This document shows, piece by piece, positions 1 through 45,173 of a DNA stretch of 45,173 bases (its first letter is position 1; each line of letters starts with the position of its first letter). The stretch is taken from the NCBI GenBank assembly GCA_018818885.1, contig JAHIRB010000024.1:1-45173 (forward strand). The letters are read 5' to 3'. Made by a program: the position numbers and the translations under genes. Source of the DNA: Patescibacteria group bacterium (GTDB lineage: Bacteria; Patescibacteriota; Patescibacteriia; Buchananbacterales; SURF-54). The notes below the pieces were generated by a model, which was given only the letters and a program-made list of their open reading frames with translations, made no database searches and had not been told where the DNA came from.

Positions 1-1271
1 CAAGCAAGTATTTCTCTTTTTTCATCCTTAGTTCCCTCGGTTAGTAAATACTTGGCGTATTTTTTAATGTCCACCTTGGGCATTTTTATTTTCTCTTGAT
101 CGTTTACTCTGGAAATTAACGTATTAAACTTTTTATACCTTTCCACTTCCTGCTTCATTTTTTTCAAGGTGCCAACTTCATCCAAGTTAACTTTGTCAAT
201 AACTTTTAGCAGTTCTGCAATTAATGTTTCTTCTCTGATGTAAGCTTCTTTGCAGTGGTAATCTTTAAACCGATTGCAGTGATAATATACATAGCGTCTA
301 ACCGAGCCGTCACTTCTAATCTTTTTAAATTTTTCTTCAGCTGTCACGCCTGATCCACACGATCCGCATTTGAGCATGTTAGCAAAATCAAACTCTTTAG
401 TTCCCGGCCTTGATTTTGGAGGTACCTCAAGCTGTATTTGGACCTCGTTAAATAATTCTTTATCAATCAACGCTTCGTGAGCACCTTTGTAAAATACTCC
501 TGAGCCTACTGGGTATTCGAATGTGCCATAGTAAAAATGGTTTTTCAAAATATTAAATATACTACTCAAGGCTACTTTCTTTCCGCTTCGAGTGGTAAAG
601 CCAGCTTCGTTAAGCCAGTTTTTCAATGCTCTACCGCTGTAACTTTGATAGGCAACCTTTTCAAACATCTGGGTAATCAACGGTGCTCTTTTGGGATCTA
701 AGTAGACTTTTCTTTCACCTTTTTTTTCGCCTACGCCATGAAGATAACCAATCGGGGGATAGCCTGGACGCCAGCCTTGTTCACATTTGGCTCGCAGTCC
801 ACGCTTCACATTGACCCCTTTGGCATCGTTTTCTAGTTTGGCAGTACTACATAAAATCATCAGTAAGAATTTTTCATTCGGCGAATTGCTAAAATTTTGA
901 CCGTAGGTTTTAACTTCCTTAATAACACCTTGATCCATTAAATCAATTATCTTACCCAAATCACCTGCATTTCTGGAAATCCTATCGCAGGACCACGAAA
1001 TTATTGCATCAAATTTACCATTTCTAATGTCTTCAATCATTTTGTTAAACACTGGCCTTTGTCCAGAATCCTTAGCTGAATGAGATTCTTGAAAAGCCTT
1101 GAGTATTTCAATATTTTCTCTTTTAGCTAATGCATTCATTTCATTGATTTGCGCTTGGATTGAAAGCTGTTGTAATTCGTCAGATTCAGTACTTTTTCTG
1201 CTATAGAGGCAGTACTTAAGAGGAGGGGAAACCTCTAAGTTTGCTTGATTCTGTGTCATTGTTTGTTCCAT
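1..1271 (-). CDS. Large serine recombinase (phage-type integrase), 3' end outside window
   Basis: A site-specific DNA recombinase that would integrate or excise the surrounding element. Reading leftward from the ATG at 1271, about 423 residues are visible and the frame runs off the window. The N-terminal resolvase domain has the Y-S-R-K-S motif, with Ser27 as likely nucleophile, and DRISRN. A Recombinase domain follows, then a zinc ribbon (CGSCG, later YYHC and HC) and a helical C-terminus containing MPKVDIKKYAKYLL. A second in-frame ATG at 1259 is possible. Its last visible 92 bases recur at 20128-20219. The family is certain; its substrate site is unknown. Confidence 0.93.
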   Translation of the reverse strand, partial: MEQTMTQNQANLEVSPPLKYCLYSRKSTESDELQQLSIQAQINEMNALAKRENIEILKAFQESHSAKDSGQRPVFNKMIEDIRNGKFDAIISWSCDRISRNAGDLGKIIDLMDQGVIKEVKTYGQNFSNSPNEKFLLMILCSTAKLENDAKGVNVKRGLRAKCEQGWRPGYPPIGYLHGVGEKKGERKVYLDPKRAPLITQMFEKVAYQSYSGRALKNWLNEAGFTTRSGKKVALSSIFNILKNHFYYGTFEYPVGSGVFYKGAHEALIDKELFNEVQIQLEVPPKSRPGTKEFDFANMLKCGSCGSGVTAEEKFKKIRSDGSVRRYVYYHCNRFKDYHCKEAYIREETLIAELLKVIDKVNLDEVGTLKKMKQEVERYKKFNTLISRVNDQEKIKMPKVDIKKYAKYLLTEGTKDEKREILA

Positions 1272-1444
1272 AGTTTTTATTATTAATTATTACTATGGAC
1301 ATTGATGACACACCGGGGGTAGGGCGTCCAGTCCCTAGGAGGTAGGTAAACTGTAGGTAACTAAACTTTCAAAATTTCTCTAAATTTGTTAATATAAAGG
1401 CACAATTTATAAGTCCTAAACTTCGAATTATCGGAGCATGGTGT
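1272..1444. promoter_or_regulatory. Intergenic region with tandem GTAGGTAA words and a promoter candidate
   Basis: Non-coding stretch between the recombinase start and the structured RNA. GTAGGTAA occurs twice (1342-1349 and 1353-1360), eleven bases apart, one helical turn, which fits an operator for the divergent recombinase. A plus-strand promoter candidate is TTGTTA at 1386-1391 with TATAAG at 1408-1413 (16-base spacer), which would start a transcript just ahead of the structured RNA. A GC-rich patch around 1303-1340 is unexplained. Only the motifs are seen; their function is inference. Confidence 0.4.
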
Positions 1445-1448
1445 AAAA

Positions 1449-1556
1449 ACTCACGAAGATACTGAACCCCGCGTTCAGCAACTCTTCGTGAGTCATATCG
1501 GGAAACTGGTATGTGGCCGCAAGGCCTAGCTAGCGCGGGGCTTTGTGATACTGAAT
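1449..1556 (+). ncRNA. Compact structured RNA with predicted pseudoknot, unassigned family
   Basis: Helices visible by eye: an 11-bp perfect outer stem (1449-1459 with 1483-1493); an inner 6-bp stem CTGAAC/GTTCAG (1462-1467 with 1473-1478); CATATC/GGTATG (1494-1499 with 1508-1513, one G-U); and GGCC-GCAA-GGCC (1515-1526) with a GNRA tetraloop. The inner-loop bases CCCCGCG (1467-1473) are fully complementary to CGCGGGG (1534-1540), a 7-bp pseudoknot. GATACTGAA occurs both inside (1458-1466) and after (1547-1555), so GTTCAG has two possible partners. It could be a leader of the gene at 1581 or a separate small RNA. I do not match it to a known riboswitch or ribozyme. Strand is chosen from the downstream gene. 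Confidence 0.6.
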
Positions 1557-1580
1557 CAAATAAGAATTAATATATATTTT

Positions 1581-2063
1581 ATGAATGCGGCAGAATTAAT
1601 CGTAAAACATTGGTATCAAAATAAAGGTTATTTTACAATGGAATCAGTTCGTCTAGCAAGAAATAAAGAATTGGATTTAGTTTTGGTTAAATTATCAGAA
1701 GATGGAAAAAAAATTGTAGACAAAATTCATGTTGAAGTACAAGTTGCCAATAATTTTGTAAACTTTGGAACACCTGCAGAACAAATGGCAAAAGAATATC
1801 ATCAGAAAAAATATATATCAGTAAAACCAGCAGTTGAAGAACTGCTTGGAACCGATTACAGAATGGTAGAGGTTAGAGGCAAAATGGCTTTAGGCTCAAA
1901 GGATATTAGAGACGAGTATATTAAATTACGAAAAAATATGGATGTTGAAGTAATCCCATTTGAAACAATACTAAAAGACGTACAGAATGATATGTTAACC
2001 AACATCCAGTCAGATCCAGTCATCCAGGCGATACAATTAGTTAAGTTCCAGTGTGCTGAGTGA
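1581..2063 (+). CDS. Small nuclease-like protein, unassigned
   Basis: A 160-residue protein; ATG 1581 is preferred over an upstream GTG at 1545 that lies beside the structured RNA. The N-terminal half reads like a restriction-endonuclease fold: an early helix with a glutamate (NAAELIVKHWY), then ARNKELDLVLVKL and HVEVQVANNF. This resembles the E...D...ExQ spacing of PD-(D/E)xK enzymes with Gln in place of the usual Lys. The C-terminal half is helical with no motif I recognise. It stands alone on the plus strand between the minus-strand recombinase and terminase genes, so the structured RNA just upstream is its only obvious partner. Nuclease assignment is inference. Confidence 0.55.
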   Translation: MNAAELIVKHWYQNKGYFTMESVRLARNKELDLVLVKLSEDGKKIVDKIHVEVQVANNFVNFGTPAEQMAKEYHQKKYISVKPAVEELLGTDYRMVEVRGKMALGSKDIRDEYIKLRKNMDVEVIPFETILKDVQNDMLTNIQSDPVIQAIQLVKFQCAE

Positions 2064-2064
2064 A

Positions 2065-3513
2065 TTAATATCTGATAGTAAATATTTCAGGTTTAACTCT
2101 TCTCTTGTCATCAACAATTACCTTGTTACATACCAAGCTGAAGGCATCAGCTAAATCCTTGTAAGTAATATTTTTGAACTCAACTAATTGAGTAATTAAT
2201 TCATCAGCACCAATTTCTGGGAAGATGATTTTTTTATTTCTTATAGCGTGAGACAAAACCTGCAACCTTGCATCTTTGTCACCTTTAGGTACTACACCTT
2301 CTGCCGGTAAATCCTCATGGTTTAATTGTTGTGTAACGTAACCTTGAGCTGCAATATCTTCAGTGAAAATTTTTGTCGGTCCTTGTACTCGGAAGTAGTC
2401 ATAATTTTGTTTAATCGTTTCAATTAGAGTTGGAAATTCCATCCTTTTGTTTATAGGATTTGGTAATACATACATTCTTAATTTGTCCCAGTTACCATAG
2501 ACTTTAAGAATAACCATTGCCGAGTAGCATGAATTTTCTTTGTCAACGACGGCTGGATCGATTCCGATAGCATAGAAACGGAAGTCTTTTTCGTTTTCTA
2601 GGATTTCTTTGTATGTAGAGATCCATTCAGGCTGAATTATGTAGTTGTCATCATACTGTTCATTTAGCAGAAACTCTTGATTCCAGGCCTTATCATCACC
2701 AATATGTAATTTTAGTTCATCAATATCTTTCATGGTTGGGAATTTTTCAGGCCACATACTTTTGTCGTCAGCTATAATTGGATATTTTCGAAATATCCCT
2801 TTTCGTTTCTTTTTATCCATGTCTGCCTTTAACCTCATTATTAGAGAGTCTGGGTGTAAAAGATTTCCAACGATCATAATCTTAGTATCTTTTTCACCTA
2901 AAGGCAGTACTTCACGAAGAAACCAGTTATAGGTTTTGTCGCGTATCTCCTTATTTCTAGTAGATAAATCATCTTCTAAATCATCAGCAATGATTAAGTC
3001 TGGTCTATGCTCGTTAAATCTTAAGCCCCTGATGGACTGGTCGATAGAAGCGCAGATAATTTTTGCCTTGTATTTAGGTAAGATTAATGAACTAGCAGTC
3101 CATTCAGCATCTCTAATCTGTAGGGGACCAAAATCGTTTTTTAACCATTCGTTGCTTTCTAGTTGACCTTTCATATTAGCGAAATGCAGCCTTGCCTGTT
3201 GTTGGGTTTTTGCTAGAATAACCACGAATTTTTTTTGTGGCATGCCCAATATAGACCAAATAACTGAGGATTCTGTAACAATGGTTGATTTCGCAGAATC
3301 ACGGAAGGAAATAATAGCAACTATAGGTAGATTCTGGTTTTGCGTTAAGGAAATTATTTCCTTTTGAAACTTAGCCGTTGGATACTGTATGTGGTTAGTA
3401 AAGTAAGTGTGGAAGAACCAGTAGTGATCTTGTTTGGTCAGTTCGGTTCGTACTTTCCTATCAGTAAAAATTTTTTCAAGCAGTTCCTTATTAATTTTGT
3501 TCGCTTTTGTCAT
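2065..3513 (-). CDS. terL: Phage terminase large subunit
   Basis: DNA-packaging motor: ATPase that drives phage DNA into the capsid plus a nuclease that cuts it. The 482-residue protein has a Walker-A-like SFRDSAKST near residue 70, a Walker B LIIADDLEDD near 170-180, and an RNase-H-like nuclease domain starting at AIGIDPAVVDKENSCYS. I chose ATG 3513 because AAGGAG lies a suitable distance upstream; an in-frame TTG at 3531 is less likely. It overlaps the end of the small-terminase gene by 23 bases, so translation is probably coupled. No portal or capsid gene follows; the next gene downstream is the convergent one at 1581-2063. Confidence 0.9.
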   Translation of the reverse strand: MTKANKINKELLEKIFTDRKVRTELTKQDHYWFFHTYFTNHIQYPTAKFQKEIISLTQNQNLPIVAIISFRDSAKSTIVTESSVIWSILGMPQKKFVVILAKTQQQARLHFANMKGQLESNEWLKNDFGPLQIRDAEWTASSLILPKYKAKIICASIDQSIRGLRFNEHRPDLIIADDLEDDLSTRNKEIRDKTYNWFLREVLPLGEKDTKIMIVGNLLHPDSLIMRLKADMDKKKRKGIFRKYPIIADDKSMWPEKFPTMKDIDELKLHIGDDKAWNQEFLLNEQYDDNYIIQPEWISTYKEILENEKDFRFYAIGIDPAVVDKENSCYSAMVILKVYGNWDKLRMYVLPNPINKRMEFPTLIETIKQNYDYFRVQGPTKIFTEDIAAQGYVTQQLNHEDLPAEGVVPKGDKDARLQVLSHAIRNKKIIFPEIGADELITQLVEFKNITYKDLADAFSLVCNKVIVDDKRRVKPEIFTIRY

Positions 3514-3919
3514 TGTTTTCTTCTCCTTCAATTAAGTTACCCATACTCAAGGCTTTCTTAACAACTTCTTGTTGTTCAATAGTTAATTCATCTCTGGGTT
3601 TTTCAGTGGTAGAAAGCTCAACACGGTTTCTGTAAGCTGGATGATGTGCTTTGAGGTAGAATATGATCGCGGTCATGTTTTGATCCTTAATGGCAGAAAT
3701 CAACTGACTTTCAGCAAGATCTGAAATAAGTTTTGATCCCTCAGTTATCGCTTGATCTGCCATTTCAGCAAAACTCTTGTCTTCTTTGCGCCATCTGTAG
3801 TAGCTTGCTCTGCCAATATTAGCCTTCTTGCAGGAGTATTCTACGATTGAAGTCTTTTTAAGTTGTTCGATAATAAGTTCTTTACTTTTATCTTGTCGTT
3901 CTTGTATTTTGTCATTCAT
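3491..3919 (-). CDS. terS: Phage terminase small subunit (HTH DNA-recognition protein)
   Basis: 142 residues. The N-terminal part contains a helix-turn-helix (SCKKANIGRASYYRWRKED) typical of the phage small terminase that recognises the packaging site; the middle is helical (ISDLAESQLISAIKDQNMTAIIFYLKAHHP), matching the HTH-type small terminases of Firmicutes-like phages. It ends in an acidic tail. The gene is one base from the methyltransferase gene upstream and overlaps terL downstream, so the three form one minus-strand operon. Family call rests on architecture and position next to terL. Confidence 0.82.
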   Translation of the reverse strand: MNDKIQERQDKSKELIIEQLKKTSIVEYSCKKANIGRASYYRWRKEDKSFAEMADQAITEGSKLISDLAESQLISAIKDQNMTAIIFYLKAHHPAYRNRVELSTTEKPRDELTIEQQEVVKKALSMGNLIEGEENNDKSEQN

Positions 3920-3920
3920 A

Positions 3921-5255
3921 TTATTTAACCCTTTCTGCCTTAAGGCCTGTTAATTTTTCCCATCTATTTCTGATTACCTCAGAGTAGATAGGGGATTTTT
4001 CCATTAGATAGCATCGGCGTTTCATTTTTTCGGCGGCAATAAGAATACTGCCACTTCCGCCGAAAGGCTCCAATATCAGGTCATCGCGCTTAGTTAGCAC
4101 CTTAATGTAGGGTATAAGTATTTCCAAAGGCTTAGTACCAAAGATTATCCCTTGTCCTGAAGACTTTTCGTCTGAGGCCTTGAAATCTATGAAGTCAGTC
4201 GGACAAATCTTCTTACCTTTCCTGTAGCTCTCCCAATGCGGTGATCCGCTTATGGCATATAAGGCGGTTTCGTACTCGTTTTGTAGTATCTCTTCCTCTG
4301 CTTCTAGATTAAGCTCAACATCTTTATGCGAGGTACCGATCATTGCGATATCATGTTTACTGAAAAATTTATATTTACCAGCGAATCCTTGCGTGCGATT
4401 AGGTAGATGCCACACAATCATGTTTTTAATTTTCCAATATTTTTCCATTTCACCCCAAATCGTTCGGATATTTTTCCAGTTTTCGTAACAGATGATATGA
4501 AAGTCTTCTTTAGCAACTTTGGCAACATTTGCCATCCACTTTTCAGTGAAGTCATCTGGTAAAACATCTGTTTCTAGATATCGCCTGTCTCTTTTATGTC
4601 CAAATCCTGTAACTGCGTCACCTTTCTTTTTCTTGCCTTTTAAATAGTCAAGAATGTAGGGCGGGTCAGTCAGGCAAAAGTTAGCTTTTTCACCTTTCAT
4701 TAGTTTTAAGATGTCAGTCTCAATGGTGCTGTCTCCGCACATCAATTTTGATTCACCAAGCTGCCAAACATCACCCTTCTTGATTTCAATTTTTTGGATG
4801 TCTAATTTTTTTAATTCTTTTTCTAAGTCAAATTGTTCGGGTGTTTCGTCGATATCAAATATTTCATCAAGCATCTCACTATCAAATCCAGCATCAGCTA
4901 AAAACGACTCATCGAATTTAGCCAATAAATCTAGATCCCAGTCACCAGTTGCTTTGTTAAGTCTAATATTCAAATCTTGTTCTTTTTTGATGTCTGGAAT
5001 ATTTACGTAGATCACTGGCATTTCTTTGTAGTCTAGATTTTTTGCTATCTTTAGGCGGAAGTGTCCACCTATCACAATGTTTTCTCGACCTTTAGCACTA
5101 TTTACGACAAGAGGGTCAACTATACCGTAGAGATTTAGGCTTTCGGTTAGTTGCGATATTGCAGACTCACTCCACTTACGTGGGTTATATGCCGAAGCTT
5201 TAAGTTGCTTAATTGGCACCTGCACAATTTTTAATGTTTGAATGTCTTTTGACAT
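3921..5255 (-). CDS. ParB-like domain fused to beta-class DNA methyltransferase
   Basis: 444 residues. Residues 10-110 are a ParB/Srx-like domain (IKQLKASAYNPRKW, GHFRLKIAK). From about 165 on it is an amino-methyltransferase: motif IV is DPPY near residue 197, and motif I follows at the C-terminus (LEPFGGSGSILIAAEKM), the motif order of beta-class N6-adenine/N4-cytosine enzymes. Such fusions are common in prophages beside terminase genes and probably protect or mark phage DNA. It is the first gene of the MTase-terS-terL operon, read from a consensus promoter at 5491-5520 through a long leader with a large hairpin. No cognate restriction enzyme is adjacent on this strand. Confidence 0.88.
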   Translation of the reverse strand: MSKDIQTLKIVQVPIKQLKASAYNPRKWSESAISQLTESLNLYGIVDPLVVNSAKGRENIVIGGHFRLKIAKNLDYKEMPVIYVNIPDIKKEQDLNIRLNKATGDWDLDLLAKFDESFLADAGFDSEMLDEIFDIDETPEQFDLEKELKKLDIQKIEIKKGDVWQLGESKLMCGDSTIETDILKLMKGEKANFCLTDPPYILDYLKGKKKKGDAVTGFGHKRDRRYLETDVLPDDFTEKWMANVAKVAKEDFHIICYENWKNIRTIWGEMEKYWKIKNMIVWHLPNRTQGFAGKYKFFSKHDIAMIGTSHKDVELNLEAEEEILQNEYETALYAISGSPHWESYRKGKKICPTDFIDFKASDEKSSGQGIIFGTKPLEILIPYIKVLTKRDDLILEPFGGSGSILIAAEKMKRRCYLMEKSPIYSEVIRNRWEKLTGLKAERVK

Positions 5256-5310
5256 ATTTTTAGCTTTAATAATAAAGGTTTATTTCGTAGGCAAGCAAAG
5301 ACCTAAAATA

Positions 5311-5399
5311 AAAAGCTCGCAATACGGAATAAATAAAAAAATTGTACTAGTTCAATACAATTTTCAATACTATTTTTTTATTCCGTACCACGAGCTTTG
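5311..5399 (-). terminator. Long hairpin with trailing T-tract: attenuator or terminator in the methyltransferase leader
   Basis: An imperfect inverted repeat with outer arms AAAGCTCG/CGAGCTTT, middle arms TACGGAATAAA/TTTATTCCGTA and an inner hairpin AAATTGTA/TACAATTT. Read on the minus strand it ends in CGAGCTTTTTATTTT, the form of an intrinsic terminator. The plus-strand read has no T-run after the stem. It lies between the minus-strand promoter (5491-5520) and the methyltransferase ATG at 5255, so it could gate the packaging operon. The word CAATAC recurs in and beside its loop. Confidence 0.6.
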
Positions 5400-5490
5400 A
5401 AAGTAGGTGATACTATTCAATAAATGATTTTTACGTAGGTTTTATTAAGTTGTTTTTAAATAGGTTTTTACAAATTTCAATACTAATAAC

Positions 5491-5520
5491 ATTATAGCGC
5501 AAGGCATTATAATTTGTCAA
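5491..5520 (-). promoter_or_regulatory. Consensus sigma70 promoter for the methyltransferase-terminase operon
   Basis: On the minus strand TTGACA (5515-5520) and TATAAT (5491-5496) are separated by 18 bases. Both hexamers are perfect consensus. Transcription would start near 5484, leaving a leader of roughly 230 bases before ATG 5255. The rest of the 5256-5591 gap holds AT-rich sequence with recurrent TAGGT words and no open reading frame I can support. Confidence 0.65.
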
Positions 5521-5591
5521 GAGTTTTAGCTAAATTGACAGAAGAGGCATAAAATGGCAAAATTATATTGATTATTGATATTTATTATTTT

Positions 5592-8500
5592 ATGTCGGCT
5601 TTAAAAAGATTGTATCTTGCCCATAGTTTAACGGCAAAGAAATCAACTGATGACCCTGAAAAATTAAATGATATTATTAGGTCAGCAAATATTGATTTAA
5701 ATCCGCATCAAGTAGAAGCGGCTATTTTTGCTTTTAAAAGCCCCCTTTCGAGAGGGGCTATTTTGGCTGATGAAGTTGGTTTAGGGAAAACCATTGAAGC
5801 AGGGTTAATCATCAATCAGTTATGGGTAGAAGGTAGTCAACATATTGTAATTTTAGTTCCTGCCTCCTTGAGAACTCAGTGGCAAGATGAATTAAGGGAT
5901 CGTTTTTATTTAGATAGTATAATTCTAGATGGGCCATCTTTAAAGAAAATGCAGAAAGAAAGAGTTAAAACCAATCCATTACAAGATAGTGGAATTTATA
6001 TTGCCTCTCATAATTTTGCTTACAGATATGATATTTATTTCAAGGAAATAGATTGGAGTTTGGTAGTTATTGATGAAGCTCATCGTTTAAGAAATGTTTG
6101 GCGAAAAAGTAATAAAACTGCAAAAAAAATTCGTGAAGTTATTAAGGGACTGCCTAAAATTTTATTAACTGCAACACCGTTACAGAATAATTTAATGGAA
6201 TTATTTGGCTTAGCAAGTTTTATTGACGAAAATTATTTAGGTACAGATTATTCATTTAAAACTCTTTTTGTTCATCCTGTTACTCGATACAAAAAATATG
6301 ATCGTTTGGACGAATTAAAAGAGAGATTGATGGGGAATATTGATAAAAGAACGGGAGATTATCAGGGTGGTATTTTAACTAGAACGTTAAGAAAACAAGT
6401 GAGGGGGTTTGTATCATTTACTAATCGTTACAGCATTACCGAGGATTTTAAACCTAACGATGATGAGATGGAGTTATATAATTCTGTTAGTGAATATTTG
6501 GCAAGGCCATTTTTAGCTTCAACTAAAGTACGACAAAGAAACATGATGGAATTAGTATATCGTAAAATTTTAGCTAGTTCATCGTTTGCAATTGCAGGAA
6601 CATTGGGCCGAGTAGCAAATTTCTTAGCCAAAAGGTTACAGGAAGAATTTAAGATTTCCTATGAAGAAATTGTAGATATTGTTGATCTTTTTAAAAAAGA
6701 TTTAGAAAATCAGCAGGGAAAAAAATTGCCAGTCATCAAACTAGATAAAATAGAAAAGAGTAAAGATTTAGCACAGGAGATTTTACCAGGTTTCAATGAT
6801 TTAGAGCTTAATGCTACAAAAGTGGAAGAAGAGTCAGAAGATGCCGATGATTTAGGTGAAGATGAATTATTTGCTGATGAGCATAAAAAAATTGCTAAAA
6901 AAAGTTTAGCTCATGAATTTACTAAGGAGGAGATTATAAATGAGTTAAAGGATGTTTTGTCTTATTATTTCCTTGCCTCTACAATTTCTGTTAATCAAAA
7001 AAGCCAGGCTTTGGTTCGTGTCTTAGACAAGGTTTTTAAATATGCAGAAAAAAAGAATTGGCCGCAGAAGGCGGTAATTTTTACCGAATCAAGAAGAACA
7101 CAGGATCATCTTGAAAAATTATTATTTGGTTTAGGGTATGAACTCGTTTTATTTAATGGCAGTAATGCTGGTAAAAAAGCAAAAGATATTTTTAAAGAGT
7201 GGGCGGAGGAGTTTCCTGCAGAAGCTGAAAGGGGGAGTAGAGGCATAAATTTAAGGAAAGCTCTTATATGGAAATTTCAACAGTTAAAAAAAGCAATATT
7301 GATTACTACAGAAGCGGGCGCAGAAGGGTTAAATTTACAATTTGCTAATATTGTTATAAATTATGATTTACCGTGGAATCCTCAACGCATTGAGCAGAGA
7401 ATAGGTCGCTGTCATCGTTATGGACAAAAACTTGATGTTTTAGTTATTAATTTTTTAAACAAGAGAAACTATGCTGACCAGAGAGTTTATGAGCTTCTTA
7501 AAGAAAAAATAAAATTATTTGGTAATCTTTTTGATTTTACTGATAAGGTTTTAGGTACAGAGAGAATTACTGATGATGGCTATGAAGTTAGAGAGGTAGC
7601 CCTCGGTGCTTTAGGCGCAGGGTTAGATTTTGAAAGGAAGATTTTGGATATTTATCGTAATTGTCGTACTGAACAAGAAATTGAGAAAAGTTTTAAGCAG
7701 TTACAGCTAGAGTTGCAGGATGTTATTGAGGAAAAAATTGTTGATACTCAAAAGAAAGTGCTTCAGCATTTTGATCAAGAAGTTAGACAAAAATTGAAAA
7801 TTAGAGATCGGATTCTGAAAGATTCATTAACAAAATTTGATAGCGACTTAAAGACATACTTACAAGTAATTTATGGTAACAGAATTAAATTTTTATCAGA
7901 CAATATTTTTCAATACCAGGGTATAAAATATATTTTAGGCAAAGCAACAACCGAACAACGGGAATTGGGATATTTACCTGTTCATACGAATATAGACTTA
8001 CTAAAATTTAATATAAAAAAGGACCGAGATATATCTGGAAAGTGGAATATTATCTTTGTACACCCAAAAGGCAAGGAGAGAAAGTCACATGAAGATTTTA
8101 TTGGTAAGGAAGGGCAGTTAATAATCGATTTGTTGACTGCTAAAAGAAAGACTGTTAATAATGGTGATGAGATTTTTGAAAAAATTATAGTCAGTGCCAT
8201 GTTTAATGATGGAGATAGCTGGAAAAAAATTGATATTGGGAGAGCAAAAAAGATTATGGATTTAAATATTATTAAGGAAAGTCGAATTACGGATCGCTTA
8301 CGCGATGAGCTAATCGATTATGCCAAGCATAATACAAAAGAAAGAAAGAAAGAGATAACTGAAGAAAATGAAGAATATGTATTACAGGAGATTGATTTAT
8401 TAAATAAATTTACGGAAGAAGCATTATTGAAACACCAAAATGAAATTCACGAACGAGAAAAAGGATTAAAGGATATGAATAAAAAACTTAAAGCCAGTAA

Positions 8501-8708
8501 AACAATGGGTTATCATGAAATTCAACAGGTTCAGGAGCAGATAAATAAAAAACAAAAAGAACTTCTTAAGGCACAAAAGAAATATTTTGAAGCGCAGGAA
8601 GCACAATTTAAGCAAAAAGATAACACTGTTGCTGGTTTAAGAAATAAACTTCAAATGAATTATGAAGTCAGAAGATTAGCCGAGATTAAATTTATTATCA
8701 AAAGATAA
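5592..8708 (+). CDS. SNF2/RapA-type helicase of a restriction or defence system
   Basis: A 1038-residue superfamily 2 DNA translocase. It shows LADEVGLGKTIEAG (Walker A) near residue 60, VIDEAHRLRN (motif II) near 160, LLTATPLQN (motif III), and in the second lobe ITTEAGAEGLNLQ and WNPQRIEQRIGRCHRYGQ (motifs V and VI). Residues after about 900 are highly charged and probably coiled coil. ATG 5592 gives MSALKRLYLA; the earlier in-frame start at 5568 is less likely. The stop is two bases before the nuclease-methylase gene, so the two form one unit. DISARM DrmD has the same class of helicase, but the DISARM partners drmA, drmB and drmC are absent. Confidence 0.88.
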   Translation: MSALKRLYLAHSLTAKKSTDDPEKLNDIIRSANIDLNPHQVEAAIFAFKSPLSRGAILADEVGLGKTIEAGLIINQLWVEGSQHIVILVPASLRTQWQDELRDRFYLDSIILDGPSLKKMQKERVKTNPLQDSGIYIASHNFAYRYDIYFKEIDWSLVVIDEAHRLRNVWRKSNKTAKKIREVIKGLPKILLTATPLQNNLMELFGLASFIDENYLGTDYSFKTLFVHPVTRYKKYDRLDELKERLMGNIDKRTGDYQGGILTRTLRKQVRGFVSFTNRYSITEDFKPNDDEMELYNSVSEYLARPFLASTKVRQRNMMELVYRKILASSSFAIAGTLGRVANFLAKRLQEEFKISYEEIVDIVDLFKKDLENQQGKKLPVIKLDKIEKSKDLAQEILPGFNDLELNATKVEEESEDADDLGEDELFADEHKKIAKKSLAHEFTKEEIINELKDVLSYYFLASTISVNQKSQALVRVLDKVFKYAEKKNWPQKAVIFTESRRTQDHLEKLLFGLGYELVLFNGSNAGKKAKDIFKEWAEEFPAEAERGSRGINLRKALIWKFQQLKKAILITTEAGAEGLNLQFANIVINYDLPWNPQRIEQRIGRCHRYGQKLDVLVINFLNKRNYADQRVYELLKEKIKLFGNLFDFTDKVLGTERITDDGYEVREVALGALGAGLDFERKILDIYRNCRTEQEIEKSFKQLQLELQDVIEEKIVDTQKKVLQHFDQEVRQKLKIRDRILKDSLTKFDSDLKTYLQVIYGNRIKFLSDNIFQYQGIKYILGKATTEQRELGYLPVHTNIDLLKFNIKKDRDISGKWNIIFVHPKGKERKSHEDFIGKEGQLIIDLLTAKRKTVNNGDEIFEKIIVSAMFNDGDSWKKIDIGRAKKIMDLNIIKESRITDRLRDELIDYAKHNTKERKKEITEENEEYVLQEIDLLNKFTEEALLKHQNEIHEREKGLKDMNKKLKASKTMGYHEIQQVQEQINKKQKELLKAQKKYFEAQEAQFKQKDNTVAGLRNKLQMNYEVRRLAEIKFIIKR

Positions 8709-8710
8709 AT

Positions 8711-11700
8711 ATGAATAACGTAGCAATATTAAAATTAAACCAGGAAATTTTAAAAATAAAAGATAAGGCCACTGAACGTTCTTATTACCCGGTGATTTGT
8801 AATTTTTTAAAAGAATTTGCCGAAATTCAAAAGAAAAAGAATTTTTTTGCTACCGCCGAAGAGAGTTCGACTGTCATTAAAAAAGGAATTGGATTTCCTG
8901 ATATTACCGCTAGACAAGGAAATCATTTAATTGGTTGGATTGAAATTAAGTTACCGAAAGATAATTTAAACAACGAAAAATTTAGTGATCAATTTGATAA
9001 GTATAAAGATGCTTTGGAGAATATTTTATTTACTAATTTACGTGAATGGCAATTATGGCAATGGGACGACAAGGGTAAAGCTACAAAAGTTAAGGAGATT
9101 ATATTTGATATTTCCGATTTTGCCATTGGCGAAGAAGAGAAACTTGAAAATATTTTGATAGAGTTTTTTGAAGGCAGACCGTATGAGGCTAGGACACCAA
9201 AACAGTTAGCGTTAGCTTTAGCTAAGAAAACCAAACTATTAAGTAAACAAGTGGAAGAAGCATATAGTGAGGATGACAAAGATTCTGATTTAGTTAAATT
9301 AAAGAGTACTTTTGAAAAAACACTTATCCAAAATATTAGCGTTCACCAGTTTGCTAACATGGTGGCTGAAACCATGAGCTATTCTTTATTTTTGGCATTT
9401 TTAGAACACGTACATCGAGGAAACGGTACAGAATTAACATTAACTAATGCTATTGATTATCTACCGACTAATGTACCTATACTAGCTGATTTATATTCAT
9501 TAGTTAATAAGGTTTCTAAAACAATTCCAACAATCCATCAGTCAATTTTTACGTTGATTGATCAATTAGAGTCATCTGACATGGATCGTATTTACAATAA
9601 ACTAGTAGAACATAAGCCTGGTGAAGACCCAGTAATTCAGTTTTATGAGCCATTTTTGAAGGAATATGATCCAGTAGAGAGAGAATCACGTGGAGTATAT
9701 TATACTCCGAAACCAGTAGTTGATTATATTGTGAGAAGTGTAGATTATATATTGAGAGATAAGTTTGGTAAAAATAAGGGGTTAGCAGATGATAGTGTTC
9801 ATCTGCTTGATCCAGCAACAGGAACCGGCACTTTTTTAATGTCAGCAATTCAGGAGATTTATTCAAATATTAAAAAAGAAAATAAAACTTTGGGTGACGA
9901 GATAGTTGAAAAAGAATTTAATAATATTGTTGTAAATCACATTCTTAAACATTTTTATGGTTTTGAGTTACTTATAGCTCCATATGCTATTGCACATTTA
10001 AAATTAACTTTGTTGCTAGAAGATTTAGGATTCAATTTTGAAATTACAAAAAATGACGGTGATCCTGATAACGACCGTCTTAAAGTATATTTAGCCAATA
10101 CTTTAGATGACCCAAATAAACCGCCGCAATTGGATTTACCAGGATATCATATAGCTGAGGAAACTAGCAAGGCCAATGAAGTGAAAAAAACGAAACCCAT
10201 CATTGCTATATTAGGTAATCCTCCCTATTCAGGAATATCTTTAAATATGCAAGATTCTATGAGACAGTTAGTTGAGAGATATAAATTTATTGGTGAAGAA
10301 AGAATTAGAGAGAAGGGGGCTTTGCAGTTTGAAAAAAATCTTAATGATGATTATATAAAATTTATTAGTTTCGCACAATCACTAGTTGAAAAAAATAAAT
10401 TTGGAGTGATAGCATTGATTACTAATAATGGTTATTTAGACAGCCCGACATTAAGAGGATTGAGATATAACTTATTGCAGAGTTTCGATAAATTATATTT
10501 TTTAAATTTATGTGGTAGCACCAAGAAGGGAAATAAAGATAAAAAAGGTGGTAAAGATGAAAGTGTGTTTAACATCCAATTAGGTACAGCCATAATGTTT
10601 TTAGTGAAGAATAAAACAAAACTTGGCAAAAAAGAAGTCTATTACTACGAAAAAACAGGTAGCAGGCTAGATAAGTTTGAATTTTTATTGCGTAACAATA
10701 TTCAAACAGTCAAATGGAAAAAAATAGATCCAAAGGATGATAAATACTTTTTTGTTCCAATGGACGAGAAGAAAGAATCGGAATACAAAAAATATTATGA
10801 TATTCAAAATATTTTTTGTAAAAAAAGCATAGGTATTATAACAGCTAGGGATAATTTTATTATTAATGAAGACAAGGGCAATTTGTTAGACAATGTTAAT
10901 AGTTTCGGAAAAAATATTAATTTACCTAATGGCATTCTGTGTCAAAAATTGAATATTTCTCAAAAAAAAGGATGGAATATTGATAATGCTAAAAAAAGTT
11001 TTGCGGAGATTGAGGATATTGAAAATTACATTAAAAAAATAGCTTATAGGCCATTTGATAGCAGATACATTTTTTATCATAAGTCTTTAATTTGGGGCAT
11101 GTCTCACCCAATCATGAAAAATTTTATTGTAGATGATAATAATAATGTGGGCATCATTCTTTGTAGGCAGGTCAATGAAGATTTCAGCCATATTTTTATT
11201 GCAAATAAATTAGTAGAATCATCTTATATTTCAAATAAAACAAAGGAAATAAATAATATTTTTCCTCTTTATATCTATGATGATAAAAATTCACAACAAG
11301 CCAGTTTACTAAGTAAGGTCGGAGTCAGGGTGCCAAATTTGAGTTCAAATTTTATTAAAAAATTTAGTAGCAAGTTGAAATTGAATTTTGTATCTGACGG
11401 TAAAGGTGATTTAAAGAAAATTTTCGGGCCAGAAGACATTTTTTATTATTCTTATGCTATTTTCCACTGCCCAACTTACCGCAGTAGGTACGCTGAGCAA
11501 TTAAAAATTGATTTTCCTAGATTGCCTTTAATTTCTGATAAAAGATTATTTAAGATATTAGGTATTAAGGGTAATGAATTAGTAAATCTACATCTACTTG
11601 GCGAAAATCCTTTTGATAAATCTAAAACTATTTTTGACAGTCCTAGTAAATGGAATGTCAAAATTGGTGGAGAAAAGTCAGATAATATTGATGACTGGGA

Positions 11701-11965
11701 AGTTACAGAAGTTCGTTATAATGAAAAAGAAAAAAGAGTCTATATTAATAAGGCCAAGTATTTTGAAGGTATTGAAAAAGAAGTTTGGGAGTTTATGATT
11801 GGCGGTTATCAAGTATGCGAAAAATGGCTGAAGGACAGGAAGAAAGCCGAAAGGAGTATAAAGGATGAGCTGAAACATTATATGAAGATTATTGTTTCAA
11901 TTAGGGAGACTATAAGAATTATGAAAGAAATTGATAAATTGATTCCCAAGTGGCCGATGGAGTAA
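8711..11965 (+). CDS. Nuclease-N6-adenine methyltransferase fusion (type ISP-like restriction-modification)
   Basis: 1084 residues. The N-terminal region carries GFPDITARQGNHL followed by GWIEIKLPKDN, a PD-(D/E)xK nuclease core (Asp, then ExK). A helical coupler follows, then a gamma-class adenine methyltransferase with LDPATGTGTFLMSA (motif I) near residue 365 and ILGNPPYSG (motif IV) near 500. The remaining 500 residues are the usual place for target recognition. In type ISP enzymes nuclease, helicase, methylase and recognition domains are one chain; here the helicase is the separate gene just upstream. Predicted role: methylate self DNA and, with the translocase, cut unmodified phage DNA. 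Confidence 0.87.
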   Translation: MNNVAILKLNQEILKIKDKATERSYYPVICNFLKEFAEIQKKKNFFATAEESSTVIKKGIGFPDITARQGNHLIGWIEIKLPKDNLNNEKFSDQFDKYKDALENILFTNLREWQLWQWDDKGKATKVKEIIFDISDFAIGEEEKLENILIEFFEGRPYEARTPKQLALALAKKTKLLSKQVEEAYSEDDKDSDLVKLKSTFEKTLIQNISVHQFANMVAETMSYSLFLAFLEHVHRGNGTELTLTNAIDYLPTNVPILADLYSLVNKVSKTIPTIHQSIFTLIDQLESSDMDRIYNKLVEHKPGEDPVIQFYEPFLKEYDPVERESRGVYYTPKPVVDYIVRSVDYILRDKFGKNKGLADDSVHLLDPATGTGTFLMSAIQEIYSNIKKENKTLGDEIVEKEFNNIVVNHILKHFYGFELLIAPYAIAHLKLTLLLEDLGFNFEITKNDGDPDNDRLKVYLANTLDDPNKPPQLDLPGYHIAEETSKANEVKKTKPIIAILGNPPYSGISLNMQDSMRQLVERYKFIGEERIREKGALQFEKNLNDDYIKFISFAQSLVEKNKFGVIALITNNGYLDSPTLRGLRYNLLQSFDKLYFLNLCGSTKKGNKDKKGGKDESVFNIQLGTAIMFLVKNKTKLGKKEVYYYEKTGSRLDKFEFLLRNNIQTVKWKKIDPKDDKYFFVPMDEKKESEYKKYYDIQNIFCKKSIGIITARDNFIINEDKGNLLDNVNSFGKNINLPNGILCQKLNISQKKGWNIDNAKKSFAEIEDIENYIKKIAYRPFDSRYIFYHKSLIWGMSHPIMKNFIVDDNNNVGIILCRQVNEDFSHIFIANKLVESSYISNKTKEINNIFPLYIYDDKNSQQASLLSKVGVRVPNLSSNFIKKFSSKLKLNFVSDGKGDLKKIFGPEDIFYYSYAIFHCPTYRSRYAEQLKIDFPRLPLISDKRLFKILGIKGNELVNLHLLGENPFDKSKTIFDSPSKWNVKIGGEKSDNIDDWEVTEVRYNEKEKRVYINKAKYFEGIEKEVWEFMIGGYQVCEKWLKDRKKAERSIKDELKHYMKIIVSIRETIRIMKEIDKLIPKWPME

Positions 11966-11997
11966 TTTAATATGTTTATTAAAAAATTATTAATAAA

Positions 11998-13050
11998 ATG
12001 GCAATTAAACCGATAAAATTTTTTAAAGAAAAAAAAAGTTGGTCATTGGCTAAAGATAAAATATTAAGCTGGTATCTTGTACCATATTTATCTAAAGTAA
12101 AAAATTTAAGAAAACACATAGTTATAGTTGACGGCTTTGCTGGCACAGGTATATATGAAGATGGTAGTGAAGGATCACCTCTGATCATATGTAAAACAAT
12201 TGAAAATTTAAAAAGTAAAGGCGTTAGAGCAACAGCAGTATTGATTGATTATGACAAGGTTTGTTATAGTGAACTTAAAAAAAACATAAAAGAATTTGAG
12301 ACGAAGGAGATAGCTTTACCATTTTTAGGTGATTTTAATAGCTTAACACAAAAGATAGTAAGTGCTACCAAAGATTGCCCTACATTTTTTTATATAGACC
12401 CCTTTGGTATAAAGGGAATAGAATTTGAAAATCTTAAATTAATATTTGAGAAAGTTAATAAAATTTCAACAGAAATACTAATAAATTTTAATTACAAAGC
12501 CCTATTGAGAGAATATAAAATAAACACTATTTTGACTAATAAAGTTATGGGTGGTGATTATTATAGAGAAATTTTGGAAGACGACAAAATGTCTGATTTA
12601 GATAAGGAGGAAAAAATAATAGAAATGTATAAGGGAAAGTATAGAGAATTTTTTGAATATGTTGGTTCTTTTCCTGTTATGTATAAGGATGAGCAAATGG
12701 CGAAATATTATTTAATATTTGCTACTTCAAATTTTGATGGTTTTAAATTGATGAATGACGGAATGGGTAAAATATACAGAGAATTTTATTCAGCAGGTAG
12801 GCTTTTTCAATTTTTACCAAGCAACAAAAGAGATGAACAATTTCTTGAAAAATGGATTTTGGAATTGTTAAAAAATAAGTCAATAAATAGAGGTAAAATA
12901 AAAGAAATATCAATAAAAAAATATTTTTTGTGTTTCATGGAAAGTGATTATAACCAAATCATAAATAAATTACTAAAGGAAGAAAAAATTTATAGTGATA
13001 CTGGTAAAATTCGTATCAATGACGATAACCTACTTGCTGTATCAAGCTAA
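11998..13050 (+). CDS. tcmP: Three-Cys-motif partner protein TcmP
   Basis: 350 residues. It matches the TcmP family by its N-terminal KPIKFFKEKKSWSLAKDKILSWYL region, the VDGFAGTGIYEDGSEGSPL motif near residues 42-61, and FFYIDPFGIKGIEFENL near 130. The last two resemble the SAM-binding and NPPY-like positions of a Rossmann methyltransferase. The family is known for always sitting next to a three-cysteine radical-SAM-like protein, and that partner is the next gene. It follows the restriction pair by 32 bases on the same strand. Biochemical function is not established; methylation or nucleic-acid modification is only suggested by the fold. Confidence 0.85.
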   Translation: MAIKPIKFFKEKKSWSLAKDKILSWYLVPYLSKVKNLRKHIVIVDGFAGTGIYEDGSEGSPLIICKTIENLKSKGVRATAVLIDYDKVCYSELKKNIKEFETKEIALPFLGDFNSLTQKIVSATKDCPTFFYIDPFGIKGIEFENLKLIFEKVNKISTEILINFNYKALLREYKINTILTNKVMGGDYYREILEDDKMSDLDKEEKIIEMYKGKYREFFEYVGSFPVMYKDEQMAKYYLIFATSNFDGFKLMNDGMGKIYREFYSAGRLFQFLPSNKRDEQFLEKWILELLKNKSINRGKIKEISIKKYFLCFMESDYNQIINKLLKEEKIYSDTGKIRINDDNLLAVSS

Positions 13051-13072
13051 TAAAAAATGTTACAATATAAAT

Positions 13073-13936
13073 ATGCAAAGAATAACTAGAAAATCCTTAC
13101 TTTATCAAAGTGGGGTAGAATATGCTGATTATTGTATAAACCACGTGGAAGGCTGTTCCCATGGTTGTAAATATCCTTGTTATGCGATGATGATGAAAAA
13201 AAGATGTGGTGTAATAAAGGATTATAAGGATTGGATTAAGCCTAAGATTGTTGTCAATGCTTTAGAATTGTTAGACAAAGAAATACCTAAACTCAAAGAT
13301 AAAATAAGAGTAGTTCATCTTTGTTTCACCACTGATCCTTTCATGTATAAACAAAAACAAATTAGTGATTTAACTTTAAAAATAATTGAAAGATTGAATC
13401 AAGATAATATTCGGTGCACAGTATTAACTAAAGGCGTTTATCCAAGAGAATTAATTGATACAAAAAAGTATGGAGAAAACAATGAATACGCAATAACACT
13501 TGTTTCCTTGGATAATAAATTTAAAAATAATTTTGAACCAGGAAGTGCACCATATAAGTCTAGAATAAAATCTTTGCGATACCTCCATGATAATGGTTTA
13601 AATACTTGGGTGAGCATGGAACCTTATCCGACTCCTAATTTGTCACCAAAACAAAACTTATCTGAAATTTTAAAAGAGGTTAGTTTTGTAGATAAAATTA
13701 TATTTGGAAAATTTAATTATAATGTGGATGTTTCCCAGTCAGTATATAAAGAAAGTAAAAAATTTTACGAATTATGTGCTGAACAAGTTATTTCATTTAG
13801 TAAGAAATATGGTATTGATTATCATATAAAAAATGGTACGAGAAAGAAGGATAGTAAGAAAACTGTAAAAATTTTCAAGAGCTATCCAACTATTAATAAG
13901 GTTGGAAGCTTAGAACAGGTTAAACTAAATATTTAG
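13073..13936 (+). CDS. Three-Cys-motif radical-SAM-like protein (TcmP partner)
   Basis: 287 residues from ATG 13073; an upstream in-frame start at 12995 lies inside tcmP and is less likely. Near residue 28 it has CSHGCKYPC, a CX3CX3C cluster motif instead of the radical-SAM CX3CX2C, followed by YAMMMKKRCG. The rest is TIM-barrel-like (VVHLCFTTDPFMY, CTVLTKGVYP, ITLVSLDNKF, TWVSMEPYPTP), as in the Gp37/Gp68 (DUF5131) and spore-photoproduct-lyase-like groups. The pair with TcmP is conserved across bacteria and phages. An iron-sulfur cluster is expected. A short hairpin with a T-run follows the stop. Confidence 0.82.
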   Translation: MQRITRKSLLYQSGVEYADYCINHVEGCSHGCKYPCYAMMMKKRCGVIKDYKDWIKPKIVVNALELLDKEIPKLKDKIRVVHLCFTTDPFMYKQKQISDLTLKIIERLNQDNIRCTVLTKGVYPRELIDTKKYGENNEYAITLVSLDNKFKNNFEPGSAPYKSRIKSLRYLHDNGLNTWVSMEPYPTPNLSPKQNLSEILKEVSFVDKIIFGKFNYNVDVSQSVYKESKKFYELCAEQVISFSKKYGIDYHIKNGTRKKDSKKTVKIFKSYPTINKVGSLEQVKLNI

Positions 13937-13962
13937 AAAAATATTGCGAGTTTTTTATTAAA

Positions 13963-13991
13963 TCGTCAACTATGACGGTTTTTGTTATAAT
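13963..13991 (+). promoter_or_regulatory. Terminator hairpin followed by an extended -10 promoter
   Basis: CGTCA-ACTA-TGACG followed by GTTTTTG (about 13964-13984) looks like a weak intrinsic terminator for the three-Cys gene. Directly after it, TGTTATAAT (TATAAT at 13986-13991) is an extended -10 promoter that would start the DUF2779 transcript near 13998. The two elements together suggest that the DUF2779 gene begins a new transcription unit. Confidence 0.5.
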
Positions 13992-14053
13992 TATTATATG
14001 TATCGATATTGCGATTTAAAATATATCAAATTTTTTTAACGAGAACATATTAT

Positions 14054-15553
14054 ATGATCCTATCTAAATCAAATTATCTATTATATCTAAAACATCCTGC
14101 TTGGCTATGGCTTGAAAAGCACGACAAGAGTAAGTTGCCTGAGGTTGACGAGGATACACAGGCGATATTTGATGCAGGAAATTTATTTGAATCGTATGCA
14201 GAAAAACTTTTTCCAGACGGTGTTACCCTTGGATATAAAACTGATGGAGAGTTTGATTCTAGAAAATATAAAGCATTACCAGAGGAAACAAAACAAGCAA
14301 TAGAAAATAATGTAAAAGTAATATTTCAGGGTCGTTTTGAAATTGATAGTACTACGTGCATATTTGATGTTTTAGAACGCAATGAAAATGGCACATACAA
14401 TCTTTACGAAATTAAATCGAGTACTAAGGTTAAAAAAGAGCACGAGCATGACCTTGCATTCCAAACCATTGTTTTAGAGAAATCCGGATTGAAGATTGAA
14501 AATATTTTTGTTATTCATGTAAATAATGAGTATGTTAGAGACGGAGAAATTGACTATAAGGAAATAACTATCATTACAGAAGTTACGTCTGCAGTAAGAA
14601 GTAGGATAGAAGAGACGATTGTAAGCATAGAAGATGCCAAAGCAGTCATGGCATTAACAGATATGCCAGATCCATCACCGCGTCATACTGGGCTAGGGGC
14701 ATATAGAGAATGGCTAGAGATTTATAAAATACTTAATCCTAATTTAGATAAATATAGTGTATTAAATCTTTCTAGTCCTGGCACAAAAAGAATTGGAGAT
14801 TTTGAAGATGATGGCATAACAACTATTTCTGATATTCCAGACGATGCTAATCTTACAGTAAAACAGCGTCGTCAAGTGTCAGCGACTAAGAGCGGTAAAA
14901 GGTCAATTAATAAAAAGGAAATCAAAGCATTTTTAAAAGCTTTTCGTTTCCCACTTTATTTTTTAGATTATGAAACTCTCGCTGGGGTTATCCCAACTTA
15001 CGATGGGGTGCGTCCGTATCAACAAATCCCATTTCAGTATTCTTTGCATGTATTAGAATCTCCTGATACTAAACTTGAGCATAAGGAATACCTGCATACA
15101 AAAAATACATTGCCAGTTGAACATCTTTTAAAAAAGCTAAAAAAAGATATTGGTACAAAAGGTTCGATTGTCGTATGGTATCAAAGTTTTGAAAAGTCAT
15201 GCAATATGACAATGGCAGAATTTACACCTAAGTATAAAAATTTTTTAGTAGACATAAATGATCGGATTGTAGATTTAATGACCCCATTTGCAGAAGGGTG
15301 GTATGTTGATAAAGATTTTTTTGGAAGTGCTTCAATAAAAGATGTTATGCCAGTACTTATTCCTGATTTGAGTTATAAAGATTTACATATTCAAGGTGGA
15401 AACTCTGCACAACGTATCTGGATGGAAACGGTTATTAATGGAAAGAATCAAGATAATAAGAAACAAATCATGGATGACATGATAAAGTATTGTACACTTG
15501 ATACTTTAGCTATGGTAAAAATTTATGAGGTTTTAAGAAAATCAATTTTATGA
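14054..15553 (+). CDS. DUF2779 / RecB-like PD-(D/E)xK nuclease-type protein
   Basis: 499 residues from ATG 14054; the TTG at 14009 lies almost at the predicted transcript start. The N-terminal half resembles Cas4/RecB-type nucleases: MILSKSNYLLYLKHPAWLWLEKH, then FDVLERNENGTYNLYEIKSST, giving the D...ExK core near residues 103-118. The C-terminal half begins at FPLYFLDYETLAGVIPTYDG and ends in CTLDTLAMVKIYEVL, the DUF2779 pattern, with acidic residues arranged as in a DnaQ-like exonuclease. It may process DNA ends, but the role is not established. A four-base overlap (ATGA) links it to the micro-ORF downstream. A Cas4 label is not warranted, since no CRISPR genes are nearby. Confidence 0.78.
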   Translation: MILSKSNYLLYLKHPAWLWLEKHDKSKLPEVDEDTQAIFDAGNLFESYAEKLFPDGVTLGYKTDGEFDSRKYKALPEETKQAIENNVKVIFQGRFEIDSTTCIFDVLERNENGTYNLYEIKSSTKVKKEHEHDLAFQTIVLEKSGLKIENIFVIHVNNEYVRDGEIDYKEITIITEVTSAVRSRIEETIVSIEDAKAVMALTDMPDPSPRHTGLGAYREWLEIYKILNPNLDKYSVLNLSSPGTKRIGDFEDDGITTISDIPDDANLTVKQRRQVSATKSGKRSINKKEIKAFLKAFRFPLYFLDYETLAGVIPTYDGVRPYQQIPFQYSLHVLESPDTKLEHKEYLHTKNTLPVEHLLKKLKKDIGTKGSIVVWYQSFEKSCNMTMAEFTPKYKNFLVDINDRIVDLMTPFAEGWYVDKDFFGSASIKDVMPVLIPDLSYKDLHIQGGNSAQRIWMETVINGKNQDNKKQIMDDMIKYCTLDTLAMVKIYEVLRKSIL

Positions 15554-15714
15554 ACAATAAAAACAAAAAATTAAAAAATAAAGAATATAAAGTCGAATAC
15601 GTTTATAACCCTTCACTAGATGTTGAAAAAAAATTATTCAGAGCTTTAAGTATGTTAATTAACGAAGAAGATTTATATGCAACCACCTACAAAGCAAACA
15701 AAAGAAGACATTAA
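15550..15714 (+). CDS. Micro-ORF overlapping the DUF2779 stop, hypothetical
   Basis: 54 residues. The start codon overlaps the DUF2779 stop (ATGA), a translational-coupling arrangement. The lysine-rich start is followed by EYKVEYVYNPSLDVEKKLFRALSML, then a short tail. It has no domain I can name with confidence; similar short proteins precede phage recombinases in related genomes as far as I recall, which would hint at a lost recombinase. It is probably translated because of the coupling and the amphipathic pattern, but it could be a remnant. Confidence 0.45.
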   Translation: MNNKNKKLKNKEYKVEYVYNPSLDVEKKLFRALSMLINEEDLYATTYKANKRRH

Positions 15715-15787
15715 AAAAATCATCCCTAAAGCAGGGAATGATTGTGATTATTGTGCTTATATCAAAGCCATAAATAATAATACATAA
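15677..15787 (+). CDS. Possible micro-ORF with a CxxC pair
   Basis: 36 residues, overlapping the previous micro-ORF by 38 bases in another frame. It ends with a CDYC pair, which could bind metal. It has no recognisable family and is short enough to be chance. It is recorded because it follows the overlap pattern of the preceding two genes and because the 15554-15847 stretch otherwise holds nothing else. Confidence 0.25.
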   Translation: MQPPTKQTKEDIKKIIPKAGNDCDYCAYIKAINNNT

Positions 15788-15847
15788 ATAGTTATGAGTA
15801 TTAATTTTTGGTAATATCTGTTGTAATAGCCTTTCCTTATTAACTAT

Positions 15848-16459
15848 ATGAAGCATTTTGTTAAACTAAAAGCGACTATTAGAATTTCTGAATATTTCAA
15901 AGCAGAAACTGAGGTCGACGCTGTCATTTACCGTCGAGAGTTTGAACGTTATTATAAGGAATATCTGAAAACTAAAGATAGTACTAAATTAATTTTCACC
16001 TTTATTTTATTACAAATTTACGTTGAGTGTTTTTTACACCAAAATATGCGCAGGATTATTTGTATGGAGTTTAAACCACCTAGTGATGGAATTTGCACCA
16101 CATGGCTTGAAGGAGAAAAGAAATCCGTGAAAGATAAAATTAATAACTTCGTCTCTCTTTTTCCTGGACTGGTGCCAACGGATACCCAGCAACTCGTTGA
16201 TATCATAGAGGATGGATTTAAGAATTTGAGTGATATTCGTAATTTATTTGTGCATGGACATAAAGTTGCTGAATGGTCGGATTCAAAGAAAGCTAAAGAA
16301 TCTTCTCCTGCTAAACAATTTCTCACTGCGACGCAGATTAAAAAGATTATAGCAGAAATTAATGCATTAGGAGGAGCATGGGATAAACTACTTGATTATA
16401 TTTTACCTCAATGTAAGGCTTTGACGAGAATTGATAACTTTAAGTTTACCAAAATTTAG
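15848..16459 (+). CDS. HEPN-like protein with RX4H motif
   Basis: 203 residues, mostly alpha-helical. Near residue 134 it has IRNLFVHGHKV; R-N-L-F-V-H is exactly the RX4-6H active-site motif of HEPN RNases, preceded by a long helix (LIFTFILLQIYVECFL) typical of the bundle. HEPN proteins are RNA-cutting toxins or effectors in toxin-antitoxin, CRISPR and abortive-infection systems. No MNT antitoxin gene is adjacent. It heads a plus-strand group (12 bases to the next gene) with a zinc-ribbon protein, an M23 peptidase and a trypsin-like protease. Family call is from the motif and helical content only. Confidence 0.65.
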   Translation: MKHFVKLKATIRISEYFKAETEVDAVIYRREFERYYKEYLKTKDSTKLIFTFILLQIYVECFLHQNMRRIICMEFKPPSDGICTTWLEGEKKSVKDKINNFVSLFPGLVPTDTQQLVDIIEDGFKNLSDIRNLFVHGHKVAEWSDSKKAKESSPAKQFLTATQIKKIIAEINALGGAWDKLLDYILPQCKALTRIDNFKFTKI

Positions 16460-16471
16460 TTAGGTATAGTT

Positions 16472-17557
16472 ATGAAATTAGATCAATGTCTCAAGGATAA
16501 ATCTTATTACGAAGATCTTTACGACCAAATTACGGTAGATATATGTCGAGAAATTGAAAAATCACACAAGGATTACAAGCCACCAGTAGAAATGACAAAA
16601 AAGAATTCCAAGCAAGAGGTTATGAACGTTATGCAATACGCTCTTAATCTTAAGTTGTTTTTGACTACTGGTGATCGTTATTCAAAGAAAGAACATATAA
16701 TTACCGAATGGATGGAACGCGACGAAGCCAAGGATAAATTATACGATTTAGCGCAAGCTCCTGAGGGTATATGTTGCTTTTCTTGCAACACTTTAATGAC
16801 CGTAACACACAAGGATTTCTATGATTGGGGCTCAGAGGACAAGGATAGAGTTCTTTTTATGTATGACTGTCCGAATAAATGCTTACCCAGAAGGGCATTT
16901 TTTGATGATGGTGAGGAATGGAAACCAGAACCGCATCTTTGCCCTAAATGTAATATTGAGCTTGAAGCTTCTTCTAAACATACGGAAAATAAAATTATAA
17001 CTACTGAAAAATGTACTAAATGTGATTACACAAACACAGATGAGCTTAACCTGACACATAAAAAAGAAAAGGTAGACAAGAATTTTGTGAAAGACCGAGT
17101 CAGATTTTGTTTAAGTGAAGAAGAAGGCAAAAAGTATATTGATTCAATGGACAATCTTGAGCAGTTAAAACAGTTGGCTGATAAAATTGAGGAACGAGAG
17201 AAAAACAAAACATTATACGATAAAGTAAATAAACTTAAAAAGCTAAATATTGCTGAACTTAAAACTACACTTGAGAAAACTTTAACCAAAGAACAATATT
17301 TAAACTTAGAATTTTCCCAACCTGAAATGTTAAAAGATGTGATTATTAATTTTACAGTGCAAGACAACAAAACTGGCAGAGAAGAGTACGACAGCAGAAT
17401 GACGTTAAAAAAATTAATTCAGAAATTATTGATTGAGACTAATTGGAGATTGATGAGTGATGGTATAGATTATAGATTAGGAATTTTATCAGGTAGATTA
17501 AGAGGATATGAAAGGGAAGAGGATTTGTTAAAAATAATAATAAATAAAAAAATATGA
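16472..17557 (+). CDS. Zinc-ribbon protein of unknown function
   Basis: 361 residues with no family I recognise. Cysteine pairs lie at CCFSC (about residue 105), CPNKC, CPKC (about 155) and CTKC (about 175), enough for two or three zinc knuckles. The surrounding sequence is strongly charged, and residues 210-290 are lysine/glutamate rich and probably coiled coil. Zinc ribbons plus coiled coil suggest nucleic-acid or protein binding. The stop overlaps the start of the peptidase gene by four bases (ATGA), so the two are translationally coupled. Likely an adaptor or sensor in the HEPN-protease cluster; that is inference. Confidence 0.6.
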   Translation: MKLDQCLKDKSYYEDLYDQITVDICREIEKSHKDYKPPVEMTKKNSKQEVMNVMQYALNLKLFLTTGDRYSKKEHIITEWMERDEAKDKLYDLAQAPEGICCFSCNTLMTVTHKDFYDWGSEDKDRVLFMYDCPNKCLPRRAFFDDGEEWKPEPHLCPKCNIELEASSKHTENKIITTEKCTKCDYTNTDELNLTHKKEKVDKNFVKDRVRFCLSEEEGKKYIDSMDNLEQLKQLADKIEEREKNKTLYDKVNKLKKLNIAELKTTLEKTLTKEQYLNLEFSQPEMLKDVIINFTVQDNKTGREEYDSRMTLKKLIQKLLIETNWRLMSDGIDYRLGILSGRLRGYEREEDLLKIIINKKI

Positions 17558-18180
17558 TTTATCCAATAAAAGAATGGGAAAGCACAAAACGAGGATATAA
17601 ATTTGGAGAGCCAACGTTTTATTCAGCTCATCATCTTGGTGTTGACCATATAGTGCCAATCGGAACGTCTGTCTATGCCCCAGTTGATTGTGAAGTTACT
17701 CAGTCATTCAATGGCGTAGAGGGTGGTAATCAGGTCCATGTATCTTTTAATGATTCTGACTATGGCACTTTAATAATGAGGTGTATGCATCTTAGAGAGT
17801 TGGCTCCAAAGGGAAAATTTAAGGAAGGAAAAGTAATAGGTTACACTGGCAATACTGGAAAATATACTAAAGGTCCTCACCTGCATACTGATATAAGTAA
17901 GGGGGCTGTAAAGCTTAAAGAATTCGGCAATTTTATTGATCCAGAAAAGTACTTTTCAGATAGGATTAAGAACGTAGCCAATCATATGGTGACTTATAAA
18001 AAAAATGGTGAGCCAGCAATATATGTATTGGTTGGGGATATTTTAATACCCTTTGCTACTTCATTTGAGGTATATCAAAAAGAATTTGGAAATGCAAAAC
18101 TAGTAACTTTATCAAGTATTGAATTCTCTAAATATAAGGTTTCACAGACAGTACAAATTTCTCCAAAAAATAATAAGTAA
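17554..18180 (+). CDS. M23-family metallopeptidase without a visible signal peptide
   Basis: 208 residues. HHLGVDH near residue 27 and HLHTD near residue 110 provide the zinc ligands (HxxxD and HxH) of a lysostaphin/LytM-type peptidase; GKVIGYTGNTG is the usual loop before the second motif. The C-terminal 60 residues (AIYVLVGDILIPFATSFEVYQKEF) look like a short surface-protein repeat of Patescibacteria; that match is from memory. The start MIYPIKEWE has no signal peptide or membrane segment, so it acts in the cytoplasm or is released by lysis, as a phage lysin would be. Translationally coupled to the zinc-ribbon gene. Confidence 0.85.
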   Translation: MIYPIKEWESTKRGYKFGEPTFYSAHHLGVDHIVPIGTSVYAPVDCEVTQSFNGVEGGNQVHVSFNDSDYGTLIMRCMHLRELAPKGKFKEGKVIGYTGNTGKYTKGPHLHTDISKGAVKLKEFGNFIDPEKYFSDRIKNVANHMVTYKKNGEPAIYVLVGDILIPFATSFEVYQKEFGNAKLVTLSSIEFSKYKVSQTVQISPKNNK

Positions 18181-18215
18181 TTACAATTTTTACCTAAAGG
18201 CAATAAAGAAAATTT

Positions 18216-18980
18216 ATGAATAAAATTGAAGTATGTGAAAAAATAAAAAAATCAATACGTCATATTATAATTCAAGACCAGTCTAAGATATTAAGTTGTG
18301 GAACGGGAGCTGTTATAAGAGCCGACGGAATTTTAATAACAGCGAGGCACGTTATAGAAGAAGAGGGTCATGGTGTTTATAATGGCAAAATTACAGCTAA
18401 AGGTATTCAAACGGAGCTAATAGAATATATACCGGCGGTGGAAGGCCTTGAAATTAATATTAATCTTCCTGAGTATATCAACCCGATAAGTATTGATCTT
18501 ACAATATTAAAACCCGTCAAACCTTTAAAGAATATCGATTTTATTCCTTTATGTGATGACTTAGCACAAGTTGGTACGGATGTTATAATGGGAGGATTCT
18601 CGGATGATATAAGTCTTCCACTAGATATTTTTGAAAAATTTAATGAAAAAAATCCAGAAATGGTAAAAGTAAAAAAAGCGATAGATAAACGATTCAAATA
18701 TTATTTCAGACAATTGATGTTCAAACATGCGATAATCGGTAATATACAAAAGATTACATTTACTGAGATGGACGTTGTTGGCGCAAATTACTGGATTGAT
18801 AATAATTTAACTTATGGCGGAAGTGGTGGGCCGCTAGTTAATCTAAATGGCGAATTGTTAGGTGTGATGTGTAAGAAAGCTTTTACAGAATCTAAAATGC
18901 CTGTACCAGAAAAATTACCGTCTGGCACTGGTATGGCGTTGTCTCACCATTTGATTAGTTGGTTATTAAGTAAGATATAA
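18216..18980 (+). CDS. Trypsin-like serine protease (cytoplasmic)
   Basis: 254 residues. The chymotrypsin-fold triad is visible: His in GILITARHVIEEEG (near residue 46), Asp in SIDLTILKP (near 91), and Ser in TYGGSGGPLVNLNGELLGV (near 205). No signal peptide or PDZ domain is present. Intracellular trypsin-like proteases occur as effector or activating modules in several anti-phage systems, and this one ends a cluster with a HEPN protein. It is 35 bases after the M23 gene on the same strand and is followed by repeats, so it likely closes the transcription unit. Confidence 0.83.
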   Translation: MNKIEVCEKIKKSIRHIIIQDQSKILSCGTGAVIRADGILITARHVIEEEGHGVYNGKITAKGIQTELIEYIPAVEGLEININLPEYINPISIDLTILKPVKPLKNIDFIPLCDDLAQVGTDVIMGGFSDDISLPLDIFEKFNEKNPEMVKVKKAIDKRFKYYFRQLMFKHAIIGNIQKITFTEMDVVGANYWIDNNLTYGGSGGPLVNLNGELLGVMCKKAFTESKMPVPEKLPSGTGMALSHHLISWLLSKI

Positions 18981-19021
18981 ATTTTTTAAGTTTTGCAGAA
19001 ATAATATATTACGCTACAGAA

Positions 19022-19178
19022 ACTCAATGAAGTCAAAATGAGACACTAAAAAACACTTTTTATAGTGTCTCATTTGTCTCATTTACAGCCTCAAAAAGGT
19101 GACCGGTTCCCGTCAGGATCGACCCCTCAAAGACCCCTAAAACCCTTTAGTATTTTGGCTCTAGACCGGTATGGGGAG
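19022..19178. repeat. Long interspersed repeat, copy 1 (left part)
   Basis: This stretch is closely similar to 22502-22735. Shared blocks include the hairpin TTTTTATAGTG with flanking GAGACAC/GTGTCTC, CTCAAAAAGGTGACC, and a block ending in CCCTTTAGTATTTTGGCTCT and ACCGGTATGGGGAG. Copy 1 breaks off after GGAG at 19178; the continuation present in copy 2 (GCGGATGGCTTATTTTAG) is found only at 19972 onward. The 790 bases in between hold a GIY-YIG gene and a tRNA. The 18981-19443 gap has no gene. Confidence 0.8.
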
Positions 19179-19263
19179 GAGGCTGACAGGTTCCTGGCGA
19201 CCGGTTCCCGGTAAAAAGTTTGAAAATTAAAATATAGCGTAATAGAGCAAAAAATGAGCCATG

Positions 19264-19391
19264 TGCTCCGAGGTAGCTTGCGCCGGAGGCGCATCCGCCT
19301 CTGGCGGACAAAGCCGGAGGCGCATCCGCCTCTGGCGGACAAAGCCGGAGGCGCATCCGCCTCTGGCGGACAAATTGGTAGAGCAGCTTCG
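19264..19391 (+). pseudogene. tRNA-Asn 5'-half copy interrupted in the D-arm
   Basis: TGTGCTCCGAGGTAGCT (19264-19280) matches the 5' flank, acceptor strand and D-stem start of the intact tRNA at 19694-19710 in 15 of 17 bases. The D-loop and D-stem continuation AAATTGGTAGAGCAGCT resumes only at 19372. Between them lie three 31-base GC-rich repeat units. The copy lacks anticodon and T-arms and cannot be a working tRNA; it is a partial duplicate invaded by repeats. Confidence 0.7.
19282..19374. repeat. Three tandem 31-bp GC-rich palindromic units
   Basis: Units at 19282-19312, 19313-19343 and 19344-19374 are identical. Each holds GCCGGAGGCG and CGCCTCTGGC, which can fold on themselves, and ends in GGCGGACAAA. 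The same ending follows the palindrome at 21007-21035. Their GC content is far above the surroundings. There are no spacers, so this is not a CRISPR array. The open frames read through it are artefacts of the repeat. Confidence 0.9.
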
Positions 19392-19443
19392 GCCGAAGGC
19401 CGACCAGCCTCCAGCTGGGGCTGTTAAAATAACCTAGTTAATT

Positions 19444-19686
19444 ATGTTTACAGTATATGTCTTAATAAGTTTAAAGAATCATAAAAGATATATTGGTTAT
19501 ACTAGCAAGGATGAAACTGAAAGATTAAAAGATCATAATTTTGGAAGTAATAAATGGACAAGGTCAAATAAACCATTTAAGATAATCTATACAGAAAAAT
19601 TTAATAACAAGACGGAAGCGATAAAAAGAGAAAAGTTTTTAAAGTCAGGACAAGGAAGAAAATATCTGGATAAAATATTAAAATAA
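19444..19686 (+). CDS. Small GIY-YIG endonuclease-domain protein
   Basis: 80 residues spanning one GIY-YIG domain: YVLISLKNHKRYIGYTSK at the N-terminus (the Y..Y-x-GYT core), a basic helix R-L-K-D-H, and KREKFLKSGQGRKYLDKIL at the end. This size corresponds to the YhbQ/UPF0213-like group, abundant in Patescibacteria and often single-domain. It may nick structured or repeat DNA, but its role is unknown. It lies between a broken and an intact copy of the same tRNA gene, inside a segment that splits a longer repeat, so it may have travelled with that segment. Confidence 0.85.
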   Translation: MFTVYVLISLKNHKRYIGYTSKDETERLKDHNFGSNKWTRSNKPFKIIYTEKFNNKTEAIKREKFLKSGQGRKYLDKILK

Positions 19687-19697
19687 AAATCCTGTAC

Positions 19698-19770
19698 TCA
19701 GAGGTAGCTCAATTGGTAGAGCAGCTGACTGTTAATCAGCGGGTTGTGGGTTCGAGTCCCACCCTCTGAG
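19698..19770 (+). tRNA. tRNA-Asn (GTT)
   Basis: Cloverleaf seen by eye: acceptor TCAGAGG (19698-19704) with CCTCTGA (19763-19769), D-stem GCTC/GAGC, anticodon loop CTGTTAA with GTT, and T-arm GTGGG-TTCGAGT-CCCAC; discriminator G at 19770. No CCA is encoded. The acceptor helix continues perfectly outward for 12 more pairs, so arms 19686-19704 and 19763-19781 form a 19-bp inverted repeat, ending in a T6 run that may act as a terminator. The gene begins 12 bases after the GIY-YIG stop. Confidence 0.95.
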
Positions 19771-19845
19771 TACAGGATTTTTTAGTTCATCAAGAGTAGT
19801 TTTCGTCGAAAGTGATTAAGTAATTTGTTTAGATCATTAATCAAT

Positions 19846-20040
19846 TTCAGCCAAAGGTTGATCCGCCTCTGGAGGAGGTTGTCGGTTCTGCGCCAGAGGC
19901 GCACCCGCCTCCGGCGGGGAGTCCCTGCCCGACATGCCTGACGGCAGTAAGGCGGGCGGGCGACCCTCGGAGCGGATGGCTTATTTTAGTAGAAATTGTT
20001 GGTTCTACGCCAGAGGCGCACCAGCCTCTGGCTGGGAGTC
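19846..20040. repeat. GC-rich palindromic repeat cluster and continuation of the long repeat
   Basis: Contains GCGCCAGAGGCGCACC twice (with one change), CGCCTCCGGCGGGGAGTCC, and palindromes such as GCCTGACGGCAGTAAGGCGGGC. At 19969-20000 it holds GGAGCGGATGGC and the TTATTTTAGTAGAAATT block that directly follows the long repeat in copy 2 (22731 onward). No gene is supported here; the open frame crossing it on the minus strand is a repeat-extended tail of the recombinase remnant. Confidence 0.75.
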
Positions 20041-20218
20041 CAGTTCCTAGTCGATTCGCTTATCTTAGCTTTTTTTCCTTTTTTCAAATATACTTTTTGA
20101 TTTTTCAAATGTAGCTCAGTCTTTAGGCAAGTAAGTATTTCTCTTTTTTCATCCTTAGTTCCCTCGGTTAGTAAATACTTGGCGTATTCTTTAATGTCCA
20201 CTTTGGGCATTTTTATTT
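19986..20218 (-). pseudogene. Serine-recombinase 3'-end remnant A
   Basis: On the minus strand this encodes MPKVDIKEYAKYLL and the following C-terminal helix of a serine recombinase, then runs into repeat sequence before a stop, giving 74 residues. DNA 20128-20219 differs at only about three positions from bases 1-92 of the window, the same part of the recombinase there. No catalytic domain is present. The remnant is broken at its upstream side exactly before remnant B. It probably marks an element boundary. Confidence 0.85.
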
Positions 20219-20371
20219 TTACAGATAAACTTTTTGATTTTTAAGATATAATTCAGTCTTTAAATAATTTAGTATTTCTCGCTTTTCATCTCTCGTACCT
20301 TCTTGCAGTAAATACTTAGCATATTCTTTAATATCAATAGTTGGGGTTTTGATTTTATCCTGATTACTTAT
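20219..20371 (-). pseudogene. Serine-recombinase 3'-end remnant B
   Basis: Minus-strand reading gives QDKIKTPTIDIKEYAKYLL and on to a stop at 20219-20221 (ending KNQKVYL). It is homologous to remnant A and to the recombinase at 1-1271 but more diverged (for example KTPTI against KMPKV), so it comes from a different, related recombinase. It begins at nearly the same codon (near N-D-Q-E-K-I-K) as remnant A does. No start codon or other domain is present. Confidence 0.75.
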
Positions 20372-20396
20372 TTTCAAAATTTGACATATTATCTGT

Positions 20397-20402
20397 TATA
20401 AT
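20397..20402 (+). promoter_or_regulatory. Extended -10 promoter for the AbiE pair
   Basis: TGTTATAAT with TATAAT at 20397-20402, about 45 bases before the AbiEi start. No good -35 is seen at 17 bases (a weak TTCAAA lies 18 upstream), as usual for extended -10 promoters. AbiEi proteins of known systems repress their own promoter, so autoregulation is likely. Confidence 0.45.
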
Positions 20403-20446
20403 TTAAACTGTAAGTAATCATTAAAGATAACTATTGGTTCATACAT

Positions 20447-21019
20447 ATGAAAAAAACTTTGATTTTAGACATTTATAACTCAAGAAACAGTGTTTTTTCT
20501 ATCAAGGACATTGCTTTGTTTTGGGGAGAATCTAATACCGAACTCGTTAAAATGAGACTATATCGTTATGTTAAAGCTGGCAAATTATACTCAATAAGGA
20601 AAGGACTTTATGCAAAAGATAAAAATTACGATAAATATGAATTGGCCACTAAAATCTATACACCTTCATACATTAGTTTTGAGACTGTTTTGGGTAGGGC
20701 AGGGGTTACCTTCCAGCATTACGGGCAAGTTTTTGTTGCCTCTTATTTAACCAGAAAGATAACCGTTGACGGGCAAATTTATTCTTATAGAAAAATAAAG
20801 GATTCGGTTTTGACTAACAACGCTGGCATTGAGCATAAAAACAATTATTCCATAACCACTCCCGAGAGAGCTTTCTTAGATGTGGTTTATTTAAACAAAA
20901 ACTATCATTTTGATAATTTGTCTATTCTTGATTGGAATAAAGTTCTTGAAATTTTGCCTATTTATTCAAACAAAAGAATGGAAAAAGAAGTTAAAAGTTA
21001 TCAAACCCGCCTTCGCTAA
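20447..21019 (+). CDS. abiEi: AbiEi-family antitoxin / transcriptional regulator
   Basis: 190 residues. The N-terminal winged helix (FSIKDIALFWGESNTELVKMRLYRYVKAGKLYSIRKGLYAK) and the following YISFETVLGRAG and TTPERAFLDVVY segments are typical of the AbiEi antitoxin of type IV toxin-antitoxin systems, which represses the operon and counters the nucleotidyltransferase toxin. The final residues and stop codon come from a GC-rich palindrome at 21007-21031, so the native C-terminus may have been replaced. The toxin gene starts 24 bases downstream. Confidence 0.88.
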   Translation: MKKTLILDIYNSRNSVFSIKDIALFWGESNTELVKMRLYRYVKAGKLYSIRKGLYAKDKNYDKYELATKIYTPSYISFETVLGRAGVTFQHYGQVFVASYLTRKITVDGQIYSYRKIKDSVLTNNAGIEHKNNYSITTPERAFLDVVYLNKNYHFDNLSILDWNKVLEILPIYSNKRMEKEVKSYQTRLR

Positions 21020-21035
21020 AGCTACGGCGGACAAA
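21007..21035. repeat. Palindromic repeat inserted at the abiEi 3' end
   Basis: CCGCC-TTCGCTAAAGCTAC-GGCGG folds as a hairpin, and GGCGGACAAA follows as in the tandem units at 19282-19374. The abiEi stop codon TAA (21017-21019) lies inside its loop. It separates abiEi from abiEii and may affect expression of the toxin. Confidence 0.65.
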
Positions 21036-21043
21036 GAAAATAT

Positions 21044-21739
21044 ATGACATTAAACACAACAACCCATAAAAACATTTTGATTAGAATTTTAAAGGACATT
21101 TACTCGGACAGCTCGCTTGGCCCTCTTTTGGGTTTTAAGGGAGGCACAGCTGCGTATCTTTTTTATAATCTGGATCGTTTTTCTGTTGATCTTGATTTTG
21201 ATTTACTGGACGAGACTAAAGAGCAGGAAGTTTTTGAAAAAGTGAAAAATATAGTCAAAGAATATGGCACTGTCAAAGAAAAAACAAACAAAAGACATAC
21301 TTTCTTTATCCTGCTCTCTTATTCTGAAGAAGCCCAAAATGTTAAAGTTGAAATTAATAAAAGAAGTTTTGGATCGCAATTTGAGGTAAAAAATTATCTT
21401 GGCATATCAATGCTTGTTATGTTACGTGAAGATATGTTTGCCCATAAGCTGGTAGCCATGACCGAACGTGCCAAAACAGCCAATCGTGATATTTATGATG
21501 TTTATTTTTTTCTTAATAATAACTGGGGGATAAATAAAGAAATAGTGGCAAGAAGAACGAATATGAACTTTGCCGACTATTTAAAAAAATGCATAGAATT
21601 TGTAGAAAATGTTGCTGATCGAGGAATTTTATCTGGTATAGGCGAGTTGATAAACGAAAAGCAAAAAGCTTGGATTAAATTTAAGTTAAGAAAAAATATA
21701 CTATTTTTATTAAAACTTATGTTAGAAAATGAAAAGTAA
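21044..21739 (+). CDS. abiEii: AbiEii-family nucleotidyltransferase toxin
   Basis: 231 residues of the DUF1814/AbiEii family. FKGGTAAYLFYNLDRFSVDLDFDLLD (residues 28-53) contains the GGTA and R-x-S-x-D-L-D-F signature of this nucleotidyltransferase group, and KLVAMTERAKTANRDIYDVYFF (near 145) gives the later conserved K and R-D-x-Y-D residues. Family members add nucleotides to tRNA or other acceptors and arrest growth, causing abortive infection. The catalytic residues look intact. It overlaps the following SWIM gene by eleven bases if that gene starts at 21729. Confidence 0.88.
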   Translation: MTLNTTTHKNILIRILKDIYSDSSLGPLLGFKGGTAAYLFYNLDRFSVDLDFDLLDETKEQEVFEKVKNIVKEYGTVKEKTNKRHTFFILLSYSEEAQNVKVEINKRSFGSQFEVKNYLGISMLVMLREDMFAHKLVAMTERAKTANRDIYDVYFFLNNNWGINKEIVARRTNMNFADYLKKCIEFVENVADRGILSGIGELINEKQKAWIKFKLRKNILFLLKLMLENEK

Positions 21740-22484
21740 GTTTTTAAATATGCAACCATCATACGATTTAGACAAAATTAAATTTGCCACAGACGCGCCG
21801 ACATTTGAGCGAGCAGTTGATTTGTATGAGAGCAGTAAAGTAACGCAGTTTAAAAAAGAATTAAATGGATTTTTTGCGACAGTATTAGGCACCCAGCCAT
21901 ATCGAGTTTATGTAGATGGACGACATTATGATCAAGGCGATTGTGAATGCTATCTTGGACAACATGATACGCTTTGTAAGCATATGGTGGCTGTAGCCAT
22001 TTATGCGGTTATGAGCGGAAAAAAATTAAGCCAAGAAGATAAGGAAATAGTAATAAGCCCAGTATGTGGTGGTAAGCTAGGAGAATTAAATAAAGAAGAA
22101 TTATCCGAGGCAAAAAAATCTATCACTTCAGCAATGAGATATATAAAATCATATACTGGTCCTTCTCGGACTTGGTTTGCTTATCAAAATTCTCTTAATG
22201 AAGGTTGCGCTCGCTTGTCAAAATTGGTTTCAGACTTGCCGGTAAGCGAACAAACAGCAAAATTATTAATTGATATGCTTTTACGGCTTGACAAGAAATT
22301 ATGTCAGGGTGGAGTTGATGATTCAGATGGCACGGTTGGCGGATTTATTTACGAAACAGTTGAAATGCTTAAAGAGTATGCCAAACTTGATCCTACATGT
22401 ATTTCTGTGTTTAAAAAACTTTGCGGGCAAGAAACTTGTTTTGGATGGGAAGAGGCATTGGTAAAAATGTTTGATGAGCAATAA
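21729..22484 (+). CDS. SWIM zinc-finger protein
   Basis: 251 residues. Near residue 75 CECYLGQHDTLCKHMVAVAIY fits the SWIM pattern CxC-xn-CxH, a zinc-binding module that contacts DNA or proteins. The remainder is helical with no named domain. ATG 21729 overlaps abiEii; a second candidate start at 21750 (MQPSYDLDKI) is also good. Such stand-alone SWIM proteins are widespread and not characterised. Its overlap with the toxin gene suggests shared transcription, but a role in the toxin system is only a guess. Confidence 0.75.
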   Translation: MKSKFLNMQPSYDLDKIKFATDAPTFERAVDLYESSKVTQFKKELNGFFATVLGTQPYRVYVDGRHYDQGDCECYLGQHDTLCKHMVAVAIYAVMSGKKLSQEDKEIVISPVCGGKLGELNKEELSEAKKSITSAMRYIKSYTGPSRTWFAYQNSLNEGCARLSKLVSDLPVSEQTAKLLIDMLLRLDKKLCQGGVDDSDGTVGGFIYETVEMLKEYAKLDPTCISVFKKLCGQETCFGWEEALVKMFDEQ

Positions 22485-22501
22485 AATTAATGTTAGAAGT
22501 C

Positions 22502-22768
22502 AAGTTTGAGATACAAAACACTCCTTTTTATAGTGACTCATTCCTGCCTACGCCTTCGTTTCACTCGTGCTTCGGCAGGCAGGTGTCTCATTTACATTCT
22601 CAAAAAGGTGACCCGACTACGCTCTTCCTCCTACGCTCTTTGAGCTTAGTCGGGTAAGACCGGTTCCAGTCAGTATCGACCCCTTAAAGACCCCTAAAAC
22701 CCTTTAGTATTTTGGCTCTATACCGGTATGGGGAGCGGATGGCTTATTTTAGTAGAAATTATTGATAT
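22502..22768. repeat. Long interspersed repeat, copy 2, with two palindromic insertions
   Basis: Matches 19022-19178 plus 19972-20000 in one continuous copy. Relative to copy 1 it contains two extra GC-rich blocks: one at about 22542-22582, framed by CCTGCC and GGCAGG, and one at about 22613-22661, framed by CGACTACGCTC and GAGCTTAGTCG with GACC on both sides. Both extra blocks are self-complementary. No gene is present in 22485-22871. Confidence 0.8.
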
Positions 22769-22780
22769 TGTAGAATAAAA

Positions 22781-22846
22781 AGTTGATAGTTGACAGTTAA
22801 CTATCAACTATATATAATAAAAAAAGTTCCTAGTATACTAGGAACT
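22781..22846 (+). promoter_or_regulatory. Perfect consensus promoter embedded in two palindromes
   Basis: TTGACA (22790-22795), 17 bases, TATAAT (22813-22818): a perfect sigma70 promoter. An 11-bp inverted repeat (AGTTGATAGTT at 22781-22791, AACTATCAACT at 22799-22809) overlaps the -35 and spacer. A 22-bp perfect palindrome (22825-22846, half-site AGTTCCTAGTA) covers the expected start point. Both have the form of repressor operators; the downstream gene encodes a winged-helix protein, so autoregulation is likely. Confidence 0.7.
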
Positions 22847-22871
22847 AGGAACTTAATAGTATTTATATTAA

Positions 22872-23837
22872 ATGAAAACATCTCAAAAAATAATTGAATA
22901 TATTAATAAAAGTGGTCAAGTTACAGCAAAAGATTTAACAGATTTTTTAGATATAAGCGATCGGGCAGTCAGAAAGCAGTTAAAAAGTCTTTACCAAAAA
23001 AATATTTTGACTAAAATCGGGAAACCTCCGAAAGTTTTTTATTCAATAAAGAAAAAAACGCAGGATAGTAAGATCGATATTGATACTAAAGTTAAGAAAT
23101 TTATTGATGATAATTATTTGATAATCACACCGAGAGGGGAACAAAAGATTGGGCTTGAGGGATTTGTTTATTGGTGTCAAAAAAATAATCTTGAAGTTTC
23201 AAAAACAGCTGAAGATTACATCAAGACTTTTAACAAATATAGTCAGTTTAAAAAAGAAGGGTTAATCAACGGATTGAAAAAATTCAAAAGTACTTTCAAA
23301 CAAGTGTATCTGGATAAACTATATTATATAGATTTTTATAGTATTGAAAGATTTGGAAAAACAAAACTTGGACAAATGCTTCTTTATGGGAAACAGAGTG
23401 GAAACAAACAATTGATAAAAGAAATAGTTAAAGACATCAAACCGGAGATTGAAAAGATTATTAAAAAAAATCATATTAATGCGGTTGGTTTTATACCCTG
23501 GACAGTCAAACGTGAAACTCAATTTATGAAAGAATTTGAAAAAGGATTGAATTTAAATGTAAAAAATATATCAATTGAGAAGATAAAGACTGAAGTAATA
23601 GTGCCACAAAAAACATTGCCGAAATTAAACGATCGAGTTGAAAATGTAGCAAATACTATAGTTGTAAATGAACAAGGTCAATATAATAATATTTTATTAA
23701 TAGATGATGCAGTTGGTTCTGGAGCAACATTAAACGAAACAGCTAAACAGATAAAAGAAAAAGGTATTGGAAAAAAAGTAATAGGACTCTCAATCACAGG
23801 AAGTTTCAAGGGTTTTGATGTTATCAGCGAGGTGTAG
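22872..23837 (+). CDS. Winged-helix plus phosphoribosyltransferase-domain protein
   Basis: 321 residues. Residues 1-60 form a winged helix (VTAKDLTDFLDISDRAVRKQLKSLYQKN). The C-terminal third is a type I phosphoribosyltransferase fold with the PRPP-binding loop ILLIDDAVGSGATLNETAKQI near residue 275; GFIPWTVKRETQF near 205 resembles the ComF-like start of that fold. It could be a purine- or PRPP-sensing repressor of the PurR type, or a ComF-like protein with a DNA-binding arm. It sits alone behind a strong promoter with palindromes. The downstream riboflavin kinase follows by eight bases. Confidence 0.75.
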   Translation: MKTSQKIIEYINKSGQVTAKDLTDFLDISDRAVRKQLKSLYQKNILTKIGKPPKVFYSIKKKTQDSKIDIDTKVKKFIDDNYLIITPRGEQKIGLEGFVYWCQKNNLEVSKTAEDYIKTFNKYSQFKKEGLINGLKKFKSTFKQVYLDKLYYIDFYSIERFGKTKLGQMLLYGKQSGNKQLIKEIVKDIKPEIEKIIKKNHINAVGFIPWTVKRETQFMKEFEKGLNLNVKNISIEKIKTEVIVPQKTLPKLNDRVENVANTIVVNEQGQYNNILLIDDAVGSGATLNETAKQIKEKGIGKKVIGLSITGSFKGFDVISEV

Positions 23838-23845
23838 TTGATAGT

Positions 23846-24217
23846 ATGAATATAATCATAAAAGGAAAACCAAAGCCAGGCTCTCAACGAGGCAAAAAGA
23901 TTGGTTTTCCTACAATTAACCTTTCTGTCGATCAAGAAATTAAAAAAGATGATTGGGGAGTGTATTTTTCCTATATATATTTTGATAGAAAAAAACTTCC
24001 GTCCGTTAGTCACTTAGGACCAATTGTGACATTTGATGAAACTGAAGTGAAATGCGAAACTCACATAATCAGTTGGCGGCAAGATGTTTCGCCAGAAAAA
24101 GTTAAGGTAAAATTATTTAAAAAAATTAGAGGTATAAAAAAATTTAAAAATTCAGATGAGTTAGTAATACAAATTACAGATGACATAAAGAGGGCAAGAA
24201 GATATTTTAAGATATAG
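23846..24217 (+). CDS. Stand-alone riboflavin kinase
   Basis: 123 residues, the size of the kinase half of bacterial RibF. It has KPKPGSQRGKKIGFPTINL (the PTxN motif binding riboflavin and ATP), DDWGVYFSYIY, and FDETEVKCETHII with the expected catalytic Glu; FKNSDELVIQITDDIKRARRYF closes the fold. It would convert riboflavin to FMN. The FAD synthetase half is missing, so FAD must be obtained otherwise. The usual name ribF denotes the two-domain enzyme, so no symbol is given. Probably cotranscribed with the wHTH-phosphoribosyltransferase gene. A hairpin ACCCACC/GGTGGGT follows the stop. Confidence 0.82.
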   Translation: MNIIIKGKPKPGSQRGKKIGFPTINLSVDQEIKKDDWGVYFSYIYFDRKKLPSVSHLGPIVTFDETEVKCETHIISWRQDVSPEKVKVKLFKKIRGIKKFKNSDELVIQITDDIKRARRYFKI

Positions 24218-24269
24218 ACCCACCTACGTAATGTTGACTTTGGTGGGTAGACAAAATTTTCAGTTGTGA

Positions 24270-24329
24270 TATAATGGTTGTAGATAATTAAATTTGTCGC
24301 AAGAAGCGATTCCTTACAGAATCGTTTTT
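24270..24329 (+). promoter_or_regulatory. Promoter and possible transcription attenuator ahead of the EamA gene
   Basis: An extended -10 (TGATATAAT, TATAAT at 24270-24275) is followed in the leader by CGATTC-CTTACA-GAATCG and five T residues (24307-24329), an intrinsic-terminator form placed before the ATG at 24347. That arrangement would let an upstream signal decide read-through into the transporter. The mechanism is inference. Confidence 0.5.
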
Positions 24330-24346
24330 AATTTTTTCAAATCAAT

Positions 24347-25258
24347 ATGAACAAATTACAAAAAATTGGACCTCTCTTTGTCATCGTAGCTGCATTTTTG
24401 TGGGCTTTAGATGGTATTGTTTTGCGTCCGGAGCTATATTCGTTGTCAGTACCATTAGTAGTATTTGTTGAACACGCGTTGGCTTTTTTAATTATGACCC
24501 CTCTTTTGTTATATGAAATAAAAGAACTGAAAAAAATGAAAAAAGGGGATTGGGGAGCTTTTTTATGGGTAGCAATTTTTGGCGGTGCAATTGGTACAAT
24601 GTTTATTACTAAAGCTTTGTTTTATGTTCATTTTGTTAATTTATCAATAGTCATATTATTACAAAAACTCCAACCGGTTTTTGCCTTACTTTTAGCAGCA
24701 TTCATTCTAAAAGAAAAATTACCGAAGAAGTTTTTCTATTATGCAGTAGCTGCAATTATTGGTGGATATTTGGTAACCTTTGGATTAAACCAGCCAGAAT
24801 TTTCAACAGGCAACAAAACCTTTATAGCGGCTTTATTTGCTTTGGGTGCTGCTTTTGCATTTGGTTCTGCCACGGTGTTTGGCAAGAGAGGACTCCAAAA
24901 TATCAATTTTAGAGTGGGAACATATCTTAGATTTGGCTTGACGACTCTTGTGATGTTTTTTATCACAGCAGCTGTAGGTGATTTATCCACAATCAATCAA
25001 ATAACACAAAGGCAGTTAATCACTTTTTTAATTATTGTTTTTTCCTCTGGCGGATTAGCAATTTTTTTGTATTACTACGGTCTAAAATGGATTACTGCTT
25101 CTGTTTCAACAATATGTGAACTTGCATTTCCGCTTTCTGCAATTTTACTTGAATTTTTAATACGAGGCAATGCTTTGAGCCTTGCACAATGGGCTGGTGC
25201 TGCATTGATGATTTATGCAATGTATAAGGTTTCCAAAGTACAAGCAAAATTGGAATAA
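24347..25258 (+). CDS. EamA/DMT-family transporter
   Basis: 303 residues with about ten hydrophobic segments in two similar halves, the 10-TMS drug/metabolite transporter plan: LFVIVAAFLWALDGIVLRP starts the first half and AFAFGSATVFGKRG the second. Cytoplasmic-membrane exporter or importer of small metabolites; the substrate cannot be told from sequence. It is a single-gene unit with its own promoter upstream and an intrinsic terminator at 25273-25303. Confidence 0.88.
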   Translation: MNKLQKIGPLFVIVAAFLWALDGIVLRPELYSLSVPLVVFVEHALAFLIMTPLLLYEIKELKKMKKGDWGAFLWVAIFGGAIGTMFITKALFYVHFVNLSIVILLQKLQPVFALLLAAFILKEKLPKKFFYYAVAAIIGGYLVTFGLNQPEFSTGNKTFIAALFALGAAFAFGSATVFGKRGLQNINFRVGTYLRFGLTTLVMFFITAAVGDLSTINQITQRQLITFLIIVFSSGGLAIFLYYYGLKWITASVSTICELAFPLSAILLEFLIRGNALSLAQWAGAALMIYAMYKVSKVQAKLE

Positions 25259-25272
25259 AATATAAATTTAAC

Positions 25273-25303
25273 AAAACAGCATTGTTGTTTGGAATGCTGT
25301 TTT
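25273..25303 (+). terminator. Intrinsic terminator of the EamA gene
   Basis: AAAACAGCATT (25273-25283) and AATGCTGTTTT (25293-25303) form an 11-bp stem with a nine-base loop ending in T residues. Its 3' arm overlaps the spacer of the next promoter, so termination and initiation elements are packed together. Confidence 0.75.
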
Positions 25304-25422
25304 ATGTTATAATTTAGCTATACACCCCGTAAATTATATGGGCAATTTTGTGTATAAGTAGAGTAGTTTTTTATAAATCTTTTGTCACAAAATCAGCTGT
25401 TTCTGGATGGATAATTACGGGG
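25285..25422 (+). promoter_or_regulatory. Promoter and structured leader of the response regulator
   Basis: TTGTTT (25285-25290), 17 bases, TATAAT (25308-25313) with extended TGT. The leader then has CCCCGTAAATTAT (25325-25337) able to pair with ATAATTACGGGG (25411-25422), enclosing ATTTTGTG/CACAAAAT (25345-25352 with 25386-25393). About 130 more leader bases precede ATG 25553, including a small AAGTCC/GGACTT hairpin at 25531-25546. The CCCCGTA...TACGGGG arms recur ahead of the gene at 37739. Confidence 0.55.
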
Positions 25423-25552
25423 CAGTAAGGCAAAAATAATTGGCTAAATATTTATGGTTTGGAGACAAATACTCGAAGTGTTATTTCATTTTATTGATAA
25501 TTTAAAAGATTTGTATAAATCTTAATTTTAAAGTCCTTTATGGACTTATTTT

Positions 25553-25960
25553 ATGTCCGAGGAGGTAAAGCAAAAAATAAAAACATCAAAAAAAATTCTT
25601 ATCATAGAGGATGACAAATTTTTAGCTAAGATGCTTACAAAAATGTTGGAATCGCATGGCTATGAAATTGTTGTAGCTAGTTCTGGCAGGGAAGGACTTC
25701 TTAAAGCTTCTACCGAAGAACCAAAATTAGTATTGCTAGATATAATTTTGCCTGATATTGACGGTTTTGATATTTTAGAAACTATTAAAACAGATGATAA
25801 AACTAAAAAAACACCAGTAATCATTTTATCAAACCTAGGTCAACAAGAAGATATCCAACAAGGCAAGAATTTAGGAGCACAAGACTACTTAGTTAAAAGT
25901 GAAATTAAGCTTGACCAAGTTGTCGATAAAGTAAGGAAGTATTTGCCAGTGGTCAAGTAA
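25553..25960 (+). CDS. Single-domain response regulator (CheY/PilG-like)
   Basis: 135 residues, a receiver domain only. IIEDDKF gives the acidic pocket, LLLDIILPDIDGFDIL the phosphorylated Asp (near residue 63), ILSN the Ser/Thr and YLVKSE the Lys. No output domain is present, so it signals by protein contact, as pilus regulators PilG/PilH do. It stands first in the pilus locus, 72 bases before pilB. No histidine kinase is in the window. GGAGG lies just inside the coding start rather than before it; no better start codon follows. Confidence 0.88.
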   Translation: MSEEVKQKIKTSKKILIIEDDKFLAKMLTKMLESHGYEIVVASSGREGLLKASTEEPKLVLLDIILPDIDGFDILETIKTDDKTKKTPVIILSNLGQQEDIQQGKNLGAQDYLVKSEIKLDQVVDKVRKYLPVVK

Positions 25961-26032
25961 CAATGTACAAGGTACAAGTGACAAGTTTTATCAAATTTAT
26001 AATATTAGTAAATAATTCGTAATTTGTAACAA

Positions 26033-27718
26033 ATGTTAATTTCTAACGAAAAAATAAAAGCATTAGTATCAGATTTAGATTTAGTTGATAAAAAGCAACT
26101 TGAGTCGTTGTACATCTTGGCTAAAGAAGAGAAAAAATCTTTGGCTAAATTGTTAGTAGAAAAAGATGTAGTAGAAGATGCACAATTAGGTCAGTTAATA
26201 GCAAGAGCTGTTGGCTATGATTTTATTGATTTAAATAAAGTTGAGATCGATGACGAAGTATTAAAAATTGTACCAGAAGTAGTTGCACGAAAACAAAAAA
26301 TTATTGCCTTTGGTCGAGATAAGGATGGTATTAAATTGGCTATGGCTAATCCAAAAAATTTAGAAATTATTAGTTTATTAGAAAAGAAAACTGGTCAAGA
26401 AATTGTTCCTTTTTATTCAACAGAACGTATTATTAGAACAGCACTAGTAAAATATCAACAAGAAATTCAAGAAGAATTTTCCAAAGTAATAAACGAAAAT
26501 ATTTCGCAAGCAAAAGAAGGAGCGAAAGCAGAAGATATCCCAGTCATCAAAATAGTTGATAGTATAATCAATCATGGTTACGAAAATAAAGCATCAGACA
26601 TCCACATAGAGCCTTCAGATGAAAGAACCCTGGTCCGTTTTAGAATTGATGGCATCTTGCACGATATAATTAAAATTCCTTCGGAGGTTCATGAGTTATT
26701 GATTACTCGAATAAAAATTATGGCCAAGCTTAGAACCGACGAACATCAGGCTGCTCAAGATGGAAAAATCAGTATGAAGCTAGAATCTGGAGAAAAAATC
26801 GATGTTAGAGTTTCTATTGTGCCAATTGTCGATGGAGAAAAAATTGTCATGAGGCTACTTTCAGAAAAAAGTAGACAATTTAGCTTAGAGACACTGGGTT
26901 TTTCTGATGTAGATTTAAATAAGGTGAAAAAAGTTATGAAGTTGCCTTATGGCATGATTCTCTCCACCGGGCCTACTGGATCTGGAAAAACTACAACCCT
27001 ATACTCAATTATCAAAATTTTAAATAGTCGCGAAATTAATGTTTCGACCATCGAAGACCCAGTAGAATACGACATGGATGACGTCAATCAGATTCAAGTT
27101 AATCAAAAAACAGAATTAACTTTTGCCAAAGGTCTTAAAAGTATTTTACGTCAAGATCCAGATATAATAATGGTGGGAGAAATTCGAGATGAAGATACTG
27201 CGGGTATTGCTATTAACGCTGCCATGACTGGCCACTTAGTTCTTTCTACAGTACATACTAATGACGCTCCAACAACATTACCTCGGTTGCTTGATATGGA
27301 TATAGAACCATTTTTGATAGCTTCGACAGTCAACATTGTTATTGCTCAAAGACTAATACGAAAAATATGTACTCAATGTGTAGTTTCGGAAAGCTTAAGC
27401 CGTGATGAGCTAAAAAAGCGCCTTCCACTAAAAGATTTTGACCAACATTTTAGTACGGACAAAAAAACCATTAGAATTTATCATGGCAAGGGATGTGGGG
27501 TTTGCAGTGGTACGGGATATAAAGGACGCGTTGGAATTTTTGAAGTTATGCCAGTTTCGGAAACAATAAAAAGTTTAATTATGCAACGAGTAGATGCCAG
27601 TGTAATAAGAAAGCAGGCAAGAGAAGAAGGAATGAAAACTATGATGGAAGATGGTATCGAAAAAATTATTGCTGGCATGACAACTATCGAAGAATTATTA
27701 AGAGCCACACGTGAGTAA
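26033..27718 (+). CDS. pilB: Type IV pilus assembly ATPase PilB
   Basis: 561 residues. An N-terminal MshEN-like region (to about 140) precedes the GspE/PilB ATPase: Walker A STGPTGSGKTTT near 312, Asp box IEDPVEYDMDDVNQ, Walker B IIMVGEIRDEDTA near 380, His box STVHTNDAPTT, and a zinc site formed by ICTQC and GCGVCSGTG near 445-490. It powers pilin polymerisation at the cytoplasmic face. The gap before it contains GTACAAGGTACAAG heptad-like repeats. No PilT retraction ATPase is seen in this window. Confidence 0.95.
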   Translation: MLISNEKIKALVSDLDLVDKKQLESLYILAKEEKKSLAKLLVEKDVVEDAQLGQLIARAVGYDFIDLNKVEIDDEVLKIVPEVVARKQKIIAFGRDKDGIKLAMANPKNLEIISLLEKKTGQEIVPFYSTERIIRTALVKYQQEIQEEFSKVINENISQAKEGAKAEDIPVIKIVDSIINHGYENKASDIHIEPSDERTLVRFRIDGILHDIIKIPSEVHELLITRIKIMAKLRTDEHQAAQDGKISMKLESGEKIDVRVSIVPIVDGEKIVMRLLSEKSRQFSLETLGFSDVDLNKVKKVMKLPYGMILSTGPTGSGKTTTLYSIIKILNSREINVSTIEDPVEYDMDDVNQIQVNQKTELTFAKGLKSILRQDPDIIMVGEIRDEDTAGIAINAAMTGHLVLSTVHTNDAPTTLPRLLDMDIEPFLIASTVNIVIAQRLIRKICTQCVVSESLSRDELKKRLPLKDFDQHFSTDKKTIRIYHGKGCGVCSGTGYKGRVGIFEVMPVSETIKSLIMQRVDASVIRKQAREEGMKTMMEDGIEKIIAGMTTIEELLRATRE

Positions 27719-27769
27719 TGATCAAGTCACAATGAACAAGGTACAAAGTACAATTAATTATTTATCAAC

Positions 27770-28993
27770 ATGAAATTTTTTTATACTGCAACAAAAGGTG
27801 ATGGCTCAGTTGTTAAAGAAAGCATCACAGCATCAAACATCAATGAAGCCACAAGAATATTACTTGGCCAAGGTCTATACGTAAAAAAAATTTCAAAGGG
27901 ACGTGCAACATCAATAAATAAAATTTCAATTATAGGAGGAGTTTCTTTAGTTGATAAAATTTTATTTGCCAAACATTTAGCTACTATGCTTAAGTCTGGC
28001 ATTACACTTTCGGAAGGTCTAAAAGTTATCGAAGAGCAAACTACTTCCCCAAGGTTTAAAAAAATTGTTGCTAATATTTTAGCTCAAACTAGAACTGGCC
28101 AAAAATTATCTACAGCATTGAGGAGCTACCCGCGAGTATTTGATACACTTGTTGTCAACATGATAAGTGTTGGAGAAGAAAGCGGCACACTAGAAAAAAA
28201 TTTAGAATATCTAGCATCAGATTTAGAAGAAAGACATGAACTAAAAAAATCGATAATGGCTGCTAGTATGTACCCCGCTATTGTACTGATAGCAGTTTTT
28301 GGTTTACTGCTACTTTTAGCATATTTTGTTTTACCAAAAATTACCCAACTTTTTAAGACATTAAAATTTGAGCTTCCCTTAAGTACAAAAATACTTCTTT
28401 TTATATCAGAGATGTTTAGTAATTATGGAAAAATAATATTGGCTGCTGCAGTTTTGATACCAATTCTGATTTACTTAATTTCTCGAACAAAATTCATTAA
28501 ACCAATTTGGCACACAATTTTATTAAAAATTCCAATTCTAGGAAAAATTATTATTGAATATAACTTATCAATTATTTGCAGAACTTTTGCCATATTACTT
28601 AAAAGCGGAATTACTGTAGATAGTTCACTAATTATTATTACTGACACATTAAAGAATCAAGTGTATAAAAAAAAGTTACACATAAGCGTAAAAGGAATAC
28701 AAACAGGTAAGCATTTTTCTGATGTGTTAACTAGTTTTAAACAATCAAAACGTAGTCCAATTTTTCCGCTACTAGCCATAAAAATGATCAACGTAGGAGA
28801 ACGTAGTGGTCAATTAGAAGAATCATTAAATTATTTAGCAGAATATTACGAAGAAGAAGTTAATGATACCACTAAAAATTTAACCACCATTTTAGAGCCG
28901 TTACTGTTATTGTTTGTAGGTTTGCTAGTTGGTTTTGTTGCGATTTCTGTAATCACGCCAATATATCAAGTGACCGGCAGGTTTGGAAGTTAA
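27770..28993 (+). CDS. pilC: Type IV pilus inner-membrane platform protein PilC
   Basis: 407 residues with two T2SSF domains (about 65-190 and 268-390) and three strongly hydrophobic segments (near 165-190, 220-240 and 370-395). FAKHLATMLKSGITLSEGLKVIEEQ and later ICRTFAILLKSGITVDSSLII are the paired domain starts; INVGERSGQLEESLNYLAEYYEEEV is the conserved second-domain core. It anchors PilB and the growing pilus. The gap to pilB again carries a GAACAAGGTACAAAGTACAA repeat. Confidence 0.94.
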   Translation: MKFFYTATKGDGSVVKESITASNINEATRILLGQGLYVKKISKGRATSINKISIIGGVSLVDKILFAKHLATMLKSGITLSEGLKVIEEQTTSPRFKKIVANILAQTRTGQKLSTALRSYPRVFDTLVVNMISVGEESGTLEKNLEYLASDLEERHELKKSIMAASMYPAIVLIAVFGLLLLLAYFVLPKITQLFKTLKFELPLSTKILLFISEMFSNYGKIILAAAVLIPILIYLISRTKFIKPIWHTILLKIPILGKIIIEYNLSIICRTFAILLKSGITVDSSLIIITDTLKNQVYKKKLHISVKGIQTGKHFSDVLTSFKQSKRSPIFPLLAIKMINVGERSGQLEESLNYLAEYYEEEVNDTTKNLTTILEPLLLLFVGLLVGFVAISVITPIYQVTGRFGS

Positions 28994-29003
28994 ATATAAA
29001 CTT

Positions 29004-29453
29004 ATGAGAGGTTTTACATTAATTGAGCTTATCATTGTCGTGGCAATTATTATGCTTTTAGGTGCACTGAGTGTGCCTTTTTTTCAATCCTTTCAGGTTT
29101 CATCTGGACTGTATACTTTTACTGATGAAGTCAGCCGAATTGTTCGCTATGCCCAGGTGTCTGCAATAAATGGACAGAATAATGATGATTGGGGAGTTTA
29201 TTTTAATGAAAGCAATAAAGAATACACAATTTATAAGGGCAGTAATTATGCGTTAAGAGATACAAATTTTGATTTAGTTTTTGAATATAGAGAAATTTTC
29301 AGCATTAGCACAGATTTTGTAAATGATGAAATAATTTTTTCTCAATATCAAGGTTTACCACAATCTTCTGGAACCATAACAATCACGAGCGTAAATAACA
29401 ACACATATCAAATTGATATTAGTAATATAGGTTTAATCAATGTTTCATATTAA
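29004..29453 (+). CDS. Minor prepilin (GspH/FimT-like)
   Basis: 149 residues from ATG 29004; a TTG at 28983 inside pilC is less likely. The N-terminus MRGFTLIELIIVVAIIMLLG is a class III signal: prepilin peptidase would cut before Phe and methylate it, and Glu5 of the mature form is present. The globular part is short and beta-rich, in the GspH/FimT size range. Minor pilins of this kind prime assembly at the pilus tip. It overlaps the following giant prepilin gene by 14 bases. Confidence 0.85.
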   Translation: MRGFTLIELIIVVAIIMLLGALSVPFFQSFQVSSGLYTFTDEVSRIVRYAQVSAINGQNNDDWGVYFNESNKEYTIYKGSNYALRDTNFDLVFEYREIFSISTDFVNDEIIFSQYQGLPQSSGTITITSVNNNTYQIDISNIGLINVSY

Positions 29454-32400
29454 ATCACAAAAATTATTGGGTGCTTCTTTAGTTGAAGTAATTTTAGCTA
29501 TCGCAATTTTTTCTTTAGTCGCCACTGCGATAATTGGGTTGGTGTCTGGTGTTTTTGTTACTCAAGCGCAGGCGGGGCAACAAGTATTAGCACAAGTATA
29601 TGCAGAAGAAGGGATTGAAGCAGCTAGAGCCATCCGTCGACGCGCGTGGAATTTGTTAGCAAATAATAGTTATGGTTTGGATAATTCACCTGGATATTGG
29701 GAATGGAGTAGTGCGCCGGAAATGATAGGAGATTATACTCGAGTGATAACGGTCGAAGATGTTTGTAGAGATGTTGCTGGTGATATTGCTGATTGCCCAG
29801 CAGTTTCTATCGATCTTCAAACAAAAAAAATTACGTCGCAAGTTACTTGGGAAGCGATTACTGTCATAACTAATAATGTAACCTTGATAACTTATCTAAC
29901 AAACTGGCAATCCAAGGATTGGAATCAATCAGACTGGTCAGGTGGGTCTGGTCAATTAATATGGTCTGATCCAAGTAGATATTGGACTGATGACGGCAAT
30001 ATTGATTTTTCTTCAGCAGGAATAATAAGACTGGCTGGAAGTAGTGGCAGCGGAACATTTTCTCGGGAGTGGCCATTTGATGCGCCAGCCAATTATTCTT
30101 ACGATACGGATGCAATAGAAGTAGTGAATAGTTTTGGACAACTCAAACAACAAAGCGGAACTGCTAGCGGTCAAACAGTTAATGCAGGTTTTGATAATTA
30201 TGTAACCACGCCTTATGATTGGACATTTACTACTCCAGCAGACTATATATACGACCCAGTCAAAATAGAGGTAGCATCAGATACTGCAAGATTAATTGCT
30301 TCAACCTCCATCGGTTCTGTTTTAGATACTTTAGAATTTGATCTTGCCCAAGGGTCCGATCCAGATATAATTCATATTGCAAATGATATTTATGCCATCG
30401 CATATCGCGGCCCGGGTTCAGATGGTTTTGTAAAGACTGTTCAAATTGATTCAGACGGCATTATGCCGCCAACAACAATTGATAGTTTGGAATTTGATAG
30501 TAGTAATGGCTATACCCCAAGTATTATTAATGTAGCAGGAAATGTTTATGCTATAGCTTATCGTGGCACAGGAGCAGATGGTTTTATTAAAACAATAGGA
30601 ATTGATTCAGCAGGTAATATTACAAATTCGATTATTGATAGTTATGAATACGATACAGGTAGTGGATATTGGCCTGATTTAATCCAAATTTCAAGTGATG
30701 TTTTTGCTATTGCATATCAGGGCGTGGGTAATGATGGTTTTATTAAAACAATACAAATTGATTTAGTGGGAAATATTACAAAAAGCGTAGTAGACAGTTA
30801 TGAATACAACACCAGCCAGGGAAGTGAACCAGATATAATCAATGTTTCCGGAGATATTTATGCGGTCGCGCATAGAGGTGCTGGTTCAGATGGATTTATC
30901 AGCACAGTGTCAATTGATTCAATGGGCAATATTGGTACGGTAATTGATACGTTAGAATATGATACAGTAAATGGTTATGAACCAGATATAATTCATGTTT
31001 CTGGGGACGTCTATGCCCTGGCATATCGTGGAACAGGTTCGGATGGTTTTTTAGTTACCATGACAATAGATTCTTTAGGCAATGTCGGCGACACAGTTAT
31101 TGATACCATTGAATTTGATCCAATATACGGAGGAATGCCAGATATAATAAATATTTCCGGTGATAATTATGCACTTGTTTATCGTGGGCCAAATGACGAT
31201 GGTTTTATTAGTATCTTAAATATTCAGAATGATGGCCAGATCGCTGATAGTGTAGTAGACACGTTGGAATTTGATACAGGATCAGGTATATACCCAAAAA
31301 TTATCAATGTAGGTACAAATATATTCGCAATTCCATATCAAGGGCCAGGATCAGACGGCTTCCTCAAAACTATCGAATTTTTAGCAGGCTATGATACTGG
31401 GCTACCAACTATTTATCCAAACACGTCATTTGTAGCCACTGGCATTACTACTTGGTCAACATTTACAGAAACTGCAATAAAAAATGGTGGGGAGATATAT
31501 TATCAACTTTCAGATGATGATGGTACAACTTGGTATTGGTGGGATGGCGGTGCGTGGGCAGTAGCTGGTGCTTCTGATTACAACACAGCAACAGAAGTCA
31601 ACACTAATATATCTTCATTTAGTATTACCAATGAGCAAATAATGTTTATGGCGTTTTTAGAAAGTGATGGTACTCAAGAGGTTCAATTAGATAATGTCCA
31701 GATTAGTTCTACGGTTTTTGAAGGCTGGAGTTATTATGATTGGGATTGGCAAGGTGATGAAGTTGACCCAAGTGGCAATGTACAAACAACGGGTGGTAAT
31801 CCTGATGAATGGGTTGATATTTATTTTCCTCTAGGCAGAAGAGATGAAATTGGTGGTTTTTGGCAGCAAAGTTTTACAACAACAGTTGGTAATTTAGATA
31901 CAGCAACACTTGATTTTGATTGGCGTGTACCACAGTATCCTAATAGTCCAAATTCATTTGATATTTATGTTTTTATTGATTCTGTTCCAGGCGCACCAGT
32001 AATTGGTACCGAGGTTCACACAGAATCAATTTCTGGTGGTACCGCCTGGGCAACTGTTAATTTAGTTGATGTTACTTCGAGCTTATCAACAACTGGAACA
32101 TATTACTTAAAACTGGCAACATGGCTTGAAACACCAAATCAAAACAGAGGACCGTTTCAAGTTGGTTTTGATAATGCTCAGCTTTCTTGGTCTAAAGCTT
32201 TATCTGGCTATCCTGATGATAGTCCAACCATACAACCAATTGCTTCGTACCAACCAGTAGAAATTACTTCTTGGACTGCATTTTCAGAAGTAGCAAATAA
32301 AAACGGTGGAGAGATTTATTACCAACTTTCTGATGACGACGGCACAACTTGGTATTGGTGGGATGGGGGAACCTGGGTGGCAGCAGTCAGCTCAACAGAT

Positions 32401-33744
32401 TACAACACTGCAACCGAAGTTAATAATAATATTTCGGAATTTCCAGTTGATAATTTAAGAATTTTATTTAAAGCATTCTTAGTAGGAGATGGCACACAGC
32501 AAGTACAACTGGATACTATTACAATAGAAGGTGAAAATGTTACTTTAACAATGGAAGTTGGACAAGTAACAACTGATCACCAATGGATAACCGTCAATAC
32601 CTTAAACACTTACACTAAGCCGGTTATTGTGGCAAATTATTACGAAGCAGCCAATACAAGCGCAGCTTCTGTCAGGGTGGCAAATGTCGGTAGCAATAGT
32701 TTCGACATTAAATTACAAAATCCAACAGATAGCATTTTAGACCAAGATGTTATAAGTTATATGGTGATTGAGGAAGGAGCTTGGGATATTGGTAGTGCAA
32801 TTATCGAAGCGCATCAATATGATACATCAACCGTTGCTTATCGTGGCAATTGGATAGGAGATTCAAAAACTTACGACAACACGTTTGCAGTCGACCCAAT
32901 CATTTTACATCAAGTAATGTCAAACAACGATCCAAATTGGGTTACTACGTGGGTTTCGCGTACAGGCGCACGGAGCAGTCCGCCCGACACAGCTGGCTTT
33001 CAAATTGCTATGAACTGCACAGAAGCTTGCACGAGTCATGCGCTGCCAGAAACAATTGGTTGGGTAGCAATAGAAACGAATGTAACAGATATTGTAGAAG
33101 GTGTAGCTTTTGAAACCCAGAGAACGCCCGATTCCGTTAGAGGACACGACAACGGTTGTTATACTTATAATTTTAATAATGCATATAGTGGAACGCCAAT
33201 TGTCATACCTACTCAACTCGAAATGGATGGTAATGATGGTGCCTGGGGTTTGATGTGTAATCTAACAAATACTCTTGTGGGTTTGCACTCAGAAGAAGAC
33301 CAGGTTGGTGATAGCGAGAGAGCACATGCAACAGAAACTTTTGGTTTTATAGCATTTGCTAATAGTTTTCGAGTTGATGGAAGTGGGGGTGCATCAGGAT
33401 ATGCTAATTATGGTGAGTTTGAATCGTCAGCTTTTAATACTAGTAGTGTCAGTAGTTTTAATTTGATTAACTGGTCAGAGACTTTACCGATAGTAAATCC
33501 AGAAAATTATGATATTCAAATACAGATTGCCACTGCGCCAGATTCTGGCGGAGTACCAGGTGTTTGGAGTGCTTGGACAGGAATTGCTGGTGCAGCAACA
33601 TATTATACAGATCCAAACGAAACATTAATACCATTGATAAGCGGTCATAATGATGATCAATGGGTAAAATATAAAGTAGAATTTAGCGGGGATGGTGTTG
33701 ATACACCAATTCTTGATGAAATAAATATAAATTACACGCCATGA
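29440..33744 (+). CDS. Giant minor prepilin with seven-fold repeat domain (probable tip adhesin)
   Basis: 1434 residues. The N-terminus KLLGASLVEVILAIAIFSLV is a prepilin signal and hydrophobic helix. Residues about 290-648 contain seven repeats of roughly 50 residues with the core Y-A-I-A-Y-R-G-x-G-S-D-G-F, as in a seven-bladed beta-propeller. Two copies of a 105-residue module (IYYQLSDDDGTTWYWWDGG) lie near 650-760 and 925-1033, with a jelly-roll-like domain between. The C-terminal part adds further beta-rich domains. It would sit at the pilus tip and contact a host or surface; the target is unknown. Codon use and AT content match the neighbours. Confidence 0.85.
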   Translation: MFHIKSQKLLGASLVEVILAIAIFSLVATAIIGLVSGVFVTQAQAGQQVLAQVYAEEGIEAARAIRRRAWNLLANNSYGLDNSPGYWEWSSAPEMIGDYTRVITVEDVCRDVAGDIADCPAVSIDLQTKKITSQVTWEAITVITNNVTLITYLTNWQSKDWNQSDWSGGSGQLIWSDPSRYWTDDGNIDFSSAGIIRLAGSSGSGTFSREWPFDAPANYSYDTDAIEVVNSFGQLKQQSGTASGQTVNAGFDNYVTTPYDWTFTTPADYIYDPVKIEVASDTARLIASTSIGSVLDTLEFDLAQGSDPDIIHIANDIYAIAYRGPGSDGFVKTVQIDSDGIMPPTTIDSLEFDSSNGYTPSIINVAGNVYAIAYRGTGADGFIKTIGIDSAGNITNSIIDSYEYDTGSGYWPDLIQISSDVFAIAYQGVGNDGFIKTIQIDLVGNITKSVVDSYEYNTSQGSEPDIINVSGDIYAVAHRGAGSDGFISTVSIDSMGNIGTVIDTLEYDTVNGYEPDIIHVSGDVYALAYRGTGSDGFLVTMTIDSLGNVGDTVIDTIEFDPIYGGMPDIINISGDNYALVYRGPNDDGFISILNIQNDGQIADSVVDTLEFDTGSGIYPKIINVGTNIFAIPYQGPGSDGFLKTIEFLAGYDTGLPTIYPNTSFVATGITTWSTFTETAIKNGGEIYYQLSDDDGTTWYWWDGGAWAVAGASDYNTATEVNTNISSFSITNEQIMFMAFLESDGTQEVQLDNVQISSTVFEGWSYYDWDWQGDEVDPSGNVQTTGGNPDEWVDIYFPLGRRDEIGGFWQQSFTTTVGNLDTATLDFDWRVPQYPNSPNSFDIYVFIDSVPGAPVIGTEVHTESISGGTAWATVNLVDVTSSLSTTGTYYLKLATWLETPNQNRGPFQVGFDNAQLSWSKALSGYPDDSPTIQPIASYQPVEITSWTAFSEVANKNGGEIYYQLSDDDGTTWYWWDGGTWVAAVSSTDYNTATEVNNNISEFPVDNLRILFKAFLVGDGTQQVQLDTITIEGENVTLTMEVGQVTTDHQWITVNTLNTYTKPVIVANYYEAANTSAASVRVANVGSNSFDIKLQNPTDSILDQDVISYMVIEEGAWDIGSAIIEAHQYDTSTVAYRGNWIGDSKTYDNTFAVDPIILHQVMSNNDPNWVTTWVSRTGARSSPPDTAGFQIAMNCTEACTSHALPETIGWVAIETNVTDIVEGVAFETQRTPDSVRGHDNGCYTYNFNNAYSGTPIVIPTQLEMDGNDGAWGLMCNLTNTLVGLHSEEDQVGDSERAHATETFGFIAFANSFRVDGSGGASGYANYGEFESSAFNTSSVSSFNLINWSETLPIVNPENYDIQIQIATAPDSGGVPGVWSAWTGIAGAATYYTDPNETLIPLISGHNDDQWVKYKVEFSGDGVDTPILDEININYTP

Positions 33745-34262
33745 GAAAACAATTTACAATTAACAATTTACAATTAACAAACAAAGGTTTTACTTTAATT
33801 GAGTTGATTATCTATATCGCGATAGTATCAATAATTCTTGTTTCGATTACTTATTTAATTTTGGATGTGTTGGGAAGTCAAACAAAATCATATGCTCATC
33901 TAGAAATTGAACAAAATTTAAGATTTATAAAACAAACCATGTCAGCAGATGTAAAGTCAGCACAAGACATTAATACACTTACCGCTACAAGTTTGATATT
34001 AGAAAATGGAGTGGATGATATTACTTACACCTTTGATACAGTAGAAAACAAAATTACCAGACAAGTAGGCTCTCTACCTGCAGAAGACATAACTACCAAC
34101 GAAGTAGTGGTCATTGGAAATTTTTCAAACCTTAGTTATTTGAGCCGTAGTAGAAATATACGAGTTCATTTAGATATTACTTATTTAAATCCTAGTGATC
34201 TTGCTGATTATCGTGCAAATTTGATTGCTGATCTTACATTAACTTTAAGAGGCAGGCGTTAA
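33741..34262 (+). CDS. Minor prepilin (PilW/GspJ-like)
   Basis: 173 residues. NKGFTLIELIIYIAIVSIIL is the prepilin signal, following an unusually long 16-residue leader. The leader is encoded by a repeat of the type AATTTACAATTAAC, so part of the signal comes from repeat DNA. The start overlaps the giant-prepilin stop by four bases (ATGA). The globular part fits a GspJ/PilW-type minor pilin. It is followed by one spacer base and the next gene. Confidence 0.78.
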   Translation: MRKQFTINNLQLTNKGFTLIELIIYIAIVSIILVSITYLILDVLGSQTKSYAHLEIEQNLRFIKQTMSADVKSAQDINTLTATSLILENGVDDITYTFDTVENKITRQVGSLPAEDITTNEVVVIGNFSNLSYLSRSRNIRVHLDITYLNPSDLADYRANLIADLTLTLRGRR

Positions 34263-34263
34263 T

Positions 34264-34650
34264 ATGAAACATCATACCAATCAAAATGGATATATTGCAT
34301 TAATCTCCATGTTAATTGTTGCAGGAGTAACACTGACTATTAGTATTGCTGTAAGTTTACGTAGTATAGAAGAATTACAGATGAGTTTTTCAACCAGCCA
34401 GGCAGCGCGCAGTACTAGTTTATCAGATGCGTGCTTAGAAGAGGGGCTTAACCGTTTGAGAAAAAATTGGTCTAGTTATAGTGGTAGTTTATCAATTGAC
34501 GGTAATTTGTGTATAATAAATACAGTAGTAAACAATGGTACGGCCAGTGTCGAAGCAATTGGCACAATTGATATTTATCAACAGAAAAGTTATATTGAAA
34601 TTAATCGCGTTGATAATGCGTTAGAAGTAACTAATTGGCAACATTATTAG
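34264..34650 (+). CDS. PilX-like pilus-associated protein
   Basis: 128 residues. The N-terminus NQNGYIALISMLIVAGVTLTISIAVSLRS is one hydrophobic helix, with a Gly-Tyr junction in place of the standard G-F-T-L-x-E signal, as in PilX/GspK-type proteins. A single disulfide is possible (DACLEEG and NLCIINT). It lies between a minor prepilin and pilM on the same strand. The role as a minor pilin is inferred from position and the N-terminal helix. Confidence 0.65.
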   Translation: MKHHTNQNGYIALISMLIVAGVTLTISIAVSLRSIEELQMSFSTSQAARSTSLSDACLEEGLNRLRKNWSSYSGSLSIDGNLCIINTVVNNGTASVEAIGTIDIYQQKSYIEINRVDNALEVTNWQHY

Positions 34651-34653
34651 TCT

Positions 34654-36159
34654 ATGATATTTAGTAAAAAATTTGGTCTTGATATTTCAGACAATTCCAT
34701 TGAAGTTATGGAATTGAAAAAGATGTTTGGCAAAATAAGTCTTGTTTCTTATGGTCGAACAAAATTAGAAGGAGAAGTGGTAAAAGATGGAGTTATTAAA
34801 AAACCAGAAGTTTTGGAAAAGTATTTAAAAGAAGTTTTACAACAAGCAAAGCCAAAACCCATAACTGCTAAAGAATGTGTTTTATCGTTGCCGGAATCAA
34901 AGATTTATACTCATGTGTTTAAGATGCCGGCAAATCTTGATAATGATCAAATTAAAAATTCTTTACCTTACGAAGCAGAAAAAGTTATTCCATTTTCTAC
35001 CAAAGAAATATTTTTTGATTTTAAAGTACTAGGTAAAGAAAAAAATCAACAAAATATTTTTTACGCTGCAACCGAATATAATGTTATTGAAAGTTACAAT
35101 CAAGTTCTAAAAAAAATCGGAGTCAAACCAATTGTCTTTGAACTTGAATCGGTAAGTACTGCGCGTTCGTTAATTCGTGGCAAAGATATAAAATCACCAG
35201 TTATGGTAATGGACATTGGAGCACGAAGTACAAATTTAAGTATTTCTTATAACGGAGCAATTCATATTAGCAGAATTATCAATGTAGCAGGTAATCATTT
35301 TACCAGAGTTATTGCTAAAGAATTTGGGCTAACAGAAGAAGAAGCAGAAAAGAAAAAAGCCAAGGCTGGCTTTGACCCAACCCACGAAGAAGCAAAAATT
35401 GTATTTTTATTACAAAAACAATTTGTTAGAATTATCAAGGAATCACAAGAAGTAATAAATTATTTTAATGATACAACCCAACTAAAAGTAGAAAAAATTA
35501 TTTTAACTGGAGGTTCGTCTCAGCTACCAAAGCTAGATGAATATTTAGCAGAAAATTTATCATTACCAGTTGAAGTAGGTAAGCCAATTTCTGGATCTAA
35601 ATTAAAAAATAAAAGTGTATTTACTAAACAAGAAACTCTGTATGCTAATGTTACGGGCTTAGCTTTGAGAGCAGCTAGTTCAAAAATAAATAATAAGGAT
35701 TTGAATTTAAATTCCATCCAAGTTAAAAAATTGCAAATTGTACCTGCTAAAACAGAAAAGAAACAATGGAAAAAAATATATGTAAGTGCCGGCATTTTTA
35801 TTTTGTTGGCAATGTTTTTAGGTTTATTATTACTGGTTATCCAACGAGGAATGTTTATGTTTAAGCCGCCAGAATTTCAAAAAGTCAATATTGAAGTAGA
35901 TGAAGCTTTATTAGAACAATTCAGAGAAGGGGAAGAAGAAAAAACAATCAAACAAGTCCAGCTACCAAGACTTTTCATATCAGATCAAGTTCAGCAATTG
36001 AATGTTAGAAGCGGTCCTGGGTATAATTTTGGAGTTATTGACCAAGTTGCCTCTGGTGATGAATTTGATGTTATTAAAGAAGAAAACGGATGGTATAAAA
36101 TTGAAATTTCTCAAAACATAGAAGGCTGGGTGGTTGGTGATTTTGTTGAAATACAATAG
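34654..36159 (+). CDS. pilM: PilM fused to a transmembrane segment and SH3b domain
   Basis: 501 residues. Residues 1-340 are PilM, the actin-like cytoplasmic ring protein: FGLDISDNSIEVMELKK, VMDIGARSTNLSI (phosphate loop) and KIILTGGSSQLPKLDEYL. Standard PilM ends there. Here a hydrophobic segment follows (IYVSAGIFILLAMFLGLLLLVIQ, near 375-395), then a linker and an SH3b domain (NVRSGPGYNFGVIDQVASGDEF ... GWYKIEI ... GWVVGDFVEI, 440-501). The fold would place the SH3b outside the membrane, where it could bind cell wall. No PilN or PilO gene is nearby, so this fusion may do part of their work. Confidence 0.88.
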   Translation: MIFSKKFGLDISDNSIEVMELKKMFGKISLVSYGRTKLEGEVVKDGVIKKPEVLEKYLKEVLQQAKPKPITAKECVLSLPESKIYTHVFKMPANLDNDQIKNSLPYEAEKVIPFSTKEIFFDFKVLGKEKNQQNIFYAATEYNVIESYNQVLKKIGVKPIVFELESVSTARSLIRGKDIKSPVMVMDIGARSTNLSISYNGAIHISRIINVAGNHFTRVIAKEFGLTEEEAEKKKAKAGFDPTHEEAKIVFLLQKQFVRIIKESQEVINYFNDTTQLKVEKIILTGGSSQLPKLDEYLAENLSLPVEVGKPISGSKLKNKSVFTKQETLYANVTGLALRAASSKINNKDLNLNSIQVKKLQIVPAKTEKKQWKKIYVSAGIFILLAMFLGLLLLVIQRGMFMFKPPEFQKVNIEVDEALLEQFREGEEEKTIKQVQLPRLFISDQVQQLNVRSGPGYNFGVIDQVASGDEFDVIKEENGWYKIEISQNIEGWVVGDFVEIQ

Positions 36160-36182
36160 TTTTTATATGTTTTATTTTGTGT

Positions 36183-36188
36183 TATAAT
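36183..36188 (+). promoter_or_regulatory. Extended -10 promoter of the major pilin genes
   Basis: TGTTATAAT with TATAAT at 36183-36188, 34 bases before the pilin ATG at 36222. It gives the pilins their own transcription start within the pilus locus, consistent with a need for more product than the assembly genes. Confidence 0.5.
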
Positions 36189-36221
36189 TAATCATATTGT
36201 GGATAAAATAAATTGTTAATT

Positions 36222-36695
36222 ATGAAAAATAAAAAAGCTTTTACTTTAATTGAATTGTTAATTGTTATAGCTATTATTGCAATTTTAGCAGCAATTGTTT
36301 ATGTTGCGGTCGATCCCGCACGTAGAATGGCAGAATCAAGAAACGCAACACGATGGAGTGAAGTTAATTCAATTCTTAATGCAGTTTTGAAATATACATC
36401 AGATAATAAGGGAGGATTACCAGCAAATTTAGCAGGTGCGGCAGCCAATAATTATTTTGTATTAGGTACTTCAAGTACTGGATGCAATCTTGAATGCGGT
36501 GCGCAGATAACTGCAACAGCATGTTTAAATCTAGAAAGTAATCTAGTAGATAATTATATTTCGCAAATCCCAACTGATCCTAGTTCTGGAACGAGTTTGA
36601 ACACAGATTATTATATTATGAGAACAGCTAATAACAGAATAACAGTTGGTGCTTGCGATCCCGAAAGAAGCGCAGTGATAAGTGTACAACGTTAA
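36222..36695 (+). CDS. Type IV major-type pilin, paralogue 1
   Basis: 157 residues. KKAFTLIELLIVIAIIAILAAIVYVAVDPARRMAES is the prepilin signal plus hydrophobic helix; cleavage after Ala before Phe with Glu5 conserved. Four Cys residues (GCNLECG, TACLNLE, GACDPE) suggest two disulfides in the globular head. The protein ends with DPERSAVISVQR, matching its neighbour. TTG 36213 is a weaker start. It lacks a terminator and is followed 21 bases later by paralogue 2. Confidence 0.9.
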   Translation: MKNKKAFTLIELLIVIAIIAILAAIVYVAVDPARRMAESRNATRWSEVNSILNAVLKYTSDNKGGLPANLAGAAANNYFVLGTSSTGCNLECGAQITATACLNLESNLVDNYISQIPTDPSSGTSLNTDYYIMRTANNRITVGACDPERSAVISVQR

Positions 36696-36716
36696 ATAAT
36701 TAAATAATATAAATAT

Positions 36717-37214
36717 ATGAAAAACAAAAGCCTTTCGATAAATTCAAGACGTCGAGGTTTTACGCTAATTGAATTGCTGATTGTAATTGGTATCATAGCA
36801 ATTTTAGCAGCTATTATTTATGTTGCGGTCGATCCCGCACGTAGATTAGCAGAAGCTAGAAATGCTGATCGTTGGTCATCTGCCAACTCAATTTTAAATG
36901 GTGTGCTTAAGTTTACGGTTGATAAAGCTGGCAGCTTGCCTACAAATCTGGACACCGCAACGGCAGGACTTTATTATGTCTTAGGAACAGCAGCTTCTGG
37001 GTGTGACGCCACATGTACTGCTCAAACAACACAAGCAGCTTGTTTAGACTTAAGTGGTGATTTGGTTGATGAATATTTAACATCAATGCCAATTGATCCA
37101 AGTACAGGAACAGCAGCTAATACCGATTATTACATCATGAAATCTGCTGGTGGTAGAATAACTGCAGGTGCATGCGACCCAGAAAGAAGTGCAGTAATTA
37201 GTGTTTCAAGATAA
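36717..37214 (+). CDS. Type IV major-type pilin, paralogue 2
   Basis: 165 residues. RRGFTLIELLIVIGIIAILAAIIYVAVDPARRLAEARNADRW is the signal and helix, and the whole protein aligns with paralogue 1, including the Cys pattern and the ending DPERSAVISVSR. A DNA stretch covering VAVDPAR is identical in the two genes while the head domains differ, which suggests duplication with gene conversion in the helix region. A terminator follows at 37232-37268. Confidence 0.9.
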   Translation: MKNKSLSINSRRRGFTLIELLIVIGIIAILAAIIYVAVDPARRLAEARNADRWSSANSILNGVLKFTVDKAGSLPTNLDTATAGLYYVLGTAASGCDATCTAQTTQAACLDLSGDLVDEYLTSMPIDPSTGTAANTDYYIMKSAGGRITAGACDPERSAVISVSR

Positions 37215-37231
37215 AATTTATTGAACATAAT

Positions 37232-37268
37232 AAAAACCCTCGTTATTTAAGGGGGTTTTTATTTTTTT
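37232..37268 (+). terminator. Intrinsic terminator of the pilin genes
   Basis: AAAAACCC (37232-37239) and GGGTTTTT (37253-37260) form the stem, and a further T-run ends at 37268. Confidence 0.8.
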
Positions 37269-37278
37269 ATGATTTTGC

Positions 37279-37406
37279 TATAATGTATATATGCTCTGTA
37301 GTGATCCAGTAAAAATTAAATTAGCACACTATTGGGTCTATAATTTTACATTCAACATAATATTTAATAAATAATCCCTTGTCCAATTTACGGGACTACT
37401 ACAGGG
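37279..37406 (+). promoter_or_regulatory. Promoter and stem-loop leader A
   Basis: Extended -10 TGCTATAAT (TATAAT at 37279-37284) starts a leader of about 115 bases. Its 5' arm 37294-37313 (CTCTGTAGTGATCC...) pairs with the 3' arm 37387-37406 (...GGGACTACTACAGGG), about 18 of 20 positions counting two G-U pairs, bringing the 5' end next to the start codon at 37408. GGG at the arm end is only one base from the ATG, so no ordinary ribosome binding site is free. The loop is AT-rich. A related leader precedes the next gene. Confidence 0.6.
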
Positions 37407-37407
37407 T

Positions 37408-37623
37408 ATGGTAGAAAAATCAACAGTACAAGAAGTCATTAGAAAAGAAATCGCTATAGAAGACGATATGATTGATTTGTATACTAGAATTTTAAAAGAA
37501 GAACCAATAATGAAAAAACTAAACGAAAATGATAAAAATATGGTAAATGAAATAATAAATATTTTACTAAGAGATACTAAAAATCACATAAAGACAATGA
37601 ATGATATTTTAAAGGCTATATAA
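37408..37623 (+). CDS. Half-ferritin-like small protein 1
   Basis: 71 residues, two predicted helices. AIEDDMIDLYTRIL and LLRDTKNHIKTMNDIL hold acidic residues, a Tyr and a His in the order used by one helix pair of a ferritin-like/rubrerythrin four-helix bundle (E..D...Y and D..xH). Two copies would make one di-iron site by dimerising. Metal or peroxide handling is suggested by this only. Its ATG lies directly after the 3' arm of a long stem-loop leader. Confidence 0.55.
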   Translation: MVEKSTVQEVIRKEIAIEDDMIDLYTRILKEEPIMKKLNENDKNMVNEIINILLRDTKNHIKTMNDILKAI

Positions 37624-37737
37624 TATGCCCAGTAGTGAACCCCGTAAAAGTTTTAGGTTACTACTTGATCATAATAATTTGTCAATCATATAAAATTATA
37701 AATAATTATTAATCCCATATACGGGGCTACTACTAGG
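37619..37737 (+). promoter_or_regulatory. Promoter and stem-loop leader B
   Basis: TATAAT (37619-37624) overlaps the stop of the previous gene. The 5' arm 37628-37646 (CCCAGTAGTGAACCCCGTA) pairs with the 3' arm 37720-37737 (TACGGGGCTACTACTAGG) apart from a short mismatch, again ending one base before an ATG (37739). Leaders A and B share GTAGTGA.CC in the 5' arm and ACGGG.CTACTAC in the 3' arm, while the loop sequences differ. Confidence 0.6.
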
Positions 37738-37738
37738 T

Positions 37739-37933
37739 ATGGCCAAAGAAGGAATAATACAAAATTTAGAAAATGCTATCAATTTAGAAGAACAAGCTCA
37801 AGGAGCATGCGAAGAGTTAATGAGTTTTTTTGCAGATAAGCAAACAATTGATACTATTAGATATGTTCGAGATGACGAAACAAAACATATCGGTTTAGTT
37901 AGAGAGCTAATTAGAATTATAAAGAAGTATTAG
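37739..37933 (+). CDS. Half-ferritin-like small protein 2
   Basis: 64 residues. AINLEEQAQGACEELMSFF and RDDETKHIGLVRELIRII carry the E-x-x-A...C and D-E-x-x-H pattern of a rubrerythrin/ferritin helix pair more clearly than its neighbour. Only half of a four-helix bundle is encoded, so a homodimer, or a heterodimer with protein 1, is expected. It has the same leader type. The DJ-1/PfpI gene starts three bases after its stop, so the two are probably cotranscribed. Confidence 0.6.
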   Translation: MAKEGIIQNLENAINLEEQAQGACEELMSFFADKQTIDTIRYVRDDETKHIGLVRELIRIIKKY

Positions 37934-37936
37934 TCT

Positions 37937-38449
37937 ATGGCAAAAAAAGTAGTTTTTATTATTTCACAAAATAACTTTAGGGACGAAGAACTGCAAAAAC
38001 CTAGGGAATTATTATTAGATAGAGAATTTGATGTTTCAATAGCCGCACCTCAAAAGGAATTAGCAAAAGGAAGATTGGGTGCTGAGATAGAACCTGATTT
38101 AACCTGGGAGGAAGTTTCTGTAGATGATTTTGATGCCATTGTATTTGTTGGTGGGCCTGGAATGAAAGAAAATTTAGAAAATGTTAGATTAATTGAGTTA
38201 GCAGGGGAATTTGCTAAAGCTGGAAAAATAGTAAGTGCAATTTGTGTAGCGCCTTCTATTTTAGCTAATGCTGGATTGTTGATGGGCAAGAAAGTTACTG
38301 CTTTTTCAACAGAAGAAGAAAATATCATAAATAAAGGATCAGAATACACAGGAATGCCAGTTGAAGTCTCAGGTAATATAATTACTGCCAAAGACCCTGA
38401 AGCAGCAATAGATTTTGGAGAAAAAATCGCTTGGCAATTAGGTGAATAA
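37937..38449 (+). CDS. DJ-1/PfpI-family protein
   Basis: 170 residues of the DJ-1/PfpI class I glutamine-amidotransferase-like fold. VFIISQNNFRDEEL opens the fold with the conserved Glu, DAIVFVGGPG follows, and SAICVAPSILANAGLL contains the nucleophile-elbow Cys near 105; EYTGMPVEVSGNIITAKDP closes it. Family members are proteases, deglycases or stress chaperones. Its position after two ferritin-like genes fits an oxidative-stress unit; that grouping is inference. A strong terminator follows. Confidence 0.9.
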   Translation: MAKKVVFIISQNNFRDEELQKPRELLLDREFDVSIAAPQKELAKGRLGAEIEPDLTWEEVSVDDFDAIVFVGGPGMKENLENVRLIELAGEFAKAGKIVSAICVAPSILANAGLLMGKKVTAFSTEEENIINKGSEYTGMPVEVSGNIITAKDPEAAIDFGEKIAWQLGE

Positions 38450-38465
38450 TCAATAGTAACTTAAT

Positions 38466-38503
38466 AAGAACCAACTCCTCGTCAGGAGTTGGTTCTTTTA
38501 GTT
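38466..38503 (+). terminator. Strong intrinsic terminator
   Basis: AAGAACCAACTCCT-CGTC-AGGAGTTGGTTCTT is a 14-bp perfect stem (38466-38497) with a following T-run. It closes the ferritin-like/DJ-1 unit; the genes beyond run in the other direction. Confidence 0.9.
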
Positions 38504-38517
38504 TTGTTTTTTTGATT

Positions 38518-38727
38518 TTAGTATTTCCTCGCTATTGTTTCGCTTTCTATATTTTTTGTATATTTTGCGTGTTGATAAATTTTTGAAATAACATTGAACA
38601 TCAGGAAGCTAAAAATAAAAATCAATACTACAGTCCACAAAAAAGTTTTTCTTTGTTTTTTTGGTCTAGTATACCAACCAAAAGTACTAATGGGATCAAT
38701 CCGATGCTTTATGGTTTGATATATCAT
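38518..38727 (-). CDS. Small single-span membrane protein, hypothetical
   Basis: 69 residues. TFLWTVVLIFIFSFLMFNVIS is one membrane helix after a basic N-terminus (RPKKQRK), so the short N-terminal part should face the cytoplasm. No family recognised. It starts four bases after the stop of the HTH gene upstream on the same strand and is likely translated from that transcript. Confidence 0.6.
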   Translation of the reverse strand: MIYQTIKHRIDPISTFGWYTRPKKQRKTFLWTVVLIFIFSFLMFNVISKIYQHAKYTKNIESETIARKY

Positions 38728-38731
38728 AGCT

Positions 38732-38911
38732 TTAACTTCTATGTTTATTCATAAAATCTACTAGATCTTTTTCAAACACTCTATAGGTTTTCCTCCCCAG
38801 TTTTGAAGATTTTAATTGACCTGATTCCACCCAACGATAAACAGTGCGCAAACTAACCTTAAAAACTTGCGCTACTTCCTCTAGCGTGTAAATGTTTAAA
38901 TTACTTGACAT
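38732..38911 (-). CDS. Excisionase/MerR-like HTH DNA-binding protein
   Basis: 59 residues. IYTLEEVAQVFKVSLRTVYRW is an HTH_17/Xis-type helix-turn-helix, followed by the wing GQLKSSKLGRKTYRVFEKDLVDFM. Proteins of this type direct excision or act as local repressors. Two upstream promoters share a 16-base sequence that may be its operator. It precedes a membrane-protein gene. The SD is weak. Confidence 0.85.
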   Translation of the reverse strand: MSSNLNIYTLEEVAQVFKVSLRTVYRWVESGQLKSSKLGRKTYRVFEKDLVDFMNKHRS

Positions 38912-38978
38912 TAATAAGCGGGGATAAGAGTTAAATTGATTTATGCACCTACTTGACCCGTTATACGGGGATACATTA

Positions 38979-39119
38979 ATTTTAGCTCTTTATGTCTTCC
39001 ATTGTCAACAAAAAGGTATCCACAATACATAATAATACGTAAAATAGCATAATAAATCATTAAATTACTATATACATCATCATAACTAATAATATAGTTC
39101 TATTGTCTTCCATTGTCAA
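38979..39119 (-). promoter_or_regulatory. Two tandem promoters sharing a 16-base element
   Basis: On the minus strand TTGACAATGGAAGACA occurs at 38993-39008 and 39104-39119. The proximal copy gives TTGACA, 18 bases, TAAAAT (38979-38984); the distal gives TTGACA, 17 bases, TATATT (39091-39096). The identity extends well past the -35 hexamer, so a regulator may bind there. The leader from the proximal start contains CCCCGTATAACGGG, which can fold. Confidence 0.6.
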
Positions 39120-39135
39120 ATAATAGATAAGGTTA

Positions 39136-39164
39136 TTGTAACAACATAATAAATAGTGTAAAAT
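39136..39164 (+). promoter_or_regulatory. uvrB promoter
   Basis: TTGTAA (39136-39141), 17 bases, TAAAAT (39159-39164). About 200 leader bases follow, including GGGACC-AAT-GGTCTC near 39193-39207 and a palindromic repeat (39265-39362). No LexA-like operator is evident. Confidence 0.5.
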
Positions 39165-39264
39165 GTATAAGTAACTAAATATCTAATAAAAAAGGGACCA
39201 ATGGTCTCTAATTTGTACTTGTAAAGTTTTAACAAAATAGAGCATATACCCCTAAACACTCTAT

Positions 39265-39362
39265 GTCATTGCGAGCGAATGCGAAGTAATCTCCCTGACC
39301 AAGGAGATTACTTCATCCCCCGTAAAAGTGCTTCTAGCGATCTATGGGGTTCTCGCAATGAC
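39265..39362. repeat. Palindromic interspersed repeat before uvrB
   Basis: GTCATTGCGAG at the left and CTCGCAATGAC at the right are exact inverse complements. AGTAATCTCC and GGAGATTACTT form an inner pair. This is a type of roughly 100-base repeat found widely in bacterial genomes. The uvrB ribosome binding site follows it directly. Confidence 0.85.
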
Positions 39363-39374
39363 GTGAAGGTCAAA

Positions 39375-41321
39375 ATGACAAAGAAACATATGTCTTTTGA
39401 GTTAGTTTCACAATACAAACCCCGTGGTGATCAGCCGCAAGCAATTGATAAGCTGGTGAAAGGGTTTAAAAAATATCCTCAGCAGACTCTTTTGGGTGTG
39501 ACAGGATCTGGAAAAACTTTTACTATGGCAAACTTAATACAAAAAGTTGGTAGGCCCACTCTGGTCTTGTCTCATAATAAAACTTTGGCTGCACAACTAT
39601 ATAACGAGTTTTCAAATTTTTTTCCAAAAAATAAAGTTTGTTATTTTGTTTCTTTTTATGATTATTACCAGCCAGAAAGTTATATGCCGAAAACTGATAC
39701 CTATATTGAAAAAGATACTTCAATCAACGAAAAAATTGAGAGGCTAAGAATGGAGGCTGCAAGTTCACTATTATATCGCGACGACGTAATTATTGTTGCG
39801 TCAGTTTCATGTATATATTCCTTGGGCCCTCCACAGGAATTTGAAAATGAATCTTTAAGCTTAGCTGTTAAGAAAACTAAAATTAATGGTCCAGATGATC
39901 TAGCTATGAAATTAGTGAAGATGCAGTACGAAAGAAATGACGTAGATTTGAAACCAGGCAGATTCAGGAAAAAAGGTGACACAGTAGATTTAGTTCAGGG
40001 CAGTGGAACCACGATCATAAGAATAGAATTTTTTGGTGACGAAATTGAATCAATCAAAGAATTACATCCAATAACCGGAAGTACAATGAATTTAATGTCG
40101 GAAATTCAAATTTTTCCAGCGAGGCCTTTTGCTTATCCAGAAAGTACAAAATCATCTGCCATACGATCAATTCGTCAGGAACTCGGTGAGCATTTATTAA
40201 AACTAGAAAATATCGAAAAATATCGTCTCAGTCAAAGAACCAATTATGATTTAGAAATGATCGAGCAGTTAGGTTACTGCAAAGGCATAGAAAATTATTC
40301 ACGTCATTTTGATGGCAGAAAACCAGGAGTAGCACCATGCACATTACTAGATTATTTTAAATATAAAAATGGTGATGATTGGTTAATGATTGTTGATGAA
40401 AGCCATGCTAGCTTGCCGCAAGTTCGTGGAATGTATGAGGGAGATAAGTCGCGCAAGCAAAATTTAGTTGATTACGGCTGGCGTCTGCCGTCTGCATTTG
40501 ATAATCGCCCACTGAAATTTAATGAGTTTAAAAAGTTTTTAAATCATGTGGTATATACCTCTGCCACGCCTTCAGAATACGAAATTCAAAATTCTGGCCA
40601 AGTGATAGAACAAATTATTAGACCAACAGGATTAGTAGATCCATCCATTGAAATTAGATCTACCCAAGGACAGATAGAAGATTTAATTAGCGAAGTTAAG
40701 CAAGTAGTCAATAAAGGATATAGAATATTAGTAACCACCTTAACAAAACGCATGGCAGAAGAGCTTACTAAATATCTTCAAGAGGCAGACATAAAAGCAG
40801 AATACTTGCATTCAGAAATAGATACTTTAGAAAGAAATGAAATTATTAAGAATTTACGCCTGGCAAAGTTTGATGTATTGGTTGGAATTAATTTACTTAG
40901 AGAGGGTCTCGATCTACCAGAAGTAGCTTTAGTTGCCATATTAGATGCAGATAAAGAGGGGTTTTTAAGAAATGCTAGAAGTTTAATCCAAACAGCTGGT
41001 CGGGCTGCACGTAACGTTGATTCAAAAGTTATTATGTATGCAGACAAAACTACGCATTCTATGCAAGAAGCAATTGACGAAACTAATAGACGTCGAAAGA
41101 TCCAGCAAGCATATAATAAAAAGCATAATATTACACCAAAATCTATTCAAAAAGCAATTGCAGAGGAAGAAGTTGTAATTGAACCAGGAGAAAAAGGCAA
41201 AGAGTTAGATCGAGATAAAGTTATCATCGATTTAGAACTACAGATGCGACAAGCTGCGGAAGATTTAGATTTTGAACACGCAATTGATCTAAGAGAAAAA
41301 ATTAATAAATTAAAGCATTAA
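39375..41321 (+). CDS. uvrB: Excinuclease ABC subunit B
   Basis: 648 residues; the DNA-damage-verification helicase of nucleotide excision repair. FELVSQYKPRGDQPQAID, TLLGVTGSGKTFTMAN (Walker A near residue 45), SFYDYYQPESYMP (beta-hairpin), VDESHASLPQVRG, VGINLLREGLDLPEV and QTAGRAARN are all intact; the C-terminal UVR motif DLEFEHAIDLREKI-like sequence is present as DLDFEHAIDLREKI. ATG 39375 has AAGGT seven bases ahead; the open frame upstream only reads through a repeat. ATG 39390 is an alternative. Confidence 0.97.
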   Translation: MTKKHMSFELVSQYKPRGDQPQAIDKLVKGFKKYPQQTLLGVTGSGKTFTMANLIQKVGRPTLVLSHNKTLAAQLYNEFSNFFPKNKVCYFVSFYDYYQPESYMPKTDTYIEKDTSINEKIERLRMEAASSLLYRDDVIIVASVSCIYSLGPPQEFENESLSLAVKKTKINGPDDLAMKLVKMQYERNDVDLKPGRFRKKGDTVDLVQGSGTTIIRIEFFGDEIESIKELHPITGSTMNLMSEIQIFPARPFAYPESTKSSAIRSIRQELGEHLLKLENIEKYRLSQRTNYDLEMIEQLGYCKGIENYSRHFDGRKPGVAPCTLLDYFKYKNGDDWLMIVDESHASLPQVRGMYEGDKSRKQNLVDYGWRLPSAFDNRPLKFNEFKKFLNHVVYTSATPSEYEIQNSGQVIEQIIRPTGLVDPSIEIRSTQGQIEDLISEVKQVVNKGYRILVTTLTKRMAEELTKYLQEADIKAEYLHSEIDTLERNEIIKNLRLAKFDVLVGINLLREGLDLPEVALVAILDADKEGFLRNARSLIQTAGRAARNVDSKVIMYADKTTHSMQEAIDETNRRRKIQQAYNKKHNITPKSIQKAIAEEEVVIEPGEKGKELDRDKVIIDLELQMRQAAEDLDFEHAIDLREKINKLKH

Positions 41322-41328
41322 CATTGCC

Positions 41329-41453
41329 CCTCACCTTTGTTTCCTCTCCCACAAGGGGAGAGGAAAACGTACTATGTGAGTAGCGTGTGTTTGTATGCCA
41401 AGTACACATAGTACGTCCTCCTCTCCGATACGGAGAGGAGGACAGAGGTGAGG
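41329..41453. repeat. Three-hairpin palindromic repeat between uvrB and uvrA
   Basis: CCTCACCT at the left and AGGTGAGG at the right close the element. Inside lie CCTCTCCCACAAGGGGAGAGG-type and CCTCCTCTCC/GGAGAGGAGG hairpins on either side of ACGTACTATGTG/CACATAGTACGT, an exact 12-bp pair. It may end some uvrB transcripts, though no T-run is present. Confidence 0.85.
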
Positions 41454-41476
41454 TCAAAGTAGTAATCATAAAAACG

Positions 41477-44302
41477 ATGTCCAATGAAGATAAAATCACA
41501 ATCAAAGGAGCCAGAGAGCATAATTTAAAAAATATCAATGTCGAACTACCTATTGATAAGTTTATTGTAATTACTGGACTTTCTGGTTCTGGAAAGTCTT
41601 CCTTAGCATTTGATACTTTGTATGCAGAAGGCCAACGTCGATACGTAGAATCTTTATCTGCTTACGCGCGGCAGTTTTTAGGTGTGATGAGAAAACCACA
41701 TGTTGATTCAATTAAAGGACTTTCGCCTGCAATTTCGATAGAACAAAAAACTGTATCGAAAAATCCACGTTCAACAGTCGGTACGGTTACAGAGATTTAT
41801 GATTATTTAAGATTATTATTTGCACGCGTTGGTATCCCACATTGTCCGCAGTGTGGCAAGATTATAACACCTCAATCTGCTGAAAACATTGTCAAAACAG
41901 TTATAAAACAACAAGCATGGACAAAGCTGCAGATACTTTCGCCTGTCATACGTGGACAAAAAGGAACTTATGAAAAAGTATTTAAGACTCTGCATAAAGA
42001 AGGTTTTTCTAAAGTAAGAGTTGATGGAGAAGTTAATAATTTAGAAGATTGGTCAAAAATCAAACTAAAAAAATATGTCAAACATAATATCGAAATTGTT
42101 ATAGACAGAATGGTTCTGAAAAAAAGTATTGAATCACGTTTAACCGATAGTATTGAAACAGCACTATCACATGGCAAAGGTTTAGTGCTTGTCATATCCG
42201 ATAGTACAGAAAAGTTATATTCGCAACACCATGCCTGCGAAGATTGCGGAGTTTCGTTTGACGATTTACAACCTAGAATGTTTTCATTTAATTCACCGTT
42301 TGGTGCGTGCCCAACTTGTCATGGCCTTGGAATTTCACAGGAGTTTGATGAAGATCTGATCATCCCAAATAAAAATTTAACTTTGCAAGAAGGTGCGATA
42401 AAACCATACAGAATGCACGGAGAAGGTTGGCGCTTTCATCAAGTACAAAGCCTTTCTGAACATTTTGGTTTTGATATGCACACTGCATGGCAAAATTTAT
42501 CTCCAAAAATAAAAACGACCATTCTTTATGGAACACGTGAAAACGTAAAATTTAAATATCAATCAAAAGACCAGGAATCTAGTTATTCTTATAGTGGAGG
42601 TTTTGAAGGTGTTATCCCTCAAATGGAGAGACTGTACAAACAAACAGAATCAGAATATCGTCGTGTTGAAATCGCGAAATACATGCGCAATGCACTCTGC
42701 CCGGATTGCGAAGGCAAGCGTTTAAAACCAGAAAGTTTGGCAGTAACAGTCAACGAAAAAAACATTTGGGAATTAGGTGAGCAATCTATTGGTCATCTGC
42801 ATAAATTTTTTGCAGATCTTAAGCTAAACAAAACTGAAGCACAAATCGCCAAATTACTAATAAAAGAGATTCAAAATCGTCTAAATTTTCTTATCAATGT
42901 TGGATTAGACTATTTAGATTTAAACAGAGAAGCTGGTACTTTGTCAGGCGGTGAAGCCCAGCGGATTAGATTGGCAACTCAGATAGGTTCTGAACTTCGC
43001 GGGGTTTTATATATTTTAGATGAGCCATCTATTGGTCTACATCAACGTGATAATAAGAAATTAATTGAAACTTTAAAATCATTACGGGATTTAGGTAATA
43101 CTGTAGTTGTTGTTGAGCATGACGAAGAAACAATCATGTCAGCAGATGAAGTGATTGATTTAGGCCCAGGTGCGGGGATTCACGGTGGCGAGGTTGTGTG
43201 CCACGGAACTCCAAAGCAAATCCTGCCATGCAAAAAGTCATTAACTGCAGATTATATTGTGGGTAGACGTGAAATATCGGTACCAAAAGAACGCAGAAAA
43301 GCATTTGATTATTTGGAAATTTTAGGCGCACAACATAATAATTTAAAAAATATAGATGTTAAGATTCCACTTAAAGTTTTTACCTGCATAACTGGGGTTT
43401 CGGGTTCTGGAAAGTCAAGTTTAATAAATGATATATTATATAAAGCATTGTATAAGATATTTTGGGCTACAACTGATAAAGCTGGCAAACACAAAGGTTT
43501 AAAGGGTTATGGCAAGATCGATAAAGCTGTTATTGTCGATCAGTCGCCAATTGGCAGGACCCCACGCTCTAATCCAGCAACTTATATAGGAGTGTTTACT
43601 TATATACGTGATTTGTTTTCACAAGTTCCAGATGCTAAAGCACGCGGATATAAACCAGGTAGATTTAGCTTTAATGTATCTGGTGGACGCTGCGAAGAAT
43701 GCGAAGGTGATGGTACAAAAAAGATAGAAATGCATTTTTTGCCAGATATTTATGTTGAGTGTGAAAAATGTAAAGGAACACGATATAATGAAGAGACACT
43801 GACAGTAAAATACAAAAGCAAGAACATTTCTGAAGTCTTAAATATGACTGTTGAGGAAGCTTTGGAATTCTTCAAAAATATCCCCAGAATAAAAAATAAG
43901 CTCCAGACATTGTACGATGTTGGGCTTGGTTATATCACTTTAGGGCAGTCAGCCACCACTTTATCTGGGGGTGAAGCACAGCGCGTTAAGTTGACTTCTG
44001 AACTGTCTCGTCGAGGCGAAGGGAATACTTTATATATTTTGGATGAACCAACCACTGGTTTGCATTTTCATGATGTCAAAAAGTTATTGGAAGTTTTAAA
44101 TAGATTAGTCGAGCGAGGAAATACTGTGGTTGTCATCGAGCATAATTTAGATGTAATAAAATCCGCAGATTGGATTGTTGATCTTGGTCCAGAAGGCGGA
44201 GATAAGGGTGGGAGGATTGTAGTGGAAGGGACGCCGGAGCGTGTAGCAAAGTCAAGCAAGTGGAGTTATACGGGGAAGTATTTGCGTGGTGTATTAAGTT
44301 AA
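41477..44302 (+). CDS. uvrA: Excinuclease ABC subunit A
   Basis: 941 residues; the DNA-damage sensor of nucleotide excision repair, a duplicated ABC ATPase. [36 protein letters not shown] is the first Walker [29 protein letters not shown] a zinc module, [18 protein letters not shown] the first signature, [18 protein letters not shown] the second Walker [12 protein letters not shown] with CEKCKGTRY the second zinc module, and [16 protein letters not shown] the second signature. Start chosen at ATG 41477; frame upstream of it lies in repeat DNA. Confidence 0.97.
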
Positions 44303-44310
44303 TTCTATTT

Positions 44311-44402
44311 GTCATCCCGAGCCTGTCGAGGGATCTCACCATATGCTTGTTGGTAGGTGTGAGATCCTTCGACTCCGGCCTTTGGCCTACGCTCAGGATG
44401 AC
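44311..44402. repeat. Palindromic interspersed repeat after uvrA
   Basis: GTCATCC...GGATGAC closes the element, with GGGATCTCAC/GTGAGATCC and GTCGAG/CTTCGAC-type inner pairs. The form GTCATCCCGAGCCTGTCGAGG is common across many bacterial genomes as a palindromic repeat. It is followed by an A-run on this strand. Confidence 0.85.
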
Positions 44403-44474
44403 AAAAAAGAAGTATTTACGGAGTGTTTTGTGATTTAGTTATTTTTAGAGATTATAGAGATTAGAGTTATTAGA

Positions 44475-44524
44475 GAAAAAAAGCGGGACCGGAAGATTCG
44501 TAACAACGAATACATTCCGGCCCC
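44475..44524 (-). terminator. Strong intrinsic terminator of the small-gene operon
   Basis: On the minus strand GGGGCCGGAA and TTCCGGTCCC form the outer stem around an exact inner pair ATTCGT/ACGAAT, followed by CGC and seven T residues. It ends transcription of the two small genes and faces uvrA, so it blocks read-through toward it. Confidence 0.85.
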
Positions 44525-44550
44525 TGGACCGCAGCGGCGAGCGACGGTTG

Positions 44551-44715
44551 CTATTTGTCAGCGATGTGACGTCCGGTTTCGGCATCAATATGACATACAC
44601 CGCATACACCATTTTGGAAAAAATTTCCACAGCGACTGCATCGATTGCCATTTGGTGGATAGCATATCCGTACAAATTCTTGGTTTACTGAAGCAACTAC
44701 TCTTTCGAAGTGCAT
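44551..44715 (-). CDS. Small zinc-ribbon protein
   Basis: 54 residues, too short for most gene callers. CSRCGNFFQNGVCGVC provides two CxxC pairs of a zinc ribbon. The start has AGGGAGGTGAT directly upstream, close to a perfect anti-SD match and stronger than almost any other gene here. It lies 20 bases after the previous small gene and before the terminator, so it is very likely translated. No known family. Its GC content is above that of the pilus and repair genes. Confidence 0.75.
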   Translation of the reverse strand: MHFERVVASVNQEFVRICYPPNGNRCSRCGNFFQNGVCGVCHIDAETGRHIADK

Positions 44716-44734
44716 TCGGAATCACCTCCCTAGG

Positions 44735-44995
44735 TTATGCATTATTGATTTCATCCCAAGTGCACAGTATTGCCGGCAGCGTTTGTTGGTCAGTTTCATT
44801 AATAATTTCAACTTTTTGGCAGTCACACAAATGCTTGAGAATTGTTGCTAAACCATGCGCAAATGCGAAAGCCAGATCTAGTGATCCGACAAACTCTCCG
44901 TCTATCGGCAGATGATTACGCTTTCGCGCACTTACTTCAAAGATGTCACCATAGTTTCGAACTATAACATGTGGCTCGTCTGGTCTTTCTGCCAT
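44735..44995 (-). CDS. Small hypothetical protein, unassigned
   Basis: 86 residues of no recognised family; mixed alpha/beta with a Cys pair (HLCDC) near 57 and a third Cys near the end. AAAGGAGGGATACTAATG gives a very strong ribosome binding site. It is the first gene of a two-gene minus-strand operon with the zinc-ribbon protein. Longer codon content and GC are above the window average. A function is not inferable. Confidence 0.7.
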   Translation of the reverse strand: MAERPDEPHVIVRNYGDIFEVSARKRNHLPIDGEFVGSLDLAFAFAHGLATILKHLCDCQKVEIINETDQQTLPAILCTWDEINNA

Positions 44996-45173
44996 TAGTA
45001 TCCCTCCTTTCTGATTTTATTGTCCTCATTTCCCTAGATTCGCATTTGAAACCGAACACTTGTAAAATAAAATTAGGATTTTAATTAAATAAAATAGTAT
45101 AATGAAAAAAAAGAAAGAAGTTTGCTCATTTAAATAAAAATGATAGAAATGAAATTAGCATTCTTTTAAGTAA
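44996..45173. other. Right-end intergenic region, no gene seen
   Basis: AT-rich sequence upstream of the small-gene operon. Several TATAAT-like words exist on both strands, but none has a convincing -35 partner. No open frame supported to the window end. Confidence 0.5.

Follow-up and report, generated by a model that had tools for sequence, protein, structure and literature searches.

Attenuators such as erm-type leaders and riboswitch expression platforms rely on mutually exclusive hairpins. Among described RNA families, LOOT (RF03000) was presented in the CaCoFold paper with about 43 base pairs, six helices and 28 cross-covariations (PMC7657543); it is named in an Rfam paper (PMC7779021), and a further one reports two extra covarying pairs for it (PMC11701678). 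Within the library searched, the family name occurred in these three papers alone, none of which states a function, and Rfam assigns LOOT the type sRNA gene.

We analysed an RNA encoded on the forward strand of the window, that is, the whole 45,173-nucleotide stretch of Patescibacteria DNA. RF03000 gave the sole Rfam match in the region, at 1413-1527 (+), with 74.4 bits against a gathering score of 46.4, and the window RNA aligns to the full model (1-121 of 121). An earlier note on this DNA had found no RNA family that it could name and had proposed an Rfam covariance search as a check of novelty; the significant match to LOOT overturns that claim, and the window RNA is a member of a known family without an explained role. 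Its helix order fits RF03000, with P1 (CCUAAAC...GCAUGG) followed by a long P2/P2b and by P3 and P4, each closed by a GNRA loop, and the outermost P1 pairs are mismatched in this copy.

LOOT was detected in 44 of 143 relatives of the window genome and in 83 of 380 genomes sampled across the phylum, compared with none of 14 control genomes. The titles of LOOT records are overwhelmingly those of Patescibacteria, with related metagenomes also represented. The window genome itself carries a second full LOOT elsewhere and a third locus with P1 alone (L034). For the class-wide comparisons we collected 150 distinct LOOT sequences, and 51 further loci were held out for replication.

Promoter and architecture of the window copy

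The features of the locus, all within the window, are as follows.

3..1271, reverse strand: large serine recombinase/integrase, divergent from LOOT (Resolvase, Recombinase and Zn_ribbon_recom domains; phrog_95 integrase)
1367..1372, forward strand: predicted -35 box TTTCAA (LOOT alignment consensus TTGACA)
1387-1388, forward strand: TG of an extended -10, read from the window sequence
1390..1395, forward strand: predicted -10 box TAATAT (LOOT alignment consensus TATAAT)
1402..1412, forward strand: conserved initially transcribed stretch ACAATTTATAA, with the predicted transcription start at 1402
1413..1443, forward strand: P1 hairpin with the conserved CCUAAAC / GCAUGG internal loop (RF03000 alignment; P1 pairs covary)
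1449..1459, forward strand: P2 5' strand, termed X, ACTCACGAAGA (window sequence and fold)
1462..1478, forward strand: P2b hairpin (CUGAAC/GUUCAG; 1462-1467 with 1473-1478), about -6.2 kcal/mol
1467..1475, forward strand: T helix 5' strand, CCCCGCGUU, a pseudoknot strand inside the P2b loop
1483..1493, forward strand: P2 3' strand, termed X', TCTTCGTGAGT, pairing with 1449-1459
1494..1513, forward strand: P3 hairpin with a GAAA tetraloop (RF03000 alignment; covariation)
1515..1526, forward strand: P4 hairpin with a GCAA tetraloop (RF03000 alignment)
1532..1540, forward strand: T helix 3' strand, AGCGCGGGG, beyond the Rfam model (de novo covariation, column pairs 59-66 x 128-135)
1541..1547, forward strand: U-rich tract 3' of T (CUUUGUG), terminator-like and weak in this copy
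1581..2063, forward strand: orphan reading frame of 160 amino acids, downstream of LOOT

With a conserved ACAATT a short way 5' of P1 as the anchor, the LOOT alignment showed TTGACA at -35 to -30 and TATAAT at -12 to -7. This arrangement predicts a sigma-70-type promoter directly upstream of P1, with the A of ACAATT as the putative start. Of 149 LOOTs, 81 had the motif ACWAYT no more than 32 nt from P1, compared with 6 of 149 in a control region; among the held-out loci the counts were 34/51 and 0/51, respectively.

The structures described by the earlier note at 1449-1556 were checked base by base and are present there. The predicted fold of this 108-nt stretch reaches -48.4 kcal/mol, compared with -29.4 +/- 3.5 for dinucleotide shuffles (z = -5.4, 0/200 as good). 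The bounds it gave cover the body of the RNA but miss the 5' part, namely P1 at 1413-1443 and the predicted start near 1402, and where it saw one GNRA tetraloop there are two (GAAA in P3, GCAA in P4). Its 7-bp loop-to-tail pairing, CCCCGCG x CGCGGGG, is exact and lengthens to 9 bp once G-U pairs are included (1467-1475 with 1532-1540).

The direct repeat GATACTGAA is found in the window sequence at 1458-1466 and 1547-1555. Only 2 of 150 LOOTs carry a repeat of at least 7 nt at this place, and the 9-nt copies are essentially unique to the window. A conserved switch built on GATACTGAA, as the earlier note had envisaged, was consequently rejected, the repeat being nearly confined to the window copy. 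The idea of two exclusive partners survives for the class in other forms: P2b, which is mutually exclusive with the full T helix, competes with the pseudoknot in most members, and at roughly one locus in four the rival of P2 is the start region of the following gene.

The loop-tail helix and the U-rich tract

A covariation scan was run on a plain MAFFT alignment of 126 LOOT sequences with no structure assumed. The loop-tail helix T was among the strongest signals, the pair 62-132 ranking second overall, and most T pairs were 96-99% canonical. Ten T column pairs were paired in 97% of cases, compared with 76% in column shuffles and 40-54% when the strands were slid. Compensatory changes in the pseudoknot, which the earlier note had hoped to see beside homologues of the 160-residue protein, are found across LOOTs in general, and without having been assumed. 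The mean T duplex energy was -24.8 kcal/mol, against -15.7 with loop and tail taken from different loci, and the mean for P2b was only -6.2 kcal/mol. Among the held-out loci, 43 of 51 had a T helix of at least 9 bp.

The RF03000 model stops before the T 3' strand and the U-rich tract. This strand is 74% G+C, and the 8 nt following it hold 4.9 U compared with a background of 2.3, the consensus 3' of T being CUUU(U/G)UGUUU. The layout is that of an intrinsic terminator, a G+C-rich helix with a U-rich tract directly 3' of it; T and its tract therefore look like an intrinsic terminator formed by a long-range pseudoknot. In the window copy the tract is interrupted (CUUUGUGUUU) and, as CUUUGUGAUA, weaker than that of the class, so that it may terminate transcription poorly or have a different role. 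The T helix, the promoter, the leader position and the start-region match described below are additions to the Rfam description of LOOT, and the extended structure would improve the Rfam model.

Downstream genes and their start regions

A same-strand gene usually starts 35-100 nt 3' of LOOT, and in 53 of 63 loci one lies within 100 nt of the Rfam end. No common family was found among the 63 downstream genes, nor did their comparison reveal a conserved downstream pathway of the kind expected for a ligand riboswitch; a conserved partner gene was rejected, the 63 genes being unrelated. Their products include type III and D12 methyltransferases, HtrA-like proteases, staphylococcal-type nucleases and zinc-ribbon membrane proteins, as well as others.

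Searches of viral contigs and of 380 further genomes of the class found no homologue of the 160-aa protein encoded downstream of the window LOOT. A hint of a nuclease fold (UPF0102) lies below the cut-off (E = 0.07); the gene that the earlier note called nuclease-like is accordingly an orphan with a non-significant hint in that direction. The protein matched no ToxN/AbiQ/TenpN endoribonuclease toxin family, and AlphaFold run on the single sequence gave a pLDDT of 38.5, a model from which a PDB search is meaningless. These data bear on the possibility, also raised by the earlier note, that LOOT is a type III-like RNA antitoxin whose pseudoknot binds and silences a nuclease-like product of the next gene. 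The layout of promoter, pseudoknotted RNA, terminator and gene is alike, and the fold hint points the same way, but the unrelated downstream products (methyltransferases, HtrA-like proteases, nucleases and zinc-ribbon membrane proteins) fit it poorly, inspection of the window locus showed a single RNA unit with no tandem repeats, and the window protein lacks homologues. We regard this explanation as very improbable.

The window is a prophage, with the gene order integrase, LOOT, orphan gene, large terminase, small terminase; the earlier description of an RNA 5' of a gene, with a phage recombinase on one side and terminases beyond, is confirmed. In the window, L046 and L079 prophages, LOOT is divergent from closely related integrases (54-75% identity) and precedes different cargo genes. 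A gene with ParB_N and N6_N4 methyltransferase domains (3921-5255, reverse strand) adjoins the window terminases, and relatives of it occur near many LOOT loci. A tRNA-Asn (GTT) is located at 19698-19770 (+) inside the prophage-like window. Positions 1-139, the last 46 integrase codons, are 100% identical to G000:C26:2-139 at the start of contig C26, which reflects either an assembly overlap or a duplication of the attachment site.

This setting could be that of a phage packaging RNA, or another phage-particle RNA, acting with terminase. Coordinates compared by hand place a LOOT within about 13 kb of 13 of 17 strong relatives of the window terminase in the 143 genomes. Strict co-occurrence with packaging genes is absent, however, as 44 of the 143 genomes have LOOT and only 16 have this terminase; many LOOTs accompany other mobile or accessory genes, and LOOT is linked to gene starts. 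Packaging, another role offered by the earlier note, does not suit a family most of whose host genomes lack a homologue of the window terminase, and we consider it very improbable.

The start region of the next gene matches the P2 strands at a subset of loci. X recurred there as an exact copy, 9 nt or longer, in 31 of 150 LOOTs, compared with 0.3% for mismatched loci, and in nearly all of the 31 loci it ends within 7 nt of an ATG. Similarly, X' and the start region of the gene that follows it are complementary in 33 of 150 LOOTs (controls, 1-1.5%), and the match recurred in 13 of the 51 held-out loci (control, 0.8%). Scores for X' against the downstream sequence exceed the 99th percentile of controls in 23% of loci and are control-like in the remainder, which separates LOOTs into two classes. 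The window copy, with a score of 12.5, at control level, is in the unmatched class. As three quarters of LOOTs, the window included, have no such match, a gate at the start region is not the shared function.

Within the 33 matched loci, pairing of X' with the start averages -19.6 kcal/mol against -18.6 for P2 and is the stronger of the two in 23, from which we infer an evenly balanced anti-start switch. None of the 33 has a Shine-Dalgarno-like motif. At P2 G-U positions where the copy differs from X, the copy and X' form a Watson-Crick pair in every one of the 8 cases; considering that start regions are A-rich, this is supportive rather than conclusive. That the copy arose by simple duplication alone is disfavoured by the stronger X' pairing in 23 of 33 loci, although the copy could partly be a duplication relic.

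In the genomes tested, X did not occur at other gene starts beyond about the chance number, being confined to its own locus. Candidate targets in trans were rejected both for the window X (CTCACGAAGA), whose 3 further occurrences in the genome are about what chance gives, and for a phage-type X (CCATTCGCATA), which in genomes bearing it matches P2 itself only. In the genomes tested, CCCAACCAC followed by ATG was seen only at LOOT or P1-only loci. In genome G708, five LOOTs show the match, each with the gene that it precedes. This genome (G708:C6, L265-L267) has seven LOOTs in all; four of them are clustered within about 46 kb, and every one of the four has a different X that fits the gene 3' of it.

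These observations weigh on the possibility that LOOT works in trans as a small RNA in its own right, its 3' end lying at T and the U tract, with the next gene a mere neighbour. The own promoter and terminator-like end, the Rfam type and the lack of a conserved partner gene would all suit such an RNA. We nevertheless find it unlikely, given the frequency of closely spaced same-strand genes (53/63 loci), the complementarity to the neighbour's own start region in about a quarter of loci and the absence of X from other gene starts in the genomes tested.

The start-region copy could alternatively be a by-product of insertion if LOOT were a DNA- or RNA-guided mobility element, either a recombination site of the serine integrase or a guide RNA. 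An integrase relative lies in the fetched flanks (about 7 kb) of 31 of 62 loci, P1-only leaders (L034, L159) have X-like sequence directly before the start codon, and LOOT-gene pairs occur in tandem (L268). Yet such an integrase is missing from the flanks of half the loci, the promoter position, GNRA loops and U tract point to an RNA function, and X' pairs no less well with the copy than with X. We hold this explanation to be improbable.

The P1-only leader of the window's own genome (L034, G000:C25, 7704-7760) has AAAACCCCAACCAC-ACT-ATG immediately 3' of P1, and the gene that begins there encodes a type III methyltransferase. In full LOOTs related to it (L054, L066, L077 and L094), the same CCCAACCAC occurs twice, in P2 and ahead of the start, and L034 looks like a LOOT whose body was lost between repeats or was ancestrally absent. 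On an Uhrbacteria contig (L159, 600-4100), near-identical copies of promoter and P1 precede successive genes, two NYN-like and one Bro-N-like by inspection, followed by a full LOOT with a degenerate P2. At L268 (9600-10300), a tandem LOOT-gene-LOOT-gene arrangement encodes two related small proteins. P1-only leaders were rejected as a common type, amounting to a handful among about 110 pattern matches.

A candidate leader for mobile genes and its relation to known systems

We propose that LOOT acts in cis as the 5' attenuator leader of a mobile cargo gene, transcribed from a promoter of its own and using T as its terminator, and consider this slightly more probable than the contrary. The proposal draws on family membership, the promoter, T covariation, the U tract, co-orientation with the next gene, the complementarity of X' to the start and the linkage to prophages, all read from sequence; termination, switching, the cue and the direction of control we infer. 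Of the three roles suggested by the earlier note, a leader switch appears the best reading of an RNA that lies 5' of a gene and shows compensatory changes.

Transcription would begin at LOOT's own sigma-70 promoter, at about 1402, and the nascent RNA would fold into P1, P2/P2b, P3 and P4. The emerging 3' tail would then pair with the P2b loop to give the long G+C-rich T helix before the U-rich tract, and T, as a pseudoknotted intrinsic terminator, would keep the next gene low, with P2b or a factor bound to the leader opposing the full helix. A second gate would exist in about a quarter of LOOTs, where X' would leave P2 and pair at about equal energy with the start, blocking initiation in this matched class. 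Of the two gates, the window copy would have the first alone, and its U tract is weak. The purpose of the whole would be conditional expression of mobile cargo genes. As the leader serves many unrelated accessory genes, a general cue is likelier than a gene-specific metabolite, and LOOT most likely answers such a cue rather than a metabolite tied to a single gene; sequence analysis found neither sensor nor cue.

More tentatively, and with somewhat less than even confidence, we suggest that LOOT is a general-purpose, portable expression-control leader of Patescibacteria mobile genes, combining a promoter-linked 5' hairpin, a pseudoknotted terminator and, in a quarter of cases, an anti-start strand re-tuned to every new cargo gene. 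If so, it would be a modular RNA gate adapted gene by gene, with different leaders of one genome fitting their own gene only. The pseudoknot terminator, fixed promoter and locus-specific start pairing give an orphan family a testable hypothesis, namely that prophage genes and mobile cargo genes of Patescibacteria are controlled by RNA; the gene regulation of this very large group has received little study.

Compared with known systems, the window RNA shares with RF03000 its sequence, helices P1-P4 over the full model and a Patescibacteria host, whereas the Rfam model, filed as an sRNA, reaches neither the 3' strand of T nor the U-rich tract. Prophage morons resemble the window locus in placing a gene with its own promoter between integrase and terminase; they differ in that here related prophages (window, L046, L079) share the structured leader but carry different cargo. 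Type III toxin-antitoxin RNAs of the ToxI class are likewise pseudoknotted and have their own promoter and a terminator before the gene, but the window locus has no tandem RNA repeats, and LOOTs have no conserved downstream toxin gene. In attenuators of the erm type and in riboswitch platforms, as in LOOT, a terminator-like or start-region helix competes with an upstream leader helix. No leader peptide or ligand-specific gene set was found for LOOT, in contrast to these attenuators; its terminator helix is a long-range pseudoknot and its cargo genes are unrelated.
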